From an uncultured Bacilli bacterium (GTDB lineage: Bacteria > Bacillota_I > Bacilli_A > RF39 > UBA660), in assembly GCA_944332295.1 (NCBI GenBank), contig CALVJR010000008.1, positions 1 to 48,816 on the forward strand: 48,816 bases of DNA, in the 5' to 3' direction. This document shows, piece after piece, positions 1 through 48,816 of the stretch; position 1 is the stretch's first letter, and each line of letters begins with the position of its first letter. The position numbers and the translations under genes were made by a program. The notes below the pieces were generated by a model. The model saw only the letters and a program-made list of their open reading frames with translations. It was not told the origin of the DNA and ran no database searches.

Positions 1-93
1 GATAATTGTATCATAGCCATTAGGTAAGCTCATAATGTAATCATCAATGTATGCTCTTTTGCAACATTCTCTTACTTTTTCCAAAGTTCTATC
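1..93 (-). pseudogene. ABC transporter ATPase fragment (continues off left edge)
   Basis: The minus-strand frame whose codons end at position 1 reads ...EKVRECCKRAYIDDYIMSLP followed by NGYDTII. This is the segment of ABC-exporter nucleotide-binding domains between the Q-loop and the signature motif (family pattern: A..A.I.DFI..LP.GYDT.IGE). It has no start of its own and joins directly to a broken alkaline-phosphatase remnant on its upstream side. What is seen is therefore the inside of an ABC gene fused by deletion or recombination to another gene. The rest, including the LSGGQ signature and Walker B, would lie left of the window. The exact junction (about 85-95) is an estimate. Confidence 0.6.
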
Positions 94-94
94 T

Positions 95-269
95 AATATC
101 CTTGATCCTAGTCATCGAATAATATTACCACTACATTTTCTGGTTTCTTTTCTGCTAGGAGCTTATCAATATAAGTTAAGGTGTTGTGCTTTGGCGTTAG
201 TCCAAAATACTTTTCTATGGAACAGGCAAAATTAGTAATACATTCTTGATAATTATTTTTTACTTTCAT
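95..269 (-). pseudogene. N-terminal remnant of alkaline phosphatase/phosphodiesterase-like protein
   Basis: The ATG at 267-269 overlaps the end of the upstream deoxyribosyltransferase-like gene by 17 nt, which suggests translational coupling. The 53 codons end NVVVILFDD then TAG (108-110). In the alkaline-phosphatase superfamily the strand VVVILFDG(M/L)G carries the metal-binding Asp. Restoring one G after GATG gives DGLGSRILDRTL in the next frame, so a one-base deletion broke the gene right at the active-site motif. After about ten more codons the frame passes into ABC-transporter sequence. It cannot make a working enzyme. Family assignment rests on this one motif and the N-terminal layout. 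Confidence 0.55.
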
Positions 270-735
270 TTTCTGTCCTGTCATCTACCATTTTTATTGA
301 TTCTTGTAATAATTTTCCCAAGTCATTTATTGGTTTTTTATTGTAATCTAGTTCGTATAACCAGTCTAGATATTTTGTCTTTGGTGCATGGTCTGGTCTA
401 CCATAAATTACTTTTTTGGTAGGTAGCCAGTAGCCAAATTCTACATTAGTAGTAAATCCTGCCATATCTGGCAAGCTTCTTGGTACCCAGAATGTGATTA
501 CGGTTGCTTCTGTTAAGGCCATTCTTTCCCAGAGTGCTTGATCTGTATAATCTTCTTTGGGATGCCAAGTAGAATATTCTGGTACATAAACTACACCATC
601 AAAGTTTAATTTTTCTAAAATTTCACACGCTTTCTTTCTCCATGAAATTTGATTTTCTCCTCTTGGAGTTGGTCCTGCTAAAAAGATTGATTTTTTTCCT
701 GTAATTACAGGTTGGTCTGAATAGTTTATTTGCAT
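253..735 (-). CDS. Nucleoside 2-deoxyribosyltransferase-like protein
   Basis: A 160-residue cytosolic protein. The N-terminal strand and loop SIFLAGPTPRG (about residues 16-26) is the nucleotide-binding start of the nucleoside 2-deoxyribosyltransferase-like fold (compare the Nuc_deoxyri_tr2 family). The segment around NVEFGYW (about 97-103) supplies the Glu that acts as nucleophile in true transferases, and EYSTWHPKEDYTDQALWE is typical of the family. Known members exchange or hydrolyse the base of deoxynucleosides; the substrate here is not evident. Length is normal. The gene is preceded by GGAGTAAATAAT and overlaps the phosphatase remnant downstream. Confidence 0.8.
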   Translation of the reverse strand: MQINYSDQPVITGKKSIFLAGPTPRGENQISWRKKACEILEKLNFDGVVYVPEYSTWHPKEDYTDQALWERMALTEATVITFWVPRSLPDMAGFTTNVEFGYWLPTKKVIYGRPDHAPKTKYLDWLYELDYNKKPINDLGKLLQESIKMVDDRTENESKK

Positions 736-768
736 ATTATTTACTCCTTTGATATTTTATTTTGAATA

Positions 769-1659
769 CTATTTTTTATGTTTTGTATATTGTTTCACCC
801 AGGGCTCTATTGTTTTTTCTTCTATTTGCAAATTTCCTCGTCCTGTTCCTAGGTTATGATTTATTTTCCTTGTGCCGTGAAAATCGCTTCCTCCACTCAT
901 ATATAATCCTTTTTCTTTACATAAACTCACAAGATAATTTGACTGTTCTTCAGTAAATGTCGTATAAAAACATTCTAATCCATCTAATTTATAATTATTT
1001 AGTATATCTAAAAGACTCTTTGCTATATTAGGTGAATAGGCAAAAGTATGGGCAAGGAAAGCAAGTCCTCCAGATTCATGAATCATCGCAATTGCTTTTT
1101 CTAGGCTAGGAAATAGTGATGACTCATCTACATATAAAGGACTCTTCGGATTATAGATTTCATTTCTGGTAAAGCTACTAGTTTCCTCTTTCGACTTTTC
1201 TTCTAAAAATAGGCAATTATTTTCTGGATGACTTTTTATTTCTTTCCAGAATGATACTCTGCAAGACTCTTTTTCTGGATTAAACTCAATATTTTCTTCA
1301 TCAAAAATAACACCAATCTTTTGATATTGTTTCTTTATTAAATTATACTCTTGTATCTGTTTTTCTTCAAAAGTTAAGACACTTTCTTTTAGTAATTCGC
1401 TCATCATATCAAGATTGAAATTGTATCCTAGCACTTCTATTGTTTCACCATGATATGTTGTTGTTATCTCTATTCCTGGAATAATCATTCCTTCAAATTT
1501 TTCTCTTATATTTGGATTTTTTAATTCTTCATAAGCACCTATTGTATTGTGATCTGTAATAGAGATTATCGTTAATTTTTTCTGATGTGCTTCTTCTAGT
1601 AATTCTCCTGGTGTTAGTGTGCCATCTGAATATGTTGTATGTGTATGAATATCAATCAT
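769..1659 (-). CDS. PHP-domain phosphoesterase (TrpH/YciV-like)
   Basis: A 296-residue protein starting MIDIHTHTTYSDGTLTPGEL, the first metal-binding motif (HxH...SDG) of polymerase-and-histidinol-phosphatase domains. ISITDHNTIGAYEEL gives the second motif, and the C-terminal LAHTFAYSP and GGSDFHG supply later metal ligands. TrpH-type members hydrolyse 3',5'-bisphosphonucleotides or trim RNA 5' ends; the exact substrate here is inferred only. A GTG four codons upstream is also in frame, but the ATG at 1657-1659 is better spaced from the AAAGTGAG ribosome site. The start overlaps the end of the BRO-N gene by 8 nt, so the two are probably translated together. Confidence 0.85.
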   Translation of the reverse strand: MIDIHTHTTYSDGTLTPGELLEEAHQKKLTIISITDHNTIGAYEELKNPNIREKFEGMIIPGIEITTTYHGETIEVLGYNFNLDMMSELLKESVLTFEEKQIQEYNLIKKQYQKIGVIFDEENIEFNPEKESCRVSFWKEIKSHPENNCLFLEEKSKEETSSFTRNEIYNPKSPLYVDESSLFPSLEKAIAMIHESGGLAFLAHTFAYSPNIAKSLLDILNNYKLDGLECFYTTFTEEQSNYLVSLCKEKGLYMSGGSDFHGTRKINHNLGTGRGNLQIEEKTIEPWVKQYTKHKK

Positions 1660-2518
1660 TTTTATTCTCACTTTCTAATTGTTTTATATTATCTATATAT
1701 TGATAATTTAATGTATTTTCTTTTGTTACTACCGTTCTTCCTAATTCTTTTTCTAGGTTATCCCTAGTAATTTTAGCAATGTTTCCACCTCGTTTTGCCA
1801 TTTCTTTATTTTCTTCTAGTCCGTATGGTTTATATTCTTTAGTTAATTCTCTCGTTGCGATTTCTCCTAAATCCGTAAGTGCTATTTCGACATCTGTCAT
1901 ATTATCTCTTAGAGATTCTTTTCTTATTCCTTTGTATTCTTTATATTCTGACGATTTCATACCAGACCAAGACTTATATATTTCATTGGTTAATATTCCG
2001 TATTCATAATCTTTAGTAATACCGTTTTCTTTCCAAACATCAGTAAGTTTGTTTCTACTTAAAATTCCTTTTAATCTTGTCTCTATCCATTTATCAGAAT
2101 AGCCTCTTTTGCGGTAATAATCAATTGCTCTTTTGATAGCGATTTCAGGATCAAAGACTTCATCAATTCTTTCGCTCCCGAGATTAGCAAGCCACATTTT
2201 AAAAGGTTCTGCTTTAGGGCTTGGAATGGATTCGATTAATCTTAATATTCCCTTGGTATCTAGTGTATCAGTTTCTCGTAATTTTCCGTCTTGTGCTTTA
2301 AGTTTCAACTGTACACATTTTGTGGACAGTTCACTTTGTTCTTCTTCACTCATTCTTTTTTTTAACATATTCCAATAGTTTCTTGGATTATTACTATCCG
2401 TTAGAGCAGCGACTACATCCACAACACTAAAATAGTACTCTTCTTTTTCTCTATCCCAGATGCTTCTTATTTCTTTTCCTTCAAACAGATTAGAAATTGT
2501 TTCTATTTTATTATTCAT
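1652..2518 (-). CDS. BRO-N domain protein (phage antirepressor/DinD-like)
   Basis: A 288-residue protein. The N-terminal domain (about 1-115), with IRSIWDREKEEYYFSVVDVV, TDSNNPRNYWNMLKKR and DTLDTKGILRLIESIPSPKA, is the BRO-N fold of phage antirepressors and baculovirus BRO proteins, which bind DNA. The rest, with EPFKMWLANLGSERIDE and a conserved helical C-terminal half ending in a basic segment, matches the long chromosomal BRO-N/DinD-like form rather than a phage gene with a KilA or ANT tail. It ends in TGA within the start region of the PHP gene. The biological role is not known; a DNA-damage or phage link is only suggested by the family. Confidence 0.8.
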   Translation of the reverse strand: MNNKIETISNLFEGKEIRSIWDREKEEYYFSVVDVVAALTDSNNPRNYWNMLKKRMSEEEQSELSTKCVQLKLKAQDGKLRETDTLDTKGILRLIESIPSPKAEPFKMWLANLGSERIDEVFDPEIAIKRAIDYYRKRGYSDKWIETRLKGILSRNKLTDVWKENGITKDYEYGILTNEIYKSWSGMKSSEYKEYKGIRKESLRDNMTDVEIALTDLGEIATRELTKEYKPYGLEENKEMAKRGGNIAKITRDNLEKELGRTVVTKENTLNYQYIDNIKQLESENKND

Positions 2519-2585
2519 ATCTTTACCACCTTTCTATATGTATTATTAGAAAAAAGTTGGTAATTTCCTTTAAAATTTTAATTTT

Positions 2586-3437
2586 TTATTCATTTCTTTC
2601 TAATGGACAAGTGGTGCATCGAAATGCTCCGCCAAGTTTTGCGGTTTCTTCCATCTCTAATGGTATTGTTTTAATATGTCTTTTTTCTATTTCTTTTTTG
2701 ATGCGTTTATGATTAGAATTAATTATTATCGTTTTCGGATTAATTACAAAAACATTGGTTCCTAGTTCAAATTGTTCTTGTTCTGTAAGTGTAATTTTAT
2801 CAAATTTATCTAATAATTTGTAAGAATCTTCTTCTAATCCTTCTTTATAGACAATTGCTAGATTAGGATTAATTATTGTAAATACAACATCTAGGTGAAG
2901 AAATTTTTCTTTTAATTTTAATGGGATGATTGTGTAACTCTCATCTAGTACACTTTTTAAAAAATCAACTCCATCCATGGTTGTTCTTTCACTGATTCCA
3001 ACATAGATTGTTTTATTATCTACTAAAACATCTCCACCTTCTAGATAGATATCTTCTGGTACTTTAATTATATTTTCTTTGTCGATTGTATTTATAATAT
3101 GGTTCCAACCTTTGATGGCAGCTTTTCTGTTTTCTTTTCTCATATTTGAAATAAAGAATTTATTTCCTATTACAAAAGCTAAATCTCTAGTAAATATCTG
3201 ACCTTTTGCGTCTTCTACTTGATTTGCTATTAAAATATCAATATTATTTTCTTTTAGCGTATCCCAAAACTTCTTTTGTTCTTCTAATATAATTTCTTTT
3301 TTAGGTATATTTTCTTTTGCTGCATAGTGTTTGATAGTTTCATTATTCATTGCTAAACTAGTTGAATCATAATAGTTTGCACTTGCGACAATGACTTTTT
3401 GTAATTTATCATATTCATTATTTACATTTACTTTCAT
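2586..3437 (-). CDS. Arginine deiminase/dimethylargininase family amidinotransferase-like hydrolase
   Basis: A 283-residue enzyme of the guanidino-modifying fold. Visible family motifs in order are FTRDLAFVIG (substrate Asp, about 100-110), EGGDVLVD (about 150), HLDVVFTI (catalytic His and Asp, about 195) and GGAFRCTTCPLE at the C-terminus, where Cys274 is in the place of the catalytic nucleophile. Such enzymes hydrolyse arginine, methylated arginines or related guanidines to citrulline-type products. The length fits the short DDAH/ADI class. No arginine-pathway neighbours are present, so the substrate is unassigned. It lies about 15 nt downstream of an RBBP9-type hydrolase gene, probably in the same transcript. 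Confidence 0.85.
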   Translation of the reverse strand: MKVNVNNEYDKLQKVIVASANYYDSTSLAMNNETIKHYAAKENIPKKEIILEEQKKFWDTLKENNIDILIANQVEDAKGQIFTRDLAFVIGNKFFISNMRKENRKAAIKGWNHIINTIDKENIIKVPEDIYLEGGDVLVDNKTIYVGISERTTMDGVDFLKSVLDESYTIIPLKLKEKFLHLDVVFTIINPNLAIVYKEGLEEDSYKLLDKFDKITLTEQEQFELGTNVFVINPKTIIINSNHKRIKKEIEKRHIKTIPLEMEETAKLGGAFRCTTCPLERNE

Positions 3438-3451
3438 TGTTCCTCCAACAT

Positions 3452-4015
3452 TTATATTTCTGTTAATAGTTCAGGAAATTCTTGATAGCCACTTTCACTA
3501 TTTAAATGTCCACCATTTGGTATTAGTTTTTGTTTTGTAGCAATAGCATCCGCAAAAGTTTTTTCTACTTCGTATTTTACATAGGGATCATTATCTGTGT
3601 AATAGCAGACAATGTCATCACAATACTTTTTTAACTCTTCTAAGTTATCTAGATACATGCTTTTATTTACTGTATCATACTCTTGGTTTATTCCTAAATA
3701 GTTATTAAAACCACAGACAAAGACTAATTTTTTTACTTTTAATTTATTTTCAATTAAAAATTTTGCAATAAATACTGGTGCAATGGAATGAGCAAATATT
3801 GTTGTGTTTTCTGTTAGTATTTTAGCATCCGTATAAGTTTTCAATAATCTAGACCAGTTTTCATACGTTTGAAATCCAACTCCTGATGGAAAGTCTGGAG
3901 TATATACTTCTAGGTTCTTTTTTTCTAACTCACATCTTAACCATGGAATCCAGTTTGAGAATGGACTAGCAAAGCTTCCGTGGATAATTATGTAATTATT
4001 TCTTTTCATTTTCAT
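3452..4015 (-). CDS. RBBP9/YdeN-type serine hydrolase
   Basis: A 187-residue alpha/beta hydrolase. IIIHGSFASPFSNWIPWLR gives the oxyanion strand and loop (about 8-26). AHSIAPVFIAKFL holds the nucleophile Ser in an AHSIA elbow, DNDPYV supplies the acid and PNGGHLNSESG the His. This is the compact RBBP9/YdeN family, in which Trp, Asn and Pro follow the HG(S/T) motif. Substrates of bacterial members are mostly unknown. The gene lies 2 nt from the preceding unknown gene and about 15 nt from the deiminase-family gene, so co-transcription is likely. Confidence 0.85.
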   Translation of the reverse strand: MKMKRNNYIIIHGSFASPFSNWIPWLRCELEKKNLEVYTPDFPSGVGFQTYENWSRLLKTYTDAKILTENTTIFAHSIAPVFIAKFLIENKLKVKKLVFVCGFNNYLGINQEYDTVNKSMYLDNLEELKKYCDDIVCYYTDNDPYVKYEVEKTFADAIATKQKLIPNGGHLNSESGYQEFPELLTEI

Positions 4016-4017
4016 TT

Positions 4018-4656
4018 TTACCTTTCTATTACATTGCTTTTTAATTTTTCTATATTTTGTTGTAGTGATAAAAGATAAGGAATATTACTTGTTAATTCTA
4101 CTCCGTCTAATTCTTTTATGTTAGGGTCCAATGGCAATATTTTTTGGTCATATATTTTTTGATTTAGTAGTGTGTCTAAATCATCTATTTTATCTACTAC
4201 ATAGTTTTCAAAATAATATAGAGTCCAAACATTTTTTGATTTTGAATATTTTAATTCAAAGATAGGTAATAATTCATCTCCAATATGAACACTCTTTAAA
4301 TTAAATGTTCTTTTATACTCATCTAATAAAGTTTTTATTCTTACGGATTTAGCGTTTTTCTTCTCTATTTCATATATTTTATGATATATCTTTTGGTATT
4401 CTTCTATTAGTTCTCTGTAAGTTATATTTTCTTTTTCAAATCTATAATTATCCATTGTAAATTTATGTTTTTGTTCATAAAAAGGATATAGTGTGTTCCA
4501 AGTATCTGGATTGGTATTATAAACAAGAATCCCTGATTTTTTATTTATATTTACATTTGAATATAGATTCATAGCACTATCTAATCTAGTAGGCAGTATT
4601 TCTTTTGGTACTTTTTCATCTAAAATATCTTTAGTAATAATCATGAGTTTTTTCAC
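4018..4656 (-). CDS. Hypothetical protein, 212 aa
   Basis: I do not recognise this family. The 212-residue protein is acidic to neutral, with no signal peptide or membrane segment. It is rich in Tyr and Lys, with a long charged helix (about 85-125, EEYQKIYHKIYEIEKKN) in the middle. The start ATG lies behind an AAAGGAGTG ribosome site, and the end abuts the serine hydrolase gene (2 nt), so it belongs to the same minus-strand unit. The length, steady codon use and tight spacing support a real gene; no function is proposed. Confidence 0.6.
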   Translation of the reverse strand: MKKLMIITKDILDEKVPKEILPTRLDSAMNLYSNVNINKKSGILVYNTNPDTWNTLYPFYEQKHKFTMDNYRFEKENITYRELIEEYQKIYHKIYEIEKKNAKSVRIKTLLDEYKRTFNLKSVHIGDELLPIFELKYSKSKNVWTLYYFENYVVDKIDDLDTLLNQKIYDQKILPLDPNIKELDGVELTSNIPYLLSLQQNIEKLKSNVIER

Positions 4657-4707
4657 TCCTTTATCGTTTTACTTGATACCATATTTGAACAATCCCCTCT
4701 TCTTCTT

Positions 4708-5181
4708 TTACACTTTTTCTAATTGTAACTCCTTTTCTAGGTACTTTCCTTCAAAAAGATTAATTCCTTTTGTTAAAAGATAGGGATTATAGTTAATAAT
4801 AATTCTATTTACTAGATTATTTTCTAAAAATAAAGTATTGGTATGTGCTCCTCCTGATACAAATATTTTATTTAGATTTTTTTCTTTACATACTTTTTTA
4901 AATTCTTCTAAGGAGTTTACATAAATTACATTTTTATAATTTGAAGAGTTTTGTGTCTTAGAAAAGATAATTACTGTTATATCTTTTAAGTCATTTATAT
5001 AGTCTTCTCCCCAAGATATCACATTTTGAAATGTTTTGTTTCCCCAGACTAGGCAATCTTACTCTTTCAAAAAATTTAACATTATTTGGTAATTTCTTTC
5101 TGATAAAAAATCTTCGCTGCCTTCTTTTGTTGCGATTAATCCGTTGATAGATGCTGCCATTTCTATTGTTACTTCCATCAT
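4708..5181 (-). pseudogene. RibD-C/dihydrofolate-reductase-like protein, interrupted by in-frame TAA
   Basis: From ATGATG at 5176-5181 (ribosome site AAGAGGTGA) one frame runs to 4708 as 157 sense codons broken by a single TAA at 5059-5061 (codon 41). The N-terminal part contains MAASINGLIATKEG, the first strand of RibD-C/DHFR-like reductases. After the stop the same frame continues with DCLVWGNKTFQNVISWGED and later NKIFVSGGAHTNTLF, the NADP-binding strand of the fold. There is no frameshift and the full length is normal for the family. The interruption is thus a point nonsense change (a Tyr codon would fit), or a readthrough site. A GTG inside could start only a useless 104-residue piece. 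Confidence 0.8.
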
Positions 5182-5198
5182 TAGTTCACCTCTTTTAA

Positions 5199-6341
5199 TT
5201 ATTGTCTTATTATTCCGCCATGACACTTTAAGGTATATATTTTCTTGTTTTCTTTTTTGATTGTTTCTTCTCCTTCAAAGTTTGTTAGGTCTCCTGTTAC
5301 TTCAAATGTATATTTGTAGCCTTGATTTTCAAATTCTTTAGGTCCTCTTACTGGAATAGTATCATCTTGTCCTACTTGCATTAATGCTGGTCTTAAGGCA
5401 TTATCCATTGCTTCTTCACTTAAGTTTTCATCTAGCGTTCTTCCATAATATACCATTCCCCAGATAGGAGTGTCTTCTTGTTGATATACTACTTCTTGTC
5501 CCTGAAAATCAGTTCCACCAAAGTAAGTATCGTGATAAGTCCACTTGTCTTTTATGTATTCATAGTCACGGGAACCTCTTCTGGTAGGATTTACTTTTTC
5601 TGCAGTTCCGTTTGCATAAGTTCCTTTTTTGGCTTCTATTAAGAAGTTATATAAATCTATTAATTCTTGTTCTTTCAATAACCTATCTAAGTCATATACT
5701 CCTGATGGTGTTTTGTCTTTCATCATTTTTGCTATTTCTAATACATTTTCTGCTAGTTCTTTGAAGCCTACTACTCGGCATTCTAAATTATCTACTTTCC
5801 AGTCATTAATTAATTCATCATACTCTAAATAAGAATTGATATTTACCTTTTTCCCTGTTTCATCTAATACTCTTTTGGCAACTACTTTTGCCGTTTCACT
5901 TGGAACTTTTTTTGTTTTATAGTGAGTTTCAATTAAGTCAAAGGATTCTTTTTCGCTTTTCTTTGCATACTCTACTACTTCATCGATAAATTTCTTTACA
6001 TCAAATCTAAAATTTCCACCTCTAAATACAGGGATGATGTTTGATGCTTCTTCAAAACATTTCATCTGTTCCTCGGTAAGTCCCGCCGTTCCTATTACAA
6101 TAGGCTTTTTTACTTTTTGTGCAAATCCTAGTACTTTATCAAAACTATCTTTATGAGAAAAATCTACAATGACATCAAAATCTTCTTTTATATTCTCTAA
6201 TTCATCATAATTATAATAATTGGTATTGCTTCTAGATAGTCCAGCAGTGATTTCTACAGTATCACTATTTTTTGCTAGTTCTAGTGCCTCTCTTCCTGTT
6301 CTTCCTGTAATTCCACTCCATAATATTTTTACTTTTTCCAT
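5199..6341 (-). CDS. DapB-like dehydrodipicolinate reductase fused to a DUF5680 domain
   Basis: A 380-residue two-domain protein. Residues 1 to about 215 look like DapB: a Rossmann start KILWSGITGRTGREALELA, DVIVDFSH, GTAGLTEEQ, RGGNFRFDVK and THYKTKKVPSETAK, which corresponds to the substrate-binding HH...K.D.PSGTA motif but with the second His replaced by Tyr and SGT changed to SET. Residues from about 228 (IDLYNFLIEAKKGTYANG, GSRDYEYI, TYHDTYFGG) match DUF5680, a domain usually attached to helix-turn-helix proteins. No other lysine-pathway gene is nearby and the active-site motif is altered. A role other than lysine synthesis is therefore plausible; this is inference. Confidence 0.75.
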   Translation of the reverse strand: MEKVKILWSGITGRTGREALELAKNSDTVEITAGLSRSNTNYYNYDELENIKEDFDVIVDFSHKDSFDKVLGFAQKVKKPIVIGTAGLTEEQMKCFEEASNIIPVFRGGNFRFDVKKFIDEVVEYAKKSEKESFDLIETHYKTKKVPSETAKVVAKRVLDETGKKVNINSYLEYDELINDWKVDNLECRVVGFKELAENVLEIAKMMKDKTPSGVYDLDRLLKEQELIDLYNFLIEAKKGTYANGTAEKVNPTRRGSRDYEYIKDKWTYHDTYFGGTDFQGQEVVYQQEDTPIWGMVYYGRTLDENLSEEAMDNALRPALMQVGQDDTIPVRGPKEFENQGYKYTFEVTGDLTNFEGEETIKKENKKIYTLKCHGGIIRQ

Positions 6342-6349
6342 ATTTTTTC

Positions 6350-6880
6350 CTACCTTTCATCTATTTGCTCTTTTATATTTTTTATTCTTTTTTCATAACT
6401 GTTATCACATTCTATATTATCTTTTTCTCTTGTAGAAAAATAATCTAAAAATTTAAACTCAAAATATAACCATTCACTAATACCTTTGAAATAGTTTTTT
6501 ATGGCTTCTATTTCCTCTTCATTATCTTCTTTAGATCCTTGACCTGTTAGAATTAAATAAACTGTTTTTCCTTGGAAATAGTTGTGATGATAAAAAGGAT
6601 AACATCTATCTATCATATTTTTTAATAGTCCTGTAATGTGACTCATATATAAGGGACTAGAAATAATAATTTTATCATTTTCTTTCAGTTTCATATAAAT
6701 ATCTTTCATGTCATCCTCTTGGATACAATAATTTTCTAATTTCTTTTTACAACTATTGCAGCCTAGACAATAATTAATTTTTTTATGAGATAAAGATATT
6801 AACGTATCATTTTCTTGTTTTAATTCTTTTAATATTTTATAGTTGTTTTTTTCTCTATTACTTCCGTTAATTAGTAGCAT
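6350..6880 (-). CDS. NADPH-dependent FMN reductase/flavodoxin-fold protein
   Basis: A 176-residue flavoprotein of the NAD(P)H:FMN oxidoreductase class. It starts LLINGSNREKNNYKIL (phosphate-binding loop of the flavodoxin fold). INYCLGCNSCKKK carries the CxxCxxC-type cysteines typical of the iron-sulfur-flavoprotein/WrbA-like subgroup. IISSPLYMSHITGLLKNMID is the conserved flavin-ring loop. The short C-terminus lacks further cysteines. It lies 8 nt upstream of dapB-DUF5680 and 8 nt downstream of the methyltransferase gene, within one minus-strand operon. The physiological electron acceptor is unknown. Confidence 0.8.
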   Translation of the reverse strand: MLLINGSNREKNNYKILKELKQENDTLISLSHKKINYCLGCNSCKKKLENYCIQEDDMKDIYMKLKENDKIIISSPLYMSHITGLLKNMIDRCYPFYHHNYFQGKTVYLILTGQGSKEDNEEEIEAIKNYFKGISEWLYFEFKFLDYFSTREKDNIECDNSYEKRIKNIKEQIDER

Positions 6881-6888
6881 ATGTCCTC

Positions 6889-7569
6889 CTATTCTTTTTC
6901 AATCACAATCTCAATATTCTTACTATTATCACTTGCTTTCGTAAAAGAATAATTTTCATATAATTGATATTTAAAATTATGTTTTTTAAGTATACTTTCT
7001 AGTTGACTTAGTTTATATATTTGAAATTCATGTGTATCCTGGTATATTTTACCGTCAATCATATATGTAATTTCTGTTTTTTCTTTAAAAGTTGTACTAT
7101 CAAATGTCCACTTCATGATTCGTTTGTAGTTGTTTACTGTTGTTTCTTTTTCTCCGCTTTTCCTACCATTATGTAAATCGATAATTAGTACTCCATTTGT
7201 GTTTAAATATTCGTACCAGTGAAGTAGTGCTTCTTCTAATTCTTGTTCATTAGCTAAATGATTAAAAACAGCAAACATAGAAATAATTGCATCATATTTT
7301 TTATGAGGTTTAAAATCTAATAAATTTCCTTGATAGAGAGGACCCTTTACTCTTGTTTTCGCAACATCTAACATTCCTTGATTTAAATCAATGCCTTCTA
7401 CTTGGTAATTTTTTTCTTCTAAGTAATGCATATGAAGCCCGGTACCACAACCAATATCTAATACTGTTTTTCTAGTGTTTATCAATTCTTCTAAAAACTT
7501 TGATTCTTTATCATAACTTTTCTTTTTATAAAACAAATCATAATACTTTGCCATTTGTTGATATTCCAT
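6889..7569 (-). CDS. Class I SAM-dependent methyltransferase
   Basis: A 226-residue methyltransferase. Motif I is TVLDIGCGTGLHMHYLEEK (about 35-53), the acidic ribose-binding residue follows in VEGIDLNQGML, and YDAIISMFAVFNHL gives motif IV. The C-terminal half (IIDLHNGRKSG, YKRIMKWTFD, YQDTHEFQIYKLSQLESIL) is the usual substrate-recognition layer of small-molecule methyltransferases. The substrate cannot be told from sequence. It is probably co-transcribed with the flavoprotein downstream. Confidence 0.85.
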   Translation of the reverse strand: MEYQQMAKYYDLFYKKKSYDKESKFLEELINTRKTVLDIGCGTGLHMHYLEEKNYQVEGIDLNQGMLDVAKTRVKGPLYQGNLLDFKPHKKYDAIISMFAVFNHLANEQELEEALLHWYEYLNTNGVLIIDLHNGRKSGEKETTVNNYKRIMKWTFDSTTFKEKTEITYMIDGKIYQDTHEFQIYKLSQLESILKKHNFKYQLYENYSFTKASDNSKNIEIVIEKE

Positions 7570-7600
7570 TGTTTTCTCCTTATTTAATTTTTATCTTGTT

Positions 7601-7915
7601 TTACTTTGTTTCCTTTTCTATCCATTCTAAATACTCATTTAGACCTTCTTTTATTTCTTCTGCAAAAATTTCTGGTACTTCTTAGGAATGAAGTTTTCTT
7701 ATTTCTTGTTCTACTTCTTTATATAAAGATTCTTTTGTTTTCATTTCTAATAAATATTCCTGAGATGTTTCTATTTGGTTATTCCACCAGTAGGATGATG
7801 ATATTTCTTTTTGTTGAACACTGCTTACTAATCTTTTTTCTAATAACGATTTTGTTATTTCGTTAGCGATTTCTTTGTTATCGATTGCGGTTTTTATATT
7901 GTAGTATTTAGTCAT
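7601..7915 (-). pseudogene. cutA: CutA1-like divalent-cation tolerance protein, interrupted by in-frame TAA
   Basis: The frame from ATG at 7913-7915 holds the CutA1 hallmarks IANEITKSLLEKRLVSSVQ, SYWWNNQIE and LLEMKTKESLY, then EIRKLHS followed by TAA at 7682-7684 (codon 78). The same frame continues EVPEIFAEEIKEGLNEYLEW to a final TAA at 7601-7603, giving the normal family length of about 104 residues. In CutA1 the motif is HPYEVPEI, so the stop sits exactly where the conserved Tyr belongs. CutA1 trimers form small ferredoxin-like assemblies linked to metal tolerance. The break is a single nonsense codon with everything else intact, so it is either a recent pseudogene or a readthrough site. 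Confidence 0.85.
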
Positions 7916-7957
7916 TTAACTTCCTCTTTTCTATCGATATTATAACAAACAATCTAT

Positions 7958-7982
7958 AGAAAAAACAGTTCTTAGAACTGTT
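7958..7982 (-). terminator. Terminator of metK
   Basis: Minus-strand AACAGTTCTAAGAACTGTT followed by TTTT forms a perfect stem immediately after the metK TAA stop. It separates metK from the CutA-like gene. Confidence 0.85.
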
Positions 7983-9003
7983 AATTGGTAAAATGACCGA
8001 ATTTTGCTTTTTCTTCGTAGCAAGTATGATATAAATCTAAGTCTTTGATGATATTTTTTGGAGTGCATTCCTCGTATAGTGATGGTTCTACCTCTATATT
8101 TCCTTTGTTGCTGTCGATATAGATTGCTAGTGGATGTGTTACTCCTATTGCGTAACTTAATTGAACTGTGCACCATTCTAGATTGTATTTTTTTAAGTAT
8201 CGTTTTGCTAGTTCTCTTGCTTTATAAGCTGCACTTCTATCTACTTTTGATGGATCTTTTCCACTAAAGGCTCCGCCTCCAACTTTGGCGAAGGAATGGT
8301 AACTATCTACAACTATTTTTCTACCTGTAAGTCCGGCATCACCATCAAATCCTCCTATTAGAAATTTTCCTGTTGGATTAATTAGAAATTCCTCTACTTC
8401 TATCTTGTAGCTATTGCAGATTTCACGACATTTTTCTTTGATTTTATCATCCATTTCTTTTCGGTGTTGTTCATCATTTTGATAGGAAATAGTAAAGTAT
8501 TTTATCTTTTGTAATTTCATGTTGTCATCATAATATCCTGTGATTTGCGCTTTGCCATCAGGATAAAGATAAGAACATTTTTTTCTTTCTTCATCATACC
8601 ATTTACTTAGTTTTTGTAATATGACTTGTGCTGTTGGAAGTAGTTCTTCGGTATCATTACATGCAAAGCCAAACATCATACCTTGATCTCCTGCTCCTCC
8701 TACTTCATCATTGGTTCCTAAAGCGATATCTTTACTTTGTTGTCCTAGGTTGTTTATAATCTCATATTTATTGTGATAACCAATATCTTTTAATACTCTA
8801 TTTACTACTTTTTCTATATCAACTGTAGCAGTTGATGTTACTTCTCCCGTAATAAATATTTTTCCTTTTCCACCTAGTACTTCAATTCCACATCTTGCTT
8901 TTTTATCCTCTTTTAGATATGCATCTAATAGAGCATCACTAATTTGATCACAGACTTTGTCTGGATGTCCACGAAATACAATTTCGTTTGAATATAATTT
9001 CAT
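7981..9003 (-). CDS. metK: S-adenosylmethionine synthetase
   Basis: A 340-residue methionine adenosyltransferase, which makes SAM from ATP and methionine in the cytosol. Signature segments are FRGHPDKVCDQISDALLDA (ATP/metal site near the N-terminus), GGAGDQGMMFGFAC (first PROSITE-type signature), GDAGLTGRKIVVDSY and GGGAFSGKDPSKVDRSAAY (second signature). It is some 40-60 residues shorter than the usual 380-400, mostly by shorter loops rather than missing motifs, so it is probably functional. It is preceded by a SAM-I riboswitch and followed by its own terminator, so it is transcribed alone and is feedback controlled by SAM. Confidence 0.97.
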   Translation of the reverse strand: MKLYSNEIVFRGHPDKVCDQISDALLDAYLKEDKKARCGIEVLGGKGKIFITGEVTSTATVDIEKVVNRVLKDIGYHNKYEIINNLGQQSKDIALGTNDEVGGAGDQGMMFGFACNDTEELLPTAQVILQKLSKWYDEERKKCSYLYPDGKAQITGYYDDNMKLQKIKYFTISYQNDEQHRKEMDDKIKEKCREICNSYKIEVEEFLINPTGKFLIGGFDGDAGLTGRKIVVDSYHSFAKVGGGAFSGKDPSKVDRSAAYKARELAKRYLKKYNLEWCTVQLSYAIGVTHPLAIYIDSNKGNIEVEPSLYEECTPKNIIKDLDLYHTCYEEKAKFGHFTN

Positions 9004-9037
9004 TTTCTACTCCTTTCTTTATTATGAAACGATATAA

Positions 9038-9066
9038 AGAAAAAGACAGGTTTGAAACCTGCCTTT
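9038..9066 (-). terminator. Riboswitch expression-platform terminator
   Basis: Minus-strand AGGCAGGTTTCAAACCTGTC followed by TTTTTC. It lies directly 3' of the S-box aptamer and 35 nt before the metK start, the place expected for the SAM-dependent terminator. Confidence 0.9.
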
Positions 9067-9150
9067 GCTCCTTATCATACGGCTTTAGCACCTAATCTAA
9101 TAGGTTGCTGTAGTATCACAGGGCCAGTCCCTCCACTACTCTTTATAAGG
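9067..9150 (-). promoter_or_regulatory. SAM-I (S-box) riboswitch
   Basis: On the minus strand the aptamer reads CCTTATAAAGAGTAGTGGAG, GGACTGGCCCTGTGA, ACTACAGCAACC, AGGTGCTAAAGCC and ends GATAAGGAGC, which pairs with the first bases to close P1. These are the invariant blocks of the S-box. SAM binding favours the terminator at 9038-9066 and shuts off metK. A TATACT -10-like element lies just upstream (9163-9168). Confidence 0.97.
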
Positions 9151-9319
9151 TTTCATATTTATAGTATAGCATATAGATTAAAATTTGTGTGAGCAAATAT
9201 TACTTTTATATCATAACTGATCTTTATATTTTTCTTTGGTATTATAGTATGAGTTTTTTGAATCATACCAATGATACATGCTTATCATTTTTCATTTCTT
9301 AATAATAATTGTAAAAATA

Positions 9320-9808
9320 TTAAGCAGCAGTTTCAGTATTTATAATGCTATTTAAATTTTCTACTACTTTACAGCTACCTTCAAAATATTCGATTATATT
9401 TCCAATTGTGGCAGTAACTTTTTGTCCATGTGCAAAATCATTTCTTAAATTTATCAAAGAAGTTAAATCTCCTTTTTCTTTAGCTCCATGAAGGCTGCTT
9501 TGAAAACTGGATGACCAATTTGGATTTATTACATCTAATAATTTCTGAATACTACCGAAGGATGGATTCCATGAACTTTCTAATATTTGATTTTCTAAAT
9601 ATTTTACTGTTTCTGCCTTTGCTCCTTTTGATAAATAGTCAAAAAGAACATTTTTAACACAAACTTCAATACATCCACAAGCTCTTATAATACTATACGA
9701 TATAAGATATGGACATAGCGAATTTAGTGGATCTTTCTTTATAAATTCTTCAATTTTGTTAAAGTCATTTTTACAGTCGTCTATAAGCGCAAAGTTATCT
9801 CCATTCAT
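9320..9808 (-). CDS. HEPN-family protein (RiboL-PSP-HEPN type)
   Basis: A 162-residue all-helical protein. YLISYSIIRACGCIEVCVKNVLFDYL (about 35-60) is the N-terminal HEPN helix with conserved acidic residue, and LINLRNDFAHGQKV (about 118-131) carries the RNxxxH motif (Arg, Asn, His), the RNase active site of HEPN domains. RiboL-PSP-type HEPN proteins are typically encoded beside a DUF262 protein, as here. The start overlaps the DUF262 gene end by 14 nt, so synthesis is translationally coupled. I infer a toxin or RNase effector controlled by the DUF262 partner; in-window evidence is the motif and the pairing only. Confidence 0.8.
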   Translation of the reverse strand: MNGDNFALIDDCKNDFNKIEEFIKKDPLNSLCPYLISYSIIRACGCIEVCVKNVLFDYLSKGAKAETVKYLENQILESSWNPSFGSIQKLLDVINPNWSSSFQSSLHGAKEKGDLTSLINLRNDFAHGQKVTATIGNIIEYFEGSCKVVENLNSIINTETAA

Positions 9809-11144
9809 ATTTCACTCCAAAGAAGTACTCTGTGGCTAATGATATTCTTTTTTTTATGTTTTCTATATTAGTAGTTCTAACTGTCGTAGCTTCTCGAAAA
9901 GATAAATCATTTAATAGTTCTAATTGTTTTTCTTTCATATTTTCGAATTTTAAATTTTTCTTTATTGCATATTGGAATGATATCATTACTGCTTCATAAA
10001 TTGTAGGATGGAATTTTGATACAAATTGATTACTATACATAATTTTCCCTGCTTCATCTTTTACTTCAGTAACATTATTAAATGCTGTAGTGCCAAGATA
10101 TTCATAGACTTTTTCAATTGTTGTAATAAAATCATTTCTATATTCGCTACATTCTTTTTCTGATAAATTACAATGTATTGCCATATTTTCGTTTAAATAC
10201 TTTTTTAAAACTATTTGTTTCTTATGATAATCCTCTGTATTTTCAAGATTCTTTATAGAAAAATATCTTAATATATTTTCAATATCTCCCATTCTAGCAT
10301 CTTCATCACAATTTAAAATATGTCTCCAAGTATTATTCTTATTTAATTCCATCAGTAAACTATTGTAAGTCCCTTGATAAATGCAATTTCTAATTTCTTG
10401 TGGATATAATGTTCTTCCTGATGTATTTATTCTTTCAAAGATTTGATACATTCCTGAGTCATTATTTGGTTTCTTTTGTTCAAATATTATTGCATGAATT
10501 GTTGTGTTTTTTATTCTTCTTTGCTCATCTTCAGTTAATTCTGAAAATGTTTTTCCTCTCCATCTTACGTTTATAATCTTTGAATTTGATAATTTAAATA
10601 TTTTATTATTTTTAGAAAAGACACCTTTTACAAAGTCATATACTGTCTTAATTCTTTGATATCCATCTACAATTAATCTTTTTTCCTCTTTTTTAGCGAG
10701 AAATATACTCGGAATAGGAAGTCCTAGTAAAATTGAATCAATTAATCTACTGGCTTCTTCTATAGACCAAACATATTTTCTTTGTAATGTGGGTTTTATT
10801 AAATCATTTTCATCATACATTGATATTAACTCTCTAAATGATAAATCTGCTCCCCATGAATTAATGTTAAATAGGTCATCATTAGAAAACGATTCATTTT
10901 CATCTTTTATTTTGGCTTGTTCGAAAGACTTCATACTTTTCCTCCATGAATTAAAATTATAACTAATTCTTTTTTCATTTATTATATCAGATAACTTTAG
11001 AATAGTACATCTTATTAATTGACTTTTTAATGGTTTTCCTACTATTATTGAATAGCCAAAAATAGTATTATTATTTTTAAAAATAAAACGTTCTATCTCA
11101 TCAGATTCACAGTATCTTTTTATGTAAATAATCGTCTCTTTCAT
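9795..11144 (-). CDS. DUF262 (GmrS/ParB-like nucleotide-binding) protein
   Basis: Up to 449 residues. The DUF262 core starts around residue 90: INSWGADLSFRELISMY, then TLQRKYVWSIEEASRLIDS (the QR.YVW motif), GLPIPSIFLA and LIVDGYQRIKTVYDF, the DGxQR motif that binds nucleotide in ParB/GmrS-like proteins. IFERINTSGRTLYPQEIRN is the usual later motif. Two starts are possible: ATG at 11142-11144 behind AAAGGTGAT, giving a 70-residue N-terminal extension, or ATG at 10932-10934 behind a stronger GGAGG, which matches the normal family start. The open frame upstream favours neither clearly. It overlaps the HEPN gene downstream; together they look like a two-gene defence or toxin-antitoxin unit. Confidence 0.85.
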   Translation of the reverse strand: MKETIIYIKRYCESDEIERFIFKNNNTIFGYSIIVGKPLKSQLIRCTILKLSDIINEKRISYNFNSWRKSMKSFEQAKIKDENESFSNDDLFNINSWGADLSFRELISMYDENDLIKPTLQRKYVWSIEEASRLIDSILLGLPIPSIFLAKKEEKRLIVDGYQRIKTVYDFVKGVFSKNNKIFKLSNSKIINVRWRGKTFSELTEDEQRRIKNTTIHAIIFEQKKPNNDSGMYQIFERINTSGRTLYPQEIRNCIYQGTYNSLLMELNKNNTWRHILNCDEDARMGDIENILRYFSIKNLENTEDYHKKQIVLKKYLNENMAIHCNLSEKECSEYRNDFITTIEKVYEYLGTTAFNNVTEVKDEAGKIMYSNQFVSKFHPTIYEAVMISFQYAIKKNLKFENMKEKQLELLNDLSFREATTVRTTNIENIKKRISLATEYFFGVKYEWR

Positions 11145-11551
11145 GGTATCACCTTTATAATTATAAAAGAAGAAAGACGATTATTTTGTCAAAATAATAA
11201 ACTAGATATAATATCTGTAATAATATTTTGATTTTACCTTATGTATGGCTTAATTATTTTTGTACTATTGTGATTAATATTTGTGGCAGCAACTTTTTGA
11301 TAGTTTTATATTATTAAGTTTCTTTTGTTGCAAATAGGATAAATTAAATTTCTCTCATAGTTTAAAGTTTTTATTAAAGTAATAAAAAATATTAAAATTA
11401 ATCACTTTCATCCATATTTTATTTTTGGATTAAACATTATTTCATAAATAATAAAAATATAATGAAACTATTTATGATAGTAAATAATGATAATATCTTT
11501 CCTTAACTTAAAGAAAATATTTCTATTGCATTTACGAGAATTAAGACTAAT
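11145..11551. other. AT-rich non-coding stretch
   Basis: No credible gene. The only structures I see are the near-palindrome ATTATTTTGTCAAAATAAT at 11180-11198, which lies 36 nt before the longer DUF262 start and contains TTGACA on the minus strand (possible operator or -35), and many short T- and A-runs. Confidence 0.5.
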
Positions 11552-11580
11552 GAAAAATCACTAAACAATTGTTAGTGATT
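11552..11580 (-). terminator. Terminator of the Nudix gene
   Basis: Minus-strand AATCACTAA...TTAGTGATT stem (9 bp) followed by TTTTC, directly downstream of the Nudix hydrolase stop. Confidence 0.85.
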
Positions 11581-11585
11581 TCTTG

Positions 11586-12074
11586 TTAGTAGAATTTTTT
11601 GATCCACCTTTTTGATTCATCTTTTGATTTGTTATCTTCATAAAAGAATTCCCTATAATTTTTTTCTTCTAGGAAGATATCTAGCATTTCTTCAAAATCT
11701 GGTGCTATATTTGGAGATTCCTTTATTTCTTGCTTCGTCATCCAAACATTTTTTCCTTCTCTAGTTTCTGGTAATACTTCTCCAGTATAAGAAGTGGTTT
11801 TAAATAAGAACACAAGATACCTTTTTTCTTTTTCAAAATCATACCAATCTTTAAATCCACAAGGTATAACATTTTTTATGTCTAATCCTGTTTCTTCTTT
11901 TACTTCTCTTATTACTGATGCAATAATTGACTCTCCTTTTTCTATATGGCCTCCTGGGAAAGAGATTCCATCCCAATTATTTTTGTTTCTTACTTGTACT
12001 AACATTTTGCTAGTAGTATCGTCTAGAATCATACACATATTTGTTAGTTCTACTTTTTCTAGTTCATGTTTCAT
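11586..12074 (-). CDS. Nudix hydrolase (MutT/8-oxo-dGTPase-like)
   Basis: A 162-residue hydrolase. The full Nudix box GX5EX7REUXEEXGU is present at residues 42-64 (GHIEKGE then REVKEETGL), preceded by WDGISFPGG. N-terminal TNMCMILDD and the mid-region WYDFEKEKRYLVFLFKT fit the family of 8-oxo-dGTP diphosphatases that Gram-positive bacteria annotate as MutT/YtkD-like. Known members hydrolyse nucleoside diphosphates linked to another group; the true substrate is not determined. The gene sits alone between an unknown gene and its own terminator. The ribosome site AAAGGAATAATTATA precedes the ATG. Confidence 0.9.
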   Translation of the reverse strand: MKHELEKVELTNMCMILDDTTSKMLVQVRNKNNWDGISFPGGHIEKGESIIASVIREVKEETGLDIKNVIPCGFKDWYDFEKEKRYLVFLFKTTSYTGEVLPETREGKNVWMTKQEIKESPNIAPDFEEMLDIFLEEKNYREFFYEDNKSKDESKRWIKKFY

Positions 12075-12109
12075 TATAATTATTCCTTTTTCTGTTTATT
12101 CAAATTTAA

Positions 12110-13738
12110 TTACAAATGATAATATTTCATTAAATTATTATATTCTTTTTCTACTGTTTTTGTAAATCCAATACCAAAGTCTATAGGATACGAACTTAGA
12201 AGGCCATCATAGACTATTGTATCTTGAAATTGTATGAGTGCAGTTTCTGTAAAACATGGTAAGTTCTTATACGATATTATGTTATCTATATTATCATTAA
12301 GACCTTTTACCATATATATTTTATCCTTAGACATAAATGCTGTATATTCTTTTTCATACTTAGCTATAATAAATCTGTCTTTTAATCCTTTTTTGAAACC
12401 TTCTATTAGTTTTATTTCAGTAGAATTTAATTTATATGGATTTGACATACAAAATTCTAAGATTACTAAGTCTTTATTTTCCCAGAATTTGTCTATAATA
12501 TCTGTTATTTCATATGGATTTAATCCTACTTGATTATATATTTTATAATTAGGTTTTAGTTTATATTTTTTATTAGTAAAATCTAATAATGCAAAATATA
12601 GTTTATAAAATAATTTTGATTCTTTGGCACCTAAGCAAGCATTTTGTTGTGGTGTGTAGGATTTTTCTTTTTTCTCATTCATTTTTCTTTCTTCTTGTTC
12701 TAATTCTTTTAACTCATTTGGTGTTAAACCATTTAGGGTGCCAGATGGCATTTCATCCATTGCTTCATCCAAATCTTTAAAGAAAGAAGATAAATCATAA
12801 TTACTTAATGCTGGCACATTTTCAATTGCTTCTTTTAAATCTGTTCTATCTATATTTAATAATGCATATTCTTTTATTCTGTCTAAGGCATTAGGCCAGT
12901 AAAAAGGTAACTTTTTTAACTCAGTTAACATCTTCTTTATTTTTTTGTTATTTATATCAAAATCATGATAAAAAATTGTTTTGTATGTTGAAATATCTAG
13001 TGCTTTAGTTGTGGCTCTTCCTTGCTTCTTTCTCTGATAATTTAGTTCATCTAATAAATAATAGTAGTCCTGATATACTGCTACTGGTATGTTTTTTCCT
13101 ATACTTTCAAAATCTTCTGAGGTAAGGAATACGTAATATTTGAATAATCTATTTGTTAGCATATGATTCCACAATATTTTTTCATCGATACCAGTTATTT
13201 GTGATGCTAGGGTTGCTACTGTATTTAATAATGCAGATCCTTGAATTTTTATATAACTTACTAAGACTTCATTTAATTCGTCTATTTTCTTTTGTTCTTT
13301 CCATTCTACATTTGTTATGGCTTTTGTTACAAATTCGATAATTTCTTCTGGGATAACCAAATATCTATGATTTTCATCATATCTAACTAAAAATTTATCC
13401 CTTAAGCAGTTTTCTTCCCAAGCCACTTTTTCTTTTTCTTTGGATTCTTTATATATCTTTTTAAAAAACTGCTCAAACTCTTCTGGTGTATTAGGTTCCA
13501 TTTCTTTCTCAGGTTCTTTTATATCAATTTGACTTTCTATTAGTTTTTTTAAATACTTTAATTCTCTTACTGTGCAAAGACTAATAATATTATTATAATC
13601 ACTATATACTTTGTATATGGCATCTAACATTTTTACTTTCGTTATTTTTTCATAATCTTTAAAATCATCTACTATTTTTGTATAACTATCATATACATAA
13701 TCTTTTCTTAAATAGTTTATCTCATTATACATTTTCAT
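12110..13738 (-). CDS. Hypothetical protein, 542 aa
   Basis: I do not recognise a named domain. The 542-residue cytosolic protein begins with a helical segment, has a charged linker (about 85-105) and an acidic stretch around DLDEAMDEMPSG followed by NGLTPNELKELEQEE (about 335-355). Its C-terminal third (FIIAKYEKEYTAFMSKDKIYMVKGL ... IQFQDTIVYDGLL, motif in parts) looks like a small beta-rich domain found at the end of several low-GC hypothetical proteins. No membrane segment or signal peptide is present. It is flanked by a Nudix gene and a YkgJ-type gene. The length and coherent composition make it a real gene; no function is assigned. Confidence 0.65.
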   Translation of the reverse strand: MKMYNEINYLRKDYVYDSYTKIVDDFKDYEKITKVKMLDAIYKVYSDYNNIISLCTVRELKYLKKLIESQIDIKEPEKEMEPNTPEEFEQFFKKIYKESKEKEKVAWEENCLRDKFLVRYDENHRYLVIPEEIIEFVTKAITNVEWKEQKKIDELNEVLVSYIKIQGSALLNTVATLASQITGIDEKILWNHMLTNRLFKYYVFLTSEDFESIGKNIPVAVYQDYYYLLDELNYQRKKQGRATTKALDISTYKTIFYHDFDINNKKIKKMLTELKKLPFYWPNALDRIKEYALLNIDRTDLKEAIENVPALSNYDLSSFFKDLDEAMDEMPSGTLNGLTPNELKELEQEERKMNEKKEKSYTPQQNACLGAKESKLFYKLYFALLDFTNKKYKLKPNYKIYNQVGLNPYEITDIIDKFWENKDLVILEFCMSNPYKLNSTEIKLIEGFKKGLKDRFIIAKYEKEYTAFMSKDKIYMVKGLNDNIDNIISYKNLPCFTETALIQFQDTIVYDGLLSSYPIDFGIGFTKTVEKEYNNLMKYYHL

Positions 13739-13789
13739 ATTGTTACACCTCTTTTCTTTAATCCTTTATCTTTTTGTTATTTTCTACTG

Positions 13790-14263
13790 TTATCTAACTT
13801 TAAAATGATATATACTTTTTAGTTCATCTAATATTTTATCTACTACAGGGCATATTTCTGCATTATTTACTAGTGTATATAAACTATGTATTCTTTCTTT
13901 TTTATTTGTATAAGGATAATCTTTGCAATCCTTTGGTTTATTATTTTTTAAAATGCACTGTTGATTTTTTAAAAAGGGACATGGTGTTGTTTTAGTAATA
14001 TATTTATTTTCTAGTTTATCAAAAGTCAAATATTGATTTTTTAATTCTTCTACTGTACATTTAAGTTCTTTTGATCCTGCCTCTATTTCTTTATTTGTAA
14101 AAGAAACTCTTAACTTTTTACAACAGTTTAAACATTTTGAACAATCATAAGTTTTAAAATATTTATTGTGTAATTCTTTTATTCTTTTGTCAAATTCCTC
14201 CTCTTCTGCATGATTTTTTAAAAATCTTGCAAATTTATAGTTTTCATCTAATTTCTTTGACAT
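13790..14263 (-). CDS. YkgJ-family cysteine-cluster protein
   Basis: A 157-residue protein of the YkgJ (zinc- or iron-chelating) family. DCSKCLNCCKKLRV gives the CxxCxxCC cluster (about 40-53), followed by TPCPFLKNQQCILKNNKPKD (motif CPFL...C...KP) and CKDYPY. The later Cys in AEICPVV completes the eight-cysteine pattern. These cysteines are thought to bind a metal or an iron-sulfur cluster; the biochemical role is unresolved. It appears monocistronic. Confidence 0.85.
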   Translation of the reverse strand: MSKKLDENYKFARFLKNHAEEEEFDKRIKELHNKYFKTYDCSKCLNCCKKLRVSFTNKEIEAGSKELKCTVEELKNQYLTFDKLENKYITKTTPCPFLKNQQCILKNNKPKDCKDYPYTNKKERIHSLYTLVNNAEICPVVDKILDELKSIYHFKVR

Positions 14264-14572
14264 TATTTTACAGCTCCATTACATATAATTTATAGTGTTA
14301 GTATAACAGAATAAAAGGATTAAGTAAACTCAATTCTTAGCAACAGCTAAGCTCATAAAATACTTTAGATTAGTCTTTTTCTGTACTAATATCACCTTAA
14401 TCATAGACTTTATTTTACTTGCATTACTAGTTTTAAATATCTTTTTTAATTCTTCTTAAAGCGCTTAGATTTCTTACTTCATTTTTCTATTGTGTTATCT
14501 TCTTACCACAACCTTTTTTATGTGGTCATTCTAGAAAGTTTCATAGTTATTTATCATAATTTTTATAAAATA
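14264..14572. other. Non-coding stretch
   Basis: Stops are frequent in all frames. The minus strand shows short broken coding-like pieces (for example STEKD then SKVFYEL around 14360-14400) that could be an old gene remnant, but nothing identifiable. Confidence 0.4.
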
Positions 14573-14616
14573 AAAAGATTTATGTTATATTCCTATCTTT
14601 TATACATAAATCTTTT
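14573..14616 (-). terminator. Terminator-like hairpin of the SWIM gene
   Basis: AAAAGATTTATG (14573-14584) and CATAAATCTTTT (14605-14616) are perfect 12-bp inverted arms with a 20-nt loop, followed on the minus strand by a T-rich run. They lie 50 nt past the SWIM gene stop. Confidence 0.6.
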
Positions 14617-14665
14617 CTTGTTTAATCAAATTTACTTTTTCTTACTGCCTAGATTTCTATAATTT

Positions 14666-16315
14666 TTATAATATTTTAGATAATTCATCCTGCATTGCAG
14701 TTTTTTTACGATATTTTTCTTGAAGTCCTTCTAGTAATTTTGTATATTCATTCTTACTATTTTTCATTTGCTTTATATGAAGTATTTTTCTTGCCAATTC
14801 ACTATACATTTTTCTGTCACTTGCTTTATTTGCGAAAGAGTAGCAATATTTTACATAAATATTTAATAATTCTTTATTATATTTGGGCAAAAGATATTGT
14901 TCATAACTTATAATAGTATCCATATCTTTATCTTTAATTATATTATAAATATCATCATACATTTTCTCTTCAATATAAATTTTTAATAAATCGTTAACAT
15001 ACCAGTAAGAATTTTTTTCTTTACTAACTCTGTCTATAATATTTTTTCTTTCTGCTAACCAGTCTTTTTTAGAATATAAAGACTTTATCCTTTTATAAAT
15101 ATCTATATCATATTTATCTAATTCATATAATAATTTATATAAAGTCTCTTTATATTCTTGTATCATATTTTCTTTTTGATATATATCAGCTAATTTTAAT
15201 GCATAAGTTTTATCATTAGTATTTTTTAATCTAATATTTAATAAATTAATAGCATTAATAACATCATCTTGTTTTAAATATTCTTCAACTAATTTTAAAC
15301 AGACACTTTTTTCCTTTGAATATGTTTTTAATAATTTAATCATCTTTTCTTTAGCATTTTCTTTAACATAAATACTAATTAAGGTATCTATATAATTTCC
15401 AATATTCCAAAAATATTCTTTATTATTACCCGCTTCTAAGGCTTCTAATAATCCCTTCTCTATTTCATTTAAATACATATTTCTATCAATATAAAATTGT
15501 AATAAAGGATATAAATCAATGCCGTAATTAGAAAGTTTTTCTTCCTTTGTTTCATTTAAGATATAATCCAATATTTTCTTAGCTAAGCTATTTTCATCAT
15601 GTAGAATATATTCTAATATTCTTTCCATTATTTCTATACAAGAATATGCTACTTCACCTGTAGAACCATTAGAATCATCAATGTCTGTATTAGGAATACT
15701 TTCTAAAATAATCTTAACAACATCAAATGCTAGATTATATTCTTCATTATCAACTAAAGTATTTACCTCACTCGTTATTTTATACATATTTTTAGTATAT
15801 TCACGTGACTCGTGATAATCTATAAAGCCATCACGACCAGCACTTTTTTTGATAGTATCATATATTTTCTTTTTATAATCATTCATAGTTGGTTTAGGAA
15901 ATAGTTTATAAAATTTCAATCTAAATTTGTCATAAACATTCTTATCTTCACTTAATAATTCGACTAAAAATTCATCTAATTGTTCTTTGTTAATATTTGC
16001 TATTATATTTCTAGTTTGTTGATTCTTAGTACTGTAATTATTATCTTTATCTATATCTTCTTCATTTAACTTGTATAAAAGAGCTGCCATATGTTTACAA
16101 TAATTGCCTTCACTTGCATAAGGGCAAGTACAATCACCATTTATAAATACTCCGTTATCTACTTCGACTGATACATTATAGGTTGTGGTACCTATGACTT
16201 TGGCCGTTACAATATTATCTTTGATTACTACATTTTCTACTAAACCATTTTCATAGTATTCATATCCTCTTTCCAATATCTTATTATTAAAGTCATTTTT
16301 TAAGTCTATCTTCAT
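14666..16315 (-). CDS. SWIM zinc-finger protein
   Basis: A 549-residue protein. An N-terminal beta domain (about 1-58) leads into DCTCPYASEGNYCKHMAALL (about 57-76), a complete SWIM zinc finger (CxCxnCxH). The rest is an all-helical array of short TPR-like repeats (YDDIYNIIKDKD, NDVINAINLL-type turns), typical of large bacterial SWIM proteins, where the finger is thought to bind DNA or protein. Function is unknown. It stands between an AAA ATPase gene and a long non-coding stretch, with a terminator-like hairpin downstream. Confidence 0.85.
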   Translation of the reverse strand: MKIDLKNDFNNKILERGYEYYENGLVENVVIKDNIVTAKVIGTTTYNVSVEVDNGVFINGDCTCPYASEGNYCKHMAALLYKLNEEDIDKDNNYSTKNQQTRNIIANINKEQLDEFLVELLSEDKNVYDKFRLKFYKLFPKPTMNDYKKKIYDTIKKSAGRDGFIDYHESREYTKNMYKITSEVNTLVDNEEYNLAFDVVKIILESIPNTDIDDSNGSTGEVAYSCIEIMERILEYILHDENSLAKKILDYILNETKEEKLSNYGIDLYPLLQFYIDRNMYLNEIEKGLLEALEAGNNKEYFWNIGNYIDTLISIYVKENAKEKMIKLLKTYSKEKSVCLKLVEEYLKQDDVINAINLLNIRLKNTNDKTYALKLADIYQKENMIQEYKETLYKLLYELDKYDIDIYKRIKSLYSKKDWLAERKNIIDRVSKEKNSYWYVNDLLKIYIEEKMYDDIYNIIKDKDMDTIISYEQYLLPKYNKELLNIYVKYCYSFANKASDRKMYSELARKILHIKQMKNSKNEYTKLLEGLQEKYRKKTAMQDELSKIL

Positions 16316-16413
16316 TGTTAACCACGTCTTTCTTTTTTATTAATTTTTTTGGTCCTTATTATATTCTTCTAACTTTTATCTTATGTATTTATTTATTATT
16401 TTTATCTATTTCT

Positions 16414-17619
16414 CTATTTCTTTGGTTCTTCTAATAACCAATCTATTATGTTTTTATGAATAATTCCATTTTGGGAAAAGTCGAATTTATCCATTGAGAT
16501 AACATATTTAGGATAATTGTCTTCAATTTTTTTATAGGCATCAAATTCTCTTCTGATTACAGATTCGTCAGATAAGATATATGCAACTTGAATATATATT
16601 TTTTCTTCAAATCTAGTAGCTATAAAATCGATTTTACCAGTTTCTAAATTTCCAATATTTACATTATAACCTCTAGCAATAAGTTCGTTGTAAACGATAT
16701 TTTCTAGATATGCTCCTATTTGTTCTTTTTTTCCATCGCTTAATATGTTAGTAAACCCTAAATCTGTTAAGTAATATTTATATTTTCCTGTAAGAATTCT
16801 TTTACCGCGTATATCGTATCTTTCTGCTTTAGAGATAAGGTTTGCTCTAACAATATAATCTAAATAATTATATAAGGTTTCTAAAGACACTCCTCTGGAT
16901 TCGCTTTCAAAATATTTCTTTAAACTTTCTGGGGAAAATGTCTGTGATGGAGTTGTAAGTATATAAGTGACTATTCTATTTAATAAATCAATATCTTTTA
17001 TATTAAATCTTTTAACTATATCTTTGATAATAATTGAGTCATATATATCACTTAAGTATGTCTTTTTTGAAGCATCATCCTTTTGCATAAATCTTTGTGG
17101 CATTCCTCCCCATTTGAGATAATCATTAAATATATTTTCTATATCTTTTTTATCAGTTATATATAATAATTCGCATACTTCTCTAAACGTAAATGGAGTT
17201 ATTTTAAAGCTTACATATCTTCCTGCAATATGAGTAGCTAGGTCACTTGATAATAAATCACTATTAGAACCAGTTATAAAAATTGAAGTGTTTTTTGTTG
17301 CTCTTAAAGAATTTACTACTTTTTCCCAGGAATTAACATTTTGAATTTCGTCAAAGAAAATATAGTATTTTTTATCATCTTTTATTTTTTCTTTTACGTA
17401 ATTGTGTAACTTTTTTGGATTAGCATAATCCTCATAATCAAAATCTTCAAAATTCATATAAATTATATGTTCCTCATCTATTGCTTGCTTTGTTAATTCA
17501 TCAATAATTTGTGTTAAAATTACAGATTTTCCTGAACGTCTAATTCCAATTAAAACTTTGATTAATTCTTGATTATAAAATGGTCTTATTTGTTTCAGAT
17601 ATCTTTCCCTAATTATCAT
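16414..17619 (-). CDS. AAA ATPase with C-terminal DUF4143 domain
   Basis: A 401-residue ATPase of the archaeal-type AAA_14/DUF4143 family. Walker A is IGIRRSGKSVILTQII (about 25-40). Walker B is YYIFFDEIQNV (about 85-95), followed by the sensor strand TSIFITGSNSDLLSSDL. The family-specific HIAGRYVSFKITPFTFREV and WGGMPQRF motifs follow. The second half (YNYLDYIVRANLISKAERYD, ENIVYNELIARGYNVNIG, IDFIATRF) is the DUF4143 domain with a nuclease-like fold. The family is common and variably expanded in gut Firmicutes and its role is uncertain. A good ribosome site (AAAGGAG) precedes the ATG. Confidence 0.9.
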   Translation of the reverse strand: MIIRERYLKQIRPFYNQELIKVLIGIRRSGKSVILTQIIDELTKQAIDEEHIIYMNFEDFDYEDYANPKKLHNYVKEKIKDDKKYYIFFDEIQNVNSWEKVVNSLRATKNTSIFITGSNSDLLSSDLATHIAGRYVSFKITPFTFREVCELLYITDKKDIENIFNDYLKWGGMPQRFMQKDDASKKTYLSDIYDSIIIKDIVKRFNIKDIDLLNRIVTYILTTPSQTFSPESLKKYFESESRGVSLETLYNYLDYIVRANLISKAERYDIRGKRILTGKYKYYLTDLGFTNILSDGKKEQIGAYLENIVYNELIARGYNVNIGNLETGKIDFIATRFEEKIYIQVAYILSDESVIRREFDAYKKIEDNYPKYVISMDKFDFSQNGIIHKNIIDWLLEEPKK

Positions 17620-17730
17620 ATGAGAGTTCTCCTTTCTATCTATATTATATTATTATTTACCATTATTGTCAAAAATTACTTTGTATAGTAATTTTTTTGA
17701 TTTTTCCTTAGTTTATTACTATAATAAAAC

Positions 17731-17806
17731 AGATTTGATTTAGAACATTTTAATTCTTAATCAAATCTATTTCATATTACTATAGTTTCGTTTTCTATAT
17801 TATAGG
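17731..17806. repeat. Hairpin plus degenerate tRNA-His/att-like site
   Basis: A long inverted repeat (AGATTTGATT...AATCAAATCT, about 17731-17768) is followed by TATAGGGCGAT (about 17798-17808). The order poly(A), hairpin, then GGGCG resembles the sites at 31.1, 33.27 and 41.95 kb. The next 40 nt (...TTAAGTAAAAATCGAT) resemble the flank of the 33.28-kb site. It is more degenerate than the others, so membership is uncertain. Confidence 0.35.
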
Positions 17807-17858
17807 GCGATGAAAATCATCTTTTAAAATCATTAAGTAAAAATCGATTCCTTGGATT

Positions 17859-17893
17859 GTATGTTAGCTCTGATTGAGGAAAATTGCAAGTAT
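17859..17893 (+). repeat. Direct repeat copy 1 (partner at 19961-19995)
   Basis: GTATGTTAGCTCTGATT is identical to the second copy. The following bases (GAGGAAAATTGCAAGTA versus TAAGAAGATTACAAGTA) are mostly conserved, and similarity runs on with a small insertion into AAGTTTCT. The two copies flank the membrane-protein gene 18040-19830. Confidence 0.7.
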
Positions 17894-18037
17894 AAGTTTC
17901 TTAATCCAACAATTAAATTTACTGGTATGCAAGCAACTATAAATACCATTGTCTATCGCCTCAAGAAACAAATCAATTTTGACACACTTTGAGATTTTAC
18001 AGAGGCTCTTTCTTTGGCAATCTTTATTTTTGTCTAG
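17861..18037 (+). pseudogene. Small unidentified gene remnant
   Basis: On the plus strand a frame from ATG 17861 reads MLALIEENCKYKFLNP, TIKFTGMQATINTIVYRL and KKQINFDTL before TGA (17990-17992), then continues DFTEALSLAIFIFV to TAG (18035-18037). The sequence looks coding but has no promoter or complete start. The opal codon (CGA to TGA would restore Arg) suggests decay. It could be the tail of a transposase or other mobile gene; I cannot place the family. Confidence 0.35.
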
Positions 18038-18039
18038 AG

Positions 18040-19830
18040 TCAAATCTTATCTATAATATATTCCTTTATCAAATTGTTATAATTCCTTTCTTTGTGATGC
18101 TGTACTTTTATTTTTACATTATATTTTTTACTTAATTTCATAAAATATTGATTAATTAGCGACTCATCAAAATTAAATATATATTCAAGAAATAATTTGT
18201 CTTTTGATTTTTCTTCTACACAATTTTTAATAATATAATCATAGTCATCTTGTAACTGATTTATTAGTTTATCTTTTTTCCATAAATCTAGATGAAGAAA
18301 TATTTTATCTAATTCCTTATGAATAATATTTTTGCAATATTTAAAGTCTATCCCATAATAGTCACTATAAATATTTTTATCCATTTTGTTTTGTTGCATT
18401 TTAATTAAAGATAATAGCATACAATGTATTGCAAAACTCATTTCATCTCCATTAATATTCATTTCAAGAAATAATTCAAACGAGCTTTCATCTTTATTTT
18501 TTAATGTTCTAAGTAATAGTAATGCTGTCGCTTGTCCTACAATACATGGAGGCATTTCTCTTTTTTTGGGTTTTGTATATTCAAACGAATAATTTGATAT
18601 ATCTCTTATAATGTTACATCCGTTATGAGCAGACATTCTAAATATTTCATGTAATTTAGTATAGCAATTGATTTTTTCTGCGTAGCTCAAATATTTATTA
18701 GTATAGATTTTATCATAAATTTTTTCAAAATATTTACTATTATGATGAAGAAGATATCCTTCTATCACTTCTGAAAAGCTAGTGTATGTATAATCATTTG
18801 TTAAAGCATAATGCTCTTGAATTTCTATATTAGTTATTATTGAAGATAATCTATCTAAATATTTTTTTACTTCATATTCGTTTTTGAGATCTGCTATTTT
18901 GTTAGTTAAGTCATCAAATATATAATCTATATTGTTGTAAGGAATATAAATATTATGAAAATTGAATCTTGAAAGCAACCAACTGTAACATTGCATTGCT
19001 CTAATAACTTCACCATAATATAAGAAATGTTCTATTATTTCAACGAAATCATTAATAATTGACGGAGCATAACTCATATTTAAATGATAGTTTTGCACAT
19101 CTTTTGGAATATTAAATAATAACCTATCAATAACATTTTCATACATGTACACATTTTTCATATATGAAATGTTTTTTTCAGCAATTAACCCAATGGTATT
19201 ATCTTTTAAGTTAAACAATAATTTATTTTCATAAGCCCGTGGTGGAATATTATTAATTATATTATTTTTAGCTTCATTATAATATTTACAATAAAGTCGC
19301 TTTATATATTTTCTTGTTGTTAAAAATATTGTTCCAATTTTATTAATTATATATATTAAAATATAAATAGATAAGAAAAAGAGCATGATTAATATATTAG
19401 CAGATTTTTTATTAATCATTAGTATAATATTAATAATCATTATTGTATATAAAGCAAACATAGGTATATAAAATCCTTGAAGTTTCTTTCCAAAAAGCAA
19501 ATCTGTTTCTTTTTCTCCCAAAATATATTTGCTTTCTATACTTGCAATTAATGATAAAACTGCGGTTGTTAAAAAAGTACTGCTAATTTGTGCAATAACC
19601 AAATCTTTATACATTTCTTTATATTTTATTAAATTAATTTCTATGGTAAAATTTTCTTTAATAGAAACAACTCCTACCATAGAGAGTATATAGAAAAAAC
19701 TAATTAATACCATAATTATCATAAATAAATGGTTAATACAATCTAACATTGGTGTTATTCTATGTTCATTTTTTAAATACCAGTTTTTTATATTCCATTT
19801 TATTTTTTTTAATCTTCGTCCTACCTTCAT
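18040..19830 (-). CDS. Membrane-anchored protein of unknown function, 596 aa
   Basis: A family I do not recognise. A basic N-terminus (MKVGRRLKKIKWNIK) precedes four hydrophobic segments at about 34-55, 78-98, 119-140 and 144-163. A long soluble domain of about 420 residues follows, mostly helical and rich in Tyr, Asn and Lys, with TPR-like spacing. No enzyme motif is visible. The design (short membrane anchor plus large cytosolic helical domain), the position next to a restriction-modification operon and the flanking 35-bp direct repeats suggest a moron-like accessory gene, possibly a defence effector. That is inference from context. Confidence 0.65.
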   Translation of the reverse strand: MKVGRRLKKIKWNIKNWYLKNEHRITPMLDCINHLFMIIMVLISFFYILSMVGVVSIKENFTIEINLIKYKEMYKDLVIAQISSTFLTTAVLSLIASIESKYILGEKETDLLFGKKLQGFYIPMFALYTIMIINIILMINKKSANILIMLFFLSIYILIYIINKIGTIFLTTRKYIKRLYCKYYNEAKNNIINNIPPRAYENKLLFNLKDNTIGLIAEKNISYMKNVYMYENVIDRLLFNIPKDVQNYHLNMSYAPSIINDFVEIIEHFLYYGEVIRAMQCYSWLLSRFNFHNIYIPYNNIDYIFDDLTNKIADLKNEYEVKKYLDRLSSIITNIEIQEHYALTNDYTYTSFSEVIEGYLLHHNSKYFEKIYDKIYTNKYLSYAEKINCYTKLHEIFRMSAHNGCNIIRDISNYSFEYTKPKKREMPPCIVGQATALLLLRTLKNKDESSFELFLEMNINGDEMSFAIHCMLLSLIKMQQNKMDKNIYSDYYGIDFKYCKNIIHKELDKIFLHLDLWKKDKLINQLQDDYDYIIKNCVEEKSKDKLFLEYIFNFDESLINQYFMKLSKKYNVKIKVQHHKERNYNNLIKEYIIDKI

Positions 19831-19960
19831 ATGCTATCCATCCCCCAAAAAGCATTAATTAACTTGAAATATTTCTTTTAACAATTTCCAATTCTCATTT
19901 TTTATACCTTTTGTATATATAGTTTTACTAAAAATATTTAGAAAAATTAATTTCGTGCGT

Positions 19961-19995
19961 GTATGTTAGCTCTGATTTAAGAAGATTACAAGTAC
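19961..19995 (+). repeat. Direct repeat copy 2
   Basis: This copy begins GTATGTTAGCTCTGATT and ends just before the stop codon of the DpnII-like endonuclease gene, whose last codons lie in its extended similarity. See copy 1 at 17859-17893. Confidence 0.7.
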
Positions 19996-19997
19996 AC

Positions 19998-20849
19998 TTA
20001 TAAAGTTTCTAAAATACCATGTTCTAAGTCATCAATATTATACATTGTTTCTAGCTCATTAAATGTTTCCTCTAAATTTTTTCTAGCACTATTCCAACCG
20101 GTGCCATCAGTAAACCATATAAATGTTACACCTTCAACTTTTTTAGATTCTTGTGCTAACATTTTATAACTTCTCGCAGTTTCATTTAATTTAGAGCCAC
20201 CACTAGAATAAAAATTTGTTTCTATCACATATACTTGATTATCGTTTTTTAGAACAAAATCAAATCTTTTTGTTGAAACATTGTTTCCTGACATCGCACT
20301 TAAGTCAAGGTTCCACTTCTTTTCTATATCTTTTAAATACATTTCTTTAAAATAATTAACATCTTTCTTATAACCTGCTTTGATTATATATGATTCAACT
20401 AGATTTTCCATTAGATGTCCACCGCGATTTTTTCTGCCATTAGAATCTAGACCGACCTCAATTCCTAAAACATAATCATATAAATTATTTATAATATGAT
20501 TTTGTAGTAAATCAAATAGACCACTTTCTCTCATAAATCTAATATAATCTTTCATGGAATAAACCATTTTATCAAACTTAAATAAATATTCATTTATTTC
20601 GTCTTTAACAAATATTTCTCTTGAGCGAACTGCAAGTAGTAACGGAATACATTCTAAAGTTTCAGGATATTTAATTAAGATATTTTGAAATTCTTCTTCA
20701 ATATTTTTACTGCCAATCAATGAATTTAATATATTAAGCTCTACCTTTACTTTATCAACATTTTTGTATATCTTTTCAAAATCAACATAGTAAGTGTAAT
20801 TTGATATACTTGTTTTAAATTTACTTAACCACTCATTAAAATTTCTCAT
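19998..20849 (-). CDS. dpnB: DpnII/MboI-type restriction endonuclease (GATC)
   Basis: A 283-residue type II endonuclease of the DpnII family. It starts FNEWLSKFKTSISNYTYYVDF, as family members do, and contains PLLLAVRSREI, GIEVGLDSNGRKNRGG then HLMENLVES, and the catalytic region KRFDFVLKNDNQVYVIETNF then YSSGGSKLNETARSY (PD-(D/E)xK type: Asp and ExN/K). The family cuts unmethylated GATC. It is the last gene of an operon with two adenine methyltransferases, as in the streptococcal dpnM-dpnA-dpnB system. The length matches the family. Its C-terminus runs into the direct repeat. Confidence 0.93.
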   Translation of the reverse strand: MRNFNEWLSKFKTSISNYTYYVDFEKIYKNVDKVKVELNILNSLIGSKNIEEEFQNILIKYPETLECIPLLLAVRSREIFVKDEINEYLFKFDKMVYSMKDYIRFMRESGLFDLLQNHIINNLYDYVLGIEVGLDSNGRKNRGGHLMENLVESYIIKAGYKKDVNYFKEMYLKDIEKKWNLDLSAMSGNNVSTKRFDFVLKNDNQVYVIETNFYSSGGSKLNETARSYKMLAQESKKVEGVTFIWFTDGTGWNSARKNLEETFNELETMYNIDDLEHGILETL

Positions 20850-20855
20850 CGAAAC

Positions 20856-21083
20856 TCACCCCTCCAATTTATATGCATGTGCAATTTCTTTAGTAACTAA
20901 ATTAGTTATTAATAAATCATATGGTTGTATTACATTTTTGCCCTTGCTTTTTTGTATTTTAACATTTGTAGTTGGTAACCACAAGCATACAAATGTTGAA
21001 TCTCCAGGATACACAGAATAGCGTGTTGCTCCAATTGTTAATATCATATTTTCTGTATCAAATTCTTCTGATATAAAATTCAT
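20856..21083 (-). CDS. Small protein between dpnA and dpnB, 75 aa
   Basis: A 75-residue protein (ISEEFDTENMILTIGATRYS and following) with an all-beta appearance: alternating hydrophobic strands, PGDSTFVCLWLP and QPYDLLITNL. It has no known motif. Its ATG overlaps the dpnA-like stop by 4 nt (ATGA) and it ends 6 nt before the endonuclease gene, so it is an integral operon member. It may be a controller, inhibitor or subunit of the restriction system; nothing in the sequence decides this. The classical DpnII operon lacks it. Confidence 0.65.
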   Translation of the reverse strand: MNFISEEFDTENMILTIGATRYSVYPGDSTFVCLWLPTTNVKIQKSKGKNVIQPYDLLITNLVTKEIAHAYKLEG

Positions 21084-21853
21084 TTTTTATCACTCTCCTT
21101 TCTTCTAATCGTTAAATCTAAGTATTCTTTTTCTTTTTCGATGCCAATATATTGTCTATTTAATCTACTAGCAACAATTCCAGTTGTACCACTACCATTA
21201 AAAGGGTCCAGAATTAAATCTCCTTCATCAGTTGATGCTAATATTATTTTTTCTAATATTACCATTGGTTTTTGTGTTGGATGTTTTCCACATTTCTTCT
21301 CACTTGGTTTAGTCAAAGCAGATTCCCAAACGTCCTTCATTTGTTTACCACCATTTATCTTCTTCATTAACTCATAATTGAATTTATGTTTTGCTTTTTT
21401 TATGTCTTTTTGTGCCCATAAAATTGTTTCTGTAGAATGAACAAAACATCTACAACTTATATTAGGAGGTGGATTTAATTTTTTCCATGTAATGTTATTT
21501 ATAATTTTAAATCCTTCTTGTTCTAATGCCATACCAATTGAATATATATTATGCATAGTACCGCTAATCCATATTGTTCCATCATCTTTTAACACTTGAT
21601 AACATAGTTTAATCCAATTTCTATTGAATGTATGCTTTTCCTCAATATTTTTCTTCTCATCCCATTTTCCCTTGTTAACTGAAACCATTTTTCCACTATT
21701 ACATGTTATACCATCTCCTGATAAAAAATAAGGAGGATCGGCAAATATCATATCAATACTTTGTGGTTCAATATTTTTAAGTATTTTCAGTGAATCACCT
21801 TGTATGAGTTTAAACTGCTGTTTATCATAATAGTATTTTATTTTATTTAGCAC
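21080..21853 (-). CDS. dpnA: DpnA-type N6-adenine DNA methyltransferase
   Basis: A 257-residue beta-class methyltransferase. The catalytic motif IV MIFADPPYFLSGDG lies near residue 36-49 and the SAM-binding motif FNGSGTTGIVASRLN near the C-terminus, the order (IV before I) typical of this class. TWKKLNPPPNISCRCFVHST and KCGKHPTQKP are shared with DpnA/MboI-type enzymes. DpnA methylates adenine in GATC, including on single-stranded DNA entering by transformation. It protects host DNA together with the DpnM-type enzyme upstream. Confidence 0.92.
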   Translation of the reverse strand: MLNKIKYYYDKQQFKLIQGDSLKILKNIEPQSIDMIFADPPYFLSGDGITCNSGKMVSVNKGKWDEKKNIEEKHTFNRNWIKLCYQVLKDDGTIWISGTMHNIYSIGMALEQEGFKIINNITWKKLNPPPNISCRCFVHSTETILWAQKDIKKAKHKFNYELMKKINGGKQMKDVWESALTKPSEKKCGKHPTQKPMVILEKIILASTDEGDLILDPFNGSGTTGIVASRLNRQYIGIEKEKEYLDLTIRRKESDKK

Positions 21854-21906
21854 ATTACTACCTCCAGTGTATAATCTTATAATAAGAAAAATAATTTATC
21901 ATAAAA

Positions 21907-22458
21907 CTATTCTTCTAGCATCTGTTGATGCGTTAATTGATAAAATCTTTTTGTAGATTCTGCATCATTTGCTATATTTGCCATAGCTAAAATATAGTCT
22001 ATATTCGTTTTAGAATCAGTTGGTATCTTAGCTTCGATAGTTTTTCTTAAAAGTAAAGTTAGCGGTTCTCCAATGGCTTGTTTATAATTAAAACCAATTA
22101 ACTGCATAATAGTTAAAGTTTCTACAGATAAAATCTTTTTAAATTGTTCTAACTGTTCTTTATCATCTTCCGGAATCAAACCAGATAATATTGGTAATAA
22201 GTTATCTGTAATGTATTTTATATCAGCTTCTGTTATTTTTTGGGCAACTAGTTCTTGTTCATATGCTTGAGCTATACTTTGAATTTCTGACTTATCATTT
22301 AATAAATCATATATTATTTCTTCAAGTTCACTAATTGTTTCTTTATATTCCTTTTTTGATTTAGCAGCTTTTATTTTTGTACTAATTATACTAGCACCGT
22401 TTCTAGTAGCTGCTTCTACTAAGTTTGCACCTAATTGTGCAATAATTGGATTGTTCAT
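21907..22458 (-). CDS. Hypothetical protein within the DpnII operon, 183 aa
   Basis: A 183-residue helical acidic protein (PIIAQLGANLVEAATRNGAS at the start; a coiled segment ISELEEIIYDLLND; then LLPILSGLIPEDDKEQLEQF). I know no family for it. It sits between the dpnM-like and dpnA-like genes, 36 nt and 53 nt away, so it is part of the operon. The alanine/glycine-rich amphipathic N-terminus could be a membrane-associating or oligomerising helix. It is an unexpected insertion in an otherwise standard gene order. Confidence 0.65.
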   Translation of the reverse strand: MNNPIIAQLGANLVEAATRNGASIISTKIKAAKSKKEYKETISELEEIIYDLLNDKSEIQSIAQAYEQELVAQKITEADIKYITDNLLPILSGLIPEDDKEQLEQFKKILSVETLTIMQLIGFNYKQAIGEPLTLLLRKTIEAKIPTDSKTNIDYILAMANIANDAESTKRFYQLTHQQMLEE

Positions 22459-22494
22459 TTTATCACCTCTAAATATATTATATAGCCTTAACTA

Positions 22495-23343
22495 TTAGAA
22501 TCCTTCTTTATTTTGAAAATTTGTAATAATAACTTCTTCTACTTTTCCACGCTTTTTGCCATTTGAATTAATATTTCTTTTAGCTTCAATTACATGAATA
22601 TTATAATCCTTATAAAGTTCATTTATTAACTTTGTGTTATGATTAGATAACATTACATAGCACCCTCGTTCTGATAAATCTTTAAACACTTTAGCAAGTC
22701 TCTTCTGTTCCTCTTTTCCGAATCCATTTTCAGTATAACTATTAAAAGTAGATGTATCAGAGTCATACGGTGGATCAAAATAAACAAAATCTCCCTTTTT
22801 AGCATCTTTTACGGCTTCTTCGAAGTCAACTGATAAGATTTTTACGTCATTATAATTTAAATATCCACATATAATACCTAGGTTTTGTCCTTCATAAGTA
22901 TTTATTTTTGTTTTTTTACCAAAAGGGACATTAAATTCATTTTTACTATTTACTCTATACAACCCATTAAAACATGCTTTATTTAAATAAATTGTACGAG
23001 CAGCTCTCTTATAATCCGCTAATCTATTAAATGTCTTTTTATCCCTATCTAAATTTCTAACTTGATAATAATATTCTTCAGAATGATTTGTTTCATGATG
23101 ATTTAATTCTCTACACATCGCTTCAAACTTTTTTTCATCTTTAATACATTCAAAAACATTTATAAGTTCCTTATTAAGATCATTGATAATAGCTTTTTTT
23201 GGTGATAATTCAAACAACAAAGCTCCGCCACCAACAAATGGCTCATAATATGCATTAAATTCATTAGGAACATATTGTTTTAATTTATCTATTATCTGTC
23301 TTTTTCCACCAGCCCATTTCACAAATGGTTTTCCTTTAATCAT
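22495..23343 (-). CDS. dpnM: DpnM/Dam-type N6-adenine DNA methyltransferase
   Basis: A 282-residue alpha-class methyltransferase (MethyltransfD12). Motif I is KPFVKWAGGKRQIIDKL at the N-terminus, the target-recognition domain lies in the middle (RTIYLNKACFNGLYRVN), and catalytic motif IV is GDFVYFDPPYDS (about 187-198). This is the Dam/DpnM order. It methylates adenine in duplex GATC and protects the chromosome from the DpnII-like nuclease. It is the first methylase gene of the operon, 13 nt after a zinc-ribbon protein gene. Confidence 0.95.
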   Translation of the reverse strand: MIKGKPFVKWAGGKRQIIDKLKQYVPNEFNAYYEPFVGGGALLFELSPKKAIINDLNKELINVFECIKDEKKFEAMCRELNHHETNHSEEYYYQVRNLDRDKKTFNRLADYKRAARTIYLNKACFNGLYRVNSKNEFNVPFGKKTKINTYEGQNLGIICGYLNYNDVKILSVDFEEAVKDAKKGDFVYFDPPYDSDTSTFNSYTENGFGKEEQKRLAKVFKDLSERGCYVMLSNHNTKLINELYKDYNIHVIEAKRNINSNGKKRGKVEEVIITNFQNKEGF

Positions 23344-23356
23344 GCCTTACCGCCTC

Positions 23357-24232
23357 CTATAAATTACTAATTTGTTTTGAAATATCTTGTCTTCTTTTCT
23401 GTTTTTCTTTCATTTCCAATTTATCTATTAAAATTTCTTCAATAGCATTTTTTAGAATAGGGAATATCTGTTGACATTCATCTTCAGATAAGTTATGTAC
23501 ACCATCACTTATTTTAGTATAAATAATATTAAAACCATGTTCAAATAGTATACTAGGTAGATGGTTTCTTATTTTTTTTAATTTGTTTTCCATTCGTAGT
23601 TTTTTAAAATCTTCTAAAGACAGATCTATACTTTCTTTATTCTCATTATATGTATCTAGTAATATTTTCTCAAAAATTCTTCTTAAATATATAATTGCTC
23701 CTATGCATGTATTAAAACTATATAATGAGCATGCGTTTTTATAATACCCTTCATATTCTTCATCTAACATTTTTAGAAAAGTTCTATTATTAATTTCTTC
23801 ATTAAGATCATATATAGAGGGGTATTGTCCTACCTTCATAATTGTTGAATCATCAATTTTTTTAAATATTACTAATAAATTATGTTCACAATCTGCTTGA
23901 GCTCTTACCGAAAAATAGTCTACTCCTGACAAGAATTCTTTTACTGAATTACAATACTGGATATTATTAGGCCCCCAATATACTTCTACGAATTCTGAAT
24001 TTTGGAAGCAAAAAATCCTTCTTTTTTTACATATTGGGCAAAATAATTCCAATCGATAATCATTATATGGGAAAATATCACACGTTTTGTTGCTGTTATC
24101 TAACTTTATTTTTTTGTATAATGGGTATAACATTAACTGTTCATTAAAAAAGTTATTAGGTGGGCATGAACTTCCTAACGTCTTTACCTTAAAACTAATA
24201 TCTTTATAATCTATAAACTCTTTTACCATCAA
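23357..24232 (-). CDS. Zinc-ribbon protein with DUF4145-like C-terminal helices
   Basis: A 291-residue protein. LELFCPICKKRRIFCFQ (about 60-76) is a zinc-knuckle half with partner residues in RAQADCEHN (about 112-120). The C-terminal part NACSLYSFNTCIGAIIYLRR then IFEKILLDTY resembles the paired helices of DUF4145 and HEPN-like proteins common in defence islands, but no RNxxxH is obvious. Translation probably begins at TTG 24230-24232, nine bases after GGAGG; the next codon is ATG. Close spacing to dpnM suggests that it is transcribed with the restriction-modification operon. Function unknown. Confidence 0.6.
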   Translation of the reverse strand: MMVKEFIDYKDISFKVKTLGSSCPPNNFFNEQLMLYPLYKKIKLDNSNKTCDIFPYNDYRLELFCPICKKRRIFCFQNSEFVEVYWGPNNIQYCNSVKEFLSGVDYFSVRAQADCEHNLLVIFKKIDDSTIMKVGQYPSIYDLNEEINNRTFLKMLDEEYEGYYKNACSLYSFNTCIGAIIYLRRIFEKILLDTYNENKESIDLSLEDFKKLRMENKLKKIRNHLPSILFEHGFNIIYTKISDGVHNLSEDECQQIFPILKNAIEEILIDKLEMKEKQKRRQDISKQISNL

Positions 24233-24326
24233 GTTATTTTACCTCCTTTTTTTACTATAAAATATAGCTGATTTTTACATTAATAATATTTTATCATATA
24301 AAAATTATTTTATAAAATATGTTATA

Positions 24327-24758
24327 CTATTTTTTCATGTGATGTCCTCCTCCATGCCATTCACCTGTCGCAAGCCATATTTCATAAAAATATAACCATT
24401 CTTGTGCCCAAGGAATAATAGTTTTGGCAATTGAAAGTGAATAATCAAATTCATGTGGCATATGCAAACACATTACAACCATTTGCTTTTCTGGATCGAT
24501 TTCAAAGTGGTGTGGAAAATCAGGCTTCTCTATACCAAGTATTTTTTCACCAATCATCATAACTTTAGGTCTAACTCCACTTTTGCATACTATTTTAATT
24601 TTATATTCTCTAGATAATGGTGTTGGCTTTATCATTCCAATCCAAATTAATCTATTTCTTTCAAACTTACATTCAGTACCCGGATATTCCTTTTGAATTA
24701 AGTATTTTTGAAATATAAGGGGTATCTCTTTCTTTCTAAAAAAACTTTTACTAATCAT
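24327..24758 (-). CDS. CBASS E2-like ubiquitin-conjugating-type protein (E2-only, short type II)
   Basis: A 143-residue protein of the prokaryotic E2 group found in CBASS operons that lack E1. QMVVMCLHMP places Cys97 as the likely catalytic cysteine, preceded by PDFPHHFEID. The end TIIPWAQEWLYFYEIWLATG then EWHGGGHH is the diagnostic C-terminal block of this family. Such E2 proteins form a thioester or amide with the cognate CD-NTase and prime its activity. The gene overlaps the CD-NTase gene by 8 nt. No E1 or JAB gene is present. Confidence 0.85.
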   Translation of the reverse strand: MISKSFFRKKEIPLIFQKYLIQKEYPGTECKFERNRLIWIGMIKPTPLSREYKIKIVCKSGVRPKVMMIGEKILGIEKPDFPHHFEIDPEKQMVVMCLHMPHEFDYSLSIAKTIIPWAQEWLYFYEIWLATGEWHGGGHHMKK

Positions 24759-25893
24759 AAAAAGTATGATCCTTTACTCTTTTATTATCATTATTTAAAT
24801 TTACTGTTAATCCATTTGTTAGGCCAGCAGAATATAATTTATTATTTTTTCTAGCTTTATACATTTCATCAGCATACGTAGTTATTGCGCGTTTAACAGG
24901 AGCCTCTCCTAGCACTTTTTCATAATGTTTACTAATTTCATCTATACCGACTTTTTTCAAAGGTAGAACAAGTAAATCATTTTTAGCTTGTTTAATCCAG
25001 CTTAATAATAAGTCATGCCTTATTGGATATTTTTTCCATTTATCTGCAAAATTTTCTTGACTCATAGTTGGATTTGCGACCCAATAATCTCCATCTTTTA
25101 TTTCTATATAATCCGCCATATGCGTCAGTATCGTTGATAATGCTTCAAAAAGGTTATTTTCGCCACAATATGCTTTAGCTGCTAATGTTGTAATAATGAT
25201 TGAAATTGGTGCATTATCTTTATCTCTTTGAAATAAAACATCTCTATGACGTTTTAGAATCTGAACAGCCATTTGCAGTGGTGTTTTCACTTGATATGTA
25301 GGAACATCTTTTATTTCTATTTTATTATTTAATGCAAACTCTTTTTTCTTTTCTTCTAAAATTTCTTTCATTTGTTGTTCAAACCAAGTATGATATCCGT
25401 ATGGATTGCTGTACTTATCCTCATACATAGTGTTATTAATTTTATGAGTTAATCTAACATCTGTTTTATCTGGCTCTTTATAAATACTTTTCGGAACGCA
25501 TGGAAGAATGTCCATATGAAACTCATTATATTGCATTTTCCAACATCTCTTTCCTTCACCTTCCTTTAAAATTTTTTCATAATATATTTTATTTTCTTTA
25601 AGTCTGTCCCCAACTATGTTTTTAATTTCTGATGCACTTAATTCTTGACCATTTTTAAGTAAACATACTAAATCTATATCGTAATCATCCTTATCAGAAA
25701 TTGGTTTGTTTGTTGTTCCTAAATTTATAGAACCTTGTGGCATAATTACTATTTCATATGGAATTCCCTCAGAAAGCCATTTGCCAACAGATTCGTAACT
25801 ATCAACAGCTTTATCAAGCATCGTTGGTGTAATACTTATTTCATATGCAATCTTTTTAAGAATTGTGTCAATTTGTTTTTCTTTATCAGTCAT
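24751..25893 (-). CDS. CD-NTase (cGAS/DncV-like nucleotidyltransferase) of CBASS
   Basis: A 380-residue SMODS-family nucleotidyltransferase. The active site is complete: PQGSINLGT (Gly54-Ser55), DDYDIDLVCLL (Asp72 and Asp74) and EFHMDILPCV (Asp128). On phage infection such enzymes make cyclic oligonucleotides that activate a dedicated effector. The C-terminus ends ...RVKDHTFYD, a likely tail for conjugation by the E2 protein, which in related systems joins the CD-NTase C-terminus to a target; here this is inference. It overlaps the Cap5 gene by 8 nt upstream and the E2 gene by 8 nt downstream, a compact three-gene operon. Confidence 0.95.
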   Translation of the reverse strand: MTDKEKQIDTILKKIAYEISITPTMLDKAVDSYESVGKWLSEGIPYEIVIMPQGSINLGTTNKPISDKDDYDIDLVCLLKNGQELSASEIKNIVGDRLKENKIYYEKILKEGEGKRCWKMQYNEFHMDILPCVPKSIYKEPDKTDVRLTHKINNTMYEDKYSNPYGYHTWFEQQMKEILEEKKKEFALNNKIEIKDVPTYQVKTPLQMAVQILKRHRDVLFQRDKDNAPISIIITTLAAKAYCGENNLFEALSTILTHMADYIEIKDGDYWVANPTMSQENFADKWKKYPIRHDLLLSWIKQAKNDLLVLPLKKVGIDEISKHYEKVLGEAPVKRAITTYADEMYKARKNNKLYSAGLTNGLTVNLNNDNKRVKDHTFYD

Positions 25894-27025
25894 TATTAGT
25901 ACCTCCTATCTCTAATGTTTTAAAAAAGCCATCATCATCGTCATAAATCTCTAATATCGGATGAACTGCTGGCATATGTCTTCTGCCAAGTTCAAAAGCA
26001 GCAGAAACTGGCATTGCTGGAAACACCGATACTCGATTAGCTTTATCATTATTTTTTATATGATCGCAAGTTAACTGAAACTCTTGCCAAAATGCTTTTA
26101 AATCGTCTAAGCTTTTGATACAGTCCACTCCTATTCTTTTTGCCCTGATATGATAAATAATATCCGATTCAAATACTTTTGTGACTCTACTAAAATCAAT
26201 TTCTGCCGTTAATGAAATAACTAATGCAATTCTTTTACCTTTATTAATCATTAAACGTTCTGTAACAAATGAATTAGTTATTTTATTTTCCAACCAATTC
26301 CAAGTATCTGGTATTCTAAATTTTTGGTAAATATCGATCACTTTTTTATCCCCTAATAATGAGCCCAGCTTTGCAATCAAAGGTATTGGCGCTAATGGAA
26401 ATATCGCCAATTGTAAATTAGGTTCATTTTGATACAAGTTAAAAATTGTATATCTAAATTGTTTTTTTAACTCATGCTCTACCATATTCCAATATTCTTC
26501 GCTTTTATAATTAGCAGAACAATTTATTTTGATTATAATACCGTGTGTTGATGCGGGATTTTTTTTGTTTGAACGAACCGCTGAAACAGCTTGAGAATAA
26601 TCAATGTTAATATCGATTTTATTTTTTATAGGTGCCTCAAATAATACAACATCTACTTTTGGATAGTTCATTCCATTCAACAGAAACTCCACCTCTTGCT
26701 CTTGTTTTTCTTTCATATCGATAAGTCTTTTGATAGTATATTCTTCTGGCCTTGAATCTATAAGTGCGTGATGTTCTTGACACAATAACATTAAATTTTC
26801 AAGTTTATCCGATAGTTCGATTGAGTTATCATTTCCTCTTGGTCCATCTGGTGCAGAAGCTACTATGTGTGCAATGTTAGTATTATTAAATTTGGCTAAA
26901 GTTACTGAATCGATAAATAATGCTTTATTACACCCAGAAAATTGGCATCTCCCTCCTGCCTTAGCAATAAGCATATATTTTGTTAGACAGCTTGGACTCG
27001 GTCCTCTATTACTTGTTTTTGACAT
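25886..27025 (-). CDS. cap5: Cap5-type HNH-SAVED CBASS effector nuclease
   Basis: A 379-residue effector. The N-terminal HNH endonuclease has zinc ligands GGRCQFSGCN (Cys27, Cys32) and LLCQEHHALID (Cys82, His85/86), and the catalytic NIAHIVASAPDGPRG (His53). The C-terminal part (about 150-379) is a SAVED domain: LAIFPLAPIPLIAKLGSLLG, RIALVISLTAEID and FPAMPVSAAFELGRRHMPAV. SAVED binds a cyclic dinucleotide or trinucleotide, which activates indiscriminate DNA cutting and abortive infection. It is the first gene of the CBASS operon, transcribed divergently from the ATPase at 27212. Confidence 0.95.
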   Translation of the reverse strand: MSKTSNRGPSPSCLTKYMLIAKAGGRCQFSGCNKALFIDSVTLAKFNNTNIAHIVASAPDGPRGNDNSIELSDKLENLMLLCQEHHALIDSRPEEYTIKRLIDMKEKQEQEVEFLLNGMNYPKVDVVLFEAPIKNKIDINIDYSQAVSAVRSNKKNPASTHGIIIKINCSANYKSEEYWNMVEHELKKQFRYTIFNLYQNEPNLQLAIFPLAPIPLIAKLGSLLGDKKVIDIYQKFRIPDTWNWLENKITNSFVTERLMINKGKRIALVISLTAEIDFSRVTKVFESDIIYHIRAKRIGVDCIKSLDDLKAFWQEFQLTCDHIKNNDKANRVSVFPAMPVSAAFELGRRHMPAVHPILEIYDDDDGFFKTLEIGGTNND

Positions 27026-27164
27026 ACTTAATTCCTCCTATTTTTTAATATGTTAATTTTAGTATTATCACTCCATATCCAGACAAAAACATACCATATT
27101 TCCATTCACTTTGCAATATTTTTTTGATTTTACTCTTAAAAAATAAGAATAAAAGACTTTTTTG

Positions 27165-27206
27165 TTGACTTTTTCCGTTATATATAGTATCTTTCTTAGT
27201 GGAGGG
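27165..27206 (+). promoter_or_regulatory. Promoter and ribosome site of the ATPase gene
   Basis: TTGACT (27165-27170), 17 nt, TATCTT (27188-27193), then the strong ribosome site GGAGGG (27201-27206) six bases before the ATG. It lies in the 186-nt divergent gap beside the CBASS operon. Confidence 0.6.
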
Positions 27207-27211
27207 ATAAT

Positions 27212-28543
27212 ATGTTTGAGTATATTAAACTAAAAAATTATAAATCTTTTAAAGATGTTGAGCTGAATTTGTTAGATCGTAGAAACAATCCAAAAAAATT
27301 AATCCTAATTTACGGAGAAAATGGAATTGGAAAATCAAACATCGCCTCTGCCTTTTTTATGTTATCAGAAACATTACGAACTATGGATGTCCGAGATCTT
27401 ATGGAATCTTTACTCTCTGAAAATTCCGATAATGTTTTTAACGATGTAGAAGAATTAAAAAAATACTTTCAAGCACGCTATAAAGATATAGAAACTTTAA
27501 TTAATGAAAACAAAACAATCTCATCAGTAGAGCCCCTGTATATGGAATTTGGTTTTAGATTAAGGGGGAAAAGTGGAAGATATATTTTAGAAACAAACAA
27601 TTCACAAATAATTCACGAACAATTAGAATATACAATATCAAAAAACAGAGGTATCTATTTTGATATAACTTGTAACAAACAAATCATCAATAATAATATT
27701 TTTCTAGATAAAGCTTCATATCGGTCAATTAAAGAAGCCTGTTTAAAGTTTTGGGGAAAGCATTCTCTTCTATCAATATTACTTCATGAATCCGATGATA
27801 AATCAGAACAATATATTAAGCAAAGTCTTATTAAAAATTTTAATATTGTATTGAATTTTTTCTCAAAAATATCTTGTAAAGTAAAATTAGGAAACAGTCA
27901 AGAACAAGGAATAATTGGGTTACCCCGTGAAATATTGAGTAATTATTATAGCGGTGAAATTTCAATAAAGAAGGAGAAAATTTTAGATAATACAGAAAAA
28001 ATGTTAAATATTCTTTTTAAATTAACCTATCAAGATATAAAAAAAGTTTATTATAAGAAAACAATAAACAATAATTTAATACATTACAAATTGTTTCTTT
28101 CTAAAATGATTGCTGGAAAGGTGAGAGATATTGACTTTTCATTAGAATCAACAGGCACTCAGTCTATTATCCAACAGTTACCTTTTATGCTTGTAGCTAC
28201 TAAAGGTGCGGTTGCTATTATCGATGAATTTGATATGGGTATTCATGATTTATTATTAAAAAATTTAATAACATCTCTTTATAATGATATAGGCGGTCAA
28301 TTGATTATTACAACACATAATACTATTCTTATGGAATCCAATATTCCTAAAGAATGTATTTATGTTATTAATGAATCAGCTGCAAACAATAAAGAAATTA
28401 GGTGTATTCTTTACTATAACAACAAAATCGGAAATAAAAATAATATTCGTAACCAATATTTATTAGGAAGGTACTCTGGTATTCCAGATAATGTGGATAT
28501 TAATTTTCATAAATTATTAGAGATTTTAACAGAAACAAAATAA
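27212..28543 (+). CDS. OLD/AAA_15-type ATPase, probable defence protein
   Basis: A 443-residue ABC-like ATPase. LKNYKSFKDVELNLL then LILIYGENGIGKSNIASAFF (Walker A residues about 34-42) opens the protein. The signature region is DFSLESTGTQSIIQQLPFML, Walker B is GAVAIIDEFDMGIHDLLL and the switch His is in QLIITTHNTILMES. This AAA_15/21 class includes abortive-infection and OLD-like ATPases, usually paired with a nuclease (for example a TOPRIM or RloB protein). No such partner follows here and no TOPRIM domain is attached, so it is an orphan or works with a neighbour on the other strand. It is the only plus-strand defence gene in this island. Confidence 0.85.
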   Translation: MFEYIKLKNYKSFKDVELNLLDRRNNPKKLILIYGENGIGKSNIASAFFMLSETLRTMDVRDLMESLLSENSDNVFNDVEELKKYFQARYKDIETLINENKTISSVEPLYMEFGFRLRGKSGRYILETNNSQIIHEQLEYTISKNRGIYFDITCNKQIINNNIFLDKASYRSIKEACLKFWGKHSLLSILLHESDDKSEQYIKQSLIKNFNIVLNFFSKISCKVKLGNSQEQGIIGLPREILSNYYSGEISIKKEKILDNTEKMLNILFKLTYQDIKKVYYKKTINNNLIHYKLFLSKMIAGKVRDIDFSLESTGTQSIIQQLPFMLVATKGAVAIIDEFDMGIHDLLLKNLITSLYNDIGGQLIITTHNTILMESNIPKECIYVINESAANNKEIRCILYYNNKIGNKNNIRNQYLLGRYSGIPDNVDINFHKLLEILTETK

Positions 28544-28919
28544 AATTAGTTACAAAAAAAATATACCTTTTTTTGAACTTATAAGATTTTTATGTACATT
28601 TTCATGATGCCATGTTCAGCAGGATAACTGTGTCTGACAAACAACATCGCCAGTGGCGAGTTTGACTGTATTATAACGGTTTTAGAAGACTGCTATTGTC
28701 AGACAATATCTAAATTGTCTGACTTTTGTCTAACAGAATTTCTATCAAAAATACCTAAAATTGCCTATTTGTCAGCCAGAAGTCTGACAAAATGGGCTAT
28801 TTTTTTAAGATTTTTGAGGCGATTTGTACATTTTTTTGGAAATTTTAAAAATATTTTTAAAGAAAAAGTGTACATTTATTTCATTATTATTTTGAAATTC
28901 ATGTACACGTATTTTTTAT
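28544..28919. other. Non-coding region with GTCTGAC and TGTACA repeats
   Basis: No gene over 376 nt. It contains a perfect inverted repeat GTCAGACAAT (28698-28707)/ATTGTCTGAC (28714-28723), two further TCTGACAA copies at about 28632 and 28783, and GTCAGCC at 28771. The palindrome TGTACA occurs four times (about 28593, 28826, 28870, 28902). It lies between the ATPase 3' end and the serine recombinase 3' end; see findings. Confidence 0.6.
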
Positions 28920-30704
<1,785 letters not shown>

Positions 30705-30752
30705 CTATAATACCATTATCTACAGCTCAAATGTCTATTTCAAGAACAAAAT

Positions 30753-30787
30753 TGTCCTTTTTCGTCCATTTTTGAACATTTTCGTCC
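30753..30787 (-). promoter_or_regulatory. Phased TTCGTCC repeats upstream of the recombinase
   Basis: TTGTCC, TTTTCGTCC and TTTTCGTCC begin roughly 10 and 20 nt apart (30752, 30759, 30779), that is one and two helical turns. A promoter-like TTGAAA-N17-GATAAT follows on the minus strand. It lies in the gap between the small gene and the recombinase and could be an operator. Confidence 0.45.
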
Positions 30788-30790
30788 CTT

Positions 30791-31069
30791 TTAGTTTTTG
30801 ACATTTCTAATTGTTTCTTCTAGTTCTTGCAACGATATTTTATTCACAATGTTATTCTTACTAATATACATAATTTCATTCTTACCAAAGATTAAATATG
30901 TATCACCATCTATTTCCACCTTATAAGGCTCAATGTAAGCAATATTGGTCTTAGGTACAGTTATAATACTACCTTCTATTAATTTTATTTTCTGACCGTT
31001 AAATTTACCTAGGTTGTTTATCCTTCTTTGTAATTCTTTACTTATTTCTAATTTCTCTTTAATTACCAA
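30791..31069 (-). CDS. Small recombinase-associated protein, 92 aa (family copy 1)
   Basis: A 92-residue protein with mixed beta/alpha character, homologous by eye to the 90-residue product at 41618-41890. They share an N-terminal charged helix, GSI...T N.. YIEP in the middle, a NEI..I strand and NKI.L.ELE at the end. Both genes lie immediately upstream of a large serine recombinase and downstream of a tRNA-His-tail/terminator sequence. I know no named domain. The constant partnership suggests a regulator or a recombination directionality factor; that is inference. Confidence 0.7.
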   Translation of the reverse strand: MVIKEKLEISKELQRRINNLGKFNGQKIKLIEGSIITVPKTNIAYIEPYKVEIDGDTYLIFGKNEIMYISKNNIVNKISLQELEETIRNVKN

Positions 31070-31092
31070 ATATTACCAATTCCTTTCTAACA

Positions 31093-31122
31093 ACAAAAAA
31101 ATCGACTCATAAGAATCGATTT
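31093..31122 (-). terminator. Terminator hairpin in att-like copy 1
   Basis: Minus-strand AAAATCGATTCTTATGAGTC then GATTTTTTTG forms a stem with a T-run. It occupies the place that the tRNA-His terminator has at 41934-41962, with the same trailing TTTTTTTGTTGTTA. Confidence 0.75.
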
Positions 31123-31154
31123 TTATCTTGAAGTCTTTCGACTTTTTTCCATTC

Positions 31155-31182
31155 TGGGGCGTTATAAACAAATCGAATCTTC
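31155..31182 (-). repeat. Degenerate copy of tRNA-His 3' end (att-like site)
   Basis: The minus strand reads AAGATTCGATTTGTTTATAA then CGCCCCA. Against the intact tRNA-His T-arm and acceptor (GTTCGATTCCCTTACG then ACGCCCCA), the TTCGATT, TTA and ACGCCCCA blocks match at identical spacing. A small AAGTCGAAAGACTT hairpin and the terminator follow, as after the real tRNA. Confidence 0.65.
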
Positions 31183-31376
31183 ACTTATTTTATAGTTACT
31201 CAACAATCCTACTTTTCTTAATAACCAATGCGTTCCGTGATTGAATATATTATATTACTTTTACCTTCTATGTTTCTGTAATTCAAATTAACTATACCAT
31301 TATACATTTTATAGTATTCACCCCCTATTTAAATAGTCTATTTTCTATGCTAGAATAATTAGTATCAGGTGATTTT

Positions 31377-32440
31377 ATGTTGAAAGATTTATGTTTTGAG
31401 ATTATACAAACTTGTCCTAATCATTGCTTGTTTTGTTCTTCTGTTGCTGGGATGGATAAACACAAAACCATTGATTATGATTTATTCAAAAGAACAATAG
31501 ATTATTTTATGAGTATTGGTGGTATTGAAGAAATATCTATTTCTGGAGGAGAGCCTTTTTTACATCCAAGATTATTTGATATGATTCGCTATTGTAAGTC
31601 AAATAATATTAGAACAGTGTTATTTACTAGCGGAATAAAAATGAGAAATAAGATGTCAGATAGTGATAAAGAACAGTTAGAATTTAATTTAAGACAACAA
31701 TACTCTTCTTATCTTAATGAAGGAATGCCAAAAGATGAATACGAAACCTAATTACAAAATTAATGAACACTTATTTAAAATATGATTCCATGACTTTTGA
31801 TTCACTTTCTACCTATGACTGTCATTTATTAAAAGATTTAGGTCTAGATAAAATTGTCTTTGATTTTCAAGCATGGGATAGAGATACATATAACCAAATC
31901 ATGGGATCTAAGGATTTTTTTGAATTTGTTACTCTTTCTATGATAAAGGCTGAAAGTGCTGGTCTTGTTACAGATGCACATTTTATTCCAACTAAAATAA
32001 ACTATAAAGAATTACCAGATATTGTTGAAATGCTTAATGTAGCAAACTTTAATCAATTGAGTATATTGAACTTTGTTCCTCAAGGACGTGGAAAAGATAA
32101 TGAAAGCATTCTTTCTTTAAATGAAGAAGAATTTCAAGAGTTTATTCAAATCTATGATAAATGTAGAGAGCAATTTCATGGTAATTTAAGAATTGGTATT
32201 CCACTACAAGGCGCTGATACTCATAAATGTACTGCAGGATTTGATAAATTAGTAATAAAATATGACGGAACTGTTTTACCCTGTCCTGCTTTTAAAGAAT
32301 ATGATATAGAAAGGCTTAATGTTTTAGGAATCAAAACACCCAATATCTATGACAACTTAGAAGATATTAAAATTTATCATGGTACTAGAAAAGAACCTTT
32401 GTGTAAGCAACTTTATAAATTTAATAAGTCAATACAATAA
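31377..32440 (+). pseudogene. Radical SAM protein with C-terminal SPASM-like cysteines, frameshifted
   Basis: Frame 1 (31377-31751) begins DLCFEIIQTCPNHCLFCSS with the CxxxCxxC cluster for the 4Fe-4S/SAM site and continues EISISGGEPFLHP (GGEP motif), then stops at TAA after DEYET. A second frame, readable from about 31748, continues with no break (LITKLMNTYLKYDSMTFDSL ...) to 32440 and holds KCTAGFDKLVIKYDGTVLPC, a SPASM-type cysteine region. One missing base near 31750 would join them into a protein of about 354 residues. Peptide-modifying radical SAM enzymes share this layout. The split enzyme would separate the core from its C-terminus and is probably inactive. The ribosome site AGGTGA precedes the ATG. 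Confidence 0.8.
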
Positions 32441-32477
32441 AAAACTGGGTAAGTATAATTATTTACTCAGTTCTTTT
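32441..32477. terminator. Bidirectional terminator
   Basis: AACTGGGTAA/TTACTCAGTT 10-bp stem (with one G-T pair) flanked by AAAA and TTCTTTT, between two convergent genes. Confidence 0.8.
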
Positions 32478-33195
32478 ATATATACTTATTTAAGATATCC
32501 CAAATTGTTATTAACCCTACAATATCACCTTTAGTTGTGCCATCTGTTGTTATAAAGAGACATTCTAGATTTTCTGACATTTCAAATGACTCTTTAAATA
32601 TTTTGATTATTTTATCAATTTTTATATCCTTTTTAACTATTTTTATTGTTGTACTATAATTAGCAATATTTAAATATTGTTTGATATCGTTAAAATCATT
32701 TATTAAATCTATTGATGATATTTCTTCTTTACTTATATAGTCAAATACTGTTTTTTCACAAAATACTCCTACTATTTTATTATTTTCAACAATTGGAATA
32801 TGAGTATAGGTTTTTTCTCTCATTACTTTAATGGTATCTTTTATATTATCTTTTAATGATTTAGAATATATATTGTTTTTTGTAATACATATATCAATAG
32901 CGCGTAGAGGATTTTCAACCATATTATTTAGTCTTTCTAATAATTTATAAGCATATTCACTAACAATAATTATATTTATAGGTCTATGAGAAAATAAGTT
33001 TCTTATTTTACTGCAATAATCAAAGTCATCACTATATTTATTATATGGATAGATTCCCTTTTCTTTTAATTCTTTTATTGCGGTATGAAATGTTGGCTTT
33101 TTGTTCATTTCATATCCAATTTCATTATCATATATTTTTATTGTATTCATCTCTAATCTTTTAAATAATTCTAAAAATTTTTGATTTATATCCAT
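32476..33195 (-). CDS. HEPN-like domain fused to a CBS pair
   Basis: A 239-residue protein. The N-terminal about 95 residues are helical and contain YCSKIRNLFSHRPINI, an RNxxxH motif as in HEPN ribonucleases. Residues about 96-239 are two CBS motifs: SLKDNIKDTIKVMREKTYTH then IPIVENNKIVGVFCEKTVFDY, and KIIKIFKESFEMSENLECLF then GDIVGLITIWDIL. CBS pairs bind adenine nucleotides or cyclic dinucleotides. The fusion therefore looks like a nucleotide-gated RNase, which is inference from domain content. It lies between two att-like sites, next to the broken radical SAM gene. Confidence 0.75.
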   Translation of the reverse strand: MDINQKFLELFKRLEMNTIKIYDNEIGYEMNKKPTFHTAIKELKEKGIYPYNKYSDDFDYCSKIRNLFSHRPINIIIVSEYAYKLLERLNNMVENPLRAIDICITKNNIYSKSLKDNIKDTIKVMREKTYTHIPIVENNKIVGVFCEKTVFDYISKEEISSIDLINDFNDIKQYLNIANYSTTIKIVKKDIKIDKIIKIFKESFEMSENLECLFITTDGTTKGDIVGLITIWDILNKYI

Positions 33196-33243
33196 TTACT
33201 TCCTCTTTTCTATATTTGTTTATATCATTATAACAAATATAGC

Positions 33244-33267
33244 AAAAAAACTAGGAGAATGTCCTAG
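33244..33267 (-). terminator. Terminator hairpin in att-like copy 2
   Basis: Minus-strand CTAGGACATTCTCCTAG followed by TTTTTTT. It terminates leftward transcription from the DUF4297/ATPase pair and sits in the same order (CGCCCCA, AGATAA, hairpin, T7) as at 31.1 and 41.95 kb. Confidence 0.75.
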
Positions 33268-33279
33268 TTATCTTTATCA

Positions 33280-33312
33280 TGGGGCGATAACAAAGGTTAT
33301 CTGAAACCCTAA
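33280..33312 (-). repeat. Degenerate tRNA-His tail (att-like site), copy 2
   Basis: The minus strand reads AGGGTTTCAGATAACC then TTTGTTATCGCCCCATGATA. The CGCCCCA end and a GGGTT-C-GAT T-loop-like block are recognisable; the stem bases have changed. GATAAC/GTTATC also forms a small hairpin here. Confidence 0.45.
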
Positions 33313-33376
33313 AGTAAAAGTTGATAAACAACTAATCACTAAAATAATTATAACATTAAAGATAATTTATTACAAC

Positions 33377-35053
33377 TTATATGTTCATAATCTTTTTATA
33401 AAAATCTATTGTTTTAGTATAATCTTCATCATTTAATAATTTATATGTTTCATTATTTAATTCAATAACATTGTTAATTTTGTAATTTTGATATAATTCT
33501 TTTTTGAATTCTATTGTAGATATTATTACTTGTGAATTATCATCAATATTATCTAATATATATTTGAATGTTTTTGCTATATTATCATCATCCAATTCTG
33601 CATTATTTGGGCTATCAAAAACTATTGGCAATTTTATTGCATCTGGGTTAAACTTATTTTTTATTTTTAATAAACACAAATACCATGCAATCGTAGAAAG
33701 AGGTCTCATACTACCTGTAATATCAAATGAACTATCTATTTTTTTAATATTAGATGGATTTATTTCTTGTAAAGAAAGTACATCACGGCTTTCAGTCATA
33801 ATATTAAAATATTCATTATCAATTTCTTGTTTCAATTTATTGTATTTTTTAATTTTAGCTTTAATTTCTTTAATTTGTTGTGTTAAAGTTATTTCCCTTT
33901 GCTTTAATTTATATAAATCTTCTGAAAGTTTATTTTGCATTTCTATAAAACCTTTATGTTTTATTATATCATCAATACCAGAATTTATATTCTTTATTTT
34001 TTTATCATAAATATTCATTTGATCAAGAAACATTTTATAATGCTCTTCTTGAAGTTTTATATTGTGCTTTAAATCATCTAATTTTGTCATCAGAGATTGA
34101 TTAATAAATAAATAATCATCGTTTTTGTCATAATATTTATAACTAAATTCGAATGGATCAATATGTGATTTACAATATGGACACGTTTCATTATCATAAT
34201 TTTTAAAATTTTTATTATTATCAGAAATATTATTTTTCAATTCTTCTAATAAATGTTCAACTTCTGTCTTACTATTTTGAAGTTGAATTATTTTATTTCT
34301 TGTATCATTTAAATTTTTTACTATCTCATTATACTCGTTTTTGCTTAATTCTATTTCATGATTTAGTGATGTCATGTCTAAAGAATAATTATTACCAGAC
34401 AATTCTTTTTCTATTTTTTGTATTAATTTGTCTAAATCATTAGCTTCTTTTTTATTTACTTCTAATTCATCATTACTATCTTTTAGTTTTTTATCTAAAT
34501 CATAGTATTCTTCATTAAATACACCAAAATGAGACAATAAAGCGTACTTTTTATAATTACTATATTGACCTAATCCTTTGAAAGAACTAAATGTCGTACA
34601 ATTCAATCCAGTTTGATCTACATAATTTAATAAATACATATATGCTGGTGGAGTTAATTCTAATTTGTTATCTCTATTTGGTAATTCTATATGAAAATCA
34701 AATAGTTCACTCAATTTTTCTGATAATTCTATCCTTCTTGTTGTTTCAAAAATAGTTTTAAAATTAGAATCAACTATTCTAAAATAATTATTTGACCTTA
34801 TAAAATAATATTTATCGTTATCTATATTTATATCTAATATTGTAGTTTTATTCATAAAATCCCATTTAGGGGCAAATGAGCAATCTGCACCTAAAGTACT
34901 ATATATACTTTTCATTATTACAGATTTACCGCGTTTATTACCATTTTCTTTACATGAGGTAATGAAATTAATACCATCTTTGAATTCAGTATGATATGCT
35001 TTTTTTTCTTTTAAAGAGTATATATATAATCCATTTATAACTAATTTTTTCAT
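33377..35053 (-). CDS. SMC/Rad50-like ATPase with zinc hook (LmuB-like/ABC-3C)
   Basis: A 558-residue ABC-class ATPase. The N-terminal nucleotide site is FITSCKENGNKRGKSVIMKS (residues about 30-49), a Walker A with the first Gly replaced by Asn. Two coiled coils (about 195-285 and 325-415) flank NETCPYCKSHIDP, a Rad50-type zinc hook. The C-terminal lobe has SFDITGSMRPLSTIAWYLCL (signature-like) and LPIVFDSPNNAELDDDN (Walker B/D-loop). The architecture fits the SMC component of Lamassu or ABC-three-component defence systems, though it is short. The gene follows the nuclease gene by one base, so the two are co-translated. Confidence 0.8.
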   Translation of the reverse strand: MKKLVINGLYIYSLKEKKAYHTEFKDGINFITSCKENGNKRGKSVIMKSIYSTLGADCSFAPKWDFMNKTTILDINIDNDKYYFIRSNNYFRIVDSNFKTIFETTRRIELSEKLSELFDFHIELPNRDNKLELTPPAYMYLLNYVDQTGLNCTTFSSFKGLGQYSNYKKYALLSHFGVFNEEYYDLDKKLKDSNDELEVNKKEANDLDKLIQKIEKELSGNNYSLDMTSLNHEIELSKNEYNEIVKNLNDTRNKIIQLQNSKTEVEHLLEELKNNISDNNKNFKNYDNETCPYCKSHIDPFEFSYKYYDKNDDYLFINQSLMTKLDDLKHNIKLQEEHYKMFLDQMNIYDKKIKNINSGIDDIIKHKGFIEMQNKLSEDLYKLKQREITLTQQIKEIKAKIKKYNKLKQEIDNEYFNIMTESRDVLSLQEINPSNIKKIDSSFDITGSMRPLSTIAWYLCLLKIKNKFNPDAIKLPIVFDSPNNAELDDDNIAKTFKYILDNIDDNSQVIISTIEFKKELYQNYKINNVIELNNETYKLLNDEDYTKTIDFYKKIMNI

Positions 35054-35054
35054 A

Positions 35055-36110
35055 TTATTTCATTTCCTCCTTAATTTTTTCTACGCAGTAAATAACCATA
35101 GTGAATACTGTACTATCATCATCATATATTGAAAATTTAATATCCTGATGATTGCTTTTAAAACTCATTGCGTAATCTTTTAAACTATTAGCATATCCTA
35201 ATTCTATATCCTTTTTAATTGTATCACAAATTAAGTCTATAAATTCATTTTTTTTCTTATCTTTACCAGATATTATTTCTGTTAACGCTTTTATACATTT
35301 TATTTGAAATGAAAAATTATCATTTGTTAAATTTGTAATTTGTTCTTCAGATTTTTTGTTAAAATCATTATGTTGTGAATGATGATAATTAACCATATCA
35401 GTAAATTCATTTTTACTTATTGCTTTATTTCGGTATAAATCTTCAAAATTGCATTCTTTCTCATATTTTGCCTTATTCATGGCTATTAACTTAATCGAAT
35501 CTAATAAAACTGTAGGTTTATTAATAGAACATTTCTTTTCTTCTTCATAAAACTTGCTTAATTTACCTAATATACTATTCTCAAAATCTTGAACTCCAAC
35601 ATTTCTATATAAGTAGTAGATGTTCTTCAAATTAATTGTTTCTTGATTAGTTTCTTTCTGTAAGTGTTCTATTATTTTTTTCTTAACATCTGGATCAATT
35701 TGATCTAATAGTATAATTTCATTAGATTTTGTTGCATATTGATTATTAACTAAAGGTGCATTTGACACAAGTAATACCGAAATATTTTCTTTTTCTTCTT
35801 CTGTTTTTCCAGATATACTATAAATTCTGCCTATTATTGATTGAGAATTATCACTTTTTTTATTTGTTAAAAAACTAACTTTATTTGATTTTCCAGTATC
35901 AGAAGTTTTGACTTGATAAAACTTTAATTTATTGTCGTAATGTAATTCAATATCGCATACATAATCAAAAACAACATAATAGTTATCCATTTTGTTGTAA
36001 TTATCAATTAATTGTTCTATTCCATATAAAACTTCAAAATCAAATCTATTTTTTGTTCTTGATCCCGCTAAATCATATGGAAGGTTGTTATATATATCTT
36101 TTAATTCCAT
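35055..36110 (-). CDS. DUF4297/Cap4-like nuclease effector (LmuA-like)
   Basis: A 351-residue protein. The N-terminal domain starts YDLAGSRTKNRFDFEVLYGI then EQLIDNY, followed by FDYVCDIELHYDNKLKFYQV then KTSD, matching the DUF4297 PD-(D/E)xK nuclease (Asp/Glu then QVK). The rest is helical and presumably contacts the SMC partner. DUF4297/Cap4-type domains are the DNA-cutting effectors of Lamassu (LmuA) and of some CBASS systems. It precedes the SMC-like ATPase by one base. No LmuC-like gene is visible between or beside them, which is unusual for Lamassu. Confidence 0.75.
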   Translation of the reverse strand: MELKDIYNNLPYDLAGSRTKNRFDFEVLYGIEQLIDNYNKMDNYYVVFDYVCDIELHYDNKLKFYQVKTSDTGKSNKVSFLTNKKSDNSQSIIGRIYSISGKTEEEKENISVLLVSNAPLVNNQYATKSNEIILLDQIDPDVKKKIIEHLQKETNQETINLKNIYYLYRNVGVQDFENSILGKLSKFYEEEKKCSINKPTVLLDSIKLIAMNKAKYEKECNFEDLYRNKAISKNEFTDMVNYHHSQHNDFNKKSEEQITNLTNDNFSFQIKCIKALTEIISGKDKKKNEFIDLICDTIKKDIELGYANSLKDYAMSFKSNHQDIKFSIYDDDSTVFTMVIYCVEKIKEEMK

Positions 36111-36192
36111 AATAATTCCCCCATATAAAAGATGATTTAGATTATTATACCATAAATTGGATATTTTATTATATAAAATGCTATTAATTATT

Positions 36193-36239
36193 TTGTAATA
36201 ATTAATGATTATGCTATAATTGTATTAGAAATTGGAGGG
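36193..36239 (+). promoter_or_regulatory. Promoter and ribosome site of the 36246 gene
   Basis: TTGTAA (36193-36198), 16 nt, perfect TATAAT (36215-36220), then GGAGGG (36234-36239) before the ATG. Confidence 0.7.
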
Positions 36240-36245
36240 TTTGTT

Positions 36246-37043
36246 ATGACAAATATAAAATTTGAAACTTATTTTAACGAAAATGAAAATAAATATTATG
36301 ACTCAAAAGTTATTATTAGTATTCTAGAAGATATTTTAGGTAAGCCTATCGATGAAATAAAAAAAGATGTTAATGACAACCAAATTGTTGTTACAAAAGA
36401 ACAAATAGAAGATTATCTTGAACAAAAATTTATTGAAGAAGATCCTGAATTAAAAAAGAGAATTGAAAGTCCAAGACCTAAAAGAAGTAGCAATATTGCT
36501 GAATGGACTAAACAAGATATTGAAGATTCTTCACAAGAATTTGTTGATGATATTAGTGTAGGAAGATATTGTTTTGAACCATATACTTTAGAATATTTTA
36601 ATAAATATACAACTATTGTAAGAAATAAGGCTAATTTACTATTAAATCTTATCGAAAAAATTGGTAATAAAGATAGTCAAACTATTCAAGAGATGTTAAC
36701 TGATTTAGATATTACATTAGATGAAAATGGTAATATTTTAAAAAGTGATATAATTCGTTTAATTACACCAACTGTTTATAACATTAACGATTTAAATGAA
36801 ATACTTTTAAAAGCAAATGACTTATCTACATATCTTACTTTCAAAATGTCAAAACATTCATTATATAGAAATGGATTATCTGAAGGAGAAATTTATCCTA
36901 CACAATCAATACAAATAAAAGATTTATACCATGACTATATTAAAGGAAATGTTAGCTTGTCTGAAAATCAAAAATCAGTGCTTAGAGAACAGCAAAGTAG
37001 AAGTAGTAAAAAATTGGTAAAAATGTTACTTGATTTAAAATAA
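36246..37043 (+). CDS. Hypothetical protein divergent from the nuclease/ATPase pair, 265 aa
   Basis: An unrecognised 265-residue soluble helical protein. Its N-terminal part (KYYDSKVIISILEDILGKPI, then VVTKEQIEDYLEQKF) looks like a small helical domain, a basic proline-containing linker follows (ESPRPKRSSNIAEW), and the C-terminus is Lys/Ser-rich (LREQQSRSSKKLVKMLLDLK). It is transcribed alone from a good promoter, divergently from the DUF4297/SMC pair, and ends in a terminator. The position would suit a regulator or third component of that pair, but no DNA-binding motif is evident. Confidence 0.65.
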   Translation: MTNIKFETYFNENENKYYDSKVIISILEDILGKPIDEIKKDVNDNQIVVTKEQIEDYLEQKFIEEDPELKKRIESPRPKRSSNIAEWTKQDIEDSSQEFVDDISVGRYCFEPYTLEYFNKYTTIVRNKANLLLNLIEKIGNKDSQTIQEMLTDLDITLDENGNILKSDIIRLITPTVYNINDLNEILLKANDLSTYLTFKMSKHSLYRNGLSEGEIYPTQSIQIKDLYHDYIKGNVSLSENQKSVLREQQSRSSKKLVKMLLDLK

Positions 37044-37045
37044 AG

Positions 37046-37073
37046 CAAAAGGAAGAGATAAACCCTTCCTTTT
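37046..37073 (+). terminator. Terminator of the 36246 gene
   Basis: AAAAGGAAG...CTTCCTTTT stem with TTTTG tail immediately after the stop. Confidence 0.8.
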
Positions 37074-37145
37074 GAAATACTTCTACCAAGTGTATAAATA
37101 CACCTGCAACAATCTAAAGTACTCTAATTATACCATTTTAATTGT

Positions 37146-37961
37146 TTAAGTCAACACTTTTTCGCGATTTTCTTTAGATTTATTAATATTATTATAGTTT
37201 CTAATAGTTCTATTTGTTTGTTTTATTTCTTCAAACGCATAATACTTCTTTATTATTTTTAAAATAGCATCATTATCTTTTTTAGTAATAGTCGCTATTT
37301 TGTTATTTATATAATAAGGTTCTCTAATTCTATTAGAACTTATGTTAATCAAATTTTCTAATCTAGCAGTTCCTAATTTTTCATCTATTAAATCATAGTG
37401 AAAATAATAATTATCATCTTTATGTTTTGAAGTAAGTGGTATTGCAGTCCACATTTTTTTATTTGATGCACTTCTCCATAATATTGCTGGTCTTAATTTT
37501 CTTAATTCACTACCAATATTATACCCTAAATCTACCCAATATATAGCTCCAACTTTTAAACTAGTAGTATCATCATCTTTTTTCTTTATTAGTTCTAGTT
37601 TATCTTTACACCATTTATTATATGATATGCCATCTGGATCATTATTTGTATTATCTTTAACATAGTTTAAAAAACTAATTTTAGATTTTAATAGAATATC
37701 ATCAAATTCTTTATTAGTTATTTTAATTGGTTTACCTTTAATATAAACACATCTTTTAATATTAGAACGATTATAATCAGTTATTTCATCTAATACTACA
37801 TATTTATTTATAGATTTTAAATGAACACTATTTTCTTTTTCTTCGTTATAAACAGGTACTCCAACATAATGATTTTGTGATATATCATAAAGAATCAAAA
37901 TCCATTGTTTATTATCATTTAAATTAAATTCATATATTTGCTTCCAATTTATAGTAAGCAT
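37146..37961 (-). CDS. Tandem PemK/MazF-like protein
   Basis: A 271-residue protein. The second half carries a recognisable PemK/MazF-like barrel: LKVGAIYWVDLGYNIGSELR, KLRPAILWR, WTAIPLTSKH and GTARLENLINISSNRI, the pattern of sequence-specific endoribonuclease toxins (G.I..v..G...G.E..K.RP). The first half (WKQIYEFNLNDNKQWILILY, HYVGVPVYNE, YVVLDEITDYNRSNIKR) has the same strand order without catalytic features and may be a degenerate copy. Start: ATG 37959-37961, six bases after GGTGA, rather than the upstream GTG. It lies 24 nt downstream of the relaxase gene. No antitoxin gene is obvious, so it may be regulatory rather than toxic. Confidence 0.7.
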   Translation of the reverse strand: MLTINWKQIYEFNLNDNKQWILILYDISQNHYVGVPVYNEEKENSVHLKSINKYVVLDEITDYNRSNIKRCVYIKGKPIKITNKEFDDILLKSKISFLNYVKDNTNNDPDGISYNKWCKDKLELIKKKDDDTTSLKVGAIYWVDLGYNIGSELRKLRPAILWRSASNKKMWTAIPLTSKHKDDNYYFHYDLIDEKLGTARLENLINISSNRIREPYYINNKIATITKKDNDAILKIIKKYYAFEEIKQTNRTIRNYNNINKSKENREKVLT

Positions 37962-37984
37962 ATTTATCACCAACTTTCTATTAA

Positions 37985-39304
37985 TTATCTTTCTAATTCA
38001 TCATCTTTTGACTTTTTAGTTTCATAAAATTCTTCAGCATACTCATCCATTTCACCATTAATATGTTTTGTTGCTTTATCAATTTCTTTTTTATTAAATA
38101 AATTAAATCCTTTAAATGATTTTTCTCTCTTTCTTATAACTTCAGGATCATATTGTTGTTTAAAAAAATTAAGATTAATATTATTGTAATTAAATAATCT
38201 ATCAATTAATTCTTGGATAAATTCTGGAAGTTTTTTGATTATTTTATTTAAATGATAAATAAGATAATCAGTTTTTTCTTTTAAATCGTTATATCTTGTT
38301 TCAGTTTGATAGTTAATACTCCTTAACTGTTCATTTTCTTCTTTTAATTTTTTATTTTCATCTAATAATTGATTTTTAGATTTAATAATAATTTTATTAT
38401 TGAGTTTTTTCTTTTTATCGATTTCATCACTTATATCAACTTTATCTTTATTAAGTTTAGTTATTTGCTTATTGATAGATTTTTTATTATCTTCTAAACC
38501 AGATACTTCATTTTCAAGATTAGATATTTCTTGCTTAAGACCTTTTACTCTTTCATTAAAGAGTTTTCTTTCATATGGAGTAATATCTCTGTTTTTACCT
38601 TTTTGTTTTTCTTTTAACTTTGAATCCATACCATAAGCAATATTAAATTCATCAATACATCTTTCTCTCATTTTATCTTGAATAACTACTAATGATTCTT
38701 TTGTAAAGATAGAAGTTTTACCAACTTGTCTTGATAAACCAGTTTTACAATTTTCTTTTACCGGAACTCCAACTATATGCATATGTGGAGAATGTTCATC
38801 AAAATGTATAGTAGCATTTGCTATATAAAAGTCTGGAGCAATTTCTTGTATGTCTTCTAGTTGTTGTTCAAACACTTGTGTCATTTGATACTTGTATTCT
38901 AAACTTTTCTCATCCCAATATTCCATATTTCCAAGTTCAATAACTATCTCACAAGCAAGATCATGTTTTGTATCATTACTTATCTTATTAAAATAATTGT
39001 CTATTTTTCTATCATCTCTAGTTTGTTTATTATTATATTCTAATCTTGCTTCATCAAATAAATCTAAATATAGCTTTTTAACATCTTTAACAATATCATT
39101 TGAACCTTTGATAGTTTTAATTAATTCTTGATTATTATCATATTGTCTTAAATTATGATGATTAACTTTTCCTAATTGCTTAACATTTTGAATAGCATTA
39201 TTATTCTTTGATGTAGTACCTGATGGAGTATTCTTTGCTTCTTGTCTTGCTTTAATAGATTTGTTCTTATCATTTCCTAAATGTAGTGAATAAGATAATT
39301 CCAT
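37985..39304 (-). CDS. MobV-family relaxase
   Basis: A 439-residue plasmid-mobilisation protein. The N-terminal relaxase domain contains DKNKSIKARQEAKN and the metal-binding motif ATIHFDEHSPHMHIVGVPV at residues 165-183 (HxDE..PHxH), diagnostic of the MobV (Pre/Mob) family. FTKESLVVIQDKMRERCIDE and KNRDITPYERKLFNERVKGL are conserved too. A long coiled coil (about 245-345) follows for dimerisation. MobV relaxases nick oriT and, with a conjugative helper, move the element between cells. The candidate oriT is the hairpin-rich region just upstream. Confidence 0.95.
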   Translation of the reverse strand: MELSYSLHLGNDKNKSIKARQEAKNTPSGTTSKNNNAIQNVKQLGKVNHHNLRQYDNNQELIKTIKGSNDIVKDVKKLYLDLFDEARLEYNNKQTRDDRKIDNYFNKISNDTKHDLACEIVIELGNMEYWDEKSLEYKYQMTQVFEQQLEDIQEIAPDFYIANATIHFDEHSPHMHIVGVPVKENCKTGLSRQVGKTSIFTKESLVVIQDKMRERCIDEFNIAYGMDSKLKEKQKGKNRDITPYERKLFNERVKGLKQEISNLENEVSGLEDNKKSINKQITKLNKDKVDISDEIDKKKKLNNKIIIKSKNQLLDENKKLKEENEQLRSINYQTETRYNDLKEKTDYLIYHLNKIIKKLPEFIQELIDRLFNYNNINLNFFKQQYDPEVIRKREKSFKGFNLFNKKEIDKATKHINGEMDEYAEEFYETKKSKDDELER

Positions 39305-39548
39305 ATAGATTACACCGCCTTATCTTATGAATATTGAAAATAGCACAAAAGTGGCTTTGTCATTATTCATAACTTCCTATATATCTTGTCAGAGACAAGA
39401 TATGTAAGCTAAGGTTTATCACCTTAGAAACCGTTTACTTTATTTCACAATAACCTAAACTTCGTAATGGTTAAAGTTCATAAAGTATTAATTTTTAAAT
39501 AGCTATCGCCACTTTCATTTACTTCGTAAACAAAACGTGCCACGCATT
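39305..39548. other. Candidate oriT region with nested inverted repeats
   Basis: A 244-nt gap upstream of the relaxase. It contains a perfect 10-bp inverted repeat ATATCTTGTC/GACAAGATAT (39381-39403), CTAAGGT/ACCTTAG (39409-39427), a long-range AAAGTGGC/GCCACTTT pair (about 39348 and 39508), TTTAC/GTAAA and TAACC/GGTTA. On the minus strand ACTTTATGAACTTT (about 39470-39487) resembles the MobV oriT of pMV158 as I remember it. No gene is present. Confidence 0.65.
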
Positions 39549-41414
<1,866 letters not shown>

Positions 41415-41419
41415 TTATT

Positions 41420-41471
41420 AAAAAAGAGGAGACAATAGTATCTAGTAAAGTCTAAATACTACTGACTCCTC
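41420..41471 (-). terminator. Intrinsic terminator/attenuator in recombinase leader
   Basis: The minus-strand arm GAGGAGTCAGTAGTAT pairs with ATACTATTGTCTCCTC across a 15-20-nt loop and is followed by TTTTTT, only about 20 nt before the recombinase start. The 5' arm lies inside the leader peptide ORF, so translation would disrupt it. Confidence 0.8.
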
Positions 41472-41519
41472 AATTAATCCAATATTATAAAATTTTTGCT
41501 TATGTATATATTTTTTCAT
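41442..41519 (-). CDS. Leader peptide of the serine recombinase, 25 aa
   Basis: ATG 41517-41519, placed eight bases after GGAGG, opens a 25-codon frame beginning MKKYIHKQKFYN and ending ESVVFRLY before TAG (41442-41444). Its last codons overlap the 5' arm of the terminator hairpin at 41420-41471. This geometry is that of translation-controlled attenuators: a ribosome in the ORF opens the hairpin and allows readthrough into the recombinase gene. It is too short to be found by length and is supported by its ribosome site, the promoter and the overlap. Confidence 0.65.
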   Translation of the reverse strand: MKKYIHKQKFYNIGLIEESVVFRLY

Positions 41520-41563
41520 AGATGTACCTCCATTCTAGAGCATACCTCTTTCATTGGTTATTT

Positions 41564-41608
41564 ATAATATCACTTTTTTATCATTTGTCAATTCCCTGAT
41601 TAGGGAAT
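41564..41608 (-). promoter_or_regulatory. Recombinase promoter with overlapping palindrome
   Basis: Minus-strand TTGACA (41586-41591), 16 nt, TATTAT (41564-41569). A perfect palindrome ATTCCCT/AGGGAAT (41591-41597 and 41602-41608) abuts the -35 box and could be an operator, or the end of the small gene's transcript. Confidence 0.75.
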
Positions 41609-41617
41609 AAATAGTAT

Positions 41618-41890
41618 TTAGATTGTTTTTAAATAATCTTCTAATTCTGATAATTTAATCTTATTTGATAAATTCTCAATAAATATTTCATTAGAATAAT
41701 TAAATGCAAGAAATGTTATATTATTAATTATTATTCTATGTGGCTCAATATAAGTTAAATTGGTTCTATCAATTTTTCTAATACTACCATTGATAATAGT
41801 TGGTTTAGTATTATTAAAATCACATATAAACTCAATTTTCTTTTTAAGTGATTCTTCCAATGAAATTTCTTCTTTAATAATATTTACCAT
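41618..41890 (-). CDS. Small recombinase-associated protein, 90 aa (family copy 2)
   Basis: A 90-residue paralogue of the 30791-31069 product: the same charged N-terminal helix (IKEEISLEESLKKKI), INGSIRKIDRTNLTYIEPHR, a NEIFI strand and NKIKLSELEDYL at the end. It is again placed between a tRNA-His tail plus terminator and a large serine recombinase. The two copies have diverged strongly, more than the recombinase catalytic domains, which suggests element-specific function such as directing excision or repressing the recombinase. This is inference. Confidence 0.7.
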   Translation of the reverse strand: MVNIIKEEISLEESLKKKIEFICDFNNTKPTIINGSIRKIDRTNLTYIEPHRIIINNITFLAFNYSNEIFIENLSNKIKLSELEDYLKTI

Positions 41891-41933
41891 TGTTTCAATC
41901 CTTTCTTTTTAAAGTAGGATAGTTTTTAACAAC

Positions 41934-41962
41934 AAAAAAACTAACCCAAATTTGGATTAGTT
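41934..41962 (-). terminator. Terminator of tRNA-His
   Basis: Minus-strand CTAATCCAAATTTGGGTTAG followed by TTTTTTTGTTG, about 40 nt after the tRNA. A CTCGAACTTTTCGAG hairpin lies between them. Confidence 0.85.
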
Positions 41963-42000
41963 ATTTATCTTAACTCGAAAAGTTCGAGCAGATTTCACAA

Positions 42001-42077
42001 TGGGGCGTCGTAAGGGAATCGAACCCTTGCATACTGGTGCCACAAACCAGCGTGTTAACCACTTCACCAACGACGCC
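42001..42077 (-). tRNA. tRNA-His (GTG anticodon)
   Basis: The minus strand starts GGCGTCGTTGGTGAAGTGG, has the anticodon arm CTGGTTTGTGGCACCAG with GTG, the T-arm GGGTTCGATTCCC and ends ACGACGCCCCA. The extra 5' G (-1) pairs with C73, the tRNA-His identity element, and CCA is encoded. All arms pair. Its 3' end is the presumed integration target of the adjacent elements. Confidence 0.97.
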
Positions 42078-42214
42078 ATATATCAGAAATATAAACTTAT
42101 TTTACCAGTCTTTTTGTATTTTGACAAGTACTTTTTTTACTTTTGTTGTAATTTTAGGTATTTGTCTTAGACAGATGTCATTTTTTAGAATACATTAAAT
42201 CGAAAGGAGATATT

Positions 42215-42679
42215 ATGTTTAACCAAAATTATGTTTATCCATTTTTAAATAATTATGCAAATTCTAATACGAATATGAACTTGTTAAATCAACAAGATTT
42301 ATACAGAAATTCTACAATGCCATCTTTATTTACACCTGCAGTAGGTTTAGATAATGGTAATATGTTTTCTAATTTATATGAACCTTACAAGAATTATAAA
42401 CCTGCCAATATTCCTGCTAATAATGAAAGAGAGGCTATGATGAGAGAGCTTGCTAGAATGGCATTTGCTGCTCATGAATTAAATCTTTATTTAGACCTAC
42501 ATCCTAATGATGCTAGTATGATTACTTTATTTAATGATTATCGTGAAAAAGCAAATCAGTTAATGAGAGAATATGATCAAAAATTTGGACCTTTAACTAT
42601 TTCTAGTAATAGCTTAAATCAAACTCCATTTATGTGGGAAAAAGATGTATGGCCATGGGAGGTAAAACCTAATGTTTAG
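42215..42679 (+). CDS. cotJB: Spore coat protein CotJB with CotJA-like N-terminus
   Basis: A 154-residue protein. Residues about 72-130, EREAMMRELARMAFAAHELN then LYLDLHPNDASMITLFNDYR, are the CotJB domain. The N-terminal Asn-rich part contains MPSLFTPAVGLDNGNMFSNL then YEPYKNY, which resembles the end of CotJA (GL..GN.F..LY.PY). The gene may therefore fuse CotJA and CotJB. These proteins form part of the inner coat of endospores and are made in the mother cell. It overlaps cotJC by 8 nt. The ribosome site GAAAGGAGA precedes the ATG. Presence of cotJ genes suggests a sporulating lineage or a recent descendant. Confidence 0.85.
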   Translation: MFNQNYVYPFLNNYANSNTNMNLLNQQDLYRNSTMPSLFTPAVGLDNGNMFSNLYEPYKNYKPANIPANNEREAMMRELARMAFAAHELNLYLDLHPNDASMITLFNDYREKANQLMREYDQKFGPLTISSNSLNQTPFMWEKDVWPWEVKPNV

Positions 42680-43250
42680 TTATACAAAAAGATTACAGTA
42701 TCCTATTAATATTAAAAGAAAAGATTTAGCAATGGCTAAATATTTGGTCACTCAATATGGAGGTTCCAATGGAGAAATGGCTGCTGCACTTCGTTACTTG
42801 AATCAAAGATATACCATGCCTGATAATCGTGGTAAAGCATTACTTACCGATATAGGCACGGAAGAACTTGGTCACGTAGAAATGCTTGCGACGATGATTT
42901 ATCAATTGACAAAAGATGCAACACCTGAGGAGATGAAGCAAGCTGGTCTTGGTAGCAATTTTGCAGAACATGGAAAATCATTATATCCAACAGATGCGAA
43001 TGGTGTTCCATTTACTGTTGCCTACTTTGCCTCAACTGGAGATCCTTTAGCAGACCTTTCAGAAGATATGGCTGCTGAACAAAAAGCTCGTGCTGTTTAC
43101 GAAAACTTAATTGATTTAACTAATGACCCTGATGTGATTGCTCCCTTACTTTGGTTACGTCAAAGAGAAATTGTACATTATGCTAGATTTAAAGAATTAT
43201 TTGAAATGTATGAAAAAGAATTTAAGAATGGGCAAAATCAAAAGATGTAG
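42672..43250 (+). CDS. cotJC: CotJC-type manganese catalase
   Basis: A 192-residue ferritin-like protein. The di-manganese site is visible in YGGSNGEMAAALRYLNQR (Glu), DIGTEELGHVEMLATMI (Glu, His) and the later AAEQKARAVYENLIDLT then LLWLRQREIVHYARFKEL (Glu, Glu, His). This is the complete non-haem catalase core of the CotJC family, a spore-coat component that removes hydrogen peroxide. It is translationally coupled to cotJB. A hairpin containing its own TAG stop terminates transcription. Confidence 0.95.
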   Translation: MFSYTKRLQYPINIKRKDLAMAKYLVTQYGGSNGEMAAALRYLNQRYTMPDNRGKALLTDIGTEELGHVEMLATMIYQLTKDATPEEMKQAGLGSNFAEHGKSLYPTDANGVPFTVAYFASTGDPLADLSEDMAAEQKARAVYENLIDLTNDPDVIAPLLWLRQREIVHYARFKELFEMYEKEFKNGQNQKM

Positions 43251-43271
43251 AATATACGTTCTACATCTTTA
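43241..43271. terminator. Terminator after cotJC (also usable on the minus strand)
   Basis: GATGTAGAA (43244-43252) and TTCTACATC (43259-43267) form a 9-bp stem flanked by AAA and TTTA. It lies between convergent genes. Confidence 0.8.
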
Positions 43272-45149
43272 TTAGTTATACTTTAATTCTTTTACTATTT
43301 TTTTACTTTCTTCTAACATTTCTTCTTTATGAGTGTCTTTGTATACTTGTAATAAATCAATGATATCATATACAGATAGTCTTTCTTTTAAAAATTTTAT
43401 TTCTTTTAATTCATTATCATTTTCTATTATGATTGGCATTAAATCCTGATAATCTTCTTCTGTTGTTAGCATATCTGTTTTTGAGGATGCCCAACGCCAT
43501 GGAACTTTTTTATATCTATTTAATATTCTAAAATCATAATCTATAGGTGCTGACATAGAATATTCAAAATCTAATAATGTAAGACGATTATCTTGATAAA
43601 TAATATTATCAAAGTGTAAGTCACCATGAATCTGGCCAAATTTATTTTCTTTAAAATAGATATCACATAGTGATAATAATTCATCAAACAACTCATCTGT
43701 AATATTACTTTCTTTTATAAGATTTCTTATTTTATCTTTAATAAAGTTATTAAAATCATATTCTTCTACTTTTTTACTATGAAATGGCTGTAATACATTG
43801 ATTAATTTTAAAATAATTCCTTTTCTTTCATCTTCTGTTAATTTATACCATACTTCATAAAGTGTAGGGCCTTCTACTTTTTCTAATACCTCATAATTAT
43901 AAGAAATTAATTCTTTGGTTTTATCTGCGATATATAATTTGGGAATATTAGTGCTTTTATTATTTTGATAAAAGTCTATTTCATGTTCAAACCTTTTTTC
44001 GTTTTCTTTTTTTGTACAAATTCTTACTATATAATCTTCTACTTGATATATGGTATTGGTAAATCCCGCGGTTATTTTGTTATAGTTTTTCCCTTTTAAA
44101 AAGGGTGTGTTTTCTATAATCTTTTCTATTTCTTTGTCGAAAGATTGCTCTTCTGTTGTGATTAATCCATCAATAATATCATCCATGGTTCCAATTAATT
44201 CTAAATATCTAGAAATTTCTTCTATTGTCTTTGATACTTCTTGCTCTCCTAAAGATTTTTCTTCTTCCTCATTCGTAATTATTCCTAGACTTCGTTCTAA
44301 ATTATATTTTAACCATTCAAATCTTCCAACTAAGTTTCCACAGATAGCATCATACCAGTCAATACTTTTAATATCTCTTAATTTTTGATACTCTAAAAAT
44401 ACGGCTTTGAATTTTTCTTCACTAAAGTTGTTTGTTAAAAAACCAGACCAAGAAAGAGCTGTTTCTAATAATTCTTGATAAGGGTTTGCTAGGGTTACGG
44501 ACTCCCAATCGATAATTATAGGATTATCTTGATTCCACATTACATTTTTAGGATCCATATCTCTATGGCAAATCATTGATACAGTATTTGCGTCATTAAA
44601 TCTTTCATTTGCTCTTTTTAAGATTGAATTATATTTTTTATAGTTTTTTAAATATTCCTCTCTGTAAGACATTTTGTTAAAATTTACTTCTAACGCATAA
44701 CCTTCCCAGTCATATAATCTTTTATATTCTACTCTTTCTTCTGTTAATCCTAATTTTTGGTAATCTAGATTATGAATCCTAGCAAGTACTTTTCCAATTT
44801 TTTTACAATGTTCTACTGTAATTTCTTCATCAGATAATGTTTTTCCTTCTATATAATCAAATACCATATAATAAGTATTTTTAAATTCTGTTAGGTAGTT
44901 TCCATCTATAGAGATGGCGCTAGATACCGAAATATTATTTTCTTTCGCTAGGTTGGCTATTTTTTCTGATACTACAAAATTGTTATAGGCATCTTCTCTA
45001 TTCATTACTTCCCTATTTAGTACTTTTATAGCGTAAGTTGCTGTTGTAGTTTTTACTTTAAACATTCTATGCATTAGACCACCAGATAATTTTTCTATAT
45101 CTATTACTGTTCCTAAGTTGTATTTTGCACAGAAATCTTCTATATTCAT
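43272..45149 (-). CDS. Double APH/choline-kinase-like phosphotransferase
   Basis: A 625-residue protein made of two complete kinase-like domains. The first (about 1-315) has IEKLSGGLMHRMFKV, AIKVLNRE (Lys), MICHRDMDPKNVMW (catalytic Asp, Asn) and IIIDWES. The second (about 345-625) has KITAGFTNTIYQV, QIHGDLHFDNIIYQ and LTLLDFEYS. Both keep the Brenner and DFG-like residues, so both may be active. Relatives phosphorylate aminoglycosides, choline, or sugars and nucleosides. It is the last gene of the operon with the AAC(6')-APH(2'')-like enzyme, so a drug-modifying role is possible. The tandem arrangement is unusual; the substrate is unknown. Confidence 0.85.
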   Translation of the reverse strand: MNIEDFCAKYNLGTVIDIEKLSGGLMHRMFKVKTTTATYAIKVLNREVMNREDAYNNFVVSEKIANLAKENNISVSSAISIDGNYLTEFKNTYYMVFDYIEGKTLSDEEITVEHCKKIGKVLARIHNLDYQKLGLTEERVEYKRLYDWEGYALEVNFNKMSYREEYLKNYKKYNSILKRANERFNDANTVSMICHRDMDPKNVMWNQDNPIIIDWESVTLANPYQELLETALSWSGFLTNNFSEEKFKAVFLEYQKLRDIKSIDWYDAICGNLVGRFEWLKYNLERSLGIITNEEEEKSLGEQEVSKTIEEISRYLELIGTMDDIIDGLITTEEQSFDKEIEKIIENTPFLKGKNYNKITAGFTNTIYQVEDYIVRICTKKENEKRFEHEIDFYQNNKSTNIPKLYIADKTKELISYNYEVLEKVEGPTLYEVWYKLTEDERKGIILKLINVLQPFHSKKVEEYDFNNFIKDKIRNLIKESNITDELFDELLSLCDIYFKENKFGQIHGDLHFDNIIYQDNRLTLLDFEYSMSAPIDYDFRILNRYKKVPWRWASSKTDMLTTEEDYQDLMPIIIENDNELKEIKFLKERLSVYDIIDLLQVYKDTHKEEMLEESKKIVKELKYN

Positions 45150-45163
45150 GTTATCACGTCCTT

Positions 45164-46003
45164 TTATTCTACAATTACTTTTCCATCAATATTACATATA
45201 TAACAATCTTTTAATTTCTCTTTGATATGTTTTAGAGCGTTTTTATCTTGTTCTATTTTTCTTCCTACTAATACTCCTTCAATTAAAGTAGAGGGTAATC
45301 CAAACATAATAGCAGATTCTCTATCTGTTGTCGATGCATCTTTATTAAATCTTAACTCTAAAAATTTTGAATAATAGCGATAATCTAGGAATTCTTTTAA
45401 TGTTTCTTCGTCTAACTCTGTATTCCAAACATTTGCTTTTATCATTTCTTTTGCATAATCACTTTCCATATTTAAAATAAAAGCAATCTGTCTTTTATCT
45501 GATACTAGACTTGGTAAAAATGTTACTTCTTTTGTCTTTTCTGCCCAATAAGTCCAAATATTTTCATCATTATTTATCTTTTCCGTTTCTTCATCAAATT
45601 TATGATATGGAATCATTTTAGATACTTCTTTCGAACCTGGTCCTCTACCAATAGTATAAGTAATTGTTACTCCACTGTAATTAATAATATAATCTTTTAG
45701 TAAAATATCTTCTTGTATATTCCACATACCAATACTATTTTTTATTTTATTTTTACCTTCACTATTTCCTGTAAAATCAATTGCAACAAAGCCATGTTCT
45801 ACTATCCAATCAAAATTATCTAGTAATCCAGGTATTCCATGCATATAGGTTCCTTTCTTTAGTTTTACTTCTTCTCCTACATGATATTTGTTTTTCTTTA
45901 TTTCTTTCTTCTCATAAAAAAGCTCGATATTGTTTAATACTAATTCTAAGGCTTTGCCTTGAAAGGTCTTTTTTGCATATTCTATGTATTTTTCTTTATT
46001 CAT
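45164..46003 (-). CDS. Hypothetical protein in the aminoglycoside-type operon, 279 aa
   Basis: I do not recognise the family. The 279-residue soluble protein has conserved-looking blocks: GEEVKLKKGTYMHGIPGLLD, NFDWIVEHGFVAIDFTG, VTITYTIGRGPGSKEVSKMI and STTDRESAIMFGLPSTLIEG then VLVGRKIE. The Gly/His-rich first block and the TDRE..GLPS.LIEG.LVGR block look like ligand- or nucleotide-handling loops, somewhat reminiscent of ADP-ribosyl-type folds, but this is not firm. It sits 7 nt after the AAC-APH gene and 14 nt before the double kinase, so it is made with them. Confidence 0.6.
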   Translation of the reverse strand: MNKEKYIEYAKKTFQGKALELVLNNIELFYEKKEIKKNKYHVGEEVKLKKGTYMHGIPGLLDNFDWIVEHGFVAIDFTGNSEGKNKIKNSIGMWNIQEDILLKDYIINYSGVTITYTIGRGPGSKEVSKMIPYHKFDEETEKINNDENIWTYWAEKTKEVTFLPSLVSDKRQIAFILNMESDYAKEMIKANVWNTELDEETLKEFLDYRYYSKFLELRFNKDASTTDRESAIMFGLPSTLIEGVLVGRKIEQDKNALKHIKEKLKDCYICNIDGKVIVE

Positions 46004-46010
46004 AATTATC

Positions 46011-47474
<1,464 letters not shown>

Positions 47475-47541
47475 TTATTTCACCAACCATCTTTAATTTT
47501 TTATTTCCAAAATTATACTTATCTATTTAATTTACTTCTTT

Positions 47542-48057
47542 TTACAATTCTATTTTTACAATTACCCCTTCTACTTCTTTATTGAACTTTTTCCAAGTAG
47601 TTTTTTCTATTACTTTAAATCCTACACTTTCGAATACTTTTAATGTATTTTCTCTATCTATTTCAAAAGTATCATATAGACTTTTAATGCCTTATTTTTT
47701 TGCATAATTACTTAGTAGTTTTAATCCTTCTTTGGCATAGCCATTTCTTCTTTTTGATTTTTCTATTATAATACCACATTCATACCTATTATCTTTTTCA
47801 TTATATTGATAGTTTACATATCCTACAAACTCATTTTTTATATCGTCTTTTAAATAAGCAAAAAAAGTATTTTTTTCTTTTCTTTTATTAAATTTTTCTT
47901 GCCATTTTTCTTCTTTAAAATCAATGCATCCTGTTTCGTAATGATATCCAGAATATGATACATCATATCCGGCATTATAATTCATAGTATCTTTATCGCT
48001 TAATAAATTTTCTTCATACCAATAATCTTTTAACTCTGGAATATATAAACTTAACAT
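47542..48057 (-). pseudogene. GNAT acetyltransferase interrupted by in-frame TAA
   Basis: The frame from ATG 48055-48057 encodes a GNAT protein with KNEFVGYVNYQYNEKDNRYE then CGIIIEKSKRRNGYAKEGLK (acetyl-CoA loop RRNGYA) and LLSNYAKK, then meets TAA at 47692-47694 (codon 122). The same frame continues GIKSLYDTFEIDRENTLKVF, ESVGFKVIEKTTWKKF and ends at TAA 47542-47544, giving a normal GNAT length of about 171. No frameshift is needed. The 121-residue product would lack the last helix and strands. The gene lies 3 nt after the first GNAT gene. Confidence 0.8.
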
Positions 48058-48060
48058 ATC

Positions 48061-48528
48061 TTACCTTTTAAAACTAAATATTCCGTCCTTAAAATCATTA
48101 TTTTTATCGGTATATTCATCGATTACTCTTTTCCAAAAATTATAAGCTATTTCGTTTCCTTTTGATGGTGATACTTCCCAGGCTCCTTGATATAAATCAA
48201 AACACATAAAAGCTACTTTTTTTCCTATCTTATTTCTTCTATATTTAGGAATTACCATAAATTCTGCAATACTATGTCCTTTTTTTGTGTGCTGCATATA
48301 AGTATTAATCATGACAAATCCTAATAGTTTATTTGATTCTTGTTTTCTAATAAAAAAGGCATCTCTATTGTTATCTGTAAAATAATTATCAAAATATTTG
48401 TATTCAAATATGGCATTCTCGTTCATTTCATTACCATCTGTTAGACTTTCTTCAAATAAAGAATATTCTAGTAATCTATACAAGGTATCTTTTTTATCTA
48501 TTTCTACTCTTTCTAATTTTATATTCAT
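48061..48528 (-). CDS. GNAT-family acetyltransferase
   Basis: A 155-residue acetyltransferase. FVMINTYMQHTKKGHSIAEF then MVIPKYRRNKIGKKVAFMCF holds the strand 4/acetyl-CoA pyrophosphate loop (RRNKIGK), and EVSPSKGNEIAYNFWKRVID the conserved C-terminal helix (N.IAYNFW). ATG 48526-48528 follows GGAGGAG; an in-frame ATG seven codons earlier covers the ribosome site itself and is rejected. Relatives acetylate small amines or antibiotics. It is the first gene of the operon with the broken GNAT, AAC-APH, an unknown protein and the double kinase, under an attenuator. Confidence 0.85.
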   Translation of the reverse strand: MNIKLERVEIDKKDTLYRLLEYSLFEESLTDGNEMNENAIFEYKYFDNYFTDNNRDAFFIRKQESNKLLGFVMINTYMQHTKKGHSIAEFMVIPKYRRNKIGKKVAFMCFDLYQGAWEVSPSKGNEIAYNFWKRVIDEYTDKNNDFKDGIFSFKR

Positions 48529-48547
48529 TTTATCTCCTCCTATAAAC

Positions 48548-48572
48548 AAAAAGACTCTCTAAATAGAGAGTC
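48548..48572 (-). terminator. Attenuator terminator before the GNAT operon
   Basis: Minus-strand GACTCTC TATTTA GAGAGTC then TTTTTG. It lies 20 nt before the GNAT start and downstream of the leader ORF. Confidence 0.9.
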
Positions 48573-48574
48573 CC

Positions 48575-48617
48575 ATCACACTAAAAAATATTTTTATACG
48601 ATTAAAAGAAGTGTGAT
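48575..48617 (-). promoter_or_regulatory. Antiterminator-type hairpin of the attenuator
   Basis: ATCACACT (minus 48617-48610) pairs with AGTGTGAT (48582-48575). The pairing can extend from GAG upstream to CTC of the terminator's 5' arm, so the two hairpins exclude each other. The upstream arm is inside the leader ORF. Confidence 0.65.
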
Positions 48618-48674
48618 TTCTCCACTATTTATTCTATTGATATTATTGTTCTTCATTAATTTTATCATGTCCAT
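48594..48674 (-). CDS. Leader peptide of the GNAT/AAC-APH operon
   Basis: A short ORF with ATG at 48672-48674 (or 48675-48677, or 48666-48668) after AAAGGAG. It begins MDMIKLMKNNNINRIN, ends ITLLLIV and stops at TAA 48594-48596. The codons for EITLL form the upstream arm of the antiterminator. When a ribosome reaches the end it should mask that arm and allow termination; a stalled ribosome should free it and permit expression. The arrangement matches erm(K)/bmr-type antibiotic-sensing attenuators in concept. The size and role are inferred from the geometry. Confidence 0.7.
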   Translation of the reverse strand: MDMIKLMKNNNINRINSGEITLLLIV

Positions 48675-48696
48675 CATACTCCTTTCTTTTGGCAAT

Positions 48697-48724
48697 ATTA
48701 TACCTTATATTTTTGTTTTGTCAA
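48697..48724 (-). promoter_or_regulatory. Consensus promoter of the GNAT/AAC-APH operon
   Basis: Minus-strand TTGACA (48719-48724), 16 nt, TATAAT (48697-48702): both hexamers perfect. Confidence 0.9.
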
Positions 48725-48757
48725 CTACTCTACGGTAACATGTTAATCCTTTTTTAA

Positions 48758-48798
48758 AATGTCACCATATCATTAATAGAAATGTCACCAGCATTAAT
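48758..48798 (+). repeat. Tandem direct repeats near right edge
   Basis: AATGTCACCATATCATTAAT (48758-48777) and AATGTCACCA-G-CATTAAT (48781-48798). Closely spaced GGTGACATT repeats are seen at the ends of some insertion sequences, so a mobile-element end may lie just right of the window; not provable here. Confidence 0.5.
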
Positions 48799-48816
48799 AT
48801 ATAATATCTCTTTGGA

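Follow-up and report, generated by a model that had tools for sequence, protein, structure and literature searches.

A candidate ribosome-controlled attenuator with its own Shine-Dalgarno region as a pairing arm, upstream of an AAC(6')-APH(2'') operon in uncultured Bacilli

Most of the inducible attenuators known so far respond to drugs, such as macrolides and lincosamides, by which ribosomes are stalled at particular peptides. In the vmlR leader of Bacillus subtilis a ribosome stalled at the start of an upstream ORF (uORF) prevents formation of an anti-antiterminator, and the antiterminator then permits readthrough into the resistance gene (PMC9226507). According to an eLife study, start-codon stalling is likely for the inducers of the cplR, vmlR and vga(A) leaders (PMC12121999). 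The toiL uORF of E. coli (topAI-yjhQ) senses several drugs by the position of the ribosome, including start-codon stalling by tetracycline and retapamulin; gentamicin and amikacin gave no induction at the doses tested (PMC12121999). Listeria leaders of the hflXr (rli80)/Lmo0919 type have a short ORF that overlaps the anti-anti-terminator, and a terminator ahead of a gene for resistance to ribosome-targeting drugs (PMC6310831). For aminoglycoside-modifying enzymes, control at the RNA level has been proposed before, as the 'aminoglycoside riboswitch' of integron aac/aad genes, for which direct drug binding was suggested and later rejected by experiment (PMC9410878).

The leader described here resembles vmlR in its predicted logic, in that there a start-proximal uORF governs anti-antiterminator, antiterminator and terminator helices (PMC9226507). 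What sets it apart is that the vmlR uORF has three codons and a single-stranded Shine-Dalgarno sequence (SD), whereas here the SD itself is the anti-antiterminator arm and the ORF has 18-25 codons, and that vmlR encodes an ABC-F protein whereas the genes here encode drug-modifying or related enzymes. toiL governs translation and Rho termination, in contrast to the intrinsic terminator found here. The PA5471.1 system of Pseudomonas governs an anti-repressor for efflux. Attenuation through the PA5471.1 leader peptide (MexXY regulation) is tied to aminoglycosides and other ribosome stress, although its sequence and host are unrelated (PMC13041342, PMC12057347). In the open-access literature searched no report of leaders of the present types was found.

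The window, by which is meant the whole 48,816-nucleotide stretch analysed, from an uncultured Bacilli bacterium, carries the leader on its minus strand (Table 1). Promoter, short SD-bearing ORF, intrinsic terminator and gene follow one another in that order. A sequence-only reading of this DNA had pointed to a promoter of perfect consensus, a short ORF that has a ribosome site of its own, a hairpin whose 5' arm is coded by that ORF and an intrinsic terminator, all before an aminoglycoside-type operon, and each of these elements is present: TTGACA lies at 48724-48719 and TATAAT at 48702-48697, the SD GAAAGGAG at 48686-48679, and the repeat as ATCACACT at 48617-48610, inside the ORF, and AGTGTGAT at 48582-48575. 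The leader promoter is the sole 12/12 match within 43200-48816, promoter-like matches overall being no more frequent than in shuffles, and terminator-like sites in the region number 4 versus 0.8 in shuffles. An in-frame ATG at 48677, upstream of the start of the window's leader ORF, is lacking in the relatives.

Table 1. Coordinates of the leader elements and of the genes that follow them in the window.
Feature	Position	Strand	Remark
Promoter TTGACA-N16-TATAAT	48697..48724	(-)	12/12 consensus match
R1, leader Shine-Dalgarno region GAAAGGAGTATGAT (relatives: GAAAGGAGTGTGAT)	48673..48686	(-)	anti-antiterminator 5' arm
Leader ORF, 24 codons, MIKLMKNNNINRINSGEITLLLIV then stop	48594..48668	(-)	open in every leader examined
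Antiterminator 5' arm AAATAGTGGAGAAATCACACT, includes R2 start	48610..48630	(-)	pairs with 48582-48561
R2, ATCACACTTCTTTT, 3' part of ORF, complementary to R1	48604..48617	(-)	
Antiterminator 3' arm AGTGTGATGGGACTCTCTATTT, R3 plus terminator 5' arm and loop	48561..48582	(-)	
Intrinsic terminator GACTCTCT-ATTT-AGAGAGTC-TTTTT	48548..48572	(-)	-13.0 kcal/mol
GNAT 1, first operon gene, SD AGGAGGAG	48061..48528	(-)	PF00583, 1e-7
GNAT 2, in-frame TAA (codon 122) in window only	47544..48057	(-)	intact in L005, L006, L007
Bifunctional AAC(6')-Ie/APH(2'')-Ia-type enzyme	46011..47474	(-)	NF033692 554.6 bits, NF033693 346.7 bits, both over cut-off
279-aa protein of unknown function	45164..46003	(-)	leader directly before it in G013
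Tandem APH-fold protein, 625 aa	43272..45149	(-)	PF01636, 2 stretches

The bifunctional AAC(6')-APH(2'') gene was thus confirmed within the operon, and its product shows 78-79% identity to the clinical Staphylococcus/Enterococcus plasmid enzyme. The operon order is retained, with extra genes and behind glmS, in loci L005 and L006, and L007 has the operon without AAC-APH. Proteins of approximately 97% identity to the bifunctional enzyme were seen in two related Bacilli MAGs; related Bacilli are a possible natural reservoir of AAC(6')-APH(2''). A large serine recombinase adjoining a tRNA-His gene (39549-42076) lies near the resistance-like operon and possibly marks a mobile-element border. At the other side (48741-48816) the contig stops within the terminal repeat belonging to an insertion element with TGTCACC-type repeats, which has a DDE/integrase-like ORF in L003 and further copies in C56 and C23, and which has inserted where, in relatives, the glmS-bearing region has its 3' end. 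The C56 copy was considered as the other half of the window site and rejected, being a separate insertion beside tRNA-like sequence.

The hairpin had been taken to disrupt the terminator, and on this point the sequence-only reading has to be amended. As drawn, its 8 bp do not overlap the terminator and give no thermodynamic displacement of it in the window's clade. Disruption requires an extended pairing of AAATAG.GGAG (48630-48620) with CTCTCTATTT (48570-48561), so that the competing long pairing is AAATAG-GGAG-AUCACACU with AGUGUGAU-CUCU-CUAUUU. The key segment had also been overlooked: R2 is complementary to R1, the SD region of the very ORF in which it lies. In the window the R1:ORF duplex has -9.0 kcal/mol (p=0.010) and the ORF:terminator-arm duplex -17.1 kcal/mol (p=0.004), both against dinucleotide shuffles.

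These segments suggest the following switch. R1 and R2 would pair as an anti-antiterminator, the terminator would form and the operon would be off. During normal translation the ribosome would reach R2 and the stop codon, R2 would stay covered and transcription would again terminate. If a ribosome is held on the start codon or within the first few codons, it would instead cover R1, leaving R2 and the bases upstream of it to pair with the terminator 5' arm and loop, with readthrough into the operon. Since the leader's own SD serves as the anti-antiterminator arm, it is the occupancy of the leader start codon that would be sensed, and the signal would be ribosomes stuck there, as expected with many translation inhibitors, and not a drug-specific arrest peptide. 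We consider it likely that the leader belongs to a recurring type of ribosome-controlled transcription attenuator built on three helices.

That the type recurs came from a search for relatives that used the GNAT protein as query and then the leader. The initial set comprised seven leaders: that of the window, five from further genomes in its genus and one from a different genus. The closest relatives whose contigs are named come from uncultured Bacilli MAGs. A relative in another genus stands directly before an APH(2'')-like gene, and in G045 the leader precedes one that is kinase-like. A covariance model of the seven leaders gave matches, some of them by chance, in 30 of 386 family genomes at E<=0.05, and covariance models extended the relatives to more than 20 genera of the same family. 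Type I leaders, with the tail NSG-[EL]-I-[TA]-LLL, precede APH, APH(2'')-like, kinase-like and other genes. Type II leaders (MKNLQ-INNAELITTP) mostly precede a protein with an ASCH-like N-terminus, assigned by eye, and a cytidine deaminase, the one domain that Pfam gave. This arrangement was noted at L041, L043, L045, L049, L050, L052, L055, L059, L062, L065, L066 and L072, and the deaminase domain matches blasticidin-S deaminase weakly. A model of type II alone, with matches in 26 of the 372 genomes of the family (E<=0.01), recovers the window leader as the only match in its genome (E=5.1e-5) and therefore provides independent support for homology. Type III occurs in two other Bacilli families as GGAGTTGATTACT ... 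AGTAATCAAAACCTTT ... CACTTCTAATTTA followed by a terminator, and precedes HTH/GNAT proteins and an ABC-type ATPase; the predicted ABC-class ATPase follows the leader at L101, L102 and L103, and second copies in the same genomes stand before HTH-GNAT-GNAT fusions. Single divergent leaders, L056 and L057, precede ABC transporters. The downstream genes are thus APH/AAC, GNAT, cytidine-deaminase, ABC-transporter and ATPase genes, mostly of drug-modification types. L089 resembles a type II leader that has decayed. Several matches with 2-3 mismatches from the first pattern search (L024-L027) and the weak covariance-model matches L046, L047, L053, L058, L063, L064, L069, L091, L100 and L104 were set aside as chance, the latter by sequence and context. 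Plasmid and phage collections searched at low stringency held no real match, two viral-contig matches lying inside coding sequence being rejected as chance.

The pairings themselves are conserved. In 35 of 35 leaders both complementarities, R1:ORF and ORF:terminator arm, reach p<=0.05 against dinucleotide shuffles, and p<=0.01 is reached by 31 and 29 of the 35, respectively; because of relatedness the leaders within a type are not independent cases, but the same pairings are built from different sequences in types I, II and III. Covariation in homologous loci had been put forward as a check by the sequence-only reading, and it is seen in the type II helices, whereas the type I alignment, of which the window is a member, varies too little to be informative. 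In type II, 97.8% pairing is found across the anti-antiterminator and terminator helices, where 3 pairs have changed on both sides; for the antiterminator the figures are 93.9% and 4, and shuffles give a mean of 0.5 such pairs. The covariation score exceeds 500 of 500 shuffles for both structures. That antiterminator and terminator are mutually exclusive is supported by the complementarity in the window and by this covariation. Across the seven initial leaders most of the outer pairs of the antiterminator are invariant.

Constrained folding predicts switching in most leaders of other genera, with P(terminator) of approximately 0.9 when free, approximately 0 with the start masked and approximately 0.9 with the stop masked, and this result exceeds nearly all of 100 shuffles. 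A codon-by-codon ribosome folding map places the predicted ON window of the relatives at codons 1-3 or 4, where a vmlR-like start stall would act. Switching is partial at L040, L043-L045 and L060, because the antiterminator wins there also at the stop, and is barely predicted at L057 and L067. For the window and its five closest leaders no such switching is predicted by thermodynamics: P(terminator) is approximately 0.95 at every ribosome position, the antiterminator being 6-8 kcal/mol less stable than a terminator of about -13 kcal/mol. The terminator wins in every state, and any switching in this clade must therefore be kinetic. When folded without constraints, the 151-nt leader has only a moderate advantage over shuffles (z=-1.97). 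Folding of the RNA, another of the checks suggested earlier, bears out the extended antiterminator, since the MFE fold of a window transcript ending before the terminator 3' arm is exactly this structure, but once complete the terminator wins.

The window's own copy is accordingly the weakest-supported member of the leader class, and one reading, to which we give some tentative credence, is that the leader of its clade is a relic, weak or in decay: it would be a homologue of attenuators that work elsewhere, but would by now act chiefly as a strong terminator through which some transcription leaks. The dominance of the terminator in all predicted states is in agreement with this, as is the lack of visible peptide-level selection and a G-to-A change in R1, carried by the window alone among its clade, which weakens R1:R2 relative to L010 (-15.2 kcal/mol, p=0.002). 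The leader is also lost in the sister loci L013 and L014 although homologous GNATs stay, L013 retaining the terminator without a leader ORF. The missing leader at these two loci and the lack of the promoter in L012 count against the attenuator reading. Against decay, however, L010, L011, L015 and L033 (G004, G011, G006 and G013) keep the promoter, an open ORF, R2 and the arms of the antiterminator despite approximately 18% divergence at leader codons 2-13, and the antiterminator is the MFE fold until the terminator 3' arm has been transcribed, so that kinetic control may still operate. The window's copy may be kinetically controlled, weak or decaying.

A drug-specific attenuator of the ErmCL or RLR type, in which the nascent peptide stalls the ribosome with an aminoglycoside or other drug, is unlikely. 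A short SD-bearing ORF, a terminator and resistance-type genes downstream would suit it, and so would a second ON window near the type II C-terminal codons and a pairwise dN/dS of 0.19 at type II codons 2-8. The type II N-terminus may thus carry an added peptide-level constraint, but the distinct-change test (4 synonymous versus 7, p=0.13) is not significant. In type I, however, dN/dS is approximately 1.0 at codons 2-13, outside the paired region, and this lack of peptide conservation argues against a drug-specific arrest peptide. Variation in the NSGEITLLL tail is equal at synonymous (0.149) and nonsynonymous (0.155) sites, as expected for RNA pairing, and the tail is therefore conserved as RNA. 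The ORF is open in all leaders examined, the peptide sequence is not conserved, and in types I and II the distance from ATG to R2 varies by whole codons, an indirect sign that the ORF is translated with no particular peptide being needed. Neither an RLR nor an IAVV-type motif, as in Erm-type arrest, was seen in the leader peptides, unlike rli80, which encodes the RLR macrolide-arrest motif. Peptide-specific arrest is not known for aminoglycosides. Of the erm(K), bmr and vmlR logic invoked by the sequence-only reading, the architecture of a ribosome-controlled attenuator is supported, while arrest selection on the peptide is not seen.

It is similarly improbable that the hairpin is a plain glmS terminator beside a constitutive operon promoter, with no regulation. 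glmS does end immediately upstream of TTGACA in L010 and L011, and L013 has a terminator there, but since the promoter precedes the terminator, transcription can reach the operon only by reading through the latter, and relatives in other contexts (L034, L038-L042, type II, type III) show the same R1/R2/terminator complementarity. Leucine attenuation through the three consecutive codons CTT CTT TTA of the window leader can be dismissed as very improbable, since the Leu run is R2 and fixed by pairing (relatives carry LSL, LFL or TTP), a stall there leads to termination in the folding map and the downstream genes are not biosynthetic. An aminoglycoside-binding riboswitch was also rejected, as an Rfam scan of the window listed no leader family and pairing of the SD, R2 and the terminator accounts for the bases that are conserved. 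The window does contain a SAM riboswitch at 9069-9151 on the minus strand (RF00162, 64.6 bits).

A wider proposal, which we judge to be evenly balanced, is that uncultured Bacilli possess a widespread, undescribed class of leaders whose own SD is the anti-antiterminator arm, which sense start-codon occupancy independently of the peptide and switch on enzymes modifying aminoglycosides, nucleoside antibiotics or toxins of that kind, among them an AAC(6')-APH(2'') near in sequence to the clinical one. Induction of the present operon by aminoglycosides is a plausible inference. No such leader is known for the clinical AAC(6')-Ie-APH(2'')-Ia gene, and the proposal, if true, suggests that environmental relatives of this enzyme are regulated. 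It would also extend inducible RNA control to further drug classes, through start-codon sensing before aminoglycoside- and nucleoside-modifying enzymes, and the leader could then mark unrecognised resistance genes in uncultured gut Bacilli.
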